Shown piece after piece: positions 1 through 64,000 of a DNA stretch of 64,000 bases. The stretch is from Mesorhizobium sp. CAU 1732 (GTDB lineage: Bacteria > Pseudomonadota > Alphaproteobacteria > Rhizobiales > Rhizobiaceae): NCBI RefSeq assembly GCF_039888675.1, contig NZ_JBDQQR010000001.1, forward strand, positions 1,550,001-1,614,000, read 5' to 3'. Made by a program: the position numbers and the translations under genes. The notes below the pieces were generated by a model that was not told where the DNA came from, did not search any database, and saw nothing but the letters and a program-made list of their open reading frames with translations. Within the stretch, counting starts at the first letter, position 1; every line of letters starts with the position of its first letter.

Positions 1-2292
<2,292 letters not shown>

Positions 2293-2402
2293 GAACGTTC
2301 TCCTCCAGAACTTTGGTCAGGGGAGTAGGGGAATATGGCAGTAGGGGACGAAAACCGCAGTGGTTTACTGCCCTGGTGCCATACGCCCCTAGTGCCCTCG
2401 TC

Positions 2403-2903
2403 TCACGCTGCCTTCTTCGACTTGCCCTTGCTCGCCTTGCCCATCTCGGCCGATGCGGCGCGGATGGCCTTGACGATGTTGTGGTAGCCCGTGCAGCGGC
2501 AGATATTGCCTTCCAGTTCGGCGCGGACGGTCTTCTCGTCCAGCCCTTCCGGGTGACGCCTGATCATGTCGGTGGCCGCCATGATCATGCCCGGGGTGCA
2601 GAAGCCGCACTGAAGCCCATGATGCTCCTTGAAGGCGGCCTGGACCGGATGCAGTTCGCCGCCGTCGGAAAGCCCCTCGATCGTCATGACCGTCGAACCG
2701 GAAGCCTGTACGGCGAGAATCGAGCACGACTTCACGGCCTTGCCGTCCATATGGACGACGCACGCGCCGCATTGCGACGTGTCGCAGCCGACATGCGTGC
2801 CCGTCATGCCGAGATGCTCGCGCAGGAAGTGAACCAGCAGCGTGCGATCCTCCACGACGCCCGACACCGCACGGCCGTTAACGACCAACGAAACAGATGA
2901 CAT
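2403..2903 (-). CDS. CoxS-like [2Fe-2S] small subunit of molybdenum hydroxylase
   Basis: Electron-transfer subunit with two [2Fe-2S] clusters. The plant-ferredoxin type cluster uses C40, C45, C48 and C60. The second, C-terminal cluster uses C99, C102, C135 and C137 (CGFC and CRC motifs). The 166-residue length is normal for the family. I chose the ATG at 2903, which follows AGGGAGAAGCTTG, over the TTG one codon upstream. The lysine-rich C-terminal tail (about residues 150-166) is slightly longer than usual. It sits just upstream of the form II large subunit and would pass electrons from the molybdenum site towards FAD. Confidence 0.93.
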
Positions 2904-3292
2904 CAAGCTTCTCCCTCATGTGCCCGCGCTCTGGTGCCGGACAGTCCAGTCCTTATCGACGTGCGGCAGGCACGTCCCGATCCGGGGAAGAAGTCCACGA
3001 GTGCCGGGATCGCGTGGAATGCTGATCCATCGACAGTCGCTCCAGCGTCCTCCCGCCACGTTGTTTCCCGTTGCCGGCCGCTTCCTCGAGGGAACACGAA
3101 CCGGGAAACGACTGCAAGCCCCCGCGCACGCTGCTTGCGCATCGAAGCATGCCTCCATCCAAGCTTGAAGCAGAGCCGATCACAGCCGTGAGTTACATTG
3201 TACTTTCGGTCGAAAGGCCCTGCTTGTAATGGCGCCGCAATGGTCGGATAGTCCAGATCGACCGCGAGGTCGTCCAGGGAGGAAGACAGAGC
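2904..3292. other. Intergenic region between coxS-like and FIST genes
   Basis: A 389-bp divergent gap with no convincing coding frame. It should hold the promoters of both the coxS-coxL pair and the FIST-kinase pair. The only structure I see is the short inverted repeat CTTTCG-GT-CGAAAG at 3203-3216, about 80 bp upstream of the FIST start, listed separately. The short open frames here overlap on both strands and lack ribosome sites. Confidence 0.6.
3203..3216 (+). promoter_or_regulatory. Inverted repeat upstream of FIST gene, possible operator
   Basis: The sequence CTTTCGGTCGAAAG has 6-bp arms around a GT centre and lies in an AT-richer stretch (3193-3230) about 80 bp before the TTG start of the FIST gene. 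The position suits a regulator site, possibly for the LuxR-type regulator at 5877-6554. No binding data exist and a 6-bp repeat can occur by chance. Confidence 0.3.
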
Positions 3293-4462
3293 TTGAAGTG
3301 CGGCCGCACGGCCTATGAGAGCGGCATCGTCGCCATTTACGGGAGCGCGATTTCCGTGACGGACTTTGCGGTCGATCTTGCGCGCGAGGCACGCGCGGCC
3401 AATGCGTCACTTGCCTCGATCTTCTTCTCCCAGGACGATTTCGACGGCCGCGCGCTCGCGGCCGCGATCGGCGCGCATGCACCCCAGTTGCGCTACGCGG
3501 CCTGCTCCACAGCGGGCGAGATTTCGCCCGCTGGCTACGCGGAAGGCCAGATCATCGCGATCCTGTTTCCGAGCGACCGGTTCGATGCGACGGCCGCCCT
3601 CATAGAGAACCTCTCGACCTGCGCGATGGATTCGATTGCCGGACGCGTCGGCGAGCTGCGGCGCCAGATGGAAGTAAGCGGCGGCGAGGAGAGGGGGGCT
3701 ACCTTCGCGGTCCTGCTCATCGACGGTCTGTCGAAGACCGAGGAACTCGTGACCTCGGCGCTCTACTGGGGTCTCGACGATATTCCGCTGATCGGCGGGT
3801 CGGCGGGCGACAATCTTCATTTCGAGAAGACGACGTTGATCCTCAACGGAGAGGTCAGGTCGGACGCCGCGATCATCATCCTGGTCCGCAGCAAGGTGCC
3901 GTTCGTCGTCTTCAAGACCGACAATTTCACGCCCACCGGCAAGAAACTGGTGGTGACCGAGGCGATCCCGGACGAACGCCGCGTCATCGAGTTCAATGCG
4001 GAGCCCGCCGCCGATGTCTATGCCGAGGCCGTCGGCGTCGAGCCGGGTTCGCTCGGGCCTTTGAGTTTCGCGTCGCACCCGGTCGTGGTTCGCGTCGGCG
4101 GCGAATATTATTGCCGTTCGATCCAGAAGCTCAATCCGGACAAATCGCTCTCCTTCTTCTGCGCCATAGACAAGGGTGTCGTCCTCACGGTCGCGCAGCC
4201 GAAGGGTATGGTGGAATCCACGCGCGAAAAGCTGCGCGAACTCTCGGATCAACTCGGCGGCATTGATGTCGTGCTCGGCTTCGACTGCGTGCTGCGCCGC
4301 CTCGATGCGCAGAACCGACAGAGTTTTCGCGCAATCTCCACGCTCTACAAGGAACAGAAGGTCATCGGCTTCGGCACTTACGGCGAACAATACCGGTCAA
4401 TGCATCTCAACCAGACATTGACGGGCATCGCTTTCGGCACTTTGAAACACGCGGCCGAATGA
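3293..4462 (+). CDS. FIST-domain sensor protein, NosP-like
   Basis: A 389-residue protein with FIST_N (about residues 30-230, including the GGSAGDN segment) and FIST_C (about 235-375) and no other domain. Stand-alone FIST proteins of this size next to a hybrid kinase match the NosP family; Pseudomonas NosP is of similar length, binds haem, senses nitric oxide and controls the kinase NahK. The start is TTG at 3293, preceded by GGGAGGAAGACAGAGC; no better ATG exists upstream. The kinase gene begins 10 bp after the stop, so the two are co-transcribed. Whether this protein binds haem or another small ligand cannot be read from sequence. Confidence 0.85.
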   Translation: MKCGRTAYESGIVAIYGSAISVTDFAVDLAREARAANASLASIFFSQDDFDGRALAAAIGAHAPQLRYAACSTAGEISPAGYAEGQIIAILFPSDRFDATAALIENLSTCAMDSIAGRVGELRRQMEVSGGEERGATFAVLLIDGLSKTEELVTSALYWGLDDIPLIGGSAGDNLHFEKTTLILNGEVRSDAAIIILVRSKVPFVVFKTDNFTPTGKKLVVTEAIPDERRVIEFNAEPAADVYAEAVGVEPGSLGPLSFASHPVVVRVGGEYYCRSIQKLNPDKSLSFFCAIDKGVVLTVAQPKGMVESTREKLRELSDQLGGIDVVLGFDCVLRRLDAQNRQSFRAISTLYKEQKVIGFGTYGEQYRSMHLNQTLTGIAFGTLKHAAE

Positions 4463-4472
4463 AAGCGTCGAC

Positions 4473-5876
4473 ATGGTTCTGTCCCAGATCGAAAAGCTCG
4501 AGAAGATAAACTCCGCCCTCATGGAGCGCGTGGAGCGGTCCATGGACCAGCAGGGCAATGCGTTCTCCCTGTTTCAGACCGCGATCGGGCTCGAGAGCCA
4601 GATCAGGCGAAGGACGGACGAACTCGCCTCGACGCTGCGGCGCCTCGAAGTCTCGAACCGGGCGCTGAGCGAGGCGAAGGAGGCGGCCGAAGCAGCCAAC
4701 GTCTCCAAGACCCGCTTCATCGCCGCTGCAAGCCACGATGTGCTGCAGCCGCTCAACGCGGCAAACCTCTCGATCTCGGCTCTGGCCGACATCCAGACGA
4801 CCGATCAGGCGCGGCAACTGGTGCGCCAGGTGGAGCAGTCGCTTGCCACGATGGACGAACTGCTGCGGACGCTGCTCGATATCTCCAAGCTCGACAGCGG
4901 CGTGATGAAGCCTCAGGTCTCGACGCTGTCGCTGGGAGGTATTCTGTCCAGCCTGCGCTCCGATTTCGAGCCGATAGCGGCAGCGCGCGGGCTGCGCATC
5001 CGGTTCCGCCCGACCGACCTCTATGTCGAGTCGGACCGGATGATGCTGCGCCGTGTGCTCCAGAATATCATCTCAAACGCCATTCGCTACACGCGTGACG
5101 GCGGTGTGCTGGTCGGCGTGAGGCGGCGCGGCAAGCTCCTGCGCATCGATGTGGTCGATACCGGCGTAGGCATCCCCGAAGACCAGTTCGAATCCGTCTT
5201 CGAGGAGTTCCATCGCGGCAGCGGGGCGGCCCTTGCGGATTTCGGCTATCAGGCCGGGCTGGGGCTTGGTCTTTCCATCGTGCAGCGCATGGCCGCGGCA
5301 CTGGGGCACCACATCGCATTCTCGTCGGTCGAGGGGCGCGGCACGATCTTCCATCTCTACGTTCCCATCGGCGAGGCGCTGAAATCACCGGCCAAGACGC
5401 TGGAGTTTTCGCCCGTCCGGCCGGCCAACAACAGCCTGTTCGGCATCAATGTGCTGGTCGTCGAGAACGATTCGGCCGTTCTGCAGGCGATGGTGACGCT
5501 TCTGGAAAGCTGGCACTGCCGGGTGCGGGTGGGTACAGACACGGAAGAGGCGATCGCGCAGCTAGGCGACACCGCATGGGTTCCGGATATCATCCTGGCC
5601 GACCAGCACCTCGACAATGGCGATCTCGGCTCGAACACGATCGACCATGCGCGGTATTACCTGCGGCGCGATATTCCCGCCGTGATCATCACCGCGGACC
5701 CATCTGACAAGCTTCACGCCCGGACACGGCAAGTCGGCATCGAGCTGATGCGCAAGCCACTGCGCCCCGCCGAACTGCGCGCACTGATGACGCATCTCGT
5801 CGGTGCTGTTCGTGTCGGTCAGGAAAGCGAGTTGCAGCCCGCCCGCAAACACCGGCAGACACGCCGAACGCGTTGA
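4473..5876 (+). CDS. Hybrid histidine kinase, NahK/ErcS'-like
   Basis: A cytoplasmic 467-residue kinase without membrane segments. It has an N-terminal coiled coil (about 1-75), a HisKA domain with phospho-acceptor H88 in AAASHDVLQPL, a HATPase domain (about 190-300, GLGLGLSIVQR motif) and a C-terminal receiver (about 315-440). The receiver has the acceptor aspartate in ILADQHL and the lysine in MRKPL. SHDVLQPL is typical of NahK/ErcS-type kinases. It is co-transcribed with the FIST protein, its likely sensory partner, and ends exactly where the convergent LuxR-type response regulator ends. Unlike Pseudomonas NahK it has no obvious PAS domains, so sensing probably depends on the FIST protein. 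Confidence 0.9.
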   Translation: MVLSQIEKLEKINSALMERVERSMDQQGNAFSLFQTAIGLESQIRRRTDELASTLRRLEVSNRALSEAKEAAEAANVSKTRFIAAASHDVLQPLNAANLSISALADIQTTDQARQLVRQVEQSLATMDELLRTLLDISKLDSGVMKPQVSTLSLGGILSSLRSDFEPIAAARGLRIRFRPTDLYVESDRMMLRRVLQNIISNAIRYTRDGGVLVGVRRRGKLLRIDVVDTGVGIPEDQFESVFEEFHRGSGAALADFGYQAGLGLGLSIVQRMAAALGHHIAFSSVEGRGTIFHLYVPIGEALKSPAKTLEFSPVRPANNSLFGINVLVVENDSAVLQAMVTLLESWHCRVRVGTDTEEAIAQLGDTAWVPDIILADQHLDNGDLGSNTIDHARYYLRRDIPAVIITADPSDKLHARTRQVGIELMRKPLRPAELRALMTHLVGAVRVGQESELQPARKHRQTRRTR

Positions 5877-6554
5877 TCACGGCCGCATTTCGCTGCCGTG
5901 GATCAGATCGGCCGCATCCAGCTTGGACATTTCGATGACGGCCTGGGTGCGGCTGTAGACGTTGAGCTTGCGCAGGATTTCCGAAACATGCGCCTTGATG
6001 GTCGTTTCGCCGACCTGCAATTCGTGCGCGATCTGCTTGTTCAACAGCCCTTCGCGCAGCATTTGAAGCACGCGCATCTGTTGCGGCGTGAGCGTGGACA
6101 GCCGCGCGATCATCTGCCTGCGGCGCGCATCTTCCGGCTCTTCGGCTTCCGGCGCGTATTGCTCGGGCACATAGATGTTGCCCTCGATCACATGCTGGAT
6201 CGCACGCGTCAGTTCAGCCCGCCGCGACGATTTGGGAATGAAGCCGGCCGCGCCGTGCGACAGGGTTTCCGCGATGACGCGCGATTCCTCGTGCCCCGAA
6301 ACCACCACGACCGGGAGGCGCGGATAAAGGCCCCGAATGCGCAGGAGCCCTTCAAAACCCTGCACGTCGGGTATGTTGAGGTCGAGCAGGACGAGGTCGA
6401 AATCCTTTTCTTCCGCAATCAGTTCGATCGCATTCTTGAGGTCGGTCGCGTGGATGATGTCCACATCCGGATAGGCCATCTCGACCGCGCTGTGCAGCGC
6501 CTCGCGAAAGAGCGGATGGTCGTCGACGATCAGAAAACGTGCTGTTGCTTGCAT
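5877..6554 (-). CDS. NarL/LuxR-family response regulator
   Basis: A 225-residue two-domain regulator. The receiver has acidic D11/D12, phospho-acceptor D58 (LVLLDLN) and a lysine in IPKSS. The C-terminal LuxR helix-turn-helix includes LTPQQMRVLQMLREGLLNKQIA. I placed the start at ATG 6554 (MQATARFLIVDD); the open frame runs 42 codons further without homology. It ends back to back with the hybrid kinase (stops at 5874-5876 and 5877-5879), and this grouping with FIST and NahK/ErcS'-like proteins resembles alcohol-oxidation and NO-sensing circuits. Likely targets are nearby oxidoreductases such as the cox-like genes, but that is inference. Confidence 0.9.
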   Translation of the reverse strand: MQATARFLIVDDHPLFREALHSAVEMAYPDVDIIHATDLKNAIELIAEEKDFDLVLLDLNIPDVQGFEGLLRIRGLYPRLPVVVVSGHEESRVIAETLSHGAAGFIPKSSRRAELTRAIQHVIEGNIYVPEQYAPEAEEPEDARRRQMIARLSTLTPQQMRVLQMLREGLLNKQIAHELQVGETTIKAHVSEILRKLNVYSRTQAVIEMSKLDAADLIHGSEMRP

Positions 6555-6715
6555 GGGCGAACCAGAGCTGGCTATCGGCGCGGAAGACCGCGTGTGGCAC
6601 AGTAGTATGATTGCGGTGCGGATGCGAGTTGTCGCGATAAGTACACGCGGCGCAAACGTGCGTGATCCGCGAGGGAGCATAGCGCCGCGCGTCGGCGCGT
6701 ACGACTAAGGAGATC

Positions 6716-7010
6716 ATGATGGGCGCATATCTTTTCACCACACCCAATGGCGACGAGATGGCTATCCTGCCGGCGAACAGTATCCCGCCATGGAAGCGGC
6801 GATGGAGGATTTCTCCGACGTCGAAACGGTTCGCGTCTTCAAGGAGCGTTTGGCTCGGTTCGGGGGCTGACCGCTCGCGACCTCGCCGCAAAGGCCAGCA
6901 TCAGCGCGTCCTATCTATCGCAGATCGAAAGCGGCGTGCGCGATGGCAGCTTCGAAACGATCAAGAAGATCGCCGCCGCGTTGCGCATCAGCGTTGACGA
7001 TCTCGCTTGA
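6716..7010 (+). pseudogene. Xre-family antitoxin relic with two frameshifts
   Basis: Three frames together rebuild one antitoxin of the YefM/Phd-Xre hybrid type. Frame 1 starts at ATG 6716 behind TAAGGAGATC and gives FTTPNGDEMAILPA. Frame 2 (from about 6769) gives MEAAMEDFSDVETVRVFKER and ends at a TGA near 6868. Frame 3 gives LTARDLAAKASISASYLSQI and the rest of the Xre helix-turn-helix to 7010. Each jump equals loss of one base: one G between GCG and AAC near 6768, and one G in the GGGGG run near 6862. No toxin gene is seen beside it. Sequencing error is possible, but two errors in 100 bp are less likely than decay. Confidence 0.7.
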
Positions 7011-7123
7011 GGCTCGCGTGCTGAGCAGCAGTGCGAGGCCACGGAGGCGAGATCGGACCTTCCAAAGAAAGGGTTTTGCGGGGTTGGCTGATAGAGCGGG
7101 CTTCGGGAACCCAATGATTTGCT

Positions 7124-7200
7124 TGGTCGGAGTGGCAGGATTTGAACCTGCGACCCCCTCGTCCCGAACGAGGTGCGCTACCAGGCTGCGCTACACTCCG
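7124..7200 (-). tRNA. tRNA-Pro (anticodon CGG)
   Basis: On the minus strand the 77-nt sequence folds as a tRNA. The acceptor stem pairs CGGAGTG with CACTCCG, the anticodon stem CCTCG/CGAGG encloses the loop TTCGGGA (anticodon CGG), and the T-loop reads GGTTCAAATCC. The discriminator A and an encoded CCA occupy 7124-7127. It reads codon CCG, which should be common in this GC-rich genome. It stands alone between the antitoxin relic and betB; I saw no duplicated tRNA 3' end nearby that would indicate an integration site. Confidence 0.97.
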
Positions 7201-7317
7201 TGACCAGCAGGCCGGGCTTATAGCGTCCGGCCGCAGTGCCCGCAAGTCCGATCCGACCGGGCGGGCAAGAATAATGTGGTGCGCTTCAACTTGATATCGA
7301 TTGAGCGCCAACCATTC

Positions 7318-8781
7318 TCAATACGGGCTCTCGACGTCGCCGGTTTCGACGTAGACCGATTTGAGCTGCGAGTAGTGCGACAGCGCCGCGAGCGAGTTCT
7401 CCCGGCCAACGCCGGACTGCTTGAAGCCGCCGAAGGGCAGCTCGGCCGGCGCAAGATTGTAGTGGTTGATCCAGCAGCTTCCGGCCTTGATCTCGGCGAT
7501 CACCCGGTGCGCTCGCGTCAGGTCGCGGGTGAAGACGCCGGCCGACAGGCCGAACTCCGTATCGTTGGCGCGGTCGATGACCTCGCTTTCCTCCGCGAAG
7601 GTCAGGACGCTCATCACCGGGCCGAAGATTTCCTCGCGCGCGATCCGCATGTCGTCGGTGACGCCGGTAAAGATCGTCGGCTCGACGAAAAAGCCGCCCT
7701 CGAAACCCTGGAGATGCGGCACGCCGCCGCCATGATGCAGCGTCGCGCCTTCGGCCTTGCCGATGTCGATATAGCCGGTGACCTTCTCGTGCTGCGCCGC
7801 GTTGATGAGCGGACCCATCTGCGTATCGGGGTCGAGCGGGTCGCCGATGACGATCTTCTTGGTGCGTTCGGTGAGGCGGTCGAGGAAGCGGTCGTAGATG
7901 CCGTTCTGGACGAAGACGCGGGTGCCGTTCGAGCAGATCTGTCCGGTCGAGTAGAAGTTGGCAAGCATGGCGCCGCCGATGGCGTTCTCCAAATCCGCAT
8001 CATCGAAGATGACCAGCGGGGATTTGCCGCCGAGCTCCATCGTCGCGTGCTTCATGTGCGAGCCGGCGAGCGACAGCACCTTCTTGCCGGTCGGCACGGA
8101 GCCGGTCAGCGACACCTTGGCGACGACCGGATGGCTGGCGAGTGCCGCACCGACCTGTCCAAAACCCTGCACGACGTTGAAGAGCCCGTCCGGCAGGCCG
8201 GCCTCGGTATAGATCTCGGCAAGGGCGAGCGCGGTGAGCGGCGTGTTCTCCGATGGCTTGAACACCATCGCATTGCCCATGGCGAGCGCCGGCGCCGACT
8301 TCCAGGCCGCTCCCTGGATCGGATAGTTCCACGCGCCGATGCCGACGCAGACGCCGAGCGGTTCGCGGCGCGTGTAGGCGAACGGCCCGCCGAAGTCGAT
8401 GAATTCGCCGTGATAACCCGCCACGACGCCGCCGAAGAACTCCAGCGCCTCGGCGGCCGATGCGGGGTCGGCGACCGTGGTCTCCTGCATCGGTTTGCCG
8501 GTATCCATGGTCTCGATGCGGGCGATCTCGTCATTGCGCTCGCGCAGCAGGTCGGCCGCGCGCCGCAGGATCCGGCCGCGATCGGCGGGACGCATCCGCG
8601 CCCACTGGTCCTGCGCGGCGCGCGCGGCCTCGACCGCGAGCTCGACGATGTTCGGCGTCGCCGCATGAAGCCGCGCGATCATCTCGCCGGTCGCCGGATA
8701 GATGACCTCCAGCGGCTGGCCCTGCTCGTCGTCGACGAAACGACCGTTGATGTAGTGAGAAGCCTTGGGCTGCATGGTCAT
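7318..8781 (-). CDS. betB: Betaine aldehyde dehydrogenase
   Basis: NAD(P)-dependent oxidation of betaine aldehyde to glycine betaine. The 487-residue length is standard. Key residues are visible: general base E249 in MELGGKSP and catalytic C283 in [13 protein letters not shown]; the SLTGSVPTG coenzyme turn is near 225-232. The ATG at 8781 follows GGAGCGAACCGATC. It is the last gene of the minus-strand bet cluster, downstream of the choline dehydrogenase and a small membrane protein. Placement last, after betA, is a minor variation on the usual betICBA order. Confidence 0.95.
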
Positions 8782-8830
8782 GATCGGTTCGCTCCGTTGG
8801 TTCGCGGCCGGGAGGTGGGTTGCGTGGCTA

Positions 8831-8974
8831 GTTCTGCTCCACCGAAATGCCGGACTCGTTCAGCCTGATCTCGACGCCTTGCGGCTTGGATTCCTCGCGG
8901 AACACGTAAACTGCGAGACCGATGACGATGACGGCGAGCGCGCCGATGACGAGATAGAGCTGGTTCTGCTTCAT
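8831..8974 (-). CDS. Small single-span membrane protein in bet operon
   Basis: A 47-residue protein starting at ATG 8974 behind AGGACAGC. One hydrophobic helix (about residues 6-23, [20 protein letters not shown]) is followed by a charged tail. The open frame extends upstream, but the extra codons lack homology or membrane character. It lies between betA and betB in the same direction, with a 70-bp gap to betA and 49 bp to betB, so it is probably co-transcribed. I do not recognise a function; a role beside the membrane-associated choline dehydrogenase is only a guess. Confidence 0.6.
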
Positions 8975-9043
8975 GATGCTGTCCTGAGTTGATCGTTCCG
9001 CCGACCTATAACGCAAATTCGGTCCGGAGGGAGAGGGGGGCGA

Positions 9044-10705
9044 TCACCGATCGGAGACCTGCCAGCGTGGATTGATCCAGGGCTCCTGGTTCGACGGGCT
9101 GAGCGGTTGGCGGCCGAGAACGTGATCGGATGCCTTCTCACCGACCATGATCGATGGCCCGTTGAGGTTGCCGTTGGTCACACGCGGGAAGATCGAGGAG
9201 TCCGCAACGCGAAGCCCATCGACCCCGATCACGCGACATTCCGGATCGACGACGCTCATGGGGTCGTCAGCGCGTCCCATCCGGCAGGTGCCGCAGGGAT
9301 GATAGGCGCTTTCGGCGTGCTCCCGGATGAACGCATCGAGCTGGTCGTCGGTCTCGACGCCGGTGCCGGGCGAGATTTCCTTGCCACGGAACCCGTCGAA
9401 GGCGCTTTGCCCGAAGATTTCGCGCGTCAGCCTTATGCAGTGGCGGAAGTCGGCCCAGTCGTCCGCATGCGACATGTAGTTGAACCGGATGACCGGCTTC
9501 TCCCACGGGTCGCCCGAACGCAGCGTGACAGACCCGCGCGACTTCGACCGCATCGGACCGACATGGGCCTGGAAGCCATGCGACTTGGCCGCCGCCTTGC
9601 CGTCGTAGCGGATCGCGACGGGGATGAAATGATACTGGATATCGGGGTAGTCGACGCCTGCCTTCGACCGAACGAAGGCGGCCGCCTCGAAATGGTTGCT
9701 GGTGCCGAGCCCGGTCTTGAAGAACAGCCATTCGGCCCCGATCAGCGCCTTGGAGAACAGATTGAGCTTGGAGTAGAGCGTGATCGGCTTGGTCGATTCC
9801 TGCTGGATGTAGAGCTCCATGTGATCCTGCAGGTTGGCGCCCACGCCCGGCCTGTCGACGACCACATCGATGCCGTGTTCGCGCAGATGCGCGGCCGGGC
9901 CGATGCCCGAGAGCATGAGCAGCTTTGGCGAGTTGATCGACGAAGCGGCGACGATCACCTCACGTCGCGCATGAACGACTTGAATCTGTTTGCGAGCTTC
10001 GATTTCGACGCCGACCGCGCGTTGATTCTCGATGACAATGCGGCGCGCGAACCCGTTGACGAGACTCACGTTCTTCCGCTTCAGCGCGGGACGCAGATAG
10101 GCGTTTGCGGCGGACCAGCGACGTCCCTTGTGGATCGTCTGCTCCATCGGCCCAAAACCTTCCTGCTTGGAGCCGTTATAGTCGTCCGTCGTCTCGAAAC
10201 CCGCCTGGCGCCCGGCCTCGATGAAGGCCGCGTAGAGCGGGTTCTTGCGAGGTCCGCGCTGAACGTGGAGCGGCCCGTCCGTGCCGCGCCAACCGTCCTC
10301 GCCGCCATGCGCATGTTCCATCCGCTTGAAGTAGGGGAGGACGTCGGCATAGGACCAGCCCGCAGCGCCTGCCTGCGACCAATGGTCGAAATCGTGTGCA
10401 TGGCCGCGCACATAGACCATGCCGTTGATCGAGGACGAACCACCCATGACCTTGCCGCGCGGCGTCGCGAGAACACGCCCGCCGAGATGCGGTTCGGGCT
10501 CGCTGGCGAACCCCCAATCGTAGAGGCTCATGCTCATCGGGAAGGAGAGCGCGGCCGGCATCTGGATGAACGGACCGATGTCGGTCCCGCCATATTCGAT
10601 GACGATGACCGAATGTCGCCCGTCTTCCGACAGGCGGTAGGCCATGGCGGCACCGGCCGAGCCCGAGCCGACGATGACGTAGTCGGCTTCAAGCATCGCC
10701 GACAT
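9044..10705 (-). CDS. betA: Choline dehydrogenase (GMC oxidoreductase)
   Basis: FAD-dependent oxidation of choline to betaine aldehyde at the inner membrane. The 553-residue protein begins with the dinucleotide-binding motif VIVGSGSAG (about residues 10-18), followed by the GMC signature [19 protein letters not shown] and the C-terminal active-site region [12 protein letters not shown] 10705 overlaps the end of the PLP dehydratase gene by 17 bp; ATG 10696 is an alternative. The overlap indicates translational coupling in the operon betI-betC-dehydratase-betA. Confidence 0.95.
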
Positions 10706-11693
10706 GCCTCATGAAGTCGGTCAGCGCGACATTGCCGCCCGAGCACACGACGAGGACGGTCTTGCCTGCGACGTCGGTCTTTCCCGACAGGAGGGCTGCG
10801 AGCGACGCCGCGCCGGACGGCTCCAGGACCAGCTTCAACCGATCGAACGCCAGTTTCATCGCGCCGCGGACTTCGGCATCCGTGACTGTCAGGCTGCGCG
10901 CGCCCGCCTTGGTCATCGCGGCGAATGGTGCGACGCCGGGCCGACGCGCCATGAGACCGTCGCAGATCGATCGGTCGCCGAGCGGCACGGTCTCGATGGC
11001 GGCGGCGGCGAGCGAGGTTCCCATGCCGTTGAAGCCTTGCGGCTCGACCGCCATGATTTCGGTCTGCGGCGAGAGATAATGAAACGCGAGCGACACGCCG
11101 CCGATCAGGCCGCCGCCGCCAACGGGGCAGAACAGAATATCGGCCTTTGCTGCCTTGGCTTCGAGCTGGTCGAGCGCTTCAAGTCCCGCGCCGCCCTGGC
11201 CGGCGACGATTTCCGGATCGTCGAAGGGATGGAGAAGCGCAAGGCCTTCCTCCTGCGAAATCGCCCTGGCGCGCTCGGATGCGACTTCCTCGCGGGGGCG
11301 GTCGCCATGCTCGGTCTGGATCACGCGTGCGCCATAGCCGGCCGTCGCGTCGCTCTTGGCCTTCGGCGCATCGATCGGCATGACGATCGTGACGGGGATG
11401 CCGAGTGCCTGGCCGGCGGCTGCCAGCCCCTGCGCGAAATTGCCGGACGAGTAGGCGACGACGCCGTGCCGGGCTTCTTGCGGCGAGAGCTGCTTCAGCC
11501 GCCAATAGGCGCCGCGCACCTTGAACGAGCCTGTCCATTGCAGCGATTCGGGTTTCACGAAGACATGCGCCGCACCCGTCATCGTTGCGAGCGGCCGCGA
11601 TTCGAGAAGCGGCGTGACCTGCGTCGCCTGCGCGGTCGAGGCGTAGGCGCGTCGGAGGTGGTCGAGGTCCGGGATCACGATATCGGTCATCAT
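10689..11693 (-). CDS. PLP-dependent threonine/serine dehydratase-like enzyme in bet operon
   Basis: Fold-type II PLP enzyme of 334 residues. The Schiff-base lysine is K58 in GSFKVRGA, and the phosphate-binding glycine loop is VGGGGLIGG near residue 188. The length fits catabolic threonine dehydratases and EutB-type (hydroxyectoine utilisation) dehydratases; there is no C-terminal ACT domain, so no isoleucine feedback is expected. It is locked into the choline operon: its ATG (11693) overlaps the betC stop in an ATGA arrangement, and its end overlaps betA by 17 bp. This gene is not part of standard bet operons, so a link to osmolyte or serine/threonine catabolism is likely but unproved. Confidence 0.85.
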
Positions 11694-13216
11694 TCACCTC
11701 TCGGGAAACGCTTGCTCTCTTCGAGAACGTTCAGGTCCATGTGGTTGCGCATGTAGCGCTCGGAAGCCTTCTGCAGCGGCTGGAAGTCCCACGGGTAGTA
11801 GTTGCCGTTGCGGAGTGCCGGGTAGACGACCCATCGCCGGGCCTGGCTTTCGCGGACCTCGGCGTCGTAGTGGGCGAGGTCCCACCGGGCATCCACCTGC
11901 GCCCGGAAAGAGGCCACGAGATCGGCGTGCGCCGGATCGGCCGCGAGGTTGGTTTGCTCGAGCGGATCGGCCATGAGGTCGAAGAGCTGCGGCGGGTCGG
12001 CGGGGCAGTGCACGAATTTGTGCGTGGCGGTGCGAATCGCGACCATGGGGGCGATCGAACCTTCCGCGACGTATTCGATGTAGACCGGGCCGCCACGCGC
12101 GCCGCCGGCCATGACGGGGCGGAGCGAATGGCCGTCCGTCCAGGGTTCGATTCCGCCCATGTCGATGCCGGCGAGATCGCAAAGCGTCGGGACGATGTCG
12201 ATGTTCGACGTCGGATCGGTGAACAGCGATGGGTCGATGCCCGGCCCCGCGATCATGAGGGGCACGCGCGCCGAACCCTCGAAGAAGTTCATCTTGTACC
12301 AGAGGCCGCGCTCGCCCAGCATCTCGCCATGGTCGGAGCAGAACACGACGATCGTGTCGTCGAGCATGCGCGTGCGGGTCAGCACGTCGATCAGCGCGCC
12401 GACCTGGTCGTCGATATAGGAGATGTTGGCGAAGTAGGCGCGGCGCGAACGGCGCACGTCCTCGTCGGTGATGGTGAAGGATGCATAGTCGCTTGCGTCG
12501 TAGAGGCGCCGCGAGTGCTGGTCCTGACTGTCATAGGGGATGAAGCCGACTGTTGGCTCCAGATGCGCGCAGTCCTCGTACAGATCCCAGTGCTTGCGAC
12601 GCGCCACAAAGGGGTCGTGGGGGTGCGTAAAGGAGACCGTGAGGCACCACGGCTGGCCTTTGCCATCGTCGGATGAGCGCGAAAGCTGGTAGAGCTTCTG
12701 GATCGCCTGATGGGCGACGTCGTCGTCATATTCGAGCTGGTTCGTGGTCTCGGCGATGCCCGCGCCGGTCACCGATCCCAGATTGTGATACCACCAGTCG
12801 ATCCGCTCCCCCGGCTTGCGCCAGTCCGGCGTCCAGCCGAAATCGGCCGGGTAGATGTCTGTCGTCAGGCGCTCTTCATAGCCGTGAAGCTGGTCGGGTC
12901 CGACGAAGTGCATCTTGCCCGACAGGCAGGTGTTGTAGCCTGCCGCGCGCAGATGGTGCGCATAGGTGGGGATCGACGACGCGAATTCGGCAGCATTGTC
13001 GTAGACCTTCGTCCGCGACGGCAACTGCCCGCTCATGAACGATGCACGCCCGGGCGCGCACAGTGGCGACGCCGTGTAATTGTTGGCAAAGCGCGCAGAG
13101 CGGGCCGCAAGGGCCTTCAGATGCGGTGCATGGAGAAAATCGGCAGGACCGTCCGGAAACAGCGTACCGGTCAACTGGTCGGCCATGATGATCAGGATAT
13201 TGGGCTTTTTGCTCAT
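11690..13216 (-). CDS. betC: Choline-sulfatase
   Basis: Hydrolyses choline-O-sulfate to choline and sulfate, feeding BetA and BetB. The 508-residue protein starts with the metal-binding segment [12 protein letters not shown] and carries the sulfatase motif CAPGR at C53, the cysteine converted to formylglycine. [13 protein letters not shown] (C-terminal half) is the usual second metal and substrate region. ATG 13216 overlaps the betI stop by 4 bp, so regulator and enzyme are translationally coupled. The frame stays open far upstream (to 14695), but that is read-through across betI and the divergent thiolase and is not coding. Confidence 0.95.
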
Positions 13217-13803
13217 GGGCGCGGCGTACCGATTCCGATCTTGGTTTCGAGATAATCTTCCACGAGCGCAACCGCGCTGCGCGGGTCCGGTGCTCCGTCC
13301 TTCAACGCCCGGCGGATGTAGAGCCCGTCGATCAGGGCAGCAACGCCTTCGGCCGCGCGGCCTGCTTCCGCCCCGAGCAGCGGCCGAAGTCCGCTCATCA
13401 GGTTGGAGTGAAGCCGCCGCGCATAGACCATGAGAAGCCGTCGCATGGGTGCCGAGCGTTGCGCCTCGACATAGAAGGCGAGCCATGCGGCGATCGTCTC
13501 GGGACGAAACTGCACGTCGGAGAAGTTGATCGCGATGATGGCGCTGAGCCGGGCGCGTGGTTCGCTGACCCCGGCAAGTGCCGCGACCGTGTCCCGGCTG
13601 AGTTCGCGCAGGATGTGGCGCATGCTTGCTTCGAGCAGATCGTCCTTCGCGCCGAAATAGTGGTGGGCGAGTGCGGATGAGACGCCCGCGCGGCCGGCGA
13701 TGTCCGACATGGTGACGTCGAGCGAGCCGCGCTCGCCGATCGCGAGGATCGCGGCATCGATCAGCGCCTTGCGCCGCACTGGTTCCATTCCGATCTTGGG
13801 CAT
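13213..13803 (-). CDS. betI: TetR-family repressor BetI
   Basis: Choline-responsive repressor of the bet genes. The 196-residue form starting at ATG 13803 ([19 protein letters not shown]) matches BetI N-termini. The TetR helix-turn-helix (about residues 24-45) includes [21 protein letters not shown] longer frame begins at 13836, but that would place coding sequence over the 20-bp palindrome at 13821-13840, so the shorter start is preferred. It is the first gene of the operon and should be autoregulated. Confidence 0.93.
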
Positions 13804-13820
13804 CAATCGCAAGGCTAGTT

Positions 13821-13840
13821 TTGATTGACTCATCAATCAA
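13821..13840 (-). promoter_or_regulatory. Probable BetI operator (20-bp perfect palindrome)
   Basis: TTGATTGA-CTCA-TCAATCAA has perfect 8-bp arms and ends 17 bp before the betI ATG. Position and symmetry fit a TetR-type repressor site controlling the bet operon; BetI is known to bind the bet promoter region and release in response to choline. Binding here is inferred. Confidence 0.7.
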
Positions 13841-13895
13841 GAAAAAATCTTGGCGCTTTGGTTGCCGTGAACACTTTACGGAATGCCGAAAGCCG

Positions 13896-13911
13896 TTCAT
13901 TGTTGAACAAT
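13896..13911. promoter_or_regulatory. Second inverted repeat in the betI/thiolase divergent region
   Basis: ATTGTT-G-AACAAT (13899-13911) lies about 55 bp before the thiolase ATG and about 60 bp beyond the BetI palindrome, in the shared divergent promoter region. It could be a second operator or part of the thiolase promoter. The arms are only 6 bp, so support is weak. Confidence 0.3.
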
Positions 13912-13966
13912 ATTCGCGCGAGCCGAACAGCCTGCGCCATGCTACATATCCTATAGGGAGAAACTG

Positions 13967-15133
13967 ATGACCGCTTGTATCGTGGGCTGGGCCCATTCGC
14001 AGTTCGGCAAGTTGACCGACGAGACCGTCGAAAGTCTGATCGTCAAAGTCACGAAAGAAGCGCTCGATCACGCGGGCATCGGCCCGGATGACGTCGATGA
14101 GATCGTGCTCGGGCATTTCAATGCCGGCTTCTCGCCTCAGGATTTCACCGCCAGCCTCGTGCTGCAGGCGGATGACCGTCTTCGTTTCAAGCCTGCGACC
14201 CGCGTGGAGAATGCCTGCGCTACGGGTTCGGCAGCCGTCAGGCAGGGCATCCGCGCGATCGAGGCGAGGGCTGCGCGCGTGGTTCTCGTCGTCGGCGTGG
14301 AGCAGATGACCGCCATACCCGGCCCTGAGGTTCAGCAGAACCTGATCCGTGCCTCCTACATGCGCGAGGAAGCGGACATTCCGGCAGGCTTCGCCGGCCA
14401 GTTCGGCAAGATCGCCGCCGCCTATTTCCAGCGTCATGGCGACCAGTCGGACGCACTCGCGCGCATCGCCGCCAAGAACCACAGGAACGGCGTCGAGAAC
14501 CCCTACGCCCATATGCGCAAGGATTTCGGCTTCGACTTCTGCCGCACCGAAAGCGAGAAGAACCCTTATGTCGCCGGCCCGCTGAAGCGCACGGATTGCT
14601 CGCTCGTTTCCGATGGCGCGGCGGCGATCGTGTTGACCGATGCGACGACGGCCCTTTCGATGAAGCGTGCGGTCGCGTTCCGTGCCAACGAACACGTGCA
14701 GGACTTCTTGCCCATGTCGAAGCGCGACATTCTCCTGTTCGAAGGCTGCGAAGAGGCATGGGCGCGTGCGCTGAAAAATGCCGGGGTGTCGCTCGACGAT
14801 CTTTCATTCGTGGAGACGCATGACTGCTTCACGATCGCAGAACTGATCGAGTACGAGGCGATGGGCCTCGCCAAGCGCGGCGAGGGCGCCAAGATCGCGC
14901 TCGAAGGGCAGACGGAGAAGGGCGGCCGGCTTCCGGTCAATCCGTCCGGCGGGTTGAAGGCCAAGGGCCATCCGATCGGTGCGACCGGCGTATCGATGCA
15001 CGCGCTCTCCGCCATGCAACTCACCGGCGAGGCCGGCGGAATTCAGGTCGAGGGCGCCAGGCTTGGCGGTATCTTCAACATGGGCGGCGCTGCCGTCGCC
15101 AACTACGTCTCCATTCTCGAACGGATCAAATGA
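13967..15133 (+). CDS. SCP-x-like thiolase (acetyl-CoA acetyltransferase family)
   Basis: A 388-residue thiolase-superfamily protein. The nucleophile is C84 in VENACATGSAA. The later motifs are HDCF (about residue 285), where SCP2-type thiolases carry a second active-site cysteine, and GGLKAKGHPIGATG (active-site histidine). The classical C-terminal CxG motif is replaced by NMGGAAVA, as in SCP-x and archaeal-type thiolases, so simple biosynthetic acetoacetyl-CoA thiolase activity is doubtful. The ATG follows GGGAGAAACTG. It is coupled by an ATGA overlap to the SDR gene and is divergent from betI. Confidence 0.87.
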   Translation: MTACIVGWAHSQFGKLTDETVESLIVKVTKEALDHAGIGPDDVDEIVLGHFNAGFSPQDFTASLVLQADDRLRFKPATRVENACATGSAAVRQGIRAIEARAARVVLVVGVEQMTAIPGPEVQQNLIRASYMREEADIPAGFAGQFGKIAAAYFQRHGDQSDALARIAAKNHRNGVENPYAHMRKDFGFDFCRTESEKNPYVAGPLKRTDCSLVSDGAAAIVLTDATTALSMKRAVAFRANEHVQDFLPMSKRDILLFEGCEEAWARALKNAGVSLDDLSFVETHDCFTIAELIEYEAMGLAKRGEGAKIALEGQTEKGGRLPVNPSGGLKAKGHPIGATGVSMHALSAMQLTGEAGGIQVEGARLGGIFNMGGAAVANYVSILERIK

Positions 15134-15876
15134 AGCCATCAGCCATCGTCACGGGCGGCGCATCCGGCATCGGGCTGGCCACGGTGGAGTGGTTGCTGGA
15201 TGAGGGGTGGCCCGTGGCTGTGGTTGACGCCAACCCGCAGGCCCTTGCTTCGGCTGAAGACATGCTGTCGGGCGAGAACGCGGTCTTCCTCGGCGTCGAC
15301 GTGACCGATGAAGACATGGTCGCGGAGATTTTCGATCAGGCCGTCGATGCGCTGGGGCCCGTTGGCGGGCTGGTGAACTCGGCGGGCATTGCCCGCGACA
15401 TTCCGTTTCTGGAGACAAGCCCCGAGCTTTTCCGGCAAATCCTAGACGTCAATGTCATCGGATCCTTCATCGCGGCGAAGGCTGCGGTGGAGCGCATGGC
15501 GGACACGCTCTCCATCGTGAACATCGCCTCCGTCTCGGGCCTTCGGGCCAATCGTGGCCGCGTCGCCTACGGATCGTCGAAGGCGGCGGTGAAGATGATG
15601 TCGGAGATCATGTCGGTCGAACTCGCGCGCCGCGACGTGCGCGTCAACTGCGTCGCGCCCGGCCCGATCGAGACCCCGATGGTGGCGCAGGTGCACACGC
15701 CCGCCGTCCGCCAGCTCTGGCTCGAACGCGTGCCGCAACGCCGCTACGGCGATCCCGACGAGATCGCAGCGGCGGTGGCGTTCCTCCTTTCGCCCACATC
15801 GAGCTATATCACCGGCCAGACGATCGCGGTGGATGGCGGCTTCATGGCTGCCGGCTTGATGGACCCGGAGGACTGA
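15130..15876 (+). CDS. Short-chain dehydrogenase/reductase
   Basis: A classical SDR of 248 residues. The NAD(P) motif TGGASGIG spans 8-15, the NSAG motif is near 83-86, and the catalytic set is S134, Y147 and K151 (YGSSK). The aspartate-rich end of strand beta-2 (VVDANP, near 31-36) suggests NAD rather than NADP. Its start overlaps the thiolase stop by 4 bp, so the pair is translationally coupled and may handle the same acyl or 3-hydroxyacyl substrate. The exact substrate cannot be named. Confidence 0.9.
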   Translation: MKPSAIVTGGASGIGLATVEWLLDEGWPVAVVDANPQALASAEDMLSGENAVFLGVDVTDEDMVAEIFDQAVDALGPVGGLVNSAGIARDIPFLETSPELFRQILDVNVIGSFIAAKAAVERMADTLSIVNIASVSGLRANRGRVAYGSSKAAVKMMSEIMSVELARRDVRVNCVAPGPIETPMVAQVHTPAVRQLWLERVPQRRYGDPDEIAAAVAFLLSPTSSYITGQTIAVDGGFMAAGLMDPED

Positions 15877-16370
15877 TGACCCGACTCTTCGTGCTGGGCG
15901 CGGCATCTCTTGCTGCGTGGTTCGCCGCGTGCCCGGCGCAGGCCGAGGATGCGGCGATCAAGATCGCCGAAGCATTCTGTGCCGCGCGGGTGGCCGATGA
16001 CGAAGCCGCGACACTTAACCTCATGACGCCATCGCTGCGGCAGGCGGTGCAAGACGCCCAGGCGCGCAATCAGGTTCTGGCGGACGCCAATCCGACCGAG
16101 AAGCCGCCATTCGGCGACGGCATTCCCTATCAGGCGTTTCCCGACGCTGCGCCGATCTGCAAGGCCGGCGACACGGGCGAACTCGGCGGACAGACGACGA
16201 TCCAGGTGCGGTACGAATTCCCGGACGAGCCGAGCGGAAGCTGGACGGACAGGCTCGTTCTGGCGGACGGTGACGCTCTCATCGACGACGTCGTCTATCA
16301 GCAGTTTCCCACCGACAGTCAGCTCTACGGATTGCGGCGCGGCCTCAGGGAAGCGTTCGACCAGTATTAG
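15876..16370 (+). CDS. Exported protein of unknown function
   Basis: A 164-residue protein with a clear signal peptide (residues 1-23, hydrophobic core and AQA cleavage site). The mature part has two cysteines (about 37 and 89) and no domain I recognise. Its ATG overlaps the SDR stop (TGATG), so it is co-transcribed with thiolase and SDR. It is convergent with the DUF3750 gene, whose stop follows immediately. Function unknown. Confidence 0.75.
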   Translation: MTRLFVLGAASLAAWFAACPAQAEDAAIKIAEAFCAARVADDEAATLNLMTPSLRQAVQDAQARNQVLADANPTEKPPFGDGIPYQAFPDAAPICKAGDTGELGGQTTIQVRYEFPDEPSGSWTDRLVLADGDALIDDVVYQQFPTDSQLYGLRRGLREAFDQY

Positions 16371-17117
16371 TCACCAACTCAGCTCGACGCGGCCGAGCGC
16401 GGGTATCTTGAGCGCAGGGTGCATCACGTCGATTCCGGCGACGAGACCCATGAAGTGGACCTCGATGCCGCTTCGGGCCCCTGCCGCGAAGCCGACGAAG
16501 CCTCCGACCGTCGCATGGATATCGCGCCAGTCGGGCGTGATGTGGAGCGCCGCATAGCCGGGCGCAAAGTCCCTGCCGGTGGCGTTCGGGGGCAAAAGTG
16601 CACCCAGCGACGGCACCTCCGTCAGGACATGGGCGACGAAGCTGTTGGAGTTCGGACCCGGCCAGATGCGATAACCGCCGGTCCTCGCGTAGGGGTAGCC
16701 GTCGATCGCGGCCTCGACATCGGGGATCAGCCTTTCCGCATCCGCGCCGACAACGGCATGAACGATCCATGGCTTGTTGGAGTACCAGAAGGCGTCGGCC
16801 GGATAGCCGTTGCGCCGGATCGGGCTGCCCCAGCCCACCTTGTCGTAGCGATCGTAGCTATCGGCATCGCGCTTCTTGACCACGATCCAGCTATGGACGG
16901 ACAGCGCCCCCTTGAACCCGCCGGTGCGCGCCGCAAGCACGTAGACGGCCGCGTCCCGGTCCGCGGTGGCGGCAGGCAGGACCCCGCTCGAACTCCAGTT
17001 CGCCTCGCGCCACGAATGGGGACGGTCGACCACGGACCACCATGCTGCGGTCGCGGCGACGGGAAGGATGAAGATCAGCAGAAGAAAGGCGGTGATGCCC
17101 TTGAGTGTCTGGAACAA
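16371..17117 (-). CDS. DUF3750 family membrane-anchored protein
   Basis: A 248-residue protein with an N-terminal membrane segment (about residues 8-28, ITAFLLLIFILPVAATAAW) and a periplasmic domain with WPGPNSNSF and an HxxPDWRD segment, characteristic of DUF3750. I prefer a TTG start at 17117 (AAAGG 7 nt upstream). The frame continues to an ATG at 17192, but that start would overlap the divergent asparaginase start. No function is known; conserved His, Asp and Asn residues suggest an enzyme. Confidence 0.75.
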   Translation of the reverse strand: MFQTLKGITAFLLLIFILPVAATAAWWSVVDRPHSWREANWSSSGVLPAATADRDAAVYVLAARTGGFKGALSVHSWIVVKKRDADSYDRYDKVGWGSPIRRNGYPADAFWYSNKPWIVHAVVGADAERLIPDVEAAIDGYPYARTGGYRIWPGPNSNSFVAHVLTEVPSLGALLPPNATGRDFAPGYAALHITPDWRDIHATVGGFVGFAAGARSGIEVHFMGLVAGIDVMHPALKIPALGRVELSW

Positions 17118-17185
17118 GCGATGGCCTTTGCTTCGGCGGGCGATTGGGATTATGCGCGTTCTGCAACCGACATTCGGGTGAGAAG

Positions 17186-18190
17186 ATGGCAAATCCGGTA
17201 CTTGTGGAAGTCCTGCGCGGTAACATCGTCGAGAGCCGGCATCGCGGTTCCTTCTGTGTCATGGACGCGGATGGACATGTGGTGCTGAGCGGTGGCGATA
17301 TCGAGGCGGCCGTCTTTCCGCGATCGGCCGTCAAGGCGATCCAGGCGCTGCCGCTTCTGGAGAGCGGCGCGGCCGACGCATTCGGCTTCGGGAATCGCGA
17401 AATCGCGCTTGCCTGCGCTTCGCATTCGGGCGAGCCCGGCCACGCGGACCTGGCGAAAGCCATGCTGGCCAAGGCAGGGCTGGACGAGACCGCGCTTGAG
17501 TGCGGCGAACATTGGCCGATGCATCAGGAGGCGGCGCTCGACCTTGCGCGCCGAGGTGGAAGCCCAACGGCTCTGCACAACAACTGCTCGGGCAAGCATT
17601 CCGGCTTCGTCTGCACCTGCCATCATCTGGGCATCGACCATCGCGGCTATGTCGGCGCATCGCACGAATCGCAGCGCATGGTGCGCGACGCGATGGAAAC
17701 GGTGACCGGCGCGGCACATGGCGAGGATGTATGCGGCATCGACGGGTGCTCGATCCCGACCTATGCGGTTCCGCTGAAGAGCCTCGCGCTCGGCTTTGCC
17801 CGCATGGCGACCGGCGTCGGCTTCGGCCAGGGCAGGGCGGTCGCGGCGAAGCGAATTCTGGCGGCTTGCATGGCCGAGCCCTTCGAGGTCGCCGGCACGG
17901 ACAGGATGGACACGCGCCTGATGCGGGCAACGGGCGGCCGCATCTTCGTGAAGACCGGAGCGGAAGGCGTCTATTGCGCCGCAATCCCGGAACGGGGCCT
18001 CGGCATCGCCATCAAATGCGACGACGGCACAACGCGGGCTTCGGAAACATCCGTCGCCGCCTTGCTCGCAAGGCTTCTCGGCGAACAGGACGCGCTGTCG
18101 CCAACCCTGATCGAGCTTGCCAATCCGGTCATGAAGAACTGGAACGGCATCGAGGTCGGCCGGACGAGGCCGGTGGCCGGCGTCTTTTAG
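17186..18190 (+). CDS. L-asparaginase, Rhizobium etli type (class 3)
   Basis: Hydrolyses asparagine to aspartate and ammonia. The 334-residue protein belongs to the Asparaginase_II family typified by R. etli ReAV. The residues described for ReAV are present at matching positions: S47/K50 (PRSAVK), S79, the zinc-site C134 and K137 (NNCSGKH), and C188 (CGIDGC). The start at 17186 follows GTGAGAAG; a longer frame from 17105 has no homology. It shares a 68-bp divergent gap with DUF3750 and is followed by strong hairpins. Confidence 0.93.
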   Translation: MANPVLVEVLRGNIVESRHRGSFCVMDADGHVVLSGGDIEAAVFPRSAVKAIQALPLLESGAADAFGFGNREIALACASHSGEPGHADLAKAMLAKAGLDETALECGEHWPMHQEAALDLARRGGSPTALHNNCSGKHSGFVCTCHHLGIDHRGYVGASHESQRMVRDAMETVTGAAHGEDVCGIDGCSIPTYAVPLKSLALGFARMATGVGFGQGRAVAAKRILAACMAEPFEVAGTDRMDTRLMRATGGRIFVKTGAEGVYCAAIPERGLGIAIKCDDGTTRASETSVAALLARLLGEQDALSPTLIELANPVMKNWNGIEVGRTRPVAGVF

Positions 18191-18372
18191 CCGTGGAGCA
18201 TTTCAGGGTTTGACTGAAACACCGCCTGCACCGCTTCGCAGGGGAGGATCCGACGTTGCGGCCCGTCCTCGACCTTGGATCCTCCCCCGTTTACGGGGGA
18301 GGGGGACCGCCGGAGGCGGTGGAGGGGGCCTTTCGCGCAACGCGTTCCACCTCATGCGGAACCGCTTTAGCT
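18191..18372. repeat. REP-like intergenic element with tandem hairpins
   Basis: Between the convergent asparaginase and Tat-protein genes lie two adjacent GC-rich hairpins: CTCCCCCGT/ACGGGGGAG (18282-18301) and ACCGCC/GGCGGT (18306-18320). They are flanked by a partially symmetrical TTTCAGGGTTTGACTGAAAC (about 18208-18227). This layout resembles dispersed palindromic elements common in Hyphomicrobiales genomes. Only one copy is in this window, so its repetitive nature is inferred. It may also stop transcription from both sides. Confidence 0.5.
18282..18301 (+). terminator. Strong hairpin after asparaginase gene
   Basis: A 9-bp GC-rich stem with a TT loop, 92 bp after the asparaginase stop. 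It lacks a T-run, so it may act as an mRNA-stabilising element or a Rho-assisted end, and it is part of the REP-like element. Confidence 0.4.
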
Positions 18373-19701
18373 CTAGCTGACGAGATTTCGCTCGACCCGC
18401 AGATGCGGATAGGAGGCGTCGTCGCCTTGCGCGAGGTCGCCCGTCGCTGCGTCGGCCCAGCGATATCCGACCACGGCGCGCTCGATGCCATCGATGACGT
18501 TGTCGGCGACGATGACGGAGCCGGCACCTTCGACCACCGAGACGGCGAAACCTTCGCGGGCGTCGCGCACGACGTTGCCGGTCGCGACCACGTTGCGCAC
18601 GAACGGCCCCCATCCGAGCATCATGCCGAACAATGGCGCACCTTCGACAACGTTTCCGGTGACGGCCGTGTCTGCCTCGACGCTGATTCCGATGCCGAAG
18701 CCGGGGCTGTTGTCCTCGTAGGGAGCATGGTCGACGAGGTTGCGGACGATGTTGCCGTTGCAGACGGCCATCCGTCCGCCTTCATCGAGATTGGCGATTG
18801 AGATGCCGATCGCAGCGCCATCGACCACGTTCGAATTGATCACCGCGCCCTCGAAGGAGAATTCGGAGTAGATCGCGGTCTCGCCCGAGCGCAGGCACTG
18901 GTTGGCGACGATCTGGACGTTGCTGGCGCTGTTGGCGCGAATGGCGGAAAAGGCGCAGTCGGAGACGTGGTTGTTGGCGACAATGACATTGTCGGCGCGG
19001 AAGACATTGATGCCATTTCCGTTTTGGCCCGTGCCGCCGCTGCGTGCCGCTATTCGCGCGACGCGGTTTCCGGTCACCAGCGCGCCGTCTTCGCCCGGCT
19101 CCCAGCGATGCACGAGAATGCCGCCATTCCCGCAATCGGTGACAATGTTGCCGGTGATCTGCATGCCGGCCCCCTCGACGCAGTAGAGGCCGTAATCCTG
19201 CGCTCCGCTGATCGTGCAGCGCTCGACCCGGCCCGAAACACGCTCGAGCGCAATCGCGCTTGCCGCGCTGCCGACGATGTCGCAGCGGTCGATGACGAGA
19301 TTGGCGACGCGCCGCATCTCGACCAGCGCCTGGGTGTCTGCGCCCAACGCCCGGTCGCCGCCGTCGATCGACAGGCCGGTGAGTTCGATTGATGCGGCAT
19401 CCTCGGCCTTGAACAGATGGCCTCCGCCGCCATAGACGATGCGCGTGGCACCCGGAACGCCGGTCAGTCGCGCTCCGGCGGGCAATCTGATGTTCGAGAC
19501 CACGTACTCACCCGCCGGCAGATGAAGCGGCTCGTTGCGGGCTGATGCTGCATCGATCATCTGCTGGAGCGTTTGGCTTTGATCACCGGGTGCGGATAGC
19601 GGTTGAGCGAACGCGCGCCAGGCGACGCCGGTCGCCGCAAACGCGAGCATCCCCGAAAGAAGGGTTCGCCTGTTCGTTTTTGGTGCAGTCTGGATCATCA
19701 T
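18373..19701 (-). CDS. Tat-exported right-handed repeat protein (TIGR03808 type)
   Basis: A 442-residue exported protein. The N-terminus carries a twin-arginine motif (NRRTLLSG, residues 10-17) followed by a hydrophobic stretch ending AFA. The rest is made of imperfect parallel beta-helix repeats with many VxxNxVxx turns (for example ITGNIVTDCGNGG and VTGNVVEGAP), like pectate-lyase-fold proteins. It fits the family of twin-arginine-translocated repeat proteins found in rhizobia. The MM start at 19701 or 19698 has no clear ribosome site; the frame extends into the divergent greA-like gene without homology. It probably binds or cleaves a polysaccharide in the periplasm, but no catalytic residues can be assigned. 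Confidence 0.83.
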   Translation of the reverse strand: MMIQTAPKTNRRTLLSGMLAFAATGVAWRAFAQPLSAPGDQSQTLQQMIDAASARNEPLHLPAGEYVVSNIRLPAGARLTGVPGATRIVYGGGGHLFKAEDAASIELTGLSIDGGDRALGADTQALVEMRRVANLVIDRCDIVGSAASAIALERVSGRVERCTISGAQDYGLYCVEGAGMQITGNIVTDCGNGGILVHRWEPGEDGALVTGNRVARIAARSGGTGQNGNGINVFRADNVIVANNHVSDCAFSAIRANSASNVQIVANQCLRSGETAIYSEFSFEGAVINSNVVDGAAIGISIANLDEGGRMAVCNGNIVRNLVDHAPYEDNSPGFGIGISVEADTAVTGNVVEGAPLFGMMLGWGPFVRNVVATGNVVRDAREGFAVSVVEGAGSVIVADNVIDGIERAVVGYRWADAATGDLAQGDDASYPHLRVERNLVS

Positions 19702-19764
19702 CGAGGTGAGATGCAGGTTTCGCGCCGACTTGCCTGCTGGCGCATGAAGACCTACGTTCAAGTG

Positions 19765-20241
19765 ATGAGCAGGGCATTCACACGGGAAGACGACAATGAG
19801 GGCGCGATCTCCGACATCGGAGAGCGTCCGGTGAGCGCGAACCGCAATCTGGTGACGCCCGCCGGCCTTGCCATGATCGACGCAGAGGTCTCCGACCTGC
19901 GCGAGAAGCTTGCCCGCGCCGAAGCGGATGGCGACCGCGAAAAGATCGCGCTCATGTCGCGTGACCTTCGCTACTGGAACGCGCGCCGCGAAACGGCCGA
20001 ACTGGTGGAACCCGACACCACCGATGGTGTGGTCCGTTTCGGGATGACCGTCGACATCGTCAATGATGACGGCGAGCGGCATAGCTGGACCCTTGTCGGT
20101 GAGGATGAGACCGACGTGTCGAAGGGCAAGATTTCGCATGTGTCGCCGATGGCGAAGGCCCTGTTCGGCAAGGCGGTCGGCGAGGTCGCGACCGTCAACG
20201 GCAAGGAATGGGAAATTTTGTCGATCGGTGCGCCCGCCTGA
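19765..20241 (+). CDS. GreA/GreB family transcript cleavage factor
   Basis: A 158-residue protein with the N-terminal coiled-coil finger (about residues 30-75, LVTPAGLAMIDAEVSDLREK) and the C-terminal FKBP-like domain ending KEWEILSIG. Gre factors bind the RNA polymerase secondary channel and rescue arrested complexes. Acidic residues occur at the finger tip (DGDREK). The start at ATG 19765 is chosen because homology begins there; the frame is open from 19603. It is divergent from the Tat-exported repeat protein with only 63 bp between starts. Confidence 0.88.
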   Translation: MSRAFTREDDNEGAISDIGERPVSANRNLVTPAGLAMIDAEVSDLREKLARAEADGDREKIALMSRDLRYWNARRETAELVEPDTTDGVVRFGMTVDIVNDDGERHSWTLVGEDETDVSKGKISHVSPMAKALFGKAVGEVATVNGKEWEILSIGAPA

Positions 20242-20256
20242 TCAAGGAACGGCGCG

Positions 20257-21678
20257 TCAGTTGGTTTCCGCTTTCGCGACCATCTCGTCTATGCGCGCGG
20301 CAGGCAACGGATCGCAGAATGCCACGCCGTCACGCGACACGTCGCGCGGCTCGGCCTTCAGGGTCTCCACGAGTTCGGCGTCGATCGCGGAATGATCCGA
20401 ATCGGTCCCGTTGACGCGTGCCTCGGCGCGAAGCATCTCGATGCGGCTTGCACCGGCTTCGCGAACCCGCTTTTGAACCAGCCCCTTCGACAGGCTCGCC
20501 AACAACCCGCCATCTTCCTCGATCGTGCGGAACTCTTCCCAAGCCGCCTCGCACATGGATGCGATGAGGAGATCGAGATCGTCGGAACTCGCGGTCGGAT
20601 CGACCAACGAGCTCAGATGCGTTTCTCGTGCCAGCACGAGCTGCGCATTGCGCGCGAGCCGCCGCGCGCGGCGTTCGGGCAGGCCGTGCGGCAGCGTGTG
20701 CGGCAAAAGGCTGATCGTGTCGGCACCGCCGGCGACCGCGGCTGACGCCGACAGCGTGGTGCGCAGGATGTTGGTCTCCGGGTCGCGAAGGCTCAACATC
20801 CGGTAGGACGTCTCGACGTGGATCTTGGCGGGCGAGGGCGTGATGCCGCAGGCTTCCTGTGCCTTCGCCCAGAGCTTGCGCATCGCGCGCACCTTGGCGA
20901 CGGACAGGACCTGGTCCTGATCGACGCAGAGCGCGAAGCCGATATGCGGTGTCGCGTAGACGAGCGGCTGGCGCGCTTCCTGGAACATCCGCAGGTATGA
21001 AACGGCTGCCGCGAGCATCACCCCGAGTTCCTGCGCTTCCGTTGCGCCGGCATTGTGCATCACGCGCCCGTCCGCTTCGAGAAGGACGGCGGGAATGCCC
21101 ATCGCGAAGAAGTGCGCGAGCGACTGCGGCATGGATGCGTAGAGCGCGTCGATCGACATGCGCAGGCTGCCATTGCCCGCGAAGATCGCCGCCGGATCGA
21201 TGCCGAAGGACAGGCTGACGCGCGCTGGATCGACTTTCTTGCGGCGCATGAGCTCGACGATCCAGTCGACCGATGCGCGGCTTGATGGATGGACGTCGAT
21301 GCGCAGATAGGTCTTGCTCAACTGGATGTTGTGGAGCGCTGCTGCCAGCGCCTCGGGACGGGCCGGAAGGCCGTAGCCGAACGCATTCGGCGCGCCCTCG
21401 AAGATGATGGCAAGGCCGGTGGCCCCGGCCGCGATGTCTTCCTGAGCCTGTGCGTTGGCGCGCTTGGCGTCGGTGTCGTCGACCCGCTGAACGATCGTCC
21501 AGCTTGGCCCGGCGCCATGCAGGAGCCCGGTGCGCTGGTGGTCCTGCCGAAGCTGCTCGAATCGCAGGTCCGAATAACGGGGCGAGACGGGTGCCTCGGA
21601 GCCCGGCCGAGCCGTCTCGAGCCACTGGGAGCGCCCCATCGGCGGAAAACTGCCGGTGCTGATGATCCCAGTTTCCAT
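20257..21678 (-). CDS. Methylmalonyl-CoA mutase small-subunit-like protein (MutA)
   Basis: A 473-residue protein with the methylmalonyl-CoA mutase TIM barrel (for example NAFGYGLPARPEAL, DTISLLPHTLPHGLPERRARRLARN) but without the C-terminal cobalamin domain (no DxHxxG motif). That architecture fits the non-catalytic beta subunit MutA of heterodimeric mutases. No large subunit (mutB) is in the window. The ATG at 21678 follows GGAGTTGGA; the upstream extension is ignored. In rhizobia the active mutase is often a single long protein, so this may be an orphan subunit or act with a distant gene. Confidence 0.82.
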   Translation of the reverse strand: METGIISTGSFPPMGRSQWLETARPGSEAPVSPRYSDLRFEQLRQDHQRTGLLHGAGPSWTIVQRVDDTDAKRANAQAQEDIAAGATGLAIIFEGAPNAFGYGLPARPEALAAALHNIQLSKTYLRIDVHPSSRASVDWIVELMRRKKVDPARVSLSFGIDPAAIFAGNGSLRMSIDALYASMPQSLAHFFAMGIPAVLLEADGRVMHNAGATEAQELGVMLAAAVSYLRMFQEARQPLVYATPHIGFALCVDQDQVLSVAKVRAMRKLWAKAQEACGITPSPAKIHVETSYRMLSLRDPETNILRTTLSASAAVAGGADTISLLPHTLPHGLPERRARRLARNAQLVLARETHLSSLVDPTASSDDLDLLIASMCEAAWEEFRTIEEDGGLLASLSKGLVQKRVREAGASRIEMLRAEARVNGTDSDHSAIDAELVETLKAEPRDVSRDGVAFCDPLPAARIDEMVAKAETN

Positions 21679-21972
21679 TCCAACTCCAATCGTCGCCACA
21701 GCGACCCTCGTGAGGGGAGCTTACGGATAGCGAGGCCATGCGGCAATGCGTTAACACGCCTCGATGTGCCTCTGTCACACGATGTGTATGGATTTCATGG
21801 AAGCGTGTGATCAATCGGCAACGGCCCGGCCTTTGCCCCGGCTGGCTTCGCGCCTCGGGTCGGGCGGGCATCGTGCATTGAGTCTTGGTGATTGTGGCCA
21901 ATCGCCGCGCTGGCTATACCGGAGGTAGATGCCGCACGCGCAAAAGCGGCTGGCGACACCGGAGACGAGCAT

Positions 21973-23532
21973 ATGTGGCAGGAAGATAGCATATTCCTTG
22001 GAGCGAGCCGGAAGCCGGACGACAGCTACCAGAAGGCCGAGTCGCTGCAGTTGAAGTACGGCAATCGCCACGGGATCGTCACCGGCGCGACCGGTACCGG
22101 CAAGACGGTGACGTTGCAGGTTCTGGCGGAGGGATTCTCCAACGCCGGCGTCCCGGTCTTCTGCGCCGACATCAAGGGTGACCTGTCCGGCATCTCCATG
22201 ATGGGCGAGGCCAAGGACTTCCTCACCAAGCGTGCAGAGCAGGTCAAACTCGACCCCTACGAATTCCAGGAATTCCCGGTGATCTTCTGGGACCTGTTCG
22301 GCGAACAGGGCCATCCGATCCGCGCAACCGTTTCGGAGATGGGACCGCTTCTCCTGTCGCGCCTCATGAACCTCTCCGAGGCGCAGGAAGGCGTGATGAA
22401 CATCGCGTTCCGCATTGCCGACGAGGAAGGGATGCTGATCCTCGACATGAAGGATCTCCAGGCGATGCTGGCCAACATGGCCGAGCGGGCGCAGGAGATC
22501 GGCGCGCGCTACGGTAATGTGACCCGGCAGTCGATCGGCGCGATCCAGCGCTCGCTTCTCGTTCTGGAACAGCAGGGCGGCACGTATTTCTTCGGCGAGC
22601 CGGCGCTGAACATCATGGACATCATGCGCACGACCCGCGACGGACGCGGTGCCATCAACGTGCTCGCCGCCGACAAGCTGATGATGAATCCTCGCCTCTA
22701 CGCGACGTTCCTGCTGTGGCTGCTTTCCGAGCTTTTCGAACAGTTGCCCGAGGTCGGCGACCCGGACAAGCCGAAGCTGGTGTTCTTTTTCGACGAGGCG
22801 CATCTGCTGTTCAACGAAGCGCCGCGTGCGCTGGTCGAGCGTGTTGAGCAGGTCGTTCGCCTGATCCGCTCGAAGGGCGTCGGCGTCTACTTCGTGACGC
22901 AAAACCCGCTCGACGTGCCGGAAACGGTTCTGGCGCAGCTTGGCAACCGCATCCAGCATGCGCTGCGCGCCTACACGCCGCGCGAGCAGAAGGCGGTGAA
23001 GACCGCGGCCGACACGTTCCGGCCCAACCCGGATTTCGACTGTTTCGAGGCTATCACGAAGCTGGGAACGGGCGAGGCGCTGGTTTCGACGTTGGGCGAC
23101 AAGGGAATTCCCTCGATCGTCGAACGGACGCTGATGCGGCCGCCGGCGAGCCGGATCGGGCCGATCACGCCGGAAGAACGCAAGAAGCTGATGGGGATGA
23201 GCCCGGTCGCGGGCCAGTACGATCAGACCGTCGATCGCGAATCCGCCTACGAGATCCTGCAAAAGCGTGCCGAGCAGGCGACGCAAGCGGGGGCAGGCGA
23301 GGGCGAGAAGCAGGCGCCGCAGCAAGAGGGCGAAGGATCGCGCTGGACCTTGCCGGATTTCGGCGGCGGATCACGCCAGCAGGAGCCTGCGCCGCGCAAG
23401 ACCTCAGGCCGCAGCGGCTATCAGCGCCAGACGGTGACGGAGGCGGCGATCAAGTCCGTCGTGAGAACGGTGGGATCGACGCTCGGGCGCGAACTGGTTC
23501 GCGGCATTCTGGGAAGCCTGCGCCGCAAATAG
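21973..23532 (+). CDS. HerA/DUF853-type ATPase (YjgR-like)
   Basis: A 519-residue P-loop ATPase of the HerA-FtsK group. Walker A is GATGTGKT at 38-45, and Walker B is LVFFFDEAH. The sensor motif VYFVTQNPLDVP and the C-terminal DUF853 region are typical of YjgR-like proteins. The tail (about 430-519) is rich in Gln, Glu and Gly and ends with a basic helix. ATG 21973 follows GGAG with 8-nt spacing. There is no nuclease partner (NurA) beside it. The biological role of this family is not established. Confidence 0.9.
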   Translation: MWQEDSIFLGASRKPDDSYQKAESLQLKYGNRHGIVTGATGTGKTVTLQVLAEGFSNAGVPVFCADIKGDLSGISMMGEAKDFLTKRAEQVKLDPYEFQEFPVIFWDLFGEQGHPIRATVSEMGPLLLSRLMNLSEAQEGVMNIAFRIADEEGMLILDMKDLQAMLANMAERAQEIGARYGNVTRQSIGAIQRSLLVLEQQGGTYFFGEPALNIMDIMRTTRDGRGAINVLAADKLMMNPRLYATFLLWLLSELFEQLPEVGDPDKPKLVFFFDEAHLLFNEAPRALVERVEQVVRLIRSKGVGVYFVTQNPLDVPETVLAQLGNRIQHALRAYTPREQKAVKTAADTFRPNPDFDCFEAITKLGTGEALVSTLGDKGIPSIVERTLMRPPASRIGPITPEERKKLMGMSPVAGQYDQTVDRESAYEILQKRAEQATQAGAGEGEKQAPQQEGEGSRWTLPDFGGGSRQQEPAPRKTSGRSGYQRQTVTEAAIKSVVRTVGSTLGRELVRGILGSLRRK

Positions 23533-23555
23533 GCGGGCTTCCCGACAGGCTTGTG

Positions 23556-23577
23556 GGCCTCAGGATACCCTGAGGCC
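23556..23577. terminator. Bidirectional terminator-like hairpin
   Basis: GGCCTCAGG-ATAC-CCTGAGGCC is a perfect 9-bp stem, located 24 bp after the HerA-like stop and covering the last codons of the convergent L,D-transpeptidase gene. No T-run follows, so efficiency is uncertain. Confidence 0.5.
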
Positions 23578-24309
23578 TGAGGTGACGACGATCGGCGACT
23601 TTTCGGCGACGCGGTCGTAGAGGTCGATCACGTCCTGGTTCATCATGCGAACGCAGCCCGACGAGACCGACTTGCCGATCGACCACCACTCCGGCGATCC
23701 GTGCAGGCGGTAGAGCGTGTCCTTGCCGTCCTGGTAGATGTAGAGCCCGCGCGCGCCGAGCGGATTGTTGATGCCGGCCGGCATGCCGCCTTCCCACTCG
23801 TTGGTGCCGCGGATCTGGATGGCGCGGTACTTTTCGAGTTCCGGCTGGCGCGCGATCATCTCTTCCGGCGGGAACCAGCGCGGCCAATGCTGCTTCCACT
23901 CGATCTGCGCGCGTCCTGCCCATTCGAACCCGGCGCGGCCGAGACCGACGCCGTAGCGGACGGCTTCTCCACGCGGCAGCACGAGATAGAGGAAATGGTT
24001 GCCGGTATCGACGACCACGGTGCCCGGCGCTTCGCCTGTCGGATCGGGAACGACCTGCCTGTGATAGCGGCGATCGATCTTTTCGATCGGGATGGCCGGA
24101 ACGGAATGGCCGCCATCCTGCAGGGCTGCGTACATCGCCACTGCGGGACCGAATTCCGGCGCCATGGTGATTGGCGGCGGCATGACGGCCGGAGCATCGC
24201 GACGCGGCGTTGTGGTGCAGCCCGCGAGGGCCATGGCCGCTGCCGAGGCAGAGGCCGCCGTGAGGAGCGCACGACGGGACATCAAAGGAGTTCTGCTGGC
24301 TTCGGACAC
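23560..24309 (-). CDS. L,D-transpeptidase (ErfK/YbiS/YcfS/YnhG), lipoprotein
   Basis: Periplasmic peptidoglycan L,D-transpeptidase of 249 residues. The N-terminus has MSRRALLTAASASAAA followed by the lipobox LAGC (C31). The YkuD catalytic motif is HGSPEWWSIGKSVSSGCVRM, with the nucleophile cysteine in SSGCVRM. Such enzymes make 3-3 cross-links or attach outer-membrane proteins to peptidoglycan, both important in Hyphomicrobiales. ATG 24309 or 24282 could be the start; the second places the double arginine closer to the N-terminus. It is convergent with the HerA-like gene. Confidence 0.92.
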   Translation of the reverse strand: MSEASRTPLMSRRALLTAASASAAAMALAGCTTTPRRDAPAVMPPPITMAPEFGPAVAMYAALQDGGHSVPAIPIEKIDRRYHRQVVPDPTGEAPGTVVVDTGNHFLYLVLPRGEAVRYGVGLGRAGFEWAGRAQIEWKQHWPRWFPPEEMIARQPELEKYRAIQIRGTNEWEGGMPAGINNPLGARGLYIYQDGKDTLYRLHGSPEWWSIGKSVSSGCVRMMNQDVIDLYDRVAEKSPIVVTSGLRVS

Positions 24310-24504
24310 GTGTGCTCCATGGAGACGTGATGAGATGGAATCTGGACGCCGGACATGAACCGGAATCGGCGTAAAACCAATCCCATTCCGACCGGCCGGA
24401 AAAGCAGCGCCAATTGTGTCTCAATCATGGATAACAAATGGCTAAGATTTGTCCGTGGTGCGACCGTTGCCGTATTATCACAGTCAGGGCAAGTGACGAT
24501 TACG

Positions 24505-25167
24505 TCAGCCTGGTGCGAGCAGGCCTTCGAGGGACGGCAGGATGAGCGCCGGGGCGTGATCGAGATACTCGTCCGGCTGCGCGCTGCGATTGATCCAGAC
24601 GGTGCGGAACCCGAATTTCGTCGCGCCGGCGACGTCCCATCGGTTGGATGACTGGAATGACACGGCCTGTGGGTAGAGCCGCCACGCGGTCGTGACCAGA
24701 TCGTACACCAGCGGGTCCGTCTTGAAGCGGCCGATGGCCTCGACTGAAAACACCTCGTCGACCACCTGATCGAGTGCTGCCGACCGCACGGCGGACTCGA
24801 GCATGGCCGGCGAACCGTTCGAAAGGATGGCAATCCGCGCGCCGGATGCTTTCAGCGCCTTGAGAACGGCCGGCACCTCCGGATAGCAGTCGAGCCGCCA
24901 ATAGGCGTCGAGCAATGTCTGACGGAGTGACGGATCGGCCGATCGCACCTTTCGGAAGGCGAAATCGAGCGCGTCCTGCGTCAACTGCCAGAAATCGCGA
25001 TGGCTGCCCATCAGGGTGCGGACCCAGGAGTATTCGAGCTGCTTGGCGCGCCAGATTTCGGAAAGGAGCTGCCCGTCCGGCCCGATGGCCTCGGCGTGAC
25101 GGCGAACGGCTGCGTGCACGTCGAAAAGCGTGCCGTAGGCGTCGAAGACATAGGCCGAGTGGTTCAT
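24505..25167 (-). CDS. (S)-2-haloacid dehalogenase family protein (HAD type II)
   Basis: A 220-residue HAD hydrolase with the haloacid-dehalogenase set: nucleophile D9 in VFDAYGTLFD, the LSNGSP motif, the lysine in RFKTDP and SSNRWDVAGA. These match L-2-haloacid dehalogenases, which replace halogen by hydroxyl with inversion at carbon 2. The true substrate may be another small acid, since many homologues are annotated by similarity only. It is a monocistronic gene divergent from the aminotransferase; no haloacid transporter is nearby. Confidence 0.88.
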   Translation of the reverse strand: MNHSAYVFDAYGTLFDVHAAVRRHAEAIGPDGQLLSEIWRAKQLEYSWVRTLMGSHRDFWQLTQDALDFAFRKVRSADPSLRQTLLDAYWRLDCYPEVPAVLKALKASGARIAILSNGSPAMLESAVRSAALDQVVDEVFSVEAIGRFKTDPLVYDLVTTAWRLYPQAVSFQSSNRWDVAGATKFGFRTVWINRSAQPDEYLDHAPALILPSLEGLLAPG

Positions 25168-25340
25168 CGCTGGCGTTTCCAGAGTCCGTAACTATCACCG
25201 GCGACTTGACCCCAAGCGCAGATTGCGGTCAAGCAACGGTCACGGCCTGCCTGGACCGACAGAACCGGGCCTGTGCCGATTGACGCGGCCGGCCAAACCT
25301 TTTTCGATGCGCGCCGCACACAAGGAAGGGTTTCATCATC

Positions 25341-26219
25341 ATGGGCTTGTCTACGGAAGCGCAATCCGCCACCTGGACCTATGTCGACGGCGACTGGCAT
25401 GAAGGCAATGTGGCGATCGTCGGCCCGCGCAGCCATGTCATGTGGCTCGGATCGAGCGTCTTCGACGGCGCGCGTTGGTTCGAAGGCGTGGCGCCCGACC
25501 TCGACAAGCACGCCGCGCGCGTCAACACGTCGGCGATCGCGCTCGGCCTGAAGCCCACGATGTCGCCCGACGAGATCGTCGGCCTGACATGGGATGGGCT
25601 GAAGAAATTCGACGGCAAGACTGCGGTTTATATCCGGCCGATGTATTGGGCCGAACATGGCGGTTACATGGGCGTTCCCTCGGATCCGGCATCGACACGC
25701 TTCTGCCTGTGCCTCTATGAGGCGCCGATGATGCCGCCGACCGGGTTCTCGGTGAGCGTTTCGCCCTTCCGGCGCCCGACGCTGGAGACGATGCCCACGA
25801 ACGCCAAGGCCGGCTGCCTGTATCCCAACAACGGACGCGCCATCCTCGAGGCGAAGATGCGCGGCTTCGACAATGCGCTCGTCCTCGACATGCTTGGCAA
25901 CGTCGCCGAAACGGGAACGTCGAACATCTTCCTGGTCAAGGGCGGAGAGGTGTTCACGCCGGCGCCGAACGGAACGTTCCTGAGCGGCATCACGCGGTCC
26001 CGCACCTTGACGCTGTTGTCCGAAGCAGGCTTCAAGACGACCGAGAAGTCGCTGACGGTGAAGGATTTTCTGGAAGCCGACGAGGTCTTCTCAAGCGGCA
26101 ACCATTCCAAGATCGTTCCGGTCACGCGCGTCGAAGATCGCGACAAGCAGCCCGGCCCGGTCGCACGCAAGGCCCGCGAACTCTATTGGGAATGGGCCCA
26201 TTCAACGCCTGCACAATAG
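25341..26219 (+). CDS. ilvE: Branched-chain amino acid aminotransferase family protein
   Basis: PLP fold-type IV aminotransferase of 292 residues. The Schiff-base lysine is K156 in PTNAKAGCLYPNN, and the ETGTSNIF motif binds the cofactor phosphate. Length and motifs fit branched-chain aminotransferase, transferring amino groups between Leu/Ile/Val and 2-oxoglutarate; fold IV enzymes also include D-amino-acid transaminases and aminodeoxychorismate lyase. The ATG follows AAGGAAGGG. It precedes sodB in the same direction with a 114-bp gap that should hold its own promoter. Confidence 0.85.
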   Translation: MGLSTEAQSATWTYVDGDWHEGNVAIVGPRSHVMWLGSSVFDGARWFEGVAPDLDKHAARVNTSAIALGLKPTMSPDEIVGLTWDGLKKFDGKTAVYIRPMYWAEHGGYMGVPSDPASTRFCLCLYEAPMMPPTGFSVSVSPFRRPTLETMPTNAKAGCLYPNNGRAILEAKMRGFDNALVLDMLGNVAETGTSNIFLVKGGEVFTPAPNGTFLSGITRSRTLTLLSEAGFKTTEKSLTVKDFLEADEVFSSGNHSKIVPVTRVEDRDKQPGPVARKARELYWEWAHSTPAQ

Positions 26220-26333
26220 GCGCGACGTCGCGGAAGCGGCATATTTCCTGCCGGTCGGTGTTGCGCCGACGCGGTGGGCGCCTATGTAACATCTGAACCA
26301 CCAACCGACACATTTTAGCGAGGGAGATTTTCC

Positions 26334-26936
26334 ATGGCCTTTGAACTTCCGGAACTGCCGTACGACTACGAGGCGCTTCAGCCCTTCATGTCGAAGGAGA
26401 CGCTCGAATACCATCACGACAAGCACCACAAGGCGTATGTCGACAATGGTAACAAGCTCGCAGCCGAAGCCGGCCTGGAAGGCAAGTCGGTCGAGGAGGT
26501 CGTGAAGGCGTCCTTCGGAAAGAACCCCGGCCTCTTCAACAACGCTGCCCAGCACTACAATCACATCCACTTCTGGAAGTGGATGAAGAAGGGCGGCGGC
26601 GGCAAGAGCCTGCCGGGCGCGTTGCAGAAGGCGATCGACAGCGATCTCGGCGGCTATGACAAATTCCGTGCCGACTTCATCAACGCCGGCACCACGCAGT
26701 TCGGTTCGGGCTGGGCCTGGCTTTCCGTCAAGGACGGCAAGCTTGAAATCTCCAAGACCCCGAACGGCGAAAACCCGCTCGTTCACGGCGCCAAGCCGAT
26801 CCTCGGCGTCGATGTCTGGGAGCATTCCTATTACATCGACTACCGCAACGCCCGCCCGAAATACCTCGAGGCGTTCGTCGACAGCCTGATCAACTGGGAT
26901 TACGTGCTGGAGATGCACGAAGCAGCCTCCAAGTAG
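26334..26936 (+). CDS. sodB: Superoxide dismutase [Fe]
   Basis: Dismutes superoxide in the cytoplasm. The 200-residue protein has the metal ligands H27, H74 (AAQHYNH), D160 and H164 (DVWEHSYY). The glutamine in NNAAQHYNH beside the second ligand and the TQFGSGWAWL segment point to the iron type. There is no signal peptide. The ATG follows GAGGGAGATTTTCC. The gene ends at a classical terminator, so it is likely a single-gene unit. Confidence 0.96.
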   Translation: MAFELPELPYDYEALQPFMSKETLEYHHDKHHKAYVDNGNKLAAEAGLEGKSVEEVVKASFGKNPGLFNNAAQHYNHIHFWKWMKKGGGGKSLPGALQKAIDSDLGGYDKFRADFINAGTTQFGSGWAWLSVKDGKLEISKTPNGENPLVHGAKPILGVDVWEHSYYIDYRNARPKYLEAFVDSLINWDYVLEMHEAASK

Positions 26937-26957
26937 GCTCCAGCTTCCATAGTTTTG

Positions 26958-26990
26958 AAGAAGCCCCGGTTTTGCCGGGGCTTCTTTCGT
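26958..26990 (+). terminator. Rho-independent terminator of sodB
   Basis: GAAGCCCCGG-TTTTG-CCGGGGCTTC, extended by three A:T pairs, is followed by TTTCG and lies 22 bp after the sodB stop. It is a textbook stem-loop. Confidence 0.9.
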
Positions 26991-27120
26991 TTGGAGGGGA
27001 TGCTGCGTTCACGGAAGCGTGAAGTGGGGATCGCGTGAAGTGACTTCCCCCGCAATGTCTTTCGGTGATGATCGCCGTGCACGTCTCCGTGCCAGCCCGT
27101 TGCCAAATCCGGAGCCCTTC

Positions 27121-27549
27121 ATGAAATTTTTCATCCTGTCCGCCGCCGCGCTATCCCTGTTCGTGTCTGGCGCATCGGCGGATCCGATTGCGGAACGCAA
27201 GGAACTTATGAAGGAGCGCGGCCCGCTGATGCGGGTGCTTGGCCCGATCGCCCAGGGACAGCAGCCCTTCGATGCGGCCGCCGTCATGGATGCTCTCGAA
27301 AAGCTCAACACCAATGCCGAGGCCATCGACGTCGCGGCACTCTGGCCCGAAGGCAGCGAAACCGGTGATACCAAGTCGTCGCCCAAAATCTGGGAAGACA
27401 TGGCCGGCTATCAGGCCGCCACAGACAAATATACCGCCGTGACGCAGGCCGCGGTCGCAGCGAACCCGCAGGACCTTGCCTCGTTCCGGGCGGCATTCCG
27501 CCCCGTGGCCGCAAGCTGCGGCGCCTGCCACGAAGCCTACCGCATGTAG
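27121..27549 (+). CDS. Cytochrome c' / c556 family protein
   Basis: A 142-residue exported monohaem cytochrome. The signal peptide spans residues 1-20 (ends ASA), followed by a four-helix body and a C-terminal haem motif CGACH near residue 136. The C-terminal position of CxxCH is diagnostic for the cytochrome c'/c556 class (PF01322). ATG 27121 follows GGAG with 7-nt spacing. It lies 24 bp before a dihaem cytochrome gene, so the two probably act in one electron-transfer chain. Confidence 0.9.
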   Translation: MKFFILSAAALSLFVSGASADPIAERKELMKERGPLMRVLGPIAQGQQPFDAAAVMDALEKLNTNAEAIDVAALWPEGSETGDTKSSPKIWEDMAGYQAATDKYTAVTQAAVAANPQDLASFRAAFRPVAASCGACHEAYRM

Positions 27550-27573
27550 GCCGATGGCGGACGCGTCGTCCTG

Positions 27574-28497
27574 ATGGCCATACTTCGCAAACTGCTCGTA
27601 TCGGCAGCCGTGGTCGCGGCAGTCGGCGGCGTTGCGCTGTGGTTCCTGTCCGCGCCGGATCGGCTCGATGCCGAAGCCGTGGGTGGCCTCGGGGATGGCG
27701 ATGCCACGCGCGGCGAACAGGTGTTCTGGGCGGGCGGCTGCGCGTCGTGCCATGCCGCGCCGGGAGCGACGGAGGATGCGCGGCTGTCGCTCGGCGGCGG
27801 CCTGCGCCTCGAAACCGGGTTCGGGACATTCGTTGCTCCGAACATCTCGCAGGACCCGCAGGACGGGATCGGCATGTGGACGGCCGAGGATCTGGCAAAT
27901 GCCATGATGCGCGGCGTCTCGCCCGGCGGCAGCCACTACTATCCCGCGTTTCCCTATACGTCCTATGCCAGGATGCAGCCTGCCGACATCGCGGACCTCT
28001 CGGCCTTCATGAAGACGCTTCCCGCGGTCGCGGGCACGGCACCCGGCCACGAGCTGAGCTTCCCGTTCAACATGCGCCGGTCGCTCGGGCTGTGGAAGCT
28101 GCTTTACCTGAATGACGCGCCGGCAGTCGCGCTCGGCAATCCGAGCGATCAGGTCGCGCGCGGGCAATATCTCGTCGAGGGCCCCGGCCATTGCGGCGAG
28201 TGCCATACGCCACGCGATCTCATTGGCGGCCTCGAGCTTGCCCAATGGATGGCCGGCGCCGCCGCTGCCGAAGGCGACGGGAACGTGCCCAACATCACCC
28301 CGTCGGACGACGGATTGGGCGACTGGTCGGACATCGACATCGTCACTTTGCTGGAGACCGGCTTCACGCCGGACTACGATTCAGTCGGCGGCTCGATGGC
28401 GTCCGTCGTGCGCAACATGGCGGAACTGCCCGCATCCGACCGCGAAGCAATCGCGGCCTACCTGAAGGCAATTCCGCCACATCCCAACGGCTACTGA
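27574..28497 (+). CDS. Dihaem cytochrome c, membrane-anchored
   Basis: A 307-residue protein with an uncleaved-looking N-terminal hydrophobic segment (about residues 7-26) and two haem-binding motifs, CASCH (about residue 56) and CGECH (about 208). Duplicated cytochrome c domains of this kind resemble the cytochrome subunits of alcohol/aldehyde dehydrogenases and of CO-dehydrogenase-type hydroxylases. It is co-directional with the c556-like gene. Its 3' end overlaps the convergent S9 peptidase by 7 bp. Confidence 0.9.
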   Translation: MAILRKLLVSAAVVAAVGGVALWFLSAPDRLDAEAVGGLGDGDATRGEQVFWAGGCASCHAAPGATEDARLSLGGGLRLETGFGTFVAPNISQDPQDGIGMWTAEDLANAMMRGVSPGGSHYYPAFPYTSYARMQPADIADLSAFMKTLPAVAGTAPGHELSFPFNMRRSLGLWKLLYLNDAPAVALGNPSDQVARGQYLVEGPGHCGECHTPRDLIGGLELAQWMAGAAAAEGDGNVPNITPSDDGLGDWSDIDIVTLLETGFTPDYDSVGGSMASVVRNMAELPASDREAIAAYLKAIPPHPNGY

Positions 28498-30602
28498 GCG
28501 ACAGCGTCGCGCCCGGTGACCTTCAGGGCGAAAGCGTAGCCATAGGCGATCTCCTCCAGACGCGAGAAGCGCCCCGACGCGCCGGCATGGCCTGCTTCCA
28601 GATTGATGCGGAAGAGAACCGGATTGTCGTCGGTCTTGCGCTCACGCAGGCGGGCCACCCACTTCGCAGGCTCCCAATAGGTGACGCGGGGATCGGTCAG
28701 TCCGGCGACCGCGAGGATCGGCGGATAGGCCTGGGCCGTGACGTTGTCGTAAGGCGAGTAGGACGCGATGATCTTGTAGTCGGCCTCCGACGCCAGCGGA
28801 TTGCCCCACTCCGGCCATTCCGGCGGCGTCAGCGGCAACGTCGCGTCGAGCATCGTCGCAAGCACGTCCACGAAGGGTACTTCGGCGATGATGCCGCCGA
28901 AATCGGCAGGCGCCATGTTTGCCACCGCGCCCATCAGCATGCCGCCGGCGGAACCACCTTGCGCGACGATGCGGTCGTGGCTGGTCATGCCCTCGGCGAC
29001 GAGGTGACGGCCCGCCGCGATGAAATCGGTGAAGGTGTTCGCCTTGTGCTGCCGCTTGCCGGCATCATACCAGGCATAGCCCTTGTCCTTGCCGCCCCTG
29101 ACATGCGCGATGGCGTAGATGAAGCCGCGATCGACGAGAGACAGGCAGTTCGTGTTGAACGAGGCCGGAATGGCGATGCCGTAGGAGCCATAGCCGTAGA
29201 GCAGGCATGGCGCGGTGCCGTCGAGCGGCGTATCCGCGCGGTAGAGGATGGAGATCGGCACGAGTTCGCCATCGGGCGCCGGAGCCATGAGCCTGCGGGT
29301 CACATAGGCGTCCGCGTCATGTCCCGACGGCACTTCCTGCGTCTTCAGAAGGACGCGCTCGCGGGTGCGCATGTCGTAGTCGTAGACCTGCGCAGGCGTC
29401 GTCATGGACGAGTAGGAAAAGCGGATGATGTCGGTGTCATATTCGTAGGATCCGGCAAGGCCGAGCGAGTAGGCCTCCTCCTCGAAGGCGACGACATGCT
29501 CGTCACCGCTGGCGCGCTCGCGCACCACGATGCGCGGCAGCCCGTCCTTGCGCTCCAGGCGTACGAGAAAATCGCGGAAACCGATGATCGAGAGGATCAG
29601 GCGGCCGGGCTCGTGGGGCACGAGTTCCTGCCAGTTCTCCTCGCGCGGATCGGCGACCGGCGCGGTCATGATGCGGAAATCCTTCGCGCCGCCCGAATTG
29701 GTCAGGATGAAGAAAACGTCGCCGCCTTCCTCCAGATCGTACTGGATGCCTTCCTCGCGCGCCTTGACCAGAACCGGCTGGGCGTCGGGACGGTCTGCGG
29801 GGATGACGCGGTACTCCGTCGTCTCGTGATCGTTGATGGCGATCATGATCCAGTCGTTGAGGCGCGTGCCGCCGATGCTGGTGAAGAAACCGGGATCGGT
29901 TTCCTCATAGACGAGCCGGTCCTGCGAGACCGGCTGGCCGATCGTGTGGTGGAAGGTCTTCGAGGGCCGGTGGTTGGCGTCGAGGCGGGTGTAGAAGAAG
30001 CCTTTTCCGCTCGCATCCCACTCGCCCGAGCCGCCCGTATCGCTGACGCGGTCTTCGAGGTCGTTGCCGCTCGCGATGTCGCGTACCATCAGCGTGTAGA
30101 ATTCCGAGCCCTTGTCGTCATACCCCCAGAGAAGGCGCTTGTGGTCAGCCGAATGATCGACGCTGCCGATGCGGAAATAGGCAGTCCCTTCCGCCTCCTT
30201 GTCGCCGTCCAGAAGCATGTCTTCGTCTCCGCCGTCGCGGGGCGTGCGGATGAAGCGGGGTTGCTCGCCGCCGACCCGGTACGACATGCCATAGGCGAAA
30301 TCGCCGTCTTTCATGGGAACGCTGGAATCGTCCTCCTTGATCCGGCCCTTCATCTCGGCGAACAACGTCTTCTGCAGCGCAGCCGTATCGGCCATCAATG
30401 CCTGCTGATAGGTGTTCTCGGCTTCGAGATGAGACCGGATCGCCGGGTCGAGCAACGCGGGATCCTTGAACATGTCCTGCCAGTTGTCCGCGCGCAGCCA
30501 GGCGTAGTCGTCCGTCCGCTCGATGCCGTGGTTGACGTCGACATGCGGCCTGCGATCCGTCGTGGGGGCGGACAAAGCGGGAAATGTGCTGGTTCTGGAC
30601 AT
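28491..30602 (-). CDS. S9 family peptidase (oligopeptidase B-like)
   Basis: A 703-residue cytoplasmic serine peptidase. An N-terminal beta-propeller (about 70-420) caps a C-terminal alpha/beta hydrolase. The catalytic triad is serine in QGGSAGG, aspartate in GLTDPRVTYWEP and histidine in EAGHAGASGR. Oligopeptidase B cleaves short peptides after Arg or Lys. There is no signal peptide. Start ATG 30602. It overlaps the dihaem cytochrome by 7 bp tail to tail. Confidence 0.92.
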   Translation of the reverse strand: MSRTSTFPALSAPTTDRRPHVDVNHGIERTDDYAWLRADNWQDMFKDPALLDPAIRSHLEAENTYQQALMADTAALQKTLFAEMKGRIKEDDSSVPMKDGDFAYGMSYRVGGEQPRFIRTPRDGGDEDMLLDGDKEAEGTAYFRIGSVDHSADHKRLLWGYDDKGSEFYTLMVRDIASGNDLEDRVSDTGGSGEWDASGKGFFYTRLDANHRPSKTFHHTIGQPVSQDRLVYEETDPGFFTSIGGTRLNDWIMIAINDHETTEYRVIPADRPDAQPVLVKAREEGIQYDLEEGGDVFFILTNSGGAKDFRIMTAPVADPREENWQELVPHEPGRLILSIIGFRDFLVRLERKDGLPRIVVRERASGDEHVVAFEEEAYSLGLAGSYEYDTDIIRFSYSSMTTPAQVYDYDMRTRERVLLKTQEVPSGHDADAYVTRRLMAPAPDGELVPISILYRADTPLDGTAPCLLYGYGSYGIAIPASFNTNCLSLVDRGFIYAIAHVRGGKDKGYAWYDAGKRQHKANTFTDFIAAGRHLVAEGMTSHDRIVAQGGSAGGMLMGAVANMAPADFGGIIAEVPFVDVLATMLDATLPLTPPEWPEWGNPLASEADYKIIASYSPYDNVTAQAYPPILAVAGLTDPRVTYWEPAKWVARLRERKTDDNPVLFRINLEAGHAGASGRFSRLEEIAYGYAFALKVTGRDAVAQ

Positions 30603-31108
30603 GAAGTGAAGTAGCCTTGCTGATGAGTCTGAAGTGGCGAACGAAGTGGCGGAGGCCCAGCATGTCGAGCCGTCGGATCATGCGAATATCGGTAAGGATG
30701 AGCGCAGCACAAGAGATGTCATGCGCGACGTTGTAGGCAGTCACACGGACCGATCATCTATGCCGGGTGATTCGTGGCCTCTTTAGATTTGAGCGGTGAT
30801 TCCACTATCATTGCAGGGGGAGGGCACAATGCATGCGCGCCAGGTTGCGGCGCCGGCGATGCACGATCACAGATTGTACAAACCGATTGAATTTCGAGCG
30901 TCCATTAAGAGCAAAATACTTATCTATACTGCATAGTCACTAACTATTTGGAGAATGGTCGAATATTGAATTGACTTGTCTTAAGAGCAGGCTCACATAT
31001 GCGGCAGTAGCGCGAATCGAAGGTGCGGCACACAAGCGCCCAAGCGTTACGTTCAGGGCGCAGATTCTGCCCCGAAATGACTAACTTGCAACGTACTGGG
31101 GCCAAAAC
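30603..31108. other. Long intergenic region upstream of mucR-like gene
   Basis: A 506-bp gap between divergent genes with no supported coding sequence. From about 30870 to 31010 it becomes clearly AT-rich, unlike its neighbours, with several TpA steps. MucR/Ros proteins are known to bind AT-rich DNA and repress their own genes, so this region is the natural autoregulatory site. A promoter candidate is listed at 30971-31000. Confidence 0.6.
30971..31000 (+). promoter_or_regulatory. Candidate promoter for the mucR-like gene
   Basis: TTGACT at 30971-30976 is followed 17-18 bp later by CACATAT (30994-31000). It lies about 110 bp before the mucR-like ATG, within the AT-rich stretch. The -35 is strong and the -10 is partial. 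Confidence 0.4.
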
Positions 31109-31537
31109 ATGGACATGACTGAAACTCCCGCTAAAAATGACGATATGCTGATAGAGCTGACCGCAGATGTGGTCGCAGCTTATGTCAGCAACAATCCCGT
31201 TCCTGCTGGTGAACTACCAAATCTGATCGCAGATGTGCATGCTGCGCTCGGCCGCGTTGGTGGTGCTCCCGAGCAGGCACCGGCCGACAAGCAGAAGCCT
31301 GCGGTGAACCCGAAGAAGTCGGTTCACGAGGACTATATCATCTGCCTCGAGGACGGCAAAAAGTTCAAGTCGCTGAAGCGCCACCTGATGACGCATTACG
31401 GCCTGACGCCTGATCAGTATCGCGAGAAGTGGGGCCTCGATGCGAGCTATCCCATGGTCGCTCCGAACTACGCGGCTGCGCGCTCGCAGCTTGCGAAGAA
31501 GATGGGCCTGGGCCGAAAGCGCAAAGTGGTCCGGTAG
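31109..31537 (+). CDS. mucR: MucR/Ros-family zinc-finger transcriptional regulator
   Basis: A 142-residue global regulator. The zinc-finger region (about 75-100) contains the metal set C, D, H, H ([20 protein letters not shown]), and the conserved [13 protein letters not shown] segment follows. MucR/Ros proteins regulate exopolysaccharide, motility and symbiosis or virulence genes in rhizobia, Brucella and relatives. The N-terminal part (1-60) is the oligomerisation region. A terminator follows at 31610. It starts the conserved block of cell-envelope and regulator genes to its right. Confidence 0.93.
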
Positions 31538-31609
31538 CCGCCCGACAATCATGCTTTAATGAATTCAATGCTGACGCGACCGTCTTCGGTTGCGGCCAGA
31601 CGATAGATG

Positions 31610-31641
31610 AAGGCGGTGTCCCACCGGGACGCCGCCTTTTT
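31610..31641 (+). terminator. Rho-independent terminator of mucR-like gene
   Basis: AAGGCGG-T-GTCCC-ACC-GGGAC-G-CCGCCTT followed by TTT, 73 bp after the stop. Long stem with one mismatch pair and a T-run. Confidence 0.85.
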
Positions 31642-31664
31642 CGCGCGTGCCGTGTCGGGGCGGA

Positions 31665-31943
31665 TCAGGGATTGCTCGATGCCTTGATGCGATCGAGCGC
31701 CTGCTTGAGCGCGATGTGCCGATTGAGGTCGTAGCTCCAGTGCCGGCGCATGCCGCGAAGGCGCTCGCGCTCGATCAACCGCTCGAGCTTGACGCGAACA
31801 CGCTTTGCGTCCTCCCCGGATGCCGACAGCGCCGCATCGCGATCGATACGGCCGAGGACGAACAACGCCGCGGTTTCGCCCGCGCGATGCGTCTCGTCAT
31901 TCTTGCGCAGCCGGAACTGGTGCGCCTCTTCCCTGATACCCAA
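31665..31943 (-). CDS. Small conserved rhizobial cytoplasmic protein
   Basis: A 92-residue, highly charged, soluble protein (many Arg, Glu and Asp; segments EAHQFRLRKNDETHRAGE and HWSYDLNRHIALKQALDR). Proteins of this kind are conserved next to mucR in Hyphomicrobiales but have no assigned function. The start is TTG at 31943: AGGAG lies 6 nt upstream and no ATG fits. It is transcribed against the flanking genes. Confidence 0.75.
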   Translation of the reverse strand: MGIREEAHQFRLRKNDETHRAGETAALFVLGRIDRDAALSASGEDAKRVRVKLERLIERERLRGMRRHWSYDLNRHIALKQALDRIKASSNP

Positions 31944-32102
31944 ACCGTGCTCCTTCCATCAAGCTGTTGTCGCTCGATGGTGCGCCGGGCCTGAAGGTGC
32001 GTGGATAAAATTGCCCCTCCGGTCCTGTGAAAAAAACAAAAATCCAAACGAAAACAATATCCTGGTGAAAACTTCGCCTGATAATGTTCTGTTTTTGTTC
32101 AC

Positions 32103-32573
32103 ATGCCGGCGCGCTCTCGATATAAGAATTTATTCCTACGAACGAGGGGTGAGGTCTTGCGGGCAACAGCGCTGGAAACGAAAGATGAGCCGATTGCGAA
32201 CACCGGGATTGAAACGGTCTCCTACGCGGTCGATCTTTTAAAGCTCTCGCGGCGCGATCGTGCCGCGACCGTCTGCGATGGCGTGATCGACATTACGTCG
32301 GCGCTTTTCAACGTAAGCGGGCGGGATGTGCGGCAACCGGGCCGATCGACACTCGACATCAGCCGGGTGCGCCAGGTCGGCATGTATGTCGCGCATGTGA
32401 CGCTTGGCATTTCGATGCGCGACGTGGGCGAGGGGTTCGGGCGCGACCGCACGACGGTCCTCTATGCGTGCCACCAGATCGAGGATTTGCGGGACGATGC
32501 CGAGTTCGACAGCATCGTCGCGATGATGGAACGCGTGGTTCTCGCCGTCTTCGGCCGAATGGATCGGGATTGA
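32103..32573 (+). CDS. DnaA C-terminal-domain (helix-turn-helix) protein
   Basis: A 156-residue protein whose C-terminal half (about 65-150) matches DnaA domain IV: RVRQVGMYVAHVTLGISMRDVGEGFGRDRTTVLYACHQIED. No AAA+ ATPase domain is present, so it is a DNA-binding protein rather than an initiator; it might compete for DnaA boxes. The start is uncertain: ATG 32103 is reported, but a TTG at 32157 behind GGGGTGAGGTC would remove 18 non-conserved residues. The DUF6456 gene follows after 11 bp. Confidence 0.83.
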   Translation: MPARSRYKNLFLRTRGEVLRATALETKDEPIANTGIETVSYAVDLLKLSRRDRAATVCDGVIDITSALFNVSGRDVRQPGRSTLDISRVRQVGMYVAHVTLGISMRDVGEGFGRDRTTVLYACHQIEDLRDDAEFDSIVAMMERVVLAVFGRMDRD

Positions 32574-32584
32574 GGTGCGGAATC

Positions 32585-33385
32585 ATGAACCAGGACAAGG
32601 CGGCAACGCGCAGCATTCGATTTCTTGCAAAGGGCGAGGCGACGATACGCGGCGCGGCAAATCGCGAACGCGTCCTGCTGGATGGAGCGGACCGGGGCGT
32701 CATCGGCGTTGCGAGCGAGGTGCTTGATGATTTGGCCAGGAGGGGGCTCGTCGTCATCGACGGAGCGCAGCTTCGCCTGACCCAGCTTGGCGTCTCCGCA
32801 GCCAGGCGCGAGGCGGCTCCCGTCCACGCATTCTAGGCCCAGCATCAGGAGCGCGAGGCTGTGGTGATGGAGACGGCCAGCGGCCGTGAGACCGTGACCG
32901 TCAACGCGGCGGAATCGCCGCTGGGCCTTTTGCGGCGTTACCGCACGAAACAGGGTTCGCCGTTTCTGAGCCTGCGCGAGTTCGATGCAGGCGAGCGGCT
33001 GCGCGCCGACTACAGCCGCGGGCAGATCATGCCCCGCATGGGCGTCAATTGGGGCGCGGTGAGTGCCACGGGGCGGGGCTCAGGCGACAGGAACGGCATT
33101 GCCGACCTGACGGATGCGGCACTCTCCGCGCGGTTACGGGTCGAGCATGCGATCGATGCAGTCGGCCCGGAACTGTCCGGCGTGCTGATCGACGTCTGCT
33201 GCTTCCTGAAGGGGCTTGAGCGCGTGGAGACGGAACGTCATTGGCCGGCGCGCTCGGCGAAGCTGATCCTCAAATCTGCTCTCGGCGTTCTCGCGCGCCA
33301 CTATGAGCCGCCGCGCAAGACCACACGCAAGGCGGATGCGATCCTGCATTGGGGGACGGCGGACTACCGACCGAGTTTGGGCTAG
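32585..33385 (+). pseudogene. DUF6456 gene interrupted by an in-frame TAG
   Basis: The frame starting at ATG 32585 encodes 83 residues (winged-helix-like N-terminus ending PVHAF), meets TAG at 32834-32836 and continues in the same frame as AQHQEREAVVMETASGRETV and the complete DUF6456 domain to 33385. Intact homologues are single proteins of about 250 residues with a continuous segment around the AQHQ sequence. A C-to-T change of CAG to TAG would explain the stop. The downstream half has possible restarts (GTG 32855/32858, ATG 32861) but no good ribosome site. So this is a nonsense pseudogene, a read-through case, a true split gene or a sequencing error. Confidence 0.7.
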
Positions 33386-33396
33386 GCAGCCATATG

Positions 33397-33831
33397 TCAG
33401 CCGGCCGTCGCGGATGACAGCGCCGCTTCCGCCTCGTCGCGGATGCGGCGGATCATCGAGCGGAGCCCGTTCGCGCGCTGCGGCGTGAGGTGCTCGTCGA
33501 GGCCGAGATCCCGCAGCGTGCCTTCGGCGTCGGTCTGCGCGATTTCAGAGGCTTTTCGGCCGGAATAGAGCGCGAGGACGATCGCGACCAGACCTTTGAC
33601 GATATGGGCATCCGAATCGCCGAGGAAGCTCAGGGCCGGATCGTCTCCGGAGCCGCGTGTGGTGTGGAGCCAGACCTGGCTCACGCAGCCGCGCACCTTG
33701 TGGGCCTCGTCGCGGGCCGTTTCAGGATAGGGGGCAAGGTCGCCGCCGAGCTCGATGATATAGCGATACCGCTCTTCCCAATCGTCGAGGAAGGTGAAGT
33801 CTTCGCGGATGGCTTCGATCGTGGCGCTCAT
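33397..33831 (-). CDS. sufE: SufE family sulfur acceptor
   Basis: A 144-residue protein that accepts persulfide sulfur from the cysteine desulfurase SufS for Fe-S cluster assembly. The acceptor cysteine is C49 in VRGCVSQVWL, matching the E. coli SufE C51 region. I chose ATG 33831 (MSATIEAIRED) since homology begins there; the frame extends 14 codons upstream. No other suf genes are nearby, as is common for this copy in the rhizobial block. Confidence 0.9.
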   Translation of the reverse strand: MSATIEAIREDFTFLDDWEERYRYIIELGGDLAPYPETARDEAHKVRGCVSQVWLHTTRGSGDDPALSFLGDSDAHIVKGLVAIVLALYSGRKASEIAQTDAEGTLRDLGLDEHLTPQRANGLRSMIRRIRDEAEAALSSATAG

Positions 33832-33899
33832 GATTGCGCATATAGTGTCTGCCCGCCTCGCAGTCACCTTCAAAAGCGGCGCAGTTCGCGAACCGGACG

Positions 33900-34262
33900 C
33901 TATTGAGCCTGCGGCGCGACGTCCGCGACCGGCAGGACCACGTCCTGCGGCAACTCGACGGAACCGGTGTGGATCGGCTCCTGCGTCGCTGCCGTTTCGC
34001 CGAACTGCTCATCAAGCACGCCATAGGCGAGGCGTGCGCCTTCCTTTGCGCGGATGCCGATCGTCGTGAACGCGGACCGACCGATCTCGCACACATGGGG
34101 CTGACGCTCGCAGATGCCGGCCATGTCGCCGATCGCCGCCTTGGCGGCGAAGAACGCCTCGACAGGACCGACGGTCCGCTCGCCGTCCGCCGTACTGCCG
34201 CCGAACGGAATCAGCAGCAGCACCAGTGAAAGCCAGAACGCGGATTTGATCAGAAAACCCAT
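33900..34262 (-). CDS. DUF5330 family exported protein
   Basis: A 120-residue protein with an N-terminal hydrophobic segment (about residues 6-24, SAFWLSLVLLLIPFG) and a domain with two cysteines (CERQPHVC) typical of DUF5330. The start at ATG 34262 follows GAGGGTGTGGCA; the open frame runs upstream without homology. Function unknown. It is divergent from the sensor kinase. Confidence 0.8.
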   Translation of the reverse strand: MGFLIKSAFWLSLVLLLIPFGGSTADGERTVGPVEAFFAAKAAIGDMAGICERQPHVCEIGRSAFTTIGIRAKEGARLAYGVLDEQFGETAATQEPIHTGSVELPQDVVLPVADVAPQAQ

Positions 34263-34700
34263 TGCCACACCCTCGATACTTGAGCGGACGTCTGCTCCCC
34301 AGCCCGCTTCATGTGCCGATAATGCGCGAGGGATGCAAAAGGTCGCTTGCAGAGACGAATCGAATTTGGCGCAAGATTGAGTCGAATTGGAGCTATCGGG
34401 ATTTGATTCAAAGTTTAATTGAAGTCCGGGGCGGGATTGCGATGACGGGTGAATCGGCAAGTGACTGAAAAGACTTGATTTATCGAGATTTCCCGCGTCC
34501 GGGTCGTCGCCGGTGGCCGACCAATCCGATCGTTGCCGGCTCTTACCCTCTGTTTACCATGGCGGCAATTGCACGCCTTCCGGCCGCTTCTATCCCCCGA
34601 TTGCGTGCCCAGATGGGGGTAGCGGACCCGCTCGTTTATTCATTCCTTAAACCGCGAATGAGAGGGTCTGGATCAAAGAAATCGATCCGCCAAGCGGACG

Positions 34701-36491
34701 TTGTGTGAGTGCGTTGAGTTGAGTTCAGAAGCGACCAGAGCTGGTGACTGGTTGGCCGGGATGACCGCAGGATGCGAGCGCCTGGTACACCCCTCGGTGA
34801 ACGCCGCCGACCGCGTGCAGCATCGCAGGCTTATCTGCGTGCTTCTCGCCGGTCCGTTCGTGCTTGCCGCGGCGATCGCCCAGACCATGGTTCCCGCGTT
34901 CGGCGCGGCTATCGCGCTCGGTGCGCTGTGCGCGACCTTCGGGATCGGCTGGCTCATGGCTCTTCTCGTGTCGCGCAATGGCGAGATGCGCATCGGCGGC
35001 GTCGCGGCTCTCATACTCTCGTCTCTCGTCGTCGGCATGGGCGTCCAGCTTTCAGGCGGCGCGAGCGGACCGCTTGCCCTTCTGGTCGCCGCGATCCCGC
35101 TCGAAGCCTACTGGATCACGCGCTCGCGCAAGGTGGCGGGTGTCGCCGGCGGCGTCGCGGTTCTCTTCGCCGCGGCATTCGCGTTGGCAAATGGGTTGCC
35201 GGCAGGCGAGGCGAGCGCATGGCAATGGATTTCGCCGGTGCTCTACGGTGCCACGCTGTTTGCGCGTTGGGCCGGAAGCGAGGCGAGCAAGGATGCCACG
35301 GCAGCCGATGCTCAAGCCAACCTGCCCGAACATGCGTTCGACGCGGTCGTCTTTCGTCTGAACAAGGGCACCGACGTCGAGACGGCATCGTCGCAGGCTA
35401 AGGACATTCTCCGCCTGGAGCCTGACCTGCTGCTGGGGTCCGGCCTGTTCGACCGCATCCATGTTGCAGACAGGGTCGCATTCCTGTGTGCGGCGGCGCG
35501 CGTCCGTGAAGACGGCGAGCCGCAGCGTTGCGACGTCCGGGTCAGGATGCCCATGTCGACGGACGGCGCCGGCTTTTATGCGCCATTCGAGGCGGAATTC
35601 GTTTCCGTGGACGGCGGAGCGGTCCTGCTGCTGCGCGATGGAAGCGCGACAGCGGCTCTGCGCGATGCATTGGCCGAGGCGCTCGACAAGGCCGGCGCGA
35701 CCGAGGTGGCGAAAGGGCGTTTCCTCGCGGCAGTCAGCCACGAACTGCGCACGCCGCTCAATGCGATCATCGGATTTTCCGACATGCTGCTGCATCGGGA
35801 AATCTCCGGCGACCTCGCGCCCAAGCAGGTCGAGCATGTCAGCATCATTCGCGAGGCCGGCAACCATCTGCTCTCGGTCGTGAACGCCATTCTGGACGTC
35901 TCGAAGATCGAATCCGGCTCCTATCAAATCCACGCGGAATCGTTCGATCTCCAGCCGGCGCTCGACCTGTGCTGTGCAATGCTGGAGCCGCAGGCTACCG
36001 CCAAGCAGGTCAATCTGGCCGCAAGGCTTCCGCGCGATCTGGGCGAGGTCCATGGCGACCCGCGGGCCGTGCAGCAAATCCTGCTGAACCTGGTCTCGAA
36101 CGCGATCAAGTTCACGCCGGAAGGCGGCAGCGTCACCGTCAATGCGACACGCAAGGCGGACACGATCCGCATCTTCGTGAACGACACCGGCATCGGCATA
36201 TCCGGCGACGATCTCGAGCGTCTCGGCCAGCCGTTCATGCAGGTGCAGAACGACTACACGCGCCAGTTCCAGGGCACGGGGCTCGGGCTCTCGCTCGTAA
36301 AGGGTCTCGTCCGGCTGCATGGCGGCACGATGAGCATCGAAAGCGCACCGGGGCTTGGCACGACCGTGATGATCGGTCTGCCGACAGCCGATACGGTGAT
36401 GCAGAATGACGACATCGTCGGGATTTCGGTTCCGGCGAACGAAGGCAAGGCAGGGGACAGGAATGGCATCGCGCTCCGCAAAATCGCCTAA
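34701..36491 (+). CDS. Membrane sensor histidine kinase, DivJ/PleC-like
   Basis: A 596-residue kinase. The N-terminal half has several membrane helices (about 45-200). A PAS-like region (about 210-320) precedes HisKA with phospho-acceptor H347 (AAVSHELRTPLNAIIGFSDM) and HATPase (about 455-575, NLVSNAIKF and GTGLGLSLVKGL). The layout and neighbours match the DivJ-type cell-cycle kinase of rhizobia that signals through DivK, although PleC/PdhS-type kinases share the core. The start is uncertain: TTG 34701 is given, ATG 34761 (MTAGCERLVHPSV) is likely too. It overlaps the peptidoglycan-binding gene by 29 bp. Confidence 0.82.
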   Translation: MCECVELSSEATRAGDWLAGMTAGCERLVHPSVNAADRVQHRRLICVLLAGPFVLAAAIAQTMVPAFGAAIALGALCATFGIGWLMALLVSRNGEMRIGGVAALILSSLVVGMGVQLSGGASGPLALLVAAIPLEAYWITRSRKVAGVAGGVAVLFAAAFALANGLPAGEASAWQWISPVLYGATLFARWAGSEASKDATAADAQANLPEHAFDAVVFRLNKGTDVETASSQAKDILRLEPDLLLGSGLFDRIHVADRVAFLCAAARVREDGEPQRCDVRVRMPMSTDGAGFYAPFEAEFVSVDGGAVLLLRDGSATAALRDALAEALDKAGATEVAKGRFLAAVSHELRTPLNAIIGFSDMLLHREISGDLAPKQVEHVSIIREAGNHLLSVVNAILDVSKIESGSYQIHAESFDLQPALDLCCAMLEPQATAKQVNLAARLPRDLGEVHGDPRAVQQILLNLVSNAIKFTPEGGSVTVNATRKADTIRIFVNDTGIGISGDDLERLGQPFMQVQNDYTRQFQGTGLGLSLVKGLVRLHGGTMSIESAPGLGTTVMIGLPTADTVMQNDDIVGISVPANEGKAGDRNGIALRKIA

Positions 36492-37350
36492 GCGGCGCAA
36501 ACCGGAGAACCGGTACGAGGACGAGGGCGGAATCGGCGCGTTCCTCGCCAAACACCGCTTCGCCGTGGGCGGCACGACCGCCTTTGCGGTGGCGTTCGCC
36601 TATGTCGCCGCCAATGCGATCTGGTATCAGCCGCACGCCCATGGCGGCGCGTTCTTCGCGACGCGCCCGAGCCCGGTGGCAGTCGCTCCAGCGGCTGGTG
36701 CAGGGGAAATGAATGTCGCGGATTCAAACGTCGAGACGGTCATAAAGCTCGAACGCGAAGCGCCGGTCGAAGAACGGCTTGCGGCACTCGAGACGCCGCC
36801 CGTGACGCCACAGCCGCGTGTCGATCCGGCGCAGGTGCCGATCCCCGCTCCGTCGTCCACGACGGAAACGTCAGGCGCGTTGGCCGGCAACGGTGACGCG
36901 GTCGTGCAGGATGTGCAACGGATCCTGGCCGAGCTGAACCTCTATGACGGCAAGGTGGATGGTCTGACCGGCCCGCAGACGCGGGGAGCCATCGAGAACT
37001 ATCGGCGGATCGTGGGCCTCACCGTCTCGGCGGATATCGACGACCAGCTTCTGAGCCAGTTGGGCGCGACGCCGCGCACGGAAAGCAGGTCTCCGCCCTT
37101 GCCGCAGGGATCGCCCGGCACGGACATGATCGAGACGTCCTCGTCGGGCGCGAGTGCCGATCCGATGATCATGAAGATCCAGGCGGGCCTGAAAGCATTC
37201 GGCAATGAGGGCATCGATATCGACGGTGTCGTGGGCTCGCGCACGAAATCCGCGATCGTCGAGTTCCAGTCGCTGTTCGGCCTGCCCGAAACAGGGCAGC
37301 CTGACGAAGCGCTTTATGCCAAGATGCGCGAAATCGGCTTGACGAACTGA
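36463..37350 (+). CDS. Peptidoglycan-binding domain protein
   Basis: A 295-residue protein with a basic cytoplasmic start (SAKSPKRRKPENR), one membrane helix (about 34-52) and a long Pro/Ala linker. Two PG_binding_1 domains follow, about 150-205 (VQRILAELNLYDGKVDGLTGPQT) and 235-290 (IQAGLKAFGNEGIDIDGVVG). The ATG at 36463 follows AGGGGACAGGA and lies inside the end of the kinase gene, so the two are coupled. It probably tethers or senses peptidoglycan next to the DivJ-like kinase. Confidence 0.85.
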   Translation: MASRSAKSPKRRKPENRYEDEGGIGAFLAKHRFAVGGTTAFAVAFAYVAANAIWYQPHAHGGAFFATRPSPVAVAPAAGAGEMNVADSNVETVIKLEREAPVEERLAALETPPVTPQPRVDPAQVPIPAPSSTTETSGALAGNGDAVVQDVQRILAELNLYDGKVDGLTGPQTRGAIENYRRIVGLTVSADIDDQLLSQLGATPRTESRSPPLPQGSPGTDMIETSSSGASADPMIMKIQAGLKAFGNEGIDIDGVVGSRTKSAIVEFQSLFGLPETGQPDEALYAKMREIGLTN

Positions 37351-37358
37351 GCGCTCAT

Positions 37359-37706
37359 TTGCGGGTCACCACGGATTTCTGGGTTTCGGCCATCGTGCGG
37401 CGGGCATTTTCCGCCGGCGGATTCGCGGCTGTCGAGCGGCGCGGTTCGAGCGAAGCCGGTGCCGTGCTGATCACGCAGCGCGATCGGCTGGGCGAAACCA
37501 CGCTCTACGGCCCGGCGCCGCAGACCAGCTATGACAGCGCGAAGCCCGACGACCGCATGTTCGCCCAGATGCTCAAATCGACGGAGCCGGAGGCCATTCG
37601 CCAGCGTATCGAACGCGAGATGCGCTTCGATCCGGATGTGTGGCTGGTCGAGCTGGAAGTGGACGACGCGCTCTTTGCCGAGCTGATCGCGGTCACGACG
37701 CCTTGA
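37359..37706 (+). CDS. DUF1491 family protein
   Basis: A 115-residue soluble protein beginning RVTTDFWVSAIVRRAF and containing FDPDVWLVELE, both typical of DUF1491. The start is TTG at 37359, 8 bp after the previous stop, so it belongs to the kinase operon. Its end overlaps the convergent DUF2336 gene by 14 bp. No function is known. Confidence 0.85.
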   Translation: MRVTTDFWVSAIVRRAFSAGGFAAVERRGSSEAGAVLITQRDRLGETTLYGPAPQTSYDSAKPDDRMFAQMLKSTEPEAIRQRIEREMRFDPDVWLVELEVDDALFAELIAVTTP

Positions 37707-38706
37707 GCGCGCGCACGCCGACCGGCGCGTTGGCCGGTTCCCCGTAAGCCATCGGGATCGGCGCCGGCGAGGTGTCGTCCTGCGCCCGGTAGGCATCACG
37801 CCACGTGGCCACCATCTGGCGCGCCGTCTCGGGCGTGATCGTCTGATAGGCGTCGATGAACGCGGCCGTCATGCGGGCATGGCCCGATTGTCCCGACCAT
37901 GCGCATTGGAAAACCAGGAAGGCTTCTTCCTCGATCAGGGCAATCGCCCGAAGCGACACGATGAGGCGTGACGGGTCGAGGCTGTCGGCGATGTCGCGCG
38001 CCAGCGGCAGCGGCACGCCGAGTTCGTCCGCGAGCGCCGTGTGGAAGAGGGCAGGGACGCCGGAAAGCGCCGTCGAGCGCAGCTTGCGATACGACCCCGG
38101 CTCTCCCTCCCAGCGCAACTGAACCGCTTCGCCGCGCAGGGCTACCTGTGCTGCGGCGCCCGACGGCTTCATCATCGTGCGCAGGCGCTGGCGCGTTTCC
38201 TCCACGCCTGGCTTCGGCGTCGGGGCGTCCGCTGGTGCCGGCTGGACGGTCGCGGCGTCGTCAAGCGCGCCGATCGAGGCGATGAGGCGAACGATGCGGC
38301 CGTCGAGGTCTCGACGCGAGGCGATCACGCGCGCATGGGGCAGACCATGCCGGCCGATCAGCGCCACCAGATCGATGGCCGTGAGCAATGGCGACCGCGC
38401 GAGCAACGGCGCGGAAATGTCGACAGGGCGCTCGCAGAGCCTGCGGACGAGGACGGGCGGCGCGTTGTGGTTTTCCGAAAGAGCGGCGGCGACGAAGCGA
38501 AGCGTCTCGTCGGATACGCGGCCCAGCAGGGGAACGGCGAGATCGTCGAGCTGGCCGATCTCGCGGCGTGTGGGGCGGGGGATCGAGCAGAAGGCGGTGA
38601 CCGAAGCGCGCAGGAGCCGTTCCGGCTTTCCGGCCGCACGGAGCGAATTGAACGGTCGACGGCCTGATGGGTGCACGGGGAAACGCCTGAAACGCATACT
38701 GAACAT
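37693..38706 (-). CDS. DUF2336 family protein
   Basis: A 337-residue soluble protein of alpha-helical HEAT-like repeats, such as ETLRFVAAALSENHNAPPVLVRRLCE and SPLLTAIDLVALIGRHG. These match DUF2336, which is common in alphaproteobacteria. The N-terminus (first about 40 residues) is poorly conserved, and ATG 38697 is an alternative start. Function unknown. Confidence 0.8.
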   Translation of the reverse strand: MFSMRFRRFPVHPSGRRPFNSLRAAGKPERLLRASVTAFCSIPRPTRREIGQLDDLAVPLLGRVSDETLRFVAAALSENHNAPPVLVRRLCERPVDISAPLLARSPLLTAIDLVALIGRHGLPHARVIASRRDLDGRIVRLIASIGALDDAATVQPAPADAPTPKPGVEETRQRLRTMMKPSGAAAQVALRGEAVQLRWEGEPGSYRKLRSTALSGVPALFHTALADELGVPLPLARDIADSLDPSRLIVSLRAIALIEEEAFLVFQCAWSGQSGHARMTAAFIDAYQTITPETARQMVATWRDAYRAQDDTSPAPIPMAYGEPANAPVGVRALKAS

Positions 38707-38853
38707 GGGCCATGACGCATCACAACGAACGATGCGAATGGCATAGGCTCAAATTAGAGCTGATTTGTTAGCATGGCGTTAACTCTAACCTGCGACCTAT
38801 CGGGACGGAGGCGTAGCGTCCCTGCTCCAATCACCCTAGATGAGAGCGTTGAC

Positions 38854-39036
38854 ATGTCTGCAATACTTCCGTTCGTGATCCGGCCACGCGTGCCGGCGAT
38901 GGTGCGCCCCGCGGGAAGTGCGGCTATCATCATTTTCCCCGGCGTGCGTTATGAAAAAAACCGCGAGATGGAAGACCGTCACCCGCCAAAGGCGTCCGAC
39001 GGGGTTCAGCGCAAGCGCAAGAGCAAGAGCCGATAG
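38854..39036 (+). CDS. Small conserved hypothetical protein (IIFPGVRYE motif)
   Basis: A 60-residue protein starting MSAILPFVIRPR and containing IIIFPGVRYEK, a pattern I know from short uncharacterised proteins of Hyphomicrobiales. The tail is strongly basic (KRKSKSR). The ATG at 38854 follows GAGAGCGTTGAC. It lies alone in the gap between the DUF2336 and TetR genes. Function unknown. Confidence 0.5.
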   Translation: MSAILPFVIRPRVPAMVRPAGSAAIIIFPGVRYEKNREMEDRHPPKASDGVQRKRKSKSR

Positions 39037-39112
39037 AATCGAATGTCGGACGCCGATGCGAACTTCGAATGATGGCAGACACGGGCGGTTCTTCCGCTTG
39101 ATTCAGTAAATG

Positions 39113-39706
39113 TCAGGCCTCTGGTGCGACGGACGTTCGGGCATTCGCGGCGATCGTGTGTAGAACGGCGACATCGACACCGTCACGGGCTTGAACAGCG
39201 ATCCCCTGAAGAACGGCACAAAGAAAGCTCGCTGCCTCGCGAGCGCGTTCTTCCGCGAGCCACTGGCGAAGTTCATCGCTCATGCGAATGCAGAGCGCCG
39301 CACGCCTGTCCACGAGCTCTTTTGCAAGGTCGCTATGGTCGGGATGGCAACCCAAAAGACCGGTTGTAATCATACATCCTGGTGCGCCAGGCGCATTGAC
39401 GACAGCCCGAATCGCCCGTCGGAACATTTGGTCGATTGCCTCGGCCAAGGAGAGTTCCTGACCGCCATTCGAGAACATCGAGACGGGATTTTCTTGCGCA
39501 TATCGGTCCAGGGCTTCCCGATAAAGGTCGGCCTTTTTGCCGAACGCGGCGTAGAGGCTCGGCGGAGCCACACCGATCGCCTCGGTCAGCATTGCGATTG
39601 AAACGCCCTCATAGCCGTGCCGGCGAAAGAGACGCATAGCCGTCTTCACGGCTTCGTCTCGATCGAAACTACGCGGGCGCCCGCCCAAATTGGCGTTTCC
39701 TTTCAT
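39113..39706 (-). CDS. TetR/AcrR-family regulator
   Basis: A 197-residue repressor-type regulator. The N-terminal helix-turn-helix (about 12-55) reads RDEAVKTAMRLFRRHGYEGV and IGVAPPSLYAAFGKK. The C-terminal ligand domain has two cysteines (PGCMITTGLLGC). The ATG at 39706 is divergent from the VOC gene with 75 bp between. A 22-bp palindrome in that gap is its likely operator, so it probably represses both itself and the VOC gene. Confidence 0.9.
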   Translation of the reverse strand: MKGNANLGGRPRSFDRDEAVKTAMRLFRRHGYEGVSIAMLTEAIGVAPPSLYAAFGKKADLYREALDRYAQENPVSMFSNGGQELSLAEAIDQMFRRAIRAVVNAPGAPGCMITTGLLGCHPDHSDLAKELVDRRAALCIRMSDELRQWLAEERAREAASFLCAVLQGIAVQARDGVDVAVLHTIAANARTSVAPEA

Positions 39707-39751
39707 AGTGGACACTAAAAAACTATTGGCGACGGTCGTCAAGAATGCTAG

Positions 39752-39773
39752 TTTTTTATCGATCGATAAAAAA
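39752..39773. promoter_or_regulatory. 22-bp perfect palindrome, probable TetR operator
   Basis: Two mirror halves of TTTTTTATCGA form a perfect palindrome centred at 39762/39763, ending 8 bp before the VOC ATG. A second symmetry, TAAAAAACTA (39716-39725) against TAGTTTTTTA (39749-39758), spans the gap. Placement between divergent TetR and target genes supports an operator. Confidence 0.65.
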
Positions 39774-39781
39774 GGTGTCCA

Positions 39782-40189
39782 ATGATTTTGAAGACCTACA
39801 GCCGGCTGTTTTCCTCCGACTGCGATGCGACTCTTGCGTTGCTCGAGCGACTGCACGGCCGAAAAGCCCATCTGCGCTTCCGTTTTGGGGAATGGGATCT
39901 TGCGGGTGTCGGTGACATGTTCGTGGTCGCCGGCACGGAGGCGTCTCTGGCACCGATACGCGACAGCCACGGCCCGGTCATCGTTCATGACCTCAATGTG
40001 GTCGAAGCCGAGCTTCTTGCCAGTGGCGCGACGATCACTCAGCCCATGACGGATGTGCCGACCGGGCGAATGCTTTATGCCCGCCATGCCGACGGCTTGC
40101 ATATCGAATACGTGGAATGGACCGAAACTCTTGTTGAAAAGTTCGTCCGGTTACCGCAGCGGGAAGGCCGACTGTCGTCGGAACTTTAG
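39782..40189 (+). CDS. VOC (glyoxalase/bleomycin resistance) family protein
   Basis: A 135-residue vicinal-oxygen-chelate fold protein. Motifs include LAGVGDMFVVAG, the metal-side HDLNVVEAELLASGA and the C-terminal ADGLHIEYVEW with the usual Glu ligand. Substrates in this superfamily vary from methylglyoxal adducts to antibiotics, so no reaction is assigned. It is controlled by the divergent TetR regulator, which suggests induction by a small molecule. Confidence 0.85.
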   Translation: MILKTYSRLFSSDCDATLALLERLHGRKAHLRFRFGEWDLAGVGDMFVVAGTEASLAPIRDSHGPVIVHDLNVVEAELLASGATITQPMTDVPTGRMLYARHADGLHIEYVEWTETLVEKFVRLPQREGRLSSEL

Positions 40190-40274
40190 CGTAGTTGAAC
40201 GTCCGACCACGGTACGGTCGCCGTCCACTACTGACAGCTTTCAGTAAATGGCCGTCCAGAAGCGCATCACCCGT

Positions 40275-40814
40275 TCAGTGCAGGGTGCAGGTGATGCCCT
40301 GGAGATAGTCACCCACGGTCTTCTCCCAGCTTTCGTCCGGCACGAAGGCACGCGCGACGACGATCCCTTCCTCGATGTTCGCCTCGACGAACACGGATCG
40401 GTCGAACGCAGCCGGAAGCGCATTGCGCAGTTCCACCATCTGCACGTCGTCGGCGATGACGAAATCGAGCGCGCCTTGCGACGATGACCGGTCGTTGAGG
40501 CTGAAGATGTTCTGGCCGGTGCGATCGTAGACCGAGATCGACCAGTAGGGCGCGCTGCCGGTTCCGTGCAGGCGCACGACACCCTCGGTGAGATCGAAGC
40601 GGCAGGCGACCGCGCTGAACAGCGGGTCCAGCGATCCGATGAGCGGCGCGCTGCCGGGCGGATCGAGGCGGGTGACGGTGTAATAGTTGCTCTGCTGCGA
40701 AATCGCCGACCATGCATCGCGCTCGGAATAGCTTGGCACCATGAGCAGCACAGCGATGTGGACGACGCCCGCCCCGATCAGGCCGAGAAGGATGGCGTGA
40801 ACGATCCTGGTCAT
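40275..40814 (-). CDS. DUF1254 domain membrane-anchored protein
   Basis: A 179-residue protein with an N-terminal membrane segment (about 6-26) and a periplasmic domain with RFDLTEGVVRLHGTGSAPYWSISVYDRTG, as in DUF1254. Its ATG overlaps the stop of the DUF1214 gene by 4 bp. In many bacteria DUF1254 and DUF1214 are fused in one protein; here they are separate but coupled genes. They lie immediately downstream of PBP1A, as in related rhizobia. Confidence 0.82.
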   Translation of the reverse strand: MTRIVHAILLGLIGAGVVHIAVLLMVPSYSERDAWSAISQQSNYYTVTRLDPPGSAPLIGSLDPLFSAVACRFDLTEGVVRLHGTGSAPYWSISVYDRTGQNIFSLNDRSSSQGALDFVIADDVQMVELRNALPAAFDRSVFVEANIEEGIVVARAFVPDESWEKTVGDYLQGITCTLH

Positions 40815-41392
40815 TGGCAGCCCTGCGGAACAACGCGGGGCAGCTCGACCTCTTCGATGCGGGCGCTGCTGGCGATCGATGTGTCGTAGAGCGTCAGGAC
40901 GAGCAGCATTTCACCCGTGCCCTTCGTGGCAAGCCAGTTGCCGGGCGCGGGAAAGCGCGACACCGTCGTCGTCACCGCGTTGTCTTGGTCGCGCAGCAGT
41001 GCGTAGGAATGGAGCGCGTCGGCCCGGTCGCCATCCGGGCGCGAGACAACGCCGTCGCTGTCGCGCACGTGAAGCGTCCAGAAACGCGCCGGCGGCAGGC
41101 TGCCTTCGAGGCGGTAGTCGCACTCGAAGCGCAAGATATTGCCGGCCGCGTCGCGCGTGGCGAAGAAAGTCAGCCCTTCGCCTTGCCCGAGGGCGAGATC
41201 CGCTTCGCGCGAGAACCGCGCCTTCGTGTAGGGATCGGCAGACGCCGTGCCGCGCGACGGATAGGCGGTCCAGCCGCCGATCGAGACGGTACCGAATCCG
41301 AAATTTCGCTCAAGCGCCAGCCAAACGCTGCCCGCCCCGCCGCCCAGCGCGATCGCAAGTGTCAGGGCTGTCAGGAAGATCGTCTTGAACAT
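40811..41392 (-). CDS. DUF1214 domain membrane-anchored protein
   Basis: A 193-residue protein with one N-terminal membrane helix (about 3-25) and a DUF1214 domain (RFECDYRLEGSLPPARFWTLHVRD and WLATKGTGEMLLVLTLYDT). I start at ATG 41392 (MFKTIFLTAL); the frame extends to 41431. It is coupled to the DUF1254 gene by an ATGA overlap and follows pbp1A by 117 bp on the same strand. Function unknown, probably in the periplasm. Confidence 0.82.
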   Translation of the reverse strand: MFKTIFLTALTLAIALGGGAGSVWLALERNFGFGTVSIGGWTAYPSRGTASADPYTKARFSREADLALGQGEGLTFFATRDAAGNILRFECDYRLEGSLPPARFWTLHVRDSDGVVSRPDGDRADALHSYALLRDQDNAVTTTVSRFPAPGNWLATKGTGEMLLVLTLYDTSIASSARIEEVELPRVVPQGCQ

Positions 41393-41509
41393 CGCGCTCG
41401 GTGCTGTCGGCGCCTGCAAGGCGCGCTCCACGTTCGGATCAGGTGAGTATCGTTGCGGTACCGGAAGCGGTCGCCGCGTTGGAGCGGAAAGTCAAGCGGG
41501 AAGGCCGTA

Positions 41510-43660
41510 TCAGAGCGAGGACAGCGCTTCCGGCTCAGGCGGCATCTGGAGGCGCGGCGCGGCCTTGAACTCCTCGGTCAGGCCGACCAGATATCGCGTC
41601 GTGCGCGGTGTCAGGAGAGACGGACGTTCGCTGTCCTGTTGCAGGCCTTCTCCCGCCGCGCCTGAATCGGCGACGGCCGCTTCCGGCGGAAGCTTGAGGA
41701 AGGGATCCTTGATGCCGGGAATGGGCTTCAGCTCGACGTTCTGGTGCGCGTAAACCATCAGCCGCTGCCAGACCATGGCGGGAACCGAGCCGCCGGTCAT
41801 GTTGTTCGTGGGGCTGAAATCGTCATTGCCGAGCCAGACGGCGGCCAGATAATTGCCGGTATAGCCGACATACCAGGCATCGCGATAAGCCTGTGTGGTG
41901 CCGGTCTTGCCGGCCGAGCGGATATTGGGCAGCGCCGCGCGGCGGGCGGTGCCGGTTTCGGGGATCTGGACCATGATCGAATTCATCGACGCGACGGCCT
42001 GTTCCGAGACGGCGCGGTGCGGTTCGGGGGCATCGCGGCTGAAATCGTAGACGACGTCGCCGGCATGGGTGAGCAGTTGCGTGATGCCGTGGCGGGCGCC
42101 GGCCATTCCCCCGTTGGCGAGCGTCAGATAGCCCGTCGCCTGGTCCATCACGGTCATGCCCGACGTGCCCAAAACCATCGTCTTGTGGCCGTTGAGTTCA
42201 GATTCGACGCCCATCTTGTGCGTCTCCTCGACGATCGCGGGGATGCCGAGATGATCCTTGGCGAGCCGGACCGGCACGGTGTTCATGGACCGGATCAGCG
42301 CGCTCGACAGGGTGACGCGGCCCGAGAAGCTGCGGCCGTAATTCTTGGGCGACCAGCCGCCCCAGTTGATCGGCGCGTCGGGAACGACCGATTCGGGTGT
42401 AAAGCCGTTCTCCATCGCGGTGGTATAGACATAGGGCTTGAACGACGAGCCGGTCTGGCGCAGCGCCTTGGTGGCGCGGTTGAACTGGCTGCGCGCATAG
42501 TCGCGGCCGCCGACGATGGCGCGGACCGCGCCGTTGACCTCCATCATCACCATCGCACCCTCGGTGACGCGGTAGGCCTGGCCGTGCTGGCGCAAATGGA
42601 ACTCGACGGTCTCCTCGGCCGCCTGCTGGAGGTTCATGTCCATCGTCGTGCGCGCGACGAGCGCGTGCGGCCCGTTCCTCGGCGCGATCTTCTTGACCTC
42701 CTCGAAGGCCCAGTCGAGGAAATAATCGGGGCTTTCCTGGCCGCCGCGATCGACCGCGGTGGCGGGATGCAGACGCGCCGACAGAACCTGGCCCTCGGTC
42801 ATGAAGCCGCCATCGACGAGGTTGCTCAAAACGACGTTGGCGCGGCCGCGCGCGGCGGGCAGGTTGATGTGCGGCGCGTAGTTGCCGGGCGCCTTGAACA
42901 GGCCCGCCAGCATCGCGGCCTCGGCGAGATTGACCTCCTTGATGCCCTTGTCGAAGTAGAAATCGGCCGCCGCCGTGATGCCGAACGTGCCGCCGCCCAT
43001 ATAGGCGCGGTCGAGATAGAGCTGGAGGATTTCCTTCTTCGACAGGTTCCACTCGAGCCAGAGCGCCAGATAGGCTTCCTTGATCTTGCGATCGATCGAG
43101 CGCTCGTTGGTGAGGAAGAGGTTTTTCGCAAGCTGCTGCGTCAGCGTCGATCCGCCCTGGACGACGGAATTCGCGCGCACGTTCTCGCTCATGGCGCGGG
43201 CAAGGCCGATGATGTCGATGCCGAAATGTTCGAAGAAGCGCCGGTCCTCGGTGGCGAGCACCGCCTTGATCACGTGGTCGGGGATTTCATCGACGGGAAC
43301 GGAATCGCGCTGGATGATGCCGCGCTGGCCGATTTCGTTGCCGTAGCGGTCGAGGAAGGTGACGGCGTAATCGCCCTGGCTGCGCCAGTCCTTCTCGGTC
43401 TCCTCGAAGGCCGGCATGGCGAGCGCCAGAAGGATGACGGCACCGGCGGTGCCCATCGTGAACCCTTCGCTGCCCAGTTCGACGAACAGACGCTTCCAGC
43501 CCGAGACGCGGAAACGGCGGAAGAAGATGGTGATGTTTTCCCAAGCCTCGCGGGCGGCGAAGCCTGCTTCGTAGAGGCTTGAATCGATCCATGCGTCGAC
43601 GGCGAGCAGCCGTGTCGCACGCGGAGTCCGCGATTTGCGTACCTCGAAGGGATCGTCCAT
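41510..43660 (-). CDS. mrcA: Bifunctional penicillin-binding protein 1A
   Basis: A 716-residue class A PBP that polymerises and cross-links peptidoglycan. A cytoplasmic leader (1-65) and membrane helix (about 70-88) are followed by the glycosyltransferase domain (ATEDRRFFEHFG with the catalytic Glu, then GGSTLTQQLAKNLF). The transpeptidase domain has the SxxK serine in TGSSFKPY (near residue 410), SMN and KTGTTQ. The C-terminal tail (about 660-716) is Pro/Glu-rich. Start ATG 43660. Confidence 0.94.
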   Translation of the reverse strand: MDDPFEVRKSRTPRATRLLAVDAWIDSSLYEAGFAAREAWENITIFFRRFRVSGWKRLFVELGSEGFTMGTAGAVILLALAMPAFEETEKDWRSQGDYAVTFLDRYGNEIGQRGIIQRDSVPVDEIPDHVIKAVLATEDRRFFEHFGIDIIGLARAMSENVRANSVVQGGSTLTQQLAKNLFLTNERSIDRKIKEAYLALWLEWNLSKKEILQLYLDRAYMGGGTFGITAAADFYFDKGIKEVNLAEAAMLAGLFKAPGNYAPHINLPAARGRANVVLSNLVDGGFMTEGQVLSARLHPATAVDRGGQESPDYFLDWAFEEVKKIAPRNGPHALVARTTMDMNLQQAAEETVEFHLRQHGQAYRVTEGAMVMMEVNGAVRAIVGGRDYARSQFNRATKALRQTGSSFKPYVYTTAMENGFTPESVVPDAPINWGGWSPKNYGRSFSGRVTLSSALIRSMNTVPVRLAKDHLGIPAIVEETHKMGVESELNGHKTMVLGTSGMTVMDQATGYLTLANGGMAGARHGITQLLTHAGDVVYDFSRDAPEPHRAVSEQAVASMNSIMVQIPETGTARRAALPNIRSAGKTGTTQAYRDAWYVGYTGNYLAAVWLGNDDFSPTNNMTGGSVPAMVWQRLMVYAHQNVELKPIPGIKDPFLKLPPEAAVADSGAAGEGLQQDSERPSLLTPRTTRYLVGLTEEFKAAPRLQMPPEPEALSSL

Positions 43661-43919
43661 TACACCACGCCCACGCCTTCAAAACCCCAGCCCGGCCTGA
43701 TGTCCCGATGCGGGCAAATTCAGGTTGGACCAAACGCCGGGTCAGCGTACTCGAACTCTTACTAAGGGGATCATACCGCGCGGCGATGACACCGTCACGG
43801 CAAAACGCGCAGGATTGTAAATGCCGGCGTTAGGCTCGGGTTAAGTGTTGCCGGCCGGCAACGTGGCCGATTCGCATCAATGGGTGCGAAAGTCACACCA
43901 ACGGGGAAACGCGCAAGCG

Positions 43920-44192
43920 TCAGTGCTCGCCGATCATGATCGACGCGCCGCAGACGGCGAGCGCGATCAGGCCGAAACCGAACAGCGTGACGGAGGGATG
44001 GCTGTGGATAAGCCCCACCGGCGCGAAACGCCCGAACAGCGTCGGATAGTAGATCGCCGCGCCAAAGGCGGACCAGCCGCCGGTCGCCGCCGAATAGAGG
44101 CGCTCGAAGGGCCTTGCGCGCGGGCGAAGGCCCCTGATGGCCGCCCATACGATCATGAGGCCGGCGAGGATGGCAGCAGCGATCTGAAACAT
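43920..44192 (-). CDS. Small membrane protein, last gene of LysR-linked operon
   Basis: A 90-residue protein with three probable membrane helices (about 3-20, 35-52 and 66-84). The ATG at 44192 is chosen since it opens a hydrophobic helix (MFQIAAAILAGLMIV). It lies downstream of two other small membrane proteins and an NAD-dependent epimerase in the same direction. I do not recognise a family. Confidence 0.65.
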   Translation of the reverse strand: MFQIAAAILAGLMIVWAAIRGLRPRARPFERLYSAATGGWSAFGAAIYYPTLFGRFAPVGLIHSHPSVTLFGFGLIALAVCGASIMIGEH

Positions 44193-44284
44193 GAAGCGAT
44201 ATCCCCTTGGCGGTGGCGCACGGCGACCAGCCGTATCTTGGTGGCGGAATTGCGGCCGGGCCGGCGGATGCCGCTGCGGTCCCG

Positions 44285-44695
44285 TCAAACACTCCCCGGG
44301 TGCGGGGCGCGGCGGCGCTCGACCTTGGCCAGCAGGACCAGGCTCGTTGCCAGAAGCAGCGCGCCGTTGGCCGGGTGGAGCGACAGCGGCACCGGGGCGG
44401 CGCCAGCGGCCAGGCCGACCTGCACGCCGTAGAGCAGCACGACCGCGCCTGCCCACCAGCCGAAGCCACGCAGGCGGCGGATCAGCAGGGCTCCGGCAAG
44501 GAGGGCGAGCACCGGCAGCGACAGGGCGGTGCCGACGCCGCCATGCAGGCCGAGCATGTCCGGGTTGAGAAACAGGCCGAGGCCGGCGCTCAGGAACTGC
44601 GCGAAAATTCCGATCGGCAGAAGCCGGGCGGTCCAGACGAACCAACCGGGCAGGTCGCGGTGCATGTCGGTGACGGTGTCGTGGGGGTTTTCCAT
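44285..44695 (-). CDS. Four-helix membrane protein of unknown function
   Basis: A 136-residue protein with about four membrane helices (22-42, 53-72, 80-98, 106-122). The N-terminal tail is hydrophilic and the C-terminal tail is basic. It resembles short DUF6220/DoxX-like membrane proteins only in general layout. It lies in the operon with the epimerase, 92 bp upstream of the last gene and 88 bp downstream of another membrane protein. Confidence 0.7.
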   Translation of the reverse strand: MENPHDTVTDMHRDLPGWFVWTARLLPIGIFAQFLSAGLGLFLNPDMLGLHGGVGTALSLPVLALLAGALLIRRLRGFGWWAGAVVLLYGVQVGLAAGAAPVPLSLHPANGALLLATSLVLLAKVERRRAPHPGSV

Positions 44696-44783
44696 GGTTC
44701 GATGAACTCCGGGTCAGGGTCTTGGGAGAAAAGGCGGGGTCCGTCCGTGATGGTTGGGACCGGACGGCCCTGTGCCGCGGGCT

Positions 44784-45293
44784 TCAGGCGGGGACGGCGA
44801 CGCCGCGCCTTTGCTGCACGTCGGCAAGCGCGGCCAGGATGGTGACCGGGATGATGAGCAGGGACATCACGATTGTGATCAGCACCTTGGCCAGGATCGC
44901 GTCGGTCAGCGACAGGGTGTCGATCCCGCTTGCCTGCAACGCCGCCCACAACGGCAGGCTGAGCGTGGCTGCGGCAACGGTGCCGAACACGATCGTGCGC
45001 TGGAGCAGACCGTATGGGGACGCGTAGAGGGCAGCCGGAAGGGTCGTTGCCGGTACAGCCACATGACCGGCACGCAGTTTCTGCCGGATGGCCACAGTGC
45101 CGAGGAGCGTCGACAGCACAGCGATGACGGTGGGCGTGGTCGCCAGATCGATGCCGATATTGCCGGGGCCGCCGAGTGGCAGCGTGTCGCGCGACCGCCA
45201 CAGCCACCATGTGTAGGAGGCGTTCATGCCGGCGTTGAAGGCGGCGATGACGATCGCCTGGGTGACGACGAACCTGTTGAACGAAATGGCCAT
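44784..45293 (-). CDS. Membrane protein of unknown function
   Basis: A 169-residue protein with four probable membrane helices (about 8-28, 48-68, 98-116, 136-160) and the start MAISFNRFVVTQAIVIAAFNAGMNASYTWWLW. Signature residues for a known family are not visible to me. It is 39 bp downstream of the epimerase gene and so is co-transcribed. Confidence 0.72.
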   Translation of the reverse strand: MAISFNRFVVTQAIVIAAFNAGMNASYTWWLWRSRDTLPLGGPGNIGIDLATTPTVIAVLSTLLGTVAIRQKLRAGHVAVPATTLPAALYASPYGLLQRTIVFGTVAAATLSLPLWAALQASGIDTLSLTDAILAKVLITIVMSLLIIPVTILAALADVQQRRGVAVPA

Positions 45294-45332
45294 TGCAAAA
45301 TCTCCTTTGCGGCTTGCCGGAATGCGGTTGTT

Positions 45333-46322
45333 TCAGACGGCCAGCGACATTTGCGAATGCTGCGGCTTGTCGAGGCAGTCGAGCGAGGCGAGGGCGCTCT
45401 CGACCGCGTCGTCGAGCGGGGTGCGGGGCTCCGATCCGAGCAGCTCGACCAGCCGACGGTTGTCGAACCGCAATGGCCGACGCCAGAATTGCGCGATCTC
45501 GGCCGCCTCGCGGGGGAGGCCGCCGAATGGCGCGGCAAGGCGCATCAGCCACCATGGGAACCGGTAGACCGAAAGCCTGCGGCCGGCGGCGTGGCGGATC
45601 GCCTCCACCATCTGCGTTCCGTCGTGGTCGAAGAGCCCTTCGAACTGCAGCACCTCGAAAGGCTTCAGCCGGTCAGGCATGTCGATCAGCCGGGCGAAGG
45701 CTTCGGCGAGATCCGGCAGATAGGCCCAGCTATGACCGCCGCCGCGGGCCGGATTGATAATGCGCCGCAACGGCTTGCCGGGCGCGACCATAGCCTGGGC
45801 GAACCAGCTCGAACGCGTGCCGGGGCCGAAGAAATCGCCGGCCCGCAGGATCAGCGACGGTACGTCCGGCGCCGCCTGCTCGAGACGTTGCTCCAGCGCC
45901 TTGCGGACCATGCCCTTGCGGTTGTTCGGGTGCTGGGGCGTGTCGGCATAGACGACGGGCGTGGTGGCGGGATCGTAGTTGTAGACCGTGCCTGGCAGAA
46001 CGATCCGCGCGCCGCCCGCCGCCTTGGCCGCCGCGATCGTGTTGTCGATCATCGGAAGGACGAGCTTCTCCCAATTGGCGTAGTTTGGCGGGTTCACCCC
46101 GTGGACGATGACCGAGACGCCTTCGGCGGCGCGTATAACGTCGGCCTGCTGCATGGCGTCGCCCTCGATCCACTCGACCCGCGCCGGGCCGGCATTGCGT
46201 GCGGTGGTGGTGTTGCGGGCCATGCCGCGCACCTGCCAGCCGTGGCGGACGAGGGCGGCGGCGATGCTGCCGCCGACGCCGCCGGTTGCTCCGAGCACGA
46301 GTGCTTTTTTGTCCTGTTCCAT
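45333..46322 (-). CDS. NAD(P)-dependent epimerase/dehydratase-like protein
   Basis: A 329-residue extended-SDR/NmrA-like protein. The Rossmann motif is GATGGVGG (residues 10-17), the substrate strand carries VNPPNYANW, and a TVYNYDP segment stands where the catalytic tyrosine of epimerases lies, but a clear YxxxK is not evident. It may act on a nucleotide sugar or as a redox sensor. First gene of the four-gene operon; its start faces the LysR gene across 103 bp. Confidence 0.82.
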   Translation of the reverse strand: MEQDKKALVLGATGGVGGSIAAALVRHGWQVRGMARNTTTARNAGPARVEWIEGDAMQQADVIRAAEGVSVIVHGVNPPNYANWEKLVLPMIDNTIAAAKAAGGARIVLPGTVYNYDPATTPVVYADTPQHPNNRKGMVRKALEQRLEQAAPDVPSLILRAGDFFGPGTRSSWFAQAMVAPGKPLRRIINPARGGGHSWAYLPDLAEAFARLIDMPDRLKPFEVLQFEGLFDHDGTQMVEAIRHAAGRRLSVYRFPWWLMRLAAPFGGLPREAAEIAQFWRRPLRFDNRRLVELLGSEPRTPLDDAVESALASLDCLDKPQHSQMSLAV

Positions 46323-46425
46323 AACCGTTGCTCCTTCATCAAAACGGGTTTCGATGGAGGGATGATGCGGCGCGGCCTTATGAAAAGGAATTGCAAACTA
46401 TTAGACACATGCTAGTAATAATTTT

Positions 46426-47316
46426 ATGAGCAAAGCGGTTGCCTGGGACGATCAGCGGATATTTCTGGCGGTGCTGGAGGAGGGCAGCCTTTCGGCCGCG
46501 GCGCGGCGGCTCGGCCTGTCGCATCCCACGGTGCGCAGCCGCATCGAGGCGTTGGAAGCGGAGTTGGGGACGGTTCTCTTCACCCGATCGGTGAACGGGC
46601 TGACCCCGACCGAAACCGCCGAGACACTGCGCGATCCGGCACGCGCCATGGCGATGGCGTCGGATTTGTTCGTCCGGCAGGCATCCGCGCCGAGTGGCGA
46701 GGCGGCAGGCACGGTGCGCATCAGCGTGCCGGAATTCATGGGGGTCGAGGTCATTCCGGCGATGCTCGTACGGCTGCGCGAGATGCATCCGGCGATCCGG
46801 ATCGAATTGTCGCTGAGCAATGCACCGGCGGACCTGCTGGCGCAGGAAGTCGATGTCGCGGTGCGGACGGTGCAGCCGAAGCAGGAGGCGTTGGTGGCGC
46901 GCAAGGTCGCTTCGATCCCGCTCGGCCTGTTCGCATCACCAAGCTATGTCGAGCGGCGGGGCAGTCCGGCCAGCCTTGCCGATATGGCGAGCCATGACAT
47001 CATCGGGCCTGACCGGAGCCGGAGCGATCTTGCGGTCGCGGAGAAGCTCGGTCCCGCCTTTTCGCGTGACCGTCTGGTGTTGCGAACCGACAGCCACCCG
47101 GCGCAACTGGCCGCTGCCCGCGCCGGTCTCGGCATCTCCGCCGCGCAGGTGCCGGTCGGCGAGGCCGACCCGCGACTGGTCCGCATCCTGCCGGACTTCA
47201 CCTTCTTCATGCTGGATACCTGGATCGTCACCCACGAGAACCTGGCGCGGGTTCCGCGCGTGCGGGCGGTGTTCGATTCGCTGGTGGAGTCGTTCAGGAT
47301 GGGGGGACGGCGGTGA
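46426..47316 (+). CDS. LysR-family transcriptional regulator
   Basis: A 296-residue LysR regulator. The N-terminal winged helix (about 8-65) has SLSAAARRLGLSHPTVRSRI. The effector domain (about 95-290) has the usual DVAVRTVQPKQEALVARKV segment. It is divergent from the epimerase-membrane protein operon with a 103-bp gap. That gap holds a partly symmetrical ACTATTAG/CTAGTAAT region (about 46398-46419), a likely LysR box, so this regulator probably controls that operon. Confidence 0.9.
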   Translation: MSKAVAWDDQRIFLAVLEEGSLSAAARRLGLSHPTVRSRIEALEAELGTVLFTRSVNGLTPTETAETLRDPARAMAMASDLFVRQASAPSGEAAGTVRISVPEFMGVEVIPAMLVRLREMHPAIRIELSLSNAPADLLAQEVDVAVRTVQPKQEALVARKVASIPLGLFASPSYVERRGSPASLADMASHDIIGPDRSRSDLAVAEKLGPAFSRDRLVLRTDSHPAQLAAARAGLGISAAQVPVGEADPRLVRILPDFTFFMLDTWIVTHENLARVPRVRAVFDSLVESFRMGGRR

Positions 47317-47597
47317 GCGCGCGAAAGGCCGCGAAGACCTTTGCGATAGATAGTAGAGAAATGGTGAGGCCCACGGCGCCTAAACGAAGGGCGCAAAAGC
47401 GTCTTCACGGAAGCAAGAAGCGCCTGTGAATCACGGGTGGACAGAAAATTTAGGGCTTGCAAGATTTGTTCTTCGTCCGTTCCAATGAAAACGGCGGTGA
47501 TTCCACCACGAATCACCGCCGTTAATGCAACCAGCCATAGGACGGCTAGGCACATGAAGAACAATCGCCACACTAAATTTCTGGCCGATTTCGTCAA
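47317..47597 (-). CDS. Possible small membrane protein or gene fragment
   Basis: The frame from TTG 47597 (AGGA 5 nt upstream) begins TKSARNLVWRLFFMCLAVLW, a basic start followed by one membrane helix (about 8-32), then a short soluble part. The open frame continues without a stop into the 3' end of the LysR gene on the opposite strand (to 46944), so its true end is unclear; the coordinates given stop at the LysR gene. It may be a remnant of a longer gene. Confidence 0.3.
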
Positions 47598-47630
47598 GCC
47601 GTCCTGTGGGGCAAATCACAGGAACGGAAT
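47317..47630. other. 314-bp gap at the start of the accessory patch
   Basis: This stretch has lower GC than its neighbours. It contains no strong gene on the plus strand. On the minus strand a frame starting at TTG 47597 encodes a plausible signal-anchor (see next entry). No insertion sequence ends, tRNA fragments or direct repeats were seen. Confidence 0.5.
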
Positions 47631-47930
47631 ATGTCTAACTTCATCCTCACTTACGACCTGAATAGGTCTCGCCCCACTCATGGGCAGATGGACAGCCATC
47701 TGCTGGCGCTAGGACCAAACTTTGTGTGCGTCCGTATTCTAGAGTCTGTGTGGTATATCGCGGGTCCAACAAACTCGGTCCAACTGCGGGAATATACCCA
47801 GCGCATCCTGACCGATAACGATCTCCTGATCGTGGTTGAGGCATCAAACGCAGCATGGACATGCCTCCTCGTCAATGGTGACCAGTTCAAAGCAACCTTT
47901 GAAGCCAATCAGCGCCGGTTGGCAGCCTGA
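47631..47930 (+). CDS. SinR/Cas2-like ferredoxin-fold small protein
   Basis: A 99-residue protein starting MSNFILTYDLNRSRPTHGQM, with ILESVWYIAGP in the middle and LLIVVEASNAAW later. This is the pattern of the SinR/Cas2-like superfamily (ferredoxin fold, first strand with a YDL motif, as in Cas2 and VapD). It is not a functional Cas2 by context: no CRISPR repeats, cas1 or other cas genes are here. Such orphan proteins are common in phages and mobile regions. Its 3' end overlaps the small minus-strand gene by 22 bp. Confidence 0.6.
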   Translation: MSNFILTYDLNRSRPTHGQMDSHLLALGPNFVCVRILESVWYIAGPTNSVQLREYTQRILTDNDLLIVVEASNAAWTCLLVNGDQFKATFEANQRRLAA

Positions 47931-48061
47931 TCCTCTTTGGCCGGTGGCTTCCTAGACGCATCCTCGCCCTTCCCGGTCTTTGGTCCGGGAGGGGTCTTCA
48001 ACAGGCGGCGCAAGACCTCGTCGCCCTTTTCCTGGTCTTTGTCTTTGGGGGCTTCTGACAT
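47909..48061 (-). CDS. Small hydrophilic protein (KGDEVLRRLLKTPP motif)
   Basis: A 50-residue protein that begins MSEAPKDKDQEKGDEVLRRL and continues LKTPPGPK, very rich in Lys, Asp, Glu and Pro. The KGDEVLxRxLxTPP pattern recurs in short hypothetical proteins across bacteria, which supports coding despite the size. Its ATG (48061-48059) shares two bases with the ATG of the divergent gene at 48060. Function unknown. Confidence 0.6.
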   Translation of the reverse strand: MSEAPKDKDQEKGDEVLRRLLKTPPGPKTGKGEDASRKPPAKEDQAANRR

Positions 48062-48686
48062 GACACGACCCTTCGACGCTAAAGCAATACCGAAATGCCA
48101 CGACCGCCTGTCAAAGGCAAAGCAGGCACTGCAACATTGCCGCAGCGCTAGGAACTTTGCCGATTTCGCAAGTCACTGGTCATCCTTCCTGATCCACACT
48201 GGTAGCATAATCAACGCCGTTGAGGCGGGTTCCAAGCAGACCCCACAAGGTCGCCAATGGCATGGCGGCATCAAGCGCGAAGGCCGGAAAGACCCACTGT
48301 TGCGCTATTTTTTTCAAGCACGAAACGCCGAAGAGCACGCCCTCGACCCTACGACTGAACACCAACAGCCCGGTATCGGGATTGGCGCGGGTGGGGAGAG
48401 CATCTACATCAAGGAATTCACTCCGGATCAGGCGTTCTTTCAAAATCCTGAAAAAGCGATCCAAGGCCGCATTTGGCGCACCGCTGACGGCAAGCCTCCT
48501 ACAATCGTACACACTCCCGGAGGGCCACAGCTGCTCACGGTGAAGGACGACCGCTATGGCGAAGCTTTTCCGCCCCCGACGGAGCATATGGGTAAACCAC
48601 TCGCGAAAACCGACCCTGTCTATGTCGCCGAGCGCTATATCGAGTATCTTGAACAACTCGTTCAAAAGGCATCCGATTTAAGCTGA
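48060..48686 (+). CDS. Hypothetical protein in accessory patch
   Basis: A 208-residue soluble protein. The N-terminal half looks helical (CHDRLSKAKQALQHCRSARN, FLIHTGSIINAVEAGSK) and contains LLRYFFQARNAEEHA, where an R-x(4-6)-H layout recalls HEPN-type helical domains, but I cannot confirm it. The second half is beta-rich. I prefer ATG 48060; the frame is open from 47937. Codon use and GC are lower than those of the flanking core genes. It might belong to a mobile or defence-related cassette. Confidence 0.6.
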   Translation: MTRPFDAKAIPKCHDRLSKAKQALQHCRSARNFADFASHWSSFLIHTGSIINAVEAGSKQTPQGRQWHGGIKREGRKDPLLRYFFQARNAEEHALDPTTEHQQPGIGIGAGGESIYIKEFTPDQAFFQNPEKAIQGRIWRTADGKPPTIVHTPGGPQLLTVKDDRYGEAFPPPTEHMGKPLAKTDPVYVAERYIEYLEQLVQKASDLS

Positions 48687-48847
48687 GCGCGCTTTTCGAT
48701 CTCCATAGCTAGGTAGATTGCCTCCAAAATGTCCGCCATGCGGCGGCCAAAGCGCATGTCCCGCAACTCCAAAGTGCCCGCCGCGATCATCTCGGGCGTT
48801 ATCTCAATTCCGTTTTCAGTACCGGCCTGTCGCGAATCATTTCGCAT
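48662..48847 (-). CDS. Small hypothetical protein, phage/mobile-type
   Basis: A 61-residue protein with the segment GIEITPEMIAAGTLELRDMRFGRRMADILEAIYLAMEIE. The ITPEMIxAG start and C-terminal helix are typical of short proteins found in prophage-like regions of Hyphomicrobiales. I use ATG 48847; the frame extends 9 codons further. Its end overlaps the upstream plus-strand gene by 25 bp. Function unknown. Confidence 0.5.
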   Translation of the reverse strand: MRNDSRQAGTENGIEITPEMIAAGTLELRDMRFGRRMADILEAIYLAMEIEKRAQLKSDAF

Positions 48848-48987
48848 TTTCGATCCTAGTACGTAAGTATACAATTAGGAAAATAATCCTTGACGGCGTG
48901 ACGGAGCTTTGGTAGTGTCTGGCTATCGTCGGAGAATTGCGCCTGAGGGCGAACTCTTCGGGTTTTCCCAAGCGGATTTCTCATCTC

Positions 48988-49620
48988 ATGACAAAAAGCA
49001 CAGGCAAGCGGCGGCCGATCTCGGCTGCGCAATGGCTGGCCGCGCGTGTCGTTTCGGAAGAGCTGCCCGTGCTCCGTGTAAGGGTCGCGGCGATGCTGGG
49101 CTGCAACGTCAGAACGGTACGTGCACGCGCTGCCAAGGAGGGTTGGAAGCGGCCCGACGACCGGTATTTCAAGATTCGTAGCGTCCACAGCAGACCAGTG
49201 ACGTGCGCGACCGGGGGCAACGAAGGTGAAACTCCGGAGGCAACGGACAATGACGTCCGGGTCGGGGCCATGCCTTGTGTCCAGAACCCTTCGTACCAGC
49301 CTTTGCCGGATATCCGGCAGGACGAAGACCCGGTCGCGGTGCTGGCGCGATGCGCGTCGTTCGTGGCGCGCCGTGTCGAGACCGTGATCGCGCTTGCCGA
49401 CAGCGGTGAGCCGATCGCCAAGACCGAGATCGATACGCTGGCCGCGATGATGCGGATGATGGAGCGCTGGGAGGCGCTCGCGGCGGAACGGGCGAAACAG
49501 GAAAAAGCCACCAATGACGAAGATCTGGCCGCCCTGCTCGGACGCATCAACAATCGCATTGTCGAGCTTGCACAGGACCTTGCAGGACAACTGGTCGCAA
49601 ACCGCGCTGTCGCCTGCTGA
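48988..49620 (+). CDS. GTA small-terminase-like protein (g1 position)
   Basis: A 210-residue protein with an N-terminal helix-turn-helix (about 10-50, ISAAQWLAARVVSEEL and LGCNVRTVRARAAKEGW) and a C-terminal helical region (about 115-205). It lies just before the large terminase, where small terminases (RcGTA g1) occur, and would recognise DNA for packaging. The start is ATG 48988. The 107-bp overlap with the terL frame suggests that one of the two starts is misjudged. Confidence 0.65.
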   Translation: MTKSTGKRRPISAAQWLAARVVSEELPVLRVRVAAMLGCNVRTVRARAAKEGWKRPDDRYFKIRSVHSRPVTCATGGNEGETPEATDNDVRVGAMPCVQNPSYQPLPDIRQDEDPVAVLARCASFVARRVETVIALADSGEPIAKTEIDTLAAMMRMMERWEALAAERAKQEKATNDEDLAALLGRINNRIVELAQDLAGQLVANRAVAC

Positions 49621-50878
49621 CGCGCGGCTGCTGCGGGGGGCGTGGATCAGCGAAGCGCGGCTGTCGCAATATCCGGTCGGGCTGGAGCTTTTCGGTCTTC
49701 CGCCCGTCGACAACTGGCTGGTGATCGGCGGACGCGGCTCGGGCAAGACGCGGCTGGGCGCGGAATGGGTGAACGCTCTGGCGCGCGGCCTGCCGCCCTT
49801 TGCGGGACACAACAGACACATGCGCATCGCGCTGGTGGGGGAGACCCTGGGCGACGTGCGCGAGGTGATGGTGGAGGGGGCGTCAGGAATTGCAGGCTGC
49901 GGCGGTGACGATCGTCCACGATACGAGCCGACGCGGCGCAGGTTGCTCTGGAGCAGCGGCGCGGTGGCGCAGGCGTTTTCCTCGGAAGACCCCGAAAGCC
50001 TTCGCGGGCCCCAGTTCGAGGCTGCCTGGTGCGACGAGCTGGCGAAATGGAAGAACGCCGAAGCCTGCTTCGACATGCTCCAGTTCGGGCTGCGGCTGGG
50101 CGAGCGGCCGCGACAGCTCGTGACCACGACGCCGCGCGCGACGCCGCTGCTCAAGCGGCTGATGAGCGATGACAGTTTTACGCTGACGCGGATGCGGACG
50201 GACGAGAATGCGCAGAACCTCGCAGCCGGGTTCATCGACACGATCCGTGGGCGCTACGCCGGATCGCGGCTCGGCCGGCAGGAACTCGACGGCGAACTGA
50301 TCGAGGATCGCGCCGACGCGCTTTGGACGCGCTCTGGCCTCGAGGCGATGGACGGGGCGCATGGGCAGCTCTCGCGCATCGTCGTCGCTGTGGACCCGCC
50401 GGCGACGTCGCGGCGGAATTCGGATGCGTGCGGCATCGTCGTGGCGGGGCTGGACGGACAGGGCCGCGCTGTCGTGCTGCAGGACGGGACGATTTCAGCG
50501 GCACGGCCGCAGGACTGGGCGGCGCGCGCGATCGCGCTGTTCCACGCACACGAGGCCGACTGCATCGTCGCCGAGGTCAACCAGGGCGGCGAGATGGTCA
50601 CCGCCGTGCTGCGCACCATCGACGCCAGCGTGCCAGTCAGGGCGGTGCGGGCCACGCGGGGCAAATGGCTGCGCGCCGAGCCGGTCGCAGCACTCTATGC
50701 GCAGGGCCGGGTGGTTCATGCGGGCCGTTTCGCCAAGCTCGAGGACGAGATGTGCGATTTCGGTCCTGACGGGCTGTCGGGCGGGCGCTCGCCGGACCGG
50801 GTCGACGCGCTCGTCTGGGCGGTGACGGACCTTCTGCTCGGCCGACAGGATCGGCCGCGAATTCGCAACCTTAGCTGA
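49514..50878 (+). CDS. GTA large terminase (TerL)
   Basis: DNA-packaging motor of the gene transfer agent: ATPase with Walker A GGRGSGKT (72-79) and a C-terminal nuclease domain with AVDPPATSRR, AEVNQGG and SPDRVDALVWAV. The 454-residue length is normal, so the gene looks intact. The reported start (49514) overlaps g1 by 107 bp, and a TTG near 49574 could be the true one. Together with the following genes it shows the standard alphaproteobacterial GTA order. Confidence 0.9.
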   Translation: MTKIWPPCSDASTIALSSLHRTLQDNWSQTALSPADARLLRGAWISEARLSQYPVGLELFGLPPVDNWLVIGGRGSGKTRLGAEWVNALARGLPPFAGHNRHMRIALVGETLGDVREVMVEGASGIAGCGGDDRPRYEPTRRRLLWSSGAVAQAFSSEDPESLRGPQFEAAWCDELAKWKNAEACFDMLQFGLRLGERPRQLVTTTPRATPLLKRLMSDDSFTLTRMRTDENAQNLAAGFIDTIRGRYAGSRLGRQELDGELIEDRADALWTRSGLEAMDGAHGQLSRIVVAVDPPATSRRNSDACGIVVAGLDGQGRAVVLQDGTISAARPQDWAARAIALFHAHEADCIVAEVNQGGEMVTAVLRTIDASVPVRAVRATRGKWLRAEPVAALYAQGRVVHAGRFAKLEDEMCDFGPDGLSGGRSPDRVDALVWAVTDLLLGRQDRPRIRNLS

Positions 50879-50890
50879 ACGGAACGGATC

Positions 50891-52063
50891 ATGGGATGGA
50901 AATGGCCATGGGCGAAGAGCCCGGGCGATGCGGATCTGCGCGTCGAACGCAAGAGTGCCGGCGGCTACGGCTTCGTGGCGCTGCATACGCAAAGCGAGGC
51001 GGCGTGGACGCGGCCGGACTATGCCGCGCTCGCCCGCGAGGGGTTCATGCGCAACCCGGTCGTGCACCGCTCGGTGCGGCTGATTTCGGAAGCGGCGGCG
51101 GCGATGCCGTGGCTGCTCTTCGAGGGCGCGCAGGAGCGCAGCGATCATCCGCTGCTGGCGATGCTCAGGCAGCCGAACCCGCGCGCGGGCGGTGTGGCGT
51201 TTCTCGAGGCGCTGTACGGACATCTCCTGATGTCGGGCAACGCCTATGTCGAACTCGTCGAGGCCGGCGATGCGCGCGAACTGCATCTTCTGAGACCGGA
51301 CAGGGTGGCCGTGGTGGCGGACGGGTCCGGGTGGCCGATGGCGATCGAGCATCGCGAAGGCAGCGCAAAGCGGCGCATCGCGCTCTCCGGTGACGGGGAG
51401 GGCGGGGCGCTGCACCTGACGCTGTTCCATCCGCTGGACGATCACTACGGATTTCCGCCGTTGCAGGCGGCGCTGATGGCGCTCGACATCCACAATGCGG
51501 CCGCGCGCTGGAACAAGGCGCTGCTCGACAATTCGGCACGCCCCTCCGGTGCGCTGGTCTATGCGCCGAAGGAGGGCGGCAACCTCAGCGAAGACCAGTA
51601 TGAGCGGCTCAAGACGGAGCTGGAGGAGGGCTATTCCGGCGCGACGCGGGCCGGTCGTCCGATGCTGCTGGAGGGCGGGCTCGACTGGAAGGCGATGGGC
51701 CTGACGCCCAAGGACATGGATTTCATCGAGGCCAAGAACGCCGCGAGCCGCGACATCGCGCTCGCTTTCGGGGTGCCGCCGATGGTCCTCGGCATTCCCG
51801 GCGACAACACCTACGCGAACTATCAGGAGGCCAACCGCGCCTTCTACCGCATGACAGTCATGCCGCTGGTGACGCGGACGGCGTCCGAACTGTCCGGCTG
51901 GCTCGGACCGCGCTTCGGGCCGGATTTGCGCCTGACCTTCGATGCGGACCAGATCGACGGGCTGGCGATGGAACGCGCGGCGGTCTGGGAGCGGGTCGGC
52001 GCGGCCGATTTCCTGTCGGAAGACGAAAAGCGCGAGGCGGTCGGATACGGCCCCCGCGCATGA
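50891..52063 (+). CDS. GTA portal protein (HK97-type)
   Basis: A 390-residue portal through which DNA enters the head. Motifs such as YAALAREGFMRNPVVHRSV and LGIPGDNTYANYQEANRAFY are typical of phage portal family HK97. It starts 12 bp after TerL and ends with a TGA overlapping a possible start of the next gene. Full length for the family. Confidence 0.92.
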   Translation: MGWKWPWAKSPGDADLRVERKSAGGYGFVALHTQSEAAWTRPDYAALAREGFMRNPVVHRSVRLISEAAAAMPWLLFEGAQERSDHPLLAMLRQPNPRAGGVAFLEALYGHLLMSGNAYVELVEAGDARELHLLRPDRVAVVADGSGWPMAIEHREGSAKRRIALSGDGEGGALHLTLFHPLDDHYGFPPLQAALMALDIHNAAARWNKALLDNSARPSGALVYAPKEGGNLSEDQYERLKTELEEGYSGATRAGRPMLLEGGLDWKAMGLTPKDMDFIEAKNAASRDIALAFGVPPMVLGIPGDNTYANYQEANRAFYRMTVMPLVTRTASELSGWLGPRFGPDLRLTFDADQIDGLAMERAAVWERVGAADFLSEDEKREAVGYGPRA

Positions 52064-52092
52064 CGGCATCCATGACGAGAGGCACGAAGCAG

Positions 52093-52437
52093 ATGAACGA
52101 AGCAGCCTGGCTGTGGGTGGCGAAAGCGGCCGGCGCGGTTGCCGGTTCGGCGATCTCGCTTGCCTACATCCTCCCGGCCGAGAAGCGCGAGGCGGGCATC
52201 CGCTTCGCGATCGGCCTCGTATGCGGATTGGTGTTCGGCGGAACGGCAGGCCTCAAGATCGCGGTCGAACTCGGCATCGAGAATACGCTCGGTCCGTTCG
52301 AACTGGTTCTGATGGGGTCCGCTGCGGCGAGCCTCTGCGCCTGGTGGGCGCTGGGCATGCTGATGCGCGCATTCACGGGAAAATCCGTCGCGAAAACCGA
52401 CAGCGATCACAAGCGGAGCATCACCGATGAGACATGA
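52093..52437 (+). CDS. GTA DUF6107 small membrane protein
   Basis: A 114-residue membrane protein with three hydrophobic segments (about 4-25, 36-58 and 72-96), as in the DUF6107 proteins that lie between portal and protease in rhizobial GTAs. I start at ATG 52093 (GAGAGGCACGAAGCAG upstream); ATG 52060 would give 11 more residues and couple it to the portal stop. It overlaps the protease gene by 11 bp. Function unknown. Confidence 0.8.
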   Translation: MNEAAWLWVAKAAGAVAGSAISLAYILPAEKREAGIRFAIGLVCGLVFGGTAGLKIAVELGIENTLGPFELVLMGSAAASLCAWWALGMLMRAFTGKSVAKTDSDHKRSITDET

Positions 52438-53110
52438 CGGCCCGGTCGCGGGCATCGAGCGAAAATTCGTCGACGCGCAGATCGGCGCCGTCGAGGCGGA
52501 TGGGACGTTTTCCGGTTACGCGAGCCTGTTCGGCAAGGCCGATCTGGCCCGGGACGTGGTGGAGAAGGGCGCGTTCGAAAAAGCGTTGCGCACCAGAGGC
52601 GCGGGCGGCGTGCGCATGCTGTTCCAGCACGATCCCGGCCAGCCGATCGGGGTGTGGACCGAATTGCGGGAGGACGCGCGCGGCCTGTTCGTGCGCGGGC
52701 GTCTCTCACAGGGCGTGGCACGGGCGCGCGAGGTGCGCGAACTGATGCGCGCCGGCGCGCTCGACGGACTTTCGATCGGCTTCCGCACGGTGAAGGCCTC
52801 GAAGGACCGACAAGCCGGCGTGCGGCGCATCGTCGAGGCGGACCTCTGGGAAATCTCGGTCGTGACGTTTCCGATGCTGCCCGGCGCCCGCGTCGACAGC
52901 GTCAAGGGCGCACGCACGCTCCCCTCGGTGAGGGAATTCGAACGGTGGCTGACGCGGGACGCGAAGCTGACCAGAGGGGAAGCCCGCACCGTCATCGCGC
53001 GCGGCTTCTCCGACCTCGTGCGCGAGCGGGACGCCGCGCCTGGAACCCCCGAAAGCCTGGTGGAACGCATCCGCCGGGCAACGCGCATGTTGAAACAAGA
53101 GGAACGCTGA
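52427..53110 (+). CDS. GTA prohead protease (HK97 family)
   Basis: A 227-residue serine protease that trims the capsid during head maturation. The catalytic histidine is in FQHDPGQP (about residue 67) and the serine is in LDGLSIGFRT (about 117). ISVVTFPMLPGA is the usual segment before the C-terminal helical part. It sits directly ahead of the capsid gene with no gap. Confidence 0.92.
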   Translation: MRHDGPVAGIERKFVDAQIGAVEADGTFSGYASLFGKADLARDVVEKGAFEKALRTRGAGGVRMLFQHDPGQPIGVWTELREDARGLFVRGRLSQGVARAREVRELMRAGALDGLSIGFRTVKASKDRQAGVRRIVEADLWEISVVTFPMLPGARVDSVKGARTLPSVREFERWLTRDAKLTRGEARTVIARGFSDLVRERDAAPGTPESLVERIRRATRMLKQEER

Positions 53111-54364
53111 ATGACGATCACACAGACCGCACCCGAGACGAAATCCGACGCCGGCTATTCGGGCCTGTCGGACAGTTTCGACGAGTTCATGACGACCTTC
53201 ACGGATTTCCGCGAGGCAAACGACCAGCGCCTGGCGCAGATGGAACGGCGCATGAGCGCCGACGTGATCACCACGGAAAAGGTCGATCGCATCTCCGACG
53301 CGCTCGACCAGCAGAAGAAGGCGCTGGATACGCTGGTGATCAAGGGCGTTCGCCCGGCACTTGGCCGGACCGCCAAATCCGGCTCGGGCTCGCCGGAACA
53401 CAAGCAGGCGTTCGAGGCCTATGTACGCACCGGCGACGACCGCCTGCTTCGCTCGCTGGAAAGCAAGGCGATGTCCTACGGCTCCGGCCAGGACGGCGGC
53501 TATCTCGTGCCCGACGAGGTCGAGACGGAAATCGGCCGCCGCCTTGCGGTGATCTCGCCGATCCGTTCGATCGCCTCGGTCAGGCAGGTGTCCGGCGCGG
53601 TGCTGAAGAAGCCGTTCATGGTCTTCGGTCCCGCGGTGGGCTGGGTGGCCGAGACGGCCGCGCGTCCGCAGACCAATTCGCCGACGCTGGACGAGATGCA
53701 GTTTCCGACCGCCGAACTCTACGCGATGCCGGCGGCGACCGCATCGCTGCTCGAAGACAGCATCGTCGATCTCGACCAGTGGATCGCATCCGAGGTGGAG
53801 GTCGCGTTTGCGGAACAGGAGGGGGCGGCCTTCGTCAATGGCGACGGAACGGGCAAGCCGCGCGGCCTCCTCGATTACGACCAGGTGAACGAGACGAGCT
53901 GGGTCTGGGACAGGATCGGTTACGTGCCGACCGGTGTGGCCGGTGAACTGCCGGCAACCGCTTCGTCCGACAAGCTGATCGATGCGGTCTATGCGCTCAA
54001 GGCGGGGTATCGCCAGAATGCGAACTGGGTGATGAACCGTAAGACGCAGGCGACGATCCGCAAGCTCAAGGACGCGGACGGAAACTATCTGTGGCAGCCG
54101 CCCGCGACCCCCGGCTCCCGCGCCATGCTGATGGGCTTCGGTCTCGTCGAGGCCGAGGAGATGCCGGATATCGGCGTCGATGCGACGCCGATCGCGTTCG
54201 GCGACTTCCAGCGCGGTTACCTGATCGTCGATCGGGCGGGCGTGCGCGTGCTGCGCGATCCGTATTCCGCCAAGCCGTATGTGCTGTTCTACACGACGAA
54301 GCGCGTGGGCGGCGGCGTCCAGGATTTCGACGCGATCAAGCTCCTGAAGTTCAGCGTGTCCTGA
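53111..54364 (+). CDS. GTA major capsid protein (HK97 fold)
   Basis: A 417-residue HK97-type major capsid protein. The N-terminal coiled-coil scaffold (about 1-100) is followed by the shell domain with SYGSGQDGGYLVPDEVETEI and the E-loop region. The C-terminal part (ILxAxxVGGGVQDFDAIKLL-like ending) is complete. It starts one base after the protease stop and is followed by a strong hairpin. The length suggests a still functional gene. Confidence 0.93.
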   Translation: MTITQTAPETKSDAGYSGLSDSFDEFMTTFTDFREANDQRLAQMERRMSADVITTEKVDRISDALDQQKKALDTLVIKGVRPALGRTAKSGSGSPEHKQAFEAYVRTGDDRLLRSLESKAMSYGSGQDGGYLVPDEVETEIGRRLAVISPIRSIASVRQVSGAVLKKPFMVFGPAVGWVAETAARPQTNSPTLDEMQFPTAELYAMPAATASLLEDSIVDLDQWIASEVEVAFAEQEGAAFVNGDGTGKPRGLLDYDQVNETSWVWDRIGYVPTGVAGELPATASSDKLIDAVYALKAGYRQNANWVMNRKTQATIRKLKDADGNYLWQPPATPGSRAMLMGFGLVEAEEMPDIGVDATPIAFGDFQRGYLIVDRAGVRVLRDPYSAKPYVLFYTTKRVGGGVQDFDAIKLLKFSVS

Positions 54365-54408
54365 CGTCCGGCACGCGGGAAACCCCTCCCGCGCATCGGA
54401 TGCACTGC

Positions 54409-54438
54409 GACGGCCCCGGCCTCTCCTCCGGGGCCGTC
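54409..54438 (+). terminator. Strong hairpin between capsid and connector genes of the GTA
   Basis: GACGGCCCCGG-CCTCTCCT-CCGGGGCCGTC is a perfect 11-bp stem, located 45 bp after the capsid stop and 33 bp before the g6 start. A weak T-rich tail (GTTCGTTT) follows. It probably attenuates transcription or protects the abundant capsid mRNA. Confidence 0.6.
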
Positions 54439-54470
54439 GTTCGTTTCAGACGTCAACAGCGAGGTGTCGA

Positions 54471-55040
54471 ATGGCGCTTTTCAGAACTGTCGAGCCGGAG
54501 CTCGAACCGGTCACGCTGACCGAGATCAAGCAGCAACTGCGCGTCGCACACGATAGCGAGGACGTGCTTCTGCTGGGGCTGATCCGGGCGGCGCGAGAAG
54601 AGGTGGAGGCGTCCTGCGGGCTCGCTTTGATGAACCAGTCCTGGCGCTTGACCATCGACCGCATGCCCGCGTCGGGCCGTGTCCTGCTGCACCGTCACCC
54701 GGTGCGCGAAATCCCGTCCGTCACCGTCTATGGCGCCGACGGGGAGGGAGCGCTGGTCGATCCGTCGGCCTTGGAGCTCGATGCCAAGTCCCGTCCGGCG
54801 CGCCTGCACGTCACGCAGCCGCTTGCGCCGTCCAAGGTGATGAACGGGATCGAGATCGATTTCACGGCGGGCTTCGGCGAGGCGGGAACCGACGTGCCCG
54901 ACCTTCTGAAGCGCGCGATCCACACATTGGTGGCGCACTGGTACGAGTTCAGAGCGAGCTTCGACCACAGGCAGCAGCCGATGTCGCTGCCGCCGATCTA
55001 TGAACGGCTGGTGGCACCCTACCGCATGCGGAGGCTGTGA
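54471..55040 (+). CDS. GTA head-tail connector (g6)
   Basis: A 189-residue connector of the phage gp6-like/phiE125 gp8 family. The helical start has LTEIKQQLRVAHDSEDVLLLGLIRAAREEVEASCG, and the end has LLKRAIHTLVAHWYEFRAS. It joins portal and head-closure protein. The 3' end overlaps g7 by 4 bp. Full length. Confidence 0.88.
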   Translation: MALFRTVEPELEPVTLTEIKQQLRVAHDSEDVLLLGLIRAAREEVEASCGLALMNQSWRLTIDRMPASGRVLLHRHPVREIPSVTVYGADGEGALVDPSALELDAKSRPARLHVTQPLAPSKVMNGIEIDFTAGFGEAGTDVPDLLKRAIHTLVAHWYEFRASFDHRQQPMSLPPIYERLVAPYRMRRL

Positions 55041-55375
55041 TGCGGGCGGAGTTCATCGATCCCGGTTCGCTTCGCCACGAGGTCGCTGTCGAAGCAGCAG
55101 CGCTCATACCAGACGGAGCGGGTGGACATGCCGAAAGCTGGTCCGAGATCGCGACCCTTTTCGCGCGCATCGAGCCCGTCAGCGCGCAAGCGCGGTATGG
55201 CGCGGACCAGACGCTCGAAACCATGACGCACCGGATTACGCTGCGGTTTCGAGCGGATATCGCAAGCGGCATGAGGCTGCGGAAATCTTCACGATTGTTC
55301 GAGATTCTGACCGTCCACGATCCCGACGAGACCGGTCGCTATCTCATATGCCGGGCGCGGGAGGACGGACGTTGA
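55037..55375 (+). CDS. GTA head-closure/head-tail adaptor (g7)
   Basis: A 112-residue head-tail adaptor with the beta-rich core LRHEVAVEAAALIPDGAGGHAESWSEIATLFARIEP and a final DETGRYLICRAREDGR, as in phage head-tail adaptor family proteins. It starts within the g6 stop and ends within the start of the next small gene. Confidence 0.85.
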   Translation: MMRAEFIDPGSLRHEVAVEAAALIPDGAGGHAESWSEIATLFARIEPVSAQARYGADQTLETMTHRITLRFRADIASGMRLRKSSRLFEILTVHDPDETGRYLICRAREDGR

Positions 55376-55554
55376 AAGTGACCATGAGATTGACGCTGCA
55401 GGGCCTGCAGCGCGCCTTGCGCCTGAAAGCGCATGAGATGGCGGACGAGATCGAAGCGGGTTATCGTCGCCCCCGTCCGTCACGCACGGAAGACGTCTCC
55501 ACGGGGGTGGAGTTGACGAGGAGAGGGGTGGACGATGGCGTCGGCGGCGATTGA
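55372..55554 (+). CDS. Small protein between GTA g7 and g8
   Basis: A 60-residue basic protein (MRLTLQGLQRALRLKAHEMA and following) of the short kind that appears between adaptor and DUF3168 genes in rhizobial GTAs. A TTG at 55372 overlaps the g7 stop (GAGGACGGACG upstream); an ATG at 55384 is the alternative. The end overlaps the DUF3168 start by 20 bp. Function unknown. Confidence 0.55.
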   Translation: MKVTMRLTLQGLQRALRLKAHEMADEIEAGYRRPRPSRTEDVSTGVELTRRGVDDGVGGD

Positions 55555-55945
55555 ACTGCAAAAGGCGATCTACGGGCGGCTGAGTTCCGATGCGGCGTTG
55601 AACGCCGCGCTCGGGGGCGAACACGTCTACGACCATGCGCCGGCCCATGTCGCGTTTCCCTATGTCACCTTTGGACGCACCTCGATCCACGACTGGAGCA
55701 CGGGGACGGAGGACGGCAACGAACACGTCTTCACGATCCATGTCTGGTCGAAGGCGCAAGGGAAATCCGAAACGCTCGAACTGATGGACATGGTTCGGGC
55801 GCGGCTTCACGACGCGGAACTGACGCTCAGTGAACACAAGCTCGTCAATCTGCGCGAGGAGTTCGCCGAGGCGCGTTTCAACGAGGATATCGCGGTCTTC
55901 CACGGCATCGCGCGCTTTCGCGCCGTGACCGAACCGCTCGATTGA
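55535..55945 (+). CDS. GTA DUF3168 tail-completion protein (g8)
   Basis: A 136-residue DUF3168 protein: the start ASAAIELQKAIYGRLSSDAA and the later FPYVTFGRTSIHDWSTGTEDGNEHVFTIHVWS are diagnostic. It helps end the tail tube in phages and GTAs. Full length. The next tail gene, 56 bp later, is truncated. Confidence 0.88.
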   Translation: MASAAIELQKAIYGRLSSDAALNAALGGEHVYDHAPAHVAFPYVTFGRTSIHDWSTGTEDGNEHVFTIHVWSKAQGKSETLELMDMVRARLHDAELTLSEHKLVNLREEFAEARFNEDIAVFHGIARFRAVTEPLD

Positions 55946-56001
55946 ACGACCTCCGGGCTCATTGCCCGGCTTCCATCATCGTCAAACAGAGGAGGCTCAC
56001 T

Positions 56002-56334
56002 GTGGCAGCACAGAAGGGCAAGGATTTGCTGTTGAAGATCGACAGCAATGGCGCGGGCAGTTTCGTGACCGTGGCCGGGCTGCGCACGAAGCGGCTGGCG
56101 TTCAACAGCGAGACGGTCGACGTGACCGACGCGGATTCGACCGGGCGGTGGCGCGAGCTTCTGTCGGGCAGCGGCGTGCAGCGTGCTCGTCCGGCGGGCG
56201 GTCCGACGTCGCGCAGGCGCGGTTCATTAGCGCGCATATGGAGCACTGGACGCCGGGTTCCCCGTATTTTGCTGCGGCGGAAAATCCGGTGTCGCCGGTC
56301 TATGGCGGGCGCATGGTGTCGCCGTCGCGCCTGA
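56002..56334 (+). pseudogene. GTA major tail protein (g9), truncated by deletion
   Basis: A GTG start at 56002 behind AGGAGGCTCACT opens a TP901-1-type major tail protein (AAQKGKDLLLKIDSNGAGSF, then FNSETVDVTDADSTGRWRELL). Similarity holds to about residue 62 (GVQRA, near 56187). After that the sequence is out of frame with the family and instead matches, in another frame, the C-terminal half of the GTA host-specificity protein. The frame stops at 56334 as a 110-residue chimera. The tail tube protein is therefore lost. Confidence 0.85.
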
Positions 56335-58094
56335 CGCTCTGGGCCTGGGATGCGAGGCCGTTTCCAGCCTATCCGGCGCGGCACGATCTTTGGCGCGACA
56401 GCGGCAACTGGCATCGGGGCCATTGGCTGAACGGGCGGCTCTCCTCCGCGACGGTCGGCGATCTCATTGCGGCAATCCTTCGGGACCATGGGCTTGAGGA
56501 CTTCGATACGCGGTTCGTCGGCGGCAGTGTCAGCGGATATGTGATCGGTGCGCCGACCACGGCGCGGGCCGCGCTGGAACCGCTGGCGGGCCTTTGCGGG
56601 ATTTCGGTTCGCGACGATGCCGGGCGATTGACCTTTCGCGACGAGGCAACCGCGCTCGGCGGGACGGTCGAGATCGACGATATCGTCGTCGAGGACGCAA
56701 TCGCCACGCTCGAGAAGACCCGCGCGCCGGACGGCGATCTCCCGCGCGAGGCCGAACTGGCCTATGCCGATCCGTTTCTGGACTACCAATCCGCCGTCGC
56801 GCGCATCGCGCTTCCCCGCGCAAATACGGGACGGACGCACAGGCTGGTCTTTCCCGGCTATCTGGAGGAGGGCGCTGCTCTCGCCCTGCTTGACGATTGG
56901 GTGCAGAGGATGTGGGCAGGGCGGGATGGCGTCAGCTTCTCGGTGCCGGCAACCGCCATCGACATCACGCCGGGCGCGCGCATCTCCTTGCCGGAAGGCG
57001 GGCAGGCGGTCGATTATCAGGTCACGAACGTGGATATCGGCCTGAGCCGGCGGGTCAGCGCACGGCGTGTTCTGACGGGTGTGCCGAAACCGTGGAGGCT
57101 CGGCGCCAGTCCTGCCGTTCCAGGCGCGCCGGTGATTGCCGGAATGCCTCACGCTCTGCTTCTCGACCTGCCGGCGATGCCCGGATCGGGGGTGGCGGAA
57201 GACCAGTTCAGACTTGCAGCCTATGCAAAGCCGTGGCGCAGCCAGGCCGTTTATGTCTCTGCGGAGGAAGAGGGTTTTATGCTCGCCGGCACCGCATCGC
57301 GGCAGGCGACGCTCGGGCATCTGGCGGAGGCGATCGAGGGAGGGCCGGAGGGGCGGGTCGACAAAGCGGGATCGGTGGTCGTCGAACTCTATGGCGGATC
57401 GCTGTCGAGCGTTTCCGAGATGCAGTTCATGAACGGTGCCAACGCTGCCGCGATCCGATCCGGCGATGGCGGCTGGGAGGTTCTGCAGTTCGCGGACGCC
57501 GAGGAAGTCGCGCCGTCGCGGTGGCGGCTGACGACGCTGCTGCGCGGCCAGTGCGGCACCGCTGATGCCGCGATGACGGGTGCTGCGGCAGGCGCGCCGT
57601 TCGTGCTGCTGAACGAGGCGGTGGCGAGGGCGGGGCTGAGGCCGGAGCAGGCGGGACTGCTCCTGAACTGGCGGATCGGTCCTGTCGGGCATGAGTTCGG
57701 TGGCGAGACGTTCGCCGCATTACAGGCCATCGGGGGCGTTCGCGCCAGACTGCCGTTGTCGCCGGTTCACCTGCGTGTGGCGCGGCGTGCGGGAGGCGAC
57801 TCCGCGATATCCTGGATACGGCGTGGCCGGATCGACGCGGATAGCTGGCTCGCCGATGACATCCCGCTCGGTGAAGAAAGCGAGCGGTATCGCGTCGAGG
57901 TGGCGGCGGCGGGCGGCGCGGTCGTGAAAACGGTCGAGGTGGCGGTACCCGGCTGGGTCTATCCGCGTGCCGAGATGGTCGCCGACCTCCCGCCCGGCAC
58001 CACGCAACTGGACATCACCGTGCGGCAGATCAGTGCCACGATCGGCGCAGGCCTTTCCGTGCGTGGACGCCTCCCGATCACCCTTCCTGAATGA
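56188..58094 (+). pseudogene. GTA host-specificity protein (g15), N-terminal half deleted
   Basis: From about 56188 to the stop at 58092-58094 the sequence encodes the C-terminal half of the long GTA protein with a GTA TIM-barrel and phage-tail_3-like regions: ARFISAHMEHWTPGSPYFAA, then VSPVYGGRMVSPSRLTLWAW and the C-terminal FnIII-like part (WIRRGRIDADSWLADD). About 630 codons remain of a protein usually over 1,200. The first in-frame ATG is at 56238 without a ribosome site. It joins directly to the g9 remnant, so it is not expressed as a normal protein. Confidence 0.83.
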
Positions 58095-58107
58095 ATGGAG
58101 ATGAACG

Positions 58108-58314
58108 ATGGACATGGAAAAGCCCTGGTACTTCTCGCGGACGATCTGGGCATCGCTGGTGGTGATCCTCGCGACGCTTGCGGGCGGCTTCGGCCTCGCG
58201 ATCGACGATGTGGACATGCAGGCCACGACGGACGCGATCCTGCAGGCGGTGACGGCGTTGGCCGCACTCATCGCGATCCTGGGCCGGCTTCTGGCGCGAT
58301 CGAGGATCGGCTGA
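58108..58314 (+). CDS. Holin-like small membrane protein
   Basis: A 68-residue protein with two membrane helices (about 9-28 and 42-63) and the start MDMEKPWYFSRTIWASLVVI. This looks like the phage holin-type proteins that follow tail genes in rhizobial prophages and GTAs. The ATG follows GGAGATGAACG. It comes 13 bp after g15 and closes the GTA region. It might still work if transcribed. Confidence 0.7.
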   Translation: MDMEKPWYFSRTIWASLVVILATLAGGFGLAIDDVDMQATTDAILQAVTALAALIAILGRLLARSRIG

Positions 58315-58393
58315 GGGGGCCTGGAGGCCGCATGGCGGAAATGGTCATCAACTGTTCATTTCACGTTCAGCCATGTTACGTTACAAGCGTGAT

Positions 58394-58684
58394 ATGAACA
58401 TTCATCGAACCATTTGGCGCCGCTTCACGGCATGCCTCGGGATAGCCGGACTGCTCGCCTCCATGGCGACAGCCGCGCCCGCGCAGTCGAACGGCGAGTT
58501 CATGGTCGCCTCCGGCGACTGCTACTCGATCGGTGCGCAGCAGGCCGCGCAACTGGGCGGGCAACTGGCGCGGGCGACCCCTGAGACGCGAGGCGGCCAG
58601 ACGGTTTGCGTCATCGTGGTGCTGATGCCGGCGAAAGATGGGCAGCGGCCACGTCGCGAAGAGATCGTCGTGCCGATGGGATAG
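58394..58684 (+). CDS. feuN: FeuN-like small periplasmic modulator
   Basis: A 96-residue exported protein: signal peptide about 1-29 (ending APAQS) and a mature part with two cysteines (GDCYSIG and TVCVIVVL). It lies 67 bp upstream of the PhoP-type response regulator, exactly the place of S. meliloti feuN, which encodes a small periplasmic inhibitor of FeuPQ signalling. The start is ATG 58394, with the frame open from 58373. Assignment rests on position, size and export; sequence identity should be tested. Confidence 0.65.
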   Translation: MNIHRTIWRRFTACLGIAGLLASMATAAPAQSNGEFMVASGDCYSIGAQQAAQLGGQLARATPETRGGQTVCVIVVLMPAKDGQRPRREEIVVPMG

Positions 58685-58751
58685 CCGTCCGGCCGCTTTG
58701 CCGGCCCGGCGAATCCTGCGATACACCTCAAAACACCATACGAGATCGAGC

Positions 58752-59417
58752 ATGCGCATACTCGTTGTCGAGGACGACAAAGACCTGAACCGGCAGATCA
58801 CCGACGCCCTCACGGACGCCGGCTATGTCGTCGACAGGGCCTATGACGGCGAGGAAGGCCACTATCTCGGCGACACCGAGCCGTATGACGCGGTCGTGCT
58901 CGATATCGGCCTGCCGCAGATGGACGGGATCAGCGTGGTCGAGCGCTGGCGGCGCGACGGCCGCAAGATGCCGGTGCTGATCCTCACCGCGCGCGACCGC
59001 TGGAGCGACAAGGTCTCGGGCATCGACGCGGGCGCGGACGATTACGTCACCAAGCCGTTTCATATCGAGGAAGTGCTGGCGCGGCTGCGTGCCCTGATCC
59101 GGCGTGCTGCCGGACACGCATCGTCGGAACTTACCTGCGGGCCGTTGAGGCTGGACACGAAGGCATCGAAGGCCGACGTGGACGGCGTCCCGCTGAAGCT
59201 GACGTCGCACGAGTTCCGCCTTCTCGCCTATCTCATGCATCACATGGGCGAAGTCGTCTCGCGCACCGAACTGGTCGAGCATCTCTACGATCAGGATTTC
59301 GACAGGGATTCGAACACGATCGAAGTGTTCGTCGGACGACTGCGCAAGAAGATGGGCATGGATCTCATCGAGACGGTGCGCGGCATGGGCTACCGCATGC
59401 GCGAGTCGCAGGGTTGA
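58752..59417 (+). CDS. feuP: FeuP-like OmpR/PhoP-family response regulator
   Basis: A 221-residue regulator. The receiver has D8/D9, phospho-acceptor D51 (VVLDIGLPQMDG) and lysine in VTKPFH, followed by a winged-helix OmpR domain (LTSHEFRLLAYLMHHMGEVVSR). In S. meliloti FeuP activates the cyclic beta-glucan exporter gene ndvA. Here it lies between the FeuN-like gene and FeuQ kinase, and the cyc operon follows, as in S. meliloti. The start is ATG 58752; the frame is open upstream. Confidence 0.9.
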   Translation: MRILVVEDDKDLNRQITDALTDAGYVVDRAYDGEEGHYLGDTEPYDAVVLDIGLPQMDGISVVERWRRDGRKMPVLILTARDRWSDKVSGIDAGADDYVTKPFHIEEVLARLRALIRRAAGHASSELTCGPLRLDTKASKADVDGVPLKLTSHEFRLLAYLMHHMGEVVSRTELVEHLYDQDFDRDSNTIEVFVGRLRKKMGMDLIETVRGMGYRMRESQG

Positions 59418-59451
59418 GCGTCGCGCTTCCAAGAGCGCGTCGGTGCGGACC

Positions 59452-60837
59452 ATGGCGTTCCTGAGAAACCGCTTCAATTCACTCACATTCCGCGTCGTGG
59501 CTTTTTCCACCGTCTGGGCGATCGTCACGCTGGTGGTGATCGCGACGGTGATCTCGACGCTGTTTCGGCAGGCGAGCGAGCGCGGGTTCGAAAGCCTGCT
59601 CACCGCGCATCTCTTCAACCTGATCAGTTCCGTGGGCGTGACCGAGGACGGCCGGCTGACGGGGACGCCCAATCTCGGCGATTTGCGGTTCACCGTGCCG
59701 CAATCGGGCTGGTACTGGGTGGTCGAACCCGTCTCGGGCGACGTGACGGGCCGATTGTCGTCGCTTTCCCTGACGAGAAACATCCCGTCGCCGGATGCGT
59801 CGGTGGTGCCGTTCGACCTCGACTTCCAGCGCAGTTACGAGACCGACGGGCTGGCCGGCGAGGCGGTCGAAGTCTTCGAAAGCGAGTTCGTGCTCGATGC
59901 CGAGAACCGCGTGGCGCGGTTTCGCGTGATGGGCAATCGCACGGAACTCGAAGCGGATATCGGCGACTTCGAGCAGCAGCTCTACTTCTACCTCGCGATC
60001 TTTGGCCTGAGCATGATCGCGATCAACGCGATCGCCATCCTGATCGGACTGAGGCCGCTTCTTCGTGTGAGGCAGGCTCTGGCCGAAATCCGCGCCGGCG
60101 CTGCCAAGCGTCTGGACGGAAACTTTCCGGCGGAGATCGCGCCGCTGGCCGAGGAGACGAACGAACTGATCGAGAGCAACCGGCGCATTGTCGAGCGATC
60201 GCGGACGCAGGTGGGCAATCTCGCGCATTCGCTCAAGACGCCGCTTGCGGTGCTGACGAACGAAGCCCGCTCGCTGGGCGGAGCGCGGGGCGGACTGATC
60301 GCGGACCAGGCGGCGGCGATGCAGCAGCAACTCGACCATTATCTGCAGCGCGCCCGGATGGCGGCGCAGCGCGATACGATCGTTTTCAGGACATCCGCCA
60401 ACGCGACGCTGACCCGTATGGCGCGGGTCATGGACAAGCTCAATCCCCGGATGCGCCTCGATGTGAACCTGCCGAGCGAGGAAATCGTCTTCGCGGGCGA
60501 GCGGGAGGATCTGGAGGAGATCGCGGGCAACCTTCTCGAGAATGCCATGAAGTGGGGGCGCAAGGTCGCGGCGCTGTCGATACGGCCCGCACCGGATGAA
60601 GACGGCCATCGCGCCTTCGCCATGGTGATCGAGGATGACGGGCCCGGCATTCCGGAAGAAAAAGCGCGCGACGCGCTCGTGCGGGGCCGGCGGCTTGACG
60701 AGACGAAACCCGGAACGGGCCTCGGGCTGGCGATCGTCGCAGACCTCGTCAAGGAGTATGGCGGCACCCTGCACCTGTCGCGCTCCGATCTTGGTGGCCT
60801 AAAGGTCACAGTGACGCTTCGTCGGGCTCAGGAATAG
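59452..60837 (+). CDS. feuQ: FeuQ-like sensor histidine kinase
   Basis: A 461-residue PhoQ-type kinase. Two membrane helices (about 13-38 and 180-201) flank a periplasmic sensor domain (about 40-178), which could contact FeuN. A HAMP-like segment leads to HisKA with H259 in NLAHSLKTPLAVLTNEA and a HATPase domain ending GTGLGLAIVADLVKEYGG. The start is ATG 59452 (GTG 59443 also possible). It is 34 bp after feuP, so the three form one operon. Confidence 0.9.
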   Translation: MAFLRNRFNSLTFRVVAFSTVWAIVTLVVIATVISTLFRQASERGFESLLTAHLFNLISSVGVTEDGRLTGTPNLGDLRFTVPQSGWYWVVEPVSGDVTGRLSSLSLTRNIPSPDASVVPFDLDFQRSYETDGLAGEAVEVFESEFVLDAENRVARFRVMGNRTELEADIGDFEQQLYFYLAIFGLSMIAINAIAILIGLRPLLRVRQALAEIRAGAAKRLDGNFPAEIAPLAEETNELIESNRRIVERSRTQVGNLAHSLKTPLAVLTNEARSLGGARGGLIADQAAAMQQQLDHYLQRARMAAQRDTIVFRTSANATLTRMARVMDKLNPRMRLDVNLPSEEIVFAGEREDLEEIAGNLLENAMKWGRKVAALSIRPAPDEDGHRAFAMVIEDDGPGIPEEKARDALVRGRRLDETKPGTGLGLAIVADLVKEYGGTLHLSRSDLGGLKVTVTLRRAQE

Positions 60838-60945
60838 GGATAGGCTGTATTTCTGCCTTCTCTGCGCCAAAGTCGGTCCACAGAGGTTGAATTATCTGGG
60901 CTATCGCCCAACTGTCTGGAATGCGTTCGGAAAGGTCGACGAGAC

Positions 60946-61389
60946 ATGCTCTGGAAAGTCACGATTGCGGCATTGTCGGTTGTGCTATCGGCGTGCTCGA
61001 CCACCAGCATGACCGGGACCGGGTCGGCGATGCAGGCGTTCGCGCCGGATAGCAGGCCGGCCGAAGCGCCGCTTGCGACGTCCATCGTCGACGCGATGGC
61101 GGGCGGCCTCATCGGCGGAACGCTGGGCTCGAATCTCGGACAACGCGATCGCCGCCGTGCGCTGGAAGCGGAATACCGCGCGCTCGAATACACGCCAGCC
61201 GGTCAGGCCGTTGCCTGGGGTGAGCGTGGCGCGCGCCGAACGGGCGAGGTCGTCGCCGGCTCGCCGTACCGCGTCGGCTCGCAGGATTGCAGGCAATACA
61301 CCCACACGGTGACGATCAGCGGCCAGGCGCAGTCCGCGCGCGGCACAGCCTGCCGCAATGCAGACGGTAGCTGGACCCCTCTGGTCTGA
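60946..61389 (+). CDS. RT0821/Lpp0805-type surface lipoprotein
   Basis: A 147-residue outer-membrane lipoprotein. The lipobox LSAC (C17) is followed by a glycine-zipper segment (AMAGGLIGGTLGSNLG, about 50-65) and a C-terminal domain with SQDCRQYTHTVTISGQAQSARGTAC and a pair of cysteines, as in RT0821/Lpp0805 family surface proteins. It lies between feuQ and the cytochrome maturation operon. Function unknown; it may stabilise the envelope. Confidence 0.82.
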   Translation: MLWKVTIAALSVVLSACSTTSMTGTGSAMQAFAPDSRPAEAPLATSIVDAMAGGLIGGTLGSNLGQRDRRRALEAEYRALEYTPAGQAVAWGERGARRTGEVVAGSPYRVGSQDCRQYTHTVTISGQAQSARGTACRNADGSWTPLV

Positions 61390-61480
61390 CCGGAAATCCG
61401 CGTTCCAGCCAAGAAAATCGTCAAAAAGCCGCACTCGACCGTCATTGGCATGACGGATCGCGGGCGTTATTGAGATCAGC

Positions 61481-62599
61481 ATGCTGTTTTGGATCATTGC
61501 TGCACTCCTGACGCTGTGTGCGTGCCTTGCGGTGTTGCTGCCGATCGTGCGGCAGCGCGGCGTACGTGCAGCCGACGCCGCTTTCGATCTCGAAGTGTAT
61601 CAGGACCAGCTCAACGAGGTTGAGCGCGACATGGCGCGCGGCGTGATCGAGCCGGAAGAGGCCGCACAGGCACGGGCCGAGATCGGCCGGCGCATCCTCA
61701 AGATCGCAGCCGCGGCCTCGGGTCATCAAGCCGATGACAGCACGCGTGCAAGTCGCGCCGTCGCGACCGCGGCCATATTGCTGGTGCCACTTGCGAGTTG
61801 GGGCATCTATGCCTGGACGGGCTCGCCGGACCTGCCGAACCAACCCCTTCAGGCGCGGCTTGAGCAAAGCCCGGACGACAGTTCGCTGGCTGAACTCGTG
61901 TCGCGGGCGGAAGGTCATCTTGCCGCCAATCCCGAGGATGGCCGTGGCTGGGACGTTCTTGCACCGATCTACTATCGCATGGGCCGCTACGATGAAGCGT
62001 CGGTCGCCTACGTGAACGCCATCAGGCTGCTGGGATCGACCGGTGCGCGCGAGGCCGGCCATGGCGAGGCGATCGTCGCCGCGTCGGGCGGTCTGGTTTC
62101 AACCGATGCGCAGGCGGCGTTCGAACGGGCGCTGGAGGTCGAGCCGGGAAACCCGAAGGCGAGCTTCCTGCTTGCGACAGGACTTGCGCAGGAGGGGCGA
62201 CGGGACGATGCTGCGGTGTCCCTTCGCACCATGCTCGATGGGCTTGAACCGGATTCGCCATGGCGGGGTGCCGTCTCACAGGCGCTTGCCGCGCTTGATG
62301 CGCAGCCGACAGCAGCCGGCCCAAGCAGTGCAGACGTCGAAGCAGCGGCGGAAATGTCCAGTGCCGATCGCGCGGCCATGATCGAAACGATGGTTGCCAC
62401 GCTCGATCAGCGCCTGCGCGACAATCCGGGGGATCTCGAAGGGTGGCAAAGACTGGTACAGTCCTATCTGGTTCTGGATCGGCCGGACGATGCGCTCGAT
62501 GCGCTGGCGCGCGGGACCGACGCGCTCGGCAGGGACAGCGAGCAGGCAGCGACGCTCGCGGCCTTTGCGGCGGCGCGTGGCGTGAGCATACAGGAATAG
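61481..62599 (+). CDS. ccmI: Cytochrome c maturation protein CcmI/CycH
   Basis: A 372-residue apocytochrome chaperone. The first membrane helix (about 2-22), the conserved cytosolic loop (EVYQDQLNEVERDMARGVIEPEEAAQARAEIGRR) and the second helix (about 95-112) are followed by a TPR-rich periplasmic domain (for example YYRMGRYDEASVAYVNAIRL). This matches CycH of rhizobia. First gene of the cyc operon. Confidence 0.93.
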   Translation: MLFWIIAALLTLCACLAVLLPIVRQRGVRAADAAFDLEVYQDQLNEVERDMARGVIEPEEAAQARAEIGRRILKIAAAASGHQADDSTRASRAVATAAILLVPLASWGIYAWTGSPDLPNQPLQARLEQSPDDSSLAELVSRAEGHLAANPEDGRGWDVLAPIYYRMGRYDEASVAYVNAIRLLGSTGAREAGHGEAIVAASGGLVSTDAQAAFERALEVEPGNPKASFLLATGLAQEGRRDDAAVSLRTMLDGLEPDSPWRGAVSQALAALDAQPTAAGPSSADVEAAAEMSSADRAAMIETMVATLDQRLRDNPGDLEGWQRLVQSYLVLDRPDDALDALARGTDALGRDSEQAATLAAFAAARGVSIQE

Positions 62600-62609
62600 G
62601 CTGGGAGCG

Positions 62610-63047
62610 ATGACCCGCAAGCAGAAGCGACTATCGGTGATCGGCGGTGCGATGGTGTTCCTCGCGATGGCATCGAGCCTGACGCTCTATGCGCTCGGAC
62701 AGAGGACGTCATACTTCTTCATGCCGGCCGACATCGCCAATGCAGAGCTCGAGCCCGGTCAACGCATCAGGCTCGGCGGGCTTGTCGAAGCCGGTACGGT
62801 GGTGCGCGGCGAGGGAACGTCGGTCGCGTTCGGCGTGACGGACAACCTGCAATCGGTGAGCGTACGCTACAACGGTATCTTGCCCGACCTGTTTCGTGAG
62901 GAGCAGGGTGTGGTGACGGAAGGCGTCTTCGGTGACGATGGTGTCTTCCTGGCCGACAGCGTGCTTGCCAAGCACGATGAGAACTACATGCCGAAGGAAA
63001 TCGCCGACAGCCTGAAGGCGAGCGGCGTCTGGCAGGAGGAAGACTGA
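62610..63047 (+). CDS. ccmE: Haem chaperone CcmE/CycJ
   Basis: A 145-residue haem chaperone in the periplasm. One N-terminal membrane helix (about 10-30) and an OB-fold domain are followed by the haem-binding motif HDENY (H122, Y126). It delivers haem to the CcmF/H complex. The ATG follows GGGAGCG, 10 bp after ccmI. Confidence 0.95.
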
Positions 63048-63066
63048 TGCGCATGAGCGCGCCGCG

Positions 63067-64000
63067 ATGACCGTCGAGACGGGACATTTCGCGCTGGTGC
63101 TGGCCTTCGCGCTGGCGTTGGTGCAATTCGTGGTGCCGCTGGTCGGCACGCGCACCGGCGATACGCGCCTCATGTCGGTTGCCGGGCCTGTGTCGCTCAC
63201 GGGATTTGCGCTGACCGCACTCGCCTTTGCGGCGCTGACCGCGGCCTATGTGCAGTCGGATTTCTCGGTGGCGAATGTGTGGGAGAATTCCCATTCGCTG
63301 AAGCCGATGCTTTACAAGATCACGGGCGTCTGGGGAAACCACGAAGGCTCGATGCTGCTGTGGGTGCTGATCCTCAGCGGGTTCGGCGCATTGGTGGCGA
63401 TCTTCGGCGGCAATCTGCCGGCCACGCTGCGCGCGAACGTGCTGTCCGTGCAAGGCTTGATCGGCGCCGCGTTCCTGCTTTTTGTGCTCGTGACCTCGAA
63501 CCCGTTTGCGCGGATCAACCCCGCGCCGATGGAGGGTCGCGACCTCAACCCGATCCTCCAGGACATCGGCCTCGCGATCCATCCACCGCTGCTTTATCTC
63601 GGTTATGTCGGCTTTTCCGTCTGTTTTTCCTTCGCTGTTGCAGCCCTCATCGAGGGTCGTATCGATGCCGCCTGGGCGCGCTGGGTGCGCCCATGGACGC
63701 TCGCCGCCTGGGTGTTCCTGACCGGCGGCATCGCGATGGGTTCCTACTGGGCCTATTACGAGCTGGGCTGGGGCGGGTACTGGTTCTGGGATCCCGTCGA
63801 GAACGCATCCTTCCTGCCATGGCTGTCGGGAACGGCGCTTCTGCATTCCGCGATCGTCATGGAAAAGCGCTCGGCGTTGAAAATCTGGACGCTGCTGCTG
63901 GCGATCCTGACCTTCTCGCTGTCGCTGCTCGGAACGTTCCTCGTGCGTTCGGGTGTGCTGACCTCGGTGCACGCCTTCGCCACCGACCCGGCGCGCGGGC
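63067..64000 (+). CDS. ccmF: Haem lyase subunit CcmF/CycK (3' end beyond window)
   Basis: Polytopic membrane protein of cytochrome c assembly. Starting at ATG 63067, 311 codons are visible with many membrane helices. HEGSMLLWV (about residue 95) and the tryptophan-rich haem-handling segment [19 protein letters not shown] (near 240) are diagnostic. The gene is still open at base 64000, about half of the usual 650 or so residues. Further cyc genes (ccmH and others) are expected beyond the edge. Confidence 0.93.

What the first reader, a model, noticed from the sequence alone, without database searches (positions are those of the whole stretch)
56002..58094. Deletion scar that fuses the GTA major tail gene to the second half of the host-specificity gene
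The tail tube protein reads correctly for about 62 codons, then the sequence switches, near 56188-56205 and out of frame, to the C-terminal half of the g15 protein. In known alphaproteobacterial GTA clusters g10-g14 (chaperone, tape measure, DUF2460, DUF2163, NlpC/P60) lie between; all are absent. The head genes, from terminase to DUF3168, are all full length. This looks like one internal deletion that removed the tail while the packaging and capsid genes still look intact. Either it is recent or the head genes are under some selection, for example for capsid-like DNA packaging.
Basis: partly seen in the sequence, partly recalled or inferred. Interest (0 to 1): 0.75.

Follow-up and report, generated by a model that had tools for sequence, protein, structure and literature searches.

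The report
Broken gene transfer agent, tail lost
A bacterium's virus-like DNA-transfer machine has lost its tail genes through one clean, apparently recent deletion, and relatives in the same family have lost parts of theirs repeatedly, several at one identical spot that nothing yet explains.

Summary
The scar is real. At 56186/56187 the GTA major tail gene (g9, 62 codons left of about 135) is joined, out of frame, to g15 from residue 672 on, with about 1 bp shared. The 7 other held genomes of the genus have 5283-5407 nt here, against about 30 in the window. No g11-g14 match exists in the genome; all 7 congeners match. g2-g8 are full length.

Best reading: a recent inactivating deletion. Head genes and the orphaned g15 remnant are equally open, with rates like those of congeners. 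Selection for a head-only role is not shown, nor excluded.

Outside the window: G169, another genus, has an independent g9::g15 deletion that breaks g15 within about one codon of the same point. Seven of 394 family genomes (6 genera) carry one identical in-frame fusion of terminase, cut after Walker B, to g15 residue 642. They do not form a clade, and at least six changes are needed on the g15 tree. Congeners with separate genes exist in 4 of the 6 genera. DNA repeats do not explain the shared joint.

The parts
48937..49620 (+). candidate g1 (small terminase position)
   Evidence: tblastn matches at the corresponding place in 4 of 7 congeners (L037, L038, L039, L042; none in L036, L040, L041); no Pfam or NCBIfam match; the role is recalled, not shown
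49514..50878 (+). g2 large terminase, full length
   Evidence: Pfam Terminase_6N and 6C; PHROG 979; matches in 7 of 7 congeners, in two pieces in L037 and L040
50891..52063 (+). g3 portal, full length
   Evidence: Pfam Phage_portal
52060..52437 (+). g3.5 small conserved protein
   Evidence: 63-71% identical in 7 congeners; no NCBIfam match
52427..53110 (+). g4 prohead protease, full length
   Evidence: Pfam Peptidase_S78
53111..54364 (+). g5 major capsid protein, full length
   Evidence: Pfam Phage_capsid
54471..55040 (+). g6 head-tail connector
   Evidence: Pfam Phage_connect_1, PHROG 442
55037..55375 (+). g7 head closure protein
   Evidence: Pfam Phage_HCP
   Evidence: Pfam Tail_completion_gp17
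56002..56186 (+). 5' part of g9, major tail protein, 62 of about 135 codons
   Evidence: Pfam Phage_tail_2 residues 3-62; 82-89% identical in 7 congeners
56186..56187 (+). deletion junction g9::g15, out of frame, about 1 bp shared
   Evidence: comparison with congeners
56187..58094 (+). 3' half of g15 (megatron), residues 672 to end, open frame, cut off from its own start
   Evidence: tblastn with the g15 of G006: 672-1297 of 1303; Pfam and PHROG
58108..58314 (+). small holin-like protein following g15
   Evidence: PHROG 34682 holin; same position in 7 of 7 congeners

Best explanation
This is the head-tail cluster of an RcGTA-like gene transfer agent, inactivated in one step by a deletion of about 5.3 kb. 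Two sites with about 1 bp in common were joined. The tail tube is cut after residue 62; five whole genes (g10-g14: chaperone, tape measure, distal tail, hub, peptidase) are gone; so are the penetration, adhesin-like and most of the peripheral domains of the megatron. Shown: the joint, the missing genes, open head genes and an equally open g15 remnant. Inferred: the event is recent on the scale of species divergence, no working particle is made, and if the operon is still switched on it would make tailless heads at most. The head genes are intact because too little time has passed, not because a head-only function is demonstrated.
For: 7 of 7 congeners have 5283-5407 nt where the window has about 30. 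The own genome lacks g11-g14 while 7 of 7 congeners match. No stop or frameshift in 2050 head codons or 625 g15 codons; with an assumed indel/substitution ratio of 0.03-0.1 (recalled, not measured) this bounds neutral divergence since the deletion at 0.3-0.65% for both together, or 1.3-2.9% from g15 alone (95%). Head dN/dS of the window genome with its 7 congeners is 0.13-0.28 (other congener pairs 0.08-0.32); g15C/head dN ratio 1.77-2.21 (other congener pairs 1.89-2.48, and 11 for the very close pair G002/G005), so g15 is not accelerated. RcGTA without g14 gave empty heads without tails (PMC7296036, passage). In one model GTA-negative cells can invade if they still take up GTA DNA, since they pay no lysis cost (PMC6209664, passages). 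Other broken clusters are frequent in the family.
Against: No strain of the same species was available, so the age is a bound, not a date, and it assumes that the g15 remnant evolves neutrally. In G169, the independent g9::g15 deletion, head genes are full and open while the g15 remnant has at least two frameshifts; if those fell at random the chance is about 0.06 (my arithmetic, 632 of 2682 codons squared), a weak hint of head retention. dS between congeners is high, so the rate tests are coarse. The comparison clusters are not all perfect: 3 of 7 congeners (G001, G003, G005) show a stop or frameshift in some gene and g15C of G007 matches only to residue 506.
Confidence: 0.85

Rival explanations
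1. The head and packaging genes are kept by selection for a tail-independent role, such as DNA-packing capsids or lysis-linked release.
For: g2-g8 all open in the window and also in G169, where the g15 remnant has frameshifted.
Against: In the window the g15 remnant is just as open; no excess constraint on head genes; RcGTA without g14 gave empty tailless heads, so packed tailless heads are not expected.
Confidence: 0.08
2. Assembly artefact: the segment is present in the cell but was collapsed or dropped.
For: Reads could not be inspected.
Against: The junction rests on about 1 bp of shared sequence; the contig is 3.6 Mb; g11-g14 are nowhere else in the assembly; an analogous junction exists in G169.
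Confidence: 0.04
3. The g15 C-terminal half is itself retained as a useful protein (compatible with the deletion being recent); in some relatives it is given a start by fusion to terminase, and in the window it may be made by re-initiation near the end of the truncated g9 frame.
For: All 7 same-site terminase::g15 fusions are open over 799-836 codons from a methionine; g15C dN/dS between fused G056, G163, G396 and their congeners is 0.11-0.25.
Against: Fused genomes are tree tips, mostly next to unfused ones, so low dN/dS may date from before the fusion; for fused G015 against two other genera it is 0.38-0.43 (intact pair there 0.36); the window remnant is out of frame with g9; the G169 remnant is frameshifted; the survey was queried with g15C and so favours retention; the model of the fusion was too poor to judge.
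Confidence: 0.1

Closest known systems
RcGTA-like head-tail clusters of Alphaproteobacteria (Rhodobacter capsulatus GTA)
   Same: Protein families of g2-g9 and g15, in the RcGTA order as I recall it; g15 remnant matches the Pfam domain named after RcGTA megatron (Rcc01698_C).
   Different: g10-g14, the end of g9 and the first half of g15 are deleted; the cluster cannot make a tail.
RcGTA g14 deletion mutant (PMC7296036, passages seen)
   Same: Laboratory loss of a tail gene gave empty heads without tails: the phenotype predicted here.
   Different: Engineered loss of a single gene; here a natural loss of five whole genes and parts of two.
GTA clusters of varying completeness in Rhizobiales (PMC9836097, passages seen; PMC6821227, one table row seen)
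   Same: PMC9836097 says the set is conserved to varying degrees in about half of the members of Rhizobiales, Sphingomonadales and Caulobacterales.
   Different: The passages I saw describe neither this junction nor a recurrent same-site terminase::g15 fusion.
Tailless phage particle release in Lactococcus lactis (PMC8752148, search listing and start of abstract only)
   Same: Phage-derived heads without tails.
   Different: Not a GTA; no particle has been seen here.

Membership tests
RcGTA-like gene transfer agent | Head and packaging module g2-g8 in the RcGTA order (order recalled) | tested here: met
RcGTA-like gene transfer agent | Tail module g9-g15 complete | tested here: not met
   g9 and g15 truncated, g10-g14 absent at the locus; g11-g14 absent genome-wide (control)
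RcGTA-like gene transfer agent | Particles that carry host DNA to recipients | not testable with these tools
   needs culture and microscopy
RcGTA-like gene transfer agent | Same cluster present whole in close relatives (descent) | tested here: met
   g2-g15 each matched over at least 85% in 7 of 7 congeners; no stop or frameshift flagged in 4 (G002, G004, G006, G007), some in G001, G003 and G005
Active prophage | Integrase, replication and lysis genes around the head genes | not tested
   the flanks were not annotated in full; only the holin-like gene and the next response regulator were scored
Tail-independent capsid carrier | Head genes under stronger constraint than the tail remnant after tail loss | tested here: inconclusive
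   no difference in the window; weak hint in G169

The most novel reading that the evidence does not exclude
GTA clusters in this bacterial family are removed by a site-specific process, or converge on a selected chimera: 7 of 394 genomes in 6 genera carry the same in-frame joint of terminase, cut right after its Walker B DE, to megatron residue 642. At least six changes are needed on the g15 tree, read as six separate origins, although 20 clusters that hold both sites share only 3-8 bp of exact sequence there and each has thousands of equal or better repeat pairs. The window and G169 share a second g15 breakpoint within about one codon (residue 671-672). A targeted nuclease cutting both look-alike sites followed by end joining, or selection for a terminase-megatron chimera that blocks GTA production or uptake, are both open.
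Probability: 0.25. Interest if true: 0.8.

Novelty: new member of a known kind. Interest (0 to 1): 0.45.

Why it matters
Whether alphaproteobacterial GTAs are kept by selection or keep being lost is an open argument. This window gives a clean loss with a bound on its age: packaging genes intact, tail gone in one step. Together with the losses found in relatives it makes GTA loss countable. The recurrent same-site terminase::g15 fusion, if not explained by selection on the product, would point to an unknown targeted deletion process.

Tried and rejected
Assembly collapse: judged unlikely (about 1 bp shared at the joint; absence of g11-g14 in the whole assembly; analogous natural deletion in G169).

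Single origin and spread of the terminase::g15 fusion: rejected by the g15C trees and an AU test (p 4.2e-72; 6 fused against 18 other rows, G011 left out for its long branch). Against this: the terminase-part tree forces only 3 changes; trees were quick searches; changes are counted as gains or losses alike. An AU test on the 52-row tree was started and not finished.

Import of the fusion by recombination through conserved blocks: disfavoured for G056 (both sides of the joint look genus-specific) and G163 (g15 side); not settled for the other five.

Repeat-mediated deletion as the cause of the shared joint: 20 clusters holding both sites, exact run 3-8 bp, 8-13 of 18 bases matching, and 3701 to 2.3 million pairs with an equal or longer run. 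Rejected as sufficient.

Selection on g15C after fusion: looked for with fused G109 and G187 and unfused G247. G247 is closer to G109 (g15C dS 0.36) than G187 is (0.48), so the low g15C dN/dS (0.14) cannot be dated after the fusion. The terminase part in this genus has dN/dS 0.47-0.80, in the unfused G247 comparisons too. My early idea of a domesticated fusion was dropped.

Structure of the fusion: AlphaFold2 on 7 sequences gave mean pLDDT 47, uninformative; no fold search was run.

Naming the organism: plasmid searches did not name it; the family contains 1.1-2 Mb genomes, which from recall suggests Rhizobiaceae. IMG/VR gave no near-identical copy: best capsid 76% (best 80 of 153 kept), best g15 40%. 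The fusion pattern in IMG/VR gave 5 matches; none is a terminase::g15 fusion.

Full report
OBSERVATION. The window holds an RcGTA-like head-tail cluster on the + strand. Pfam and PHROG name terminase, portal, protease, capsid, connector, head closure and tail terminator, all with full-length frames. The major tail protein matches its family over residues 3-62 only; the next open frame matches the end of the GTA_TIM domain, Phage-tail_3 and Rcc01698_C, starting at position 691 of 1309 of the PHROG profile. Gene numbers g1-g15 and the RcGTA order are recalled, except g13, g14 and g15, which PMC7296036 names in the passages seen.

JUNCTION. The seven other held genomes of the genus (asked for 200 and searched 8, the own genome included) were fetched. 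In each the tail protein is 135-137 residues, and 5283-5407 nt separate its residue 62 from the retained part of g15; here it is about 30 nt. Set against the congeners, the tail gene runs to CAGCGTGC (56186) and g15 begins with TCGTCC (56187); one base is shared and the frame changes. g15 keeps residues 672 on. In the RcGTA structure paper (passages seen) megatron has iris/penetration 1-46, adhesin-like 47-229, peripheral 230-744, central 745-984 and fibre-binding 985-1304 domains. So, by RcGTA numbering, the pore and adhesin domains and most of the peripheral domain are lost.

STATE OF THE CONGENERS. All of g2-g15 are matched over at least 85% in the 7 congeners. Four show no stop or frameshift by tblastn (G002, G004, G006, G007). 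G001 (g2, g5, g11), G003 (g4, g11) and G005 (g2) show one or more, which may be real decay, draft errors or match ends; I did not check. The g15 C part of G007 matches only to query residue 506.

MISSING GENES. A query of the g11-g14 proteins of congener G006 finds nothing in the window's own genome at E<=1 and matches in 7 of 7 congeners. GTA_TIM occurs once, as the remnant. g10 was tested at the locus only. The genome does carry another, phage-like set near 3.44-3.46 Mb with capsid (43% identical), portal, major tail protein, tail terminator, tape measure, distal tail and fibre genes; help from its tail is conceivable and untested.

AGE AND SELECTION. No stop or frameshift lies in 2050 head codons (8 frames, g3.5 included) or 625 g15 codons. 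If both evolved neutrally, 95% bounds on neutral divergence since the deletion are 0.3-0.65% (both) and 1.3-2.9% (g15 alone), under an assumed indel/substitution ratio of 0.1 or 0.03. NG86 estimates for all pairs of 11 genomes (8 of the genus, G093, G082, G169; g3.5 left out) show nothing special for the window genome. Head dN/dS is 0.13-0.28 with its seven congeners (other congener pairs 0.08-0.32). g15C dN/dS is 0.20-0.41 (others 0.16-0.49). The g15C/head dN ratio is 1.77-2.21, against 1.89-2.48 for other congener pairs, apart from the very close pair G002/G005 at 11. The window's terminal g15C branch (0.38) lies within the range of congeners (0.10-0.64). Recency therefore suffices; selection on the head is not shown. 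Counter-hint: in G169 a separate g9::g15 deletion has left g2-g8 full and open while the g15 remnant is frameshifted.

EXPECTED EFFECT. With tape measure, distal tail, hub and peptidase gone and the tail tube cut, DNA delivery by this particle is not expected (inference). In RcGTA, loss of g14 alone gave empty heads without tails. In a published model GTA-negative cells invaded if they still took up GTA DNA, because they paid no lysis cost; if they could not take it up their advantage was gradually lost (PMC6209664, passages).

CONTEXT IN THE FAMILY. g15C occurs in 115 of 151 family genomes at E<=1e-20 and the capsid in 108 of 151 at E<=1e-60. From these listings I picked, by eye and not exhaustively, 17 genomes with a short or odd g15 frame or no capsid and fetched them with 3 controls; G015 had been fetched before. 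Of these 18: five carry a terminase::g15 joint at the same place (G011, G015, G056, G109, G163); G123 has another terminase::g15 joint; G169 has g9::g15; G151 has several gaps; G161 joins capsid to g14; G053 lacks g11-g14 and the start of g15, with about 4 kb of other sequence between; G051, G101 and G147 have a frameshifted g15; G064 and G159 carry an insert of 3.4-3.6 kb in g15; G100, G156 and G112 end at a contig edge and stay unresolved. Not fetched although odd: G058, G124, G127, G154, G167. One search also shows shortened, different arrangements in G233 and G330, the genus of G396; not followed.

RECURRENT JOINT. The fusions read ..GPQFDAAWCDEL-GCPAVDKG.. or close variants: terminase up to its Walker B DE, then g15 from residue 640-642, in frame, 799-836 codons from a methionine. 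The motif name is recalled. A degenerate DNA pattern finds it in 7 of 394 family genomes from 6 genera, with no match to the reversed control pattern; in 0 of 397 order-level genomes, 376 of them from other families by my count; and in 1 of 20 genomes of G396's genus. All 7 were confirmed as fusions. The pattern would miss fusions with an altered motif. Congeners with separate terminase and g15 exist in four of the six genera (G153 and G217, there on separate contigs; G071 and G226; G171 and G286; G247); G011 and G015 had no congener in the sample.

Flanks: both sides match between G163 and G071/G226 and between G396 and G171. G109 and G187 match G247 well downstream but over only about 0.1 kb upstream. 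G056 matches G153 and G217 downstream, and G217 over 0.55 kb upstream. In the g15C tree fused copies sit with their own genus where one was available: 6 changes forced by supported branches in 46 rows, 7 at minimum in 52 rows; a single clade is rejected (p 4.2e-72, 24 rows). The terminase tree forces 3. Homology at the joint is weak in 20 clusters that hold both sites. DNA next to the joint is genus-specific on both sides in G056, and on the g15 side in G163. I have no mechanism that I can show. The window's own deletion is not this fusion, but it and G169 break g15 within about one codon of each other.

LITERATURE. Searches (PMC open-licence library) listed no paper that from its title or start of abstract reports such fusions. 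I saw passages of PMC9836097, PMC7296036 and PMC6209664 and one table row of PMC6821227, none in full.

VERDICT. The scar is confirmed; it is a recent-looking, natural, loss-of-function deletion of a known element. On its own it is modestly interesting. The recurrent same-site loss found around it is the part worth following.

Noticed in passing
L043, L139, L140, L142, L144, L166, L167: Identical in-frame terminase(Walker B)::g15(642) fusion in 7 genomes of 6 genera, not one clade, at least six changes on the g15 tree, not explained by DNA repeats.
   Followed up: partly
L154:8747-11006: Independent g9(123)::g15(671) deletion in genus g76, head genes open, g15 remnant frameshifted; g15 breakpoint within about one codon of the window's.
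   Followed up: partly
L141:8346-11489: A different in-frame terminase(216)::g15(454) fusion in G123.
   Followed up: no
window 55384-55554: Small open frame of about 56 codons between g7 and g8; a frame with a similar start (LTL..L.R.L) is seen at the same place in the congeners and in G093, G082 and G126; no Pfam or NCBIfam match.
   Followed up: partly
L200:2507-18181 (own chromosome near 3.44-3.46 Mb): A second, phage-like gene set with its own capsid, portal and tail genes in the same genome.
   Followed up: partly
L150, L151 (G064, G159, same genus): Insert of 3.4-3.6 kb inside g15 after residue 721 in both genomes.
   Followed up: no
G233:C11:84416-86560 and G330:C9:355309-358280 (not fetched): Shortened terminase/g15 arrangements with other joints in the genus of G396.
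   Followed up: no
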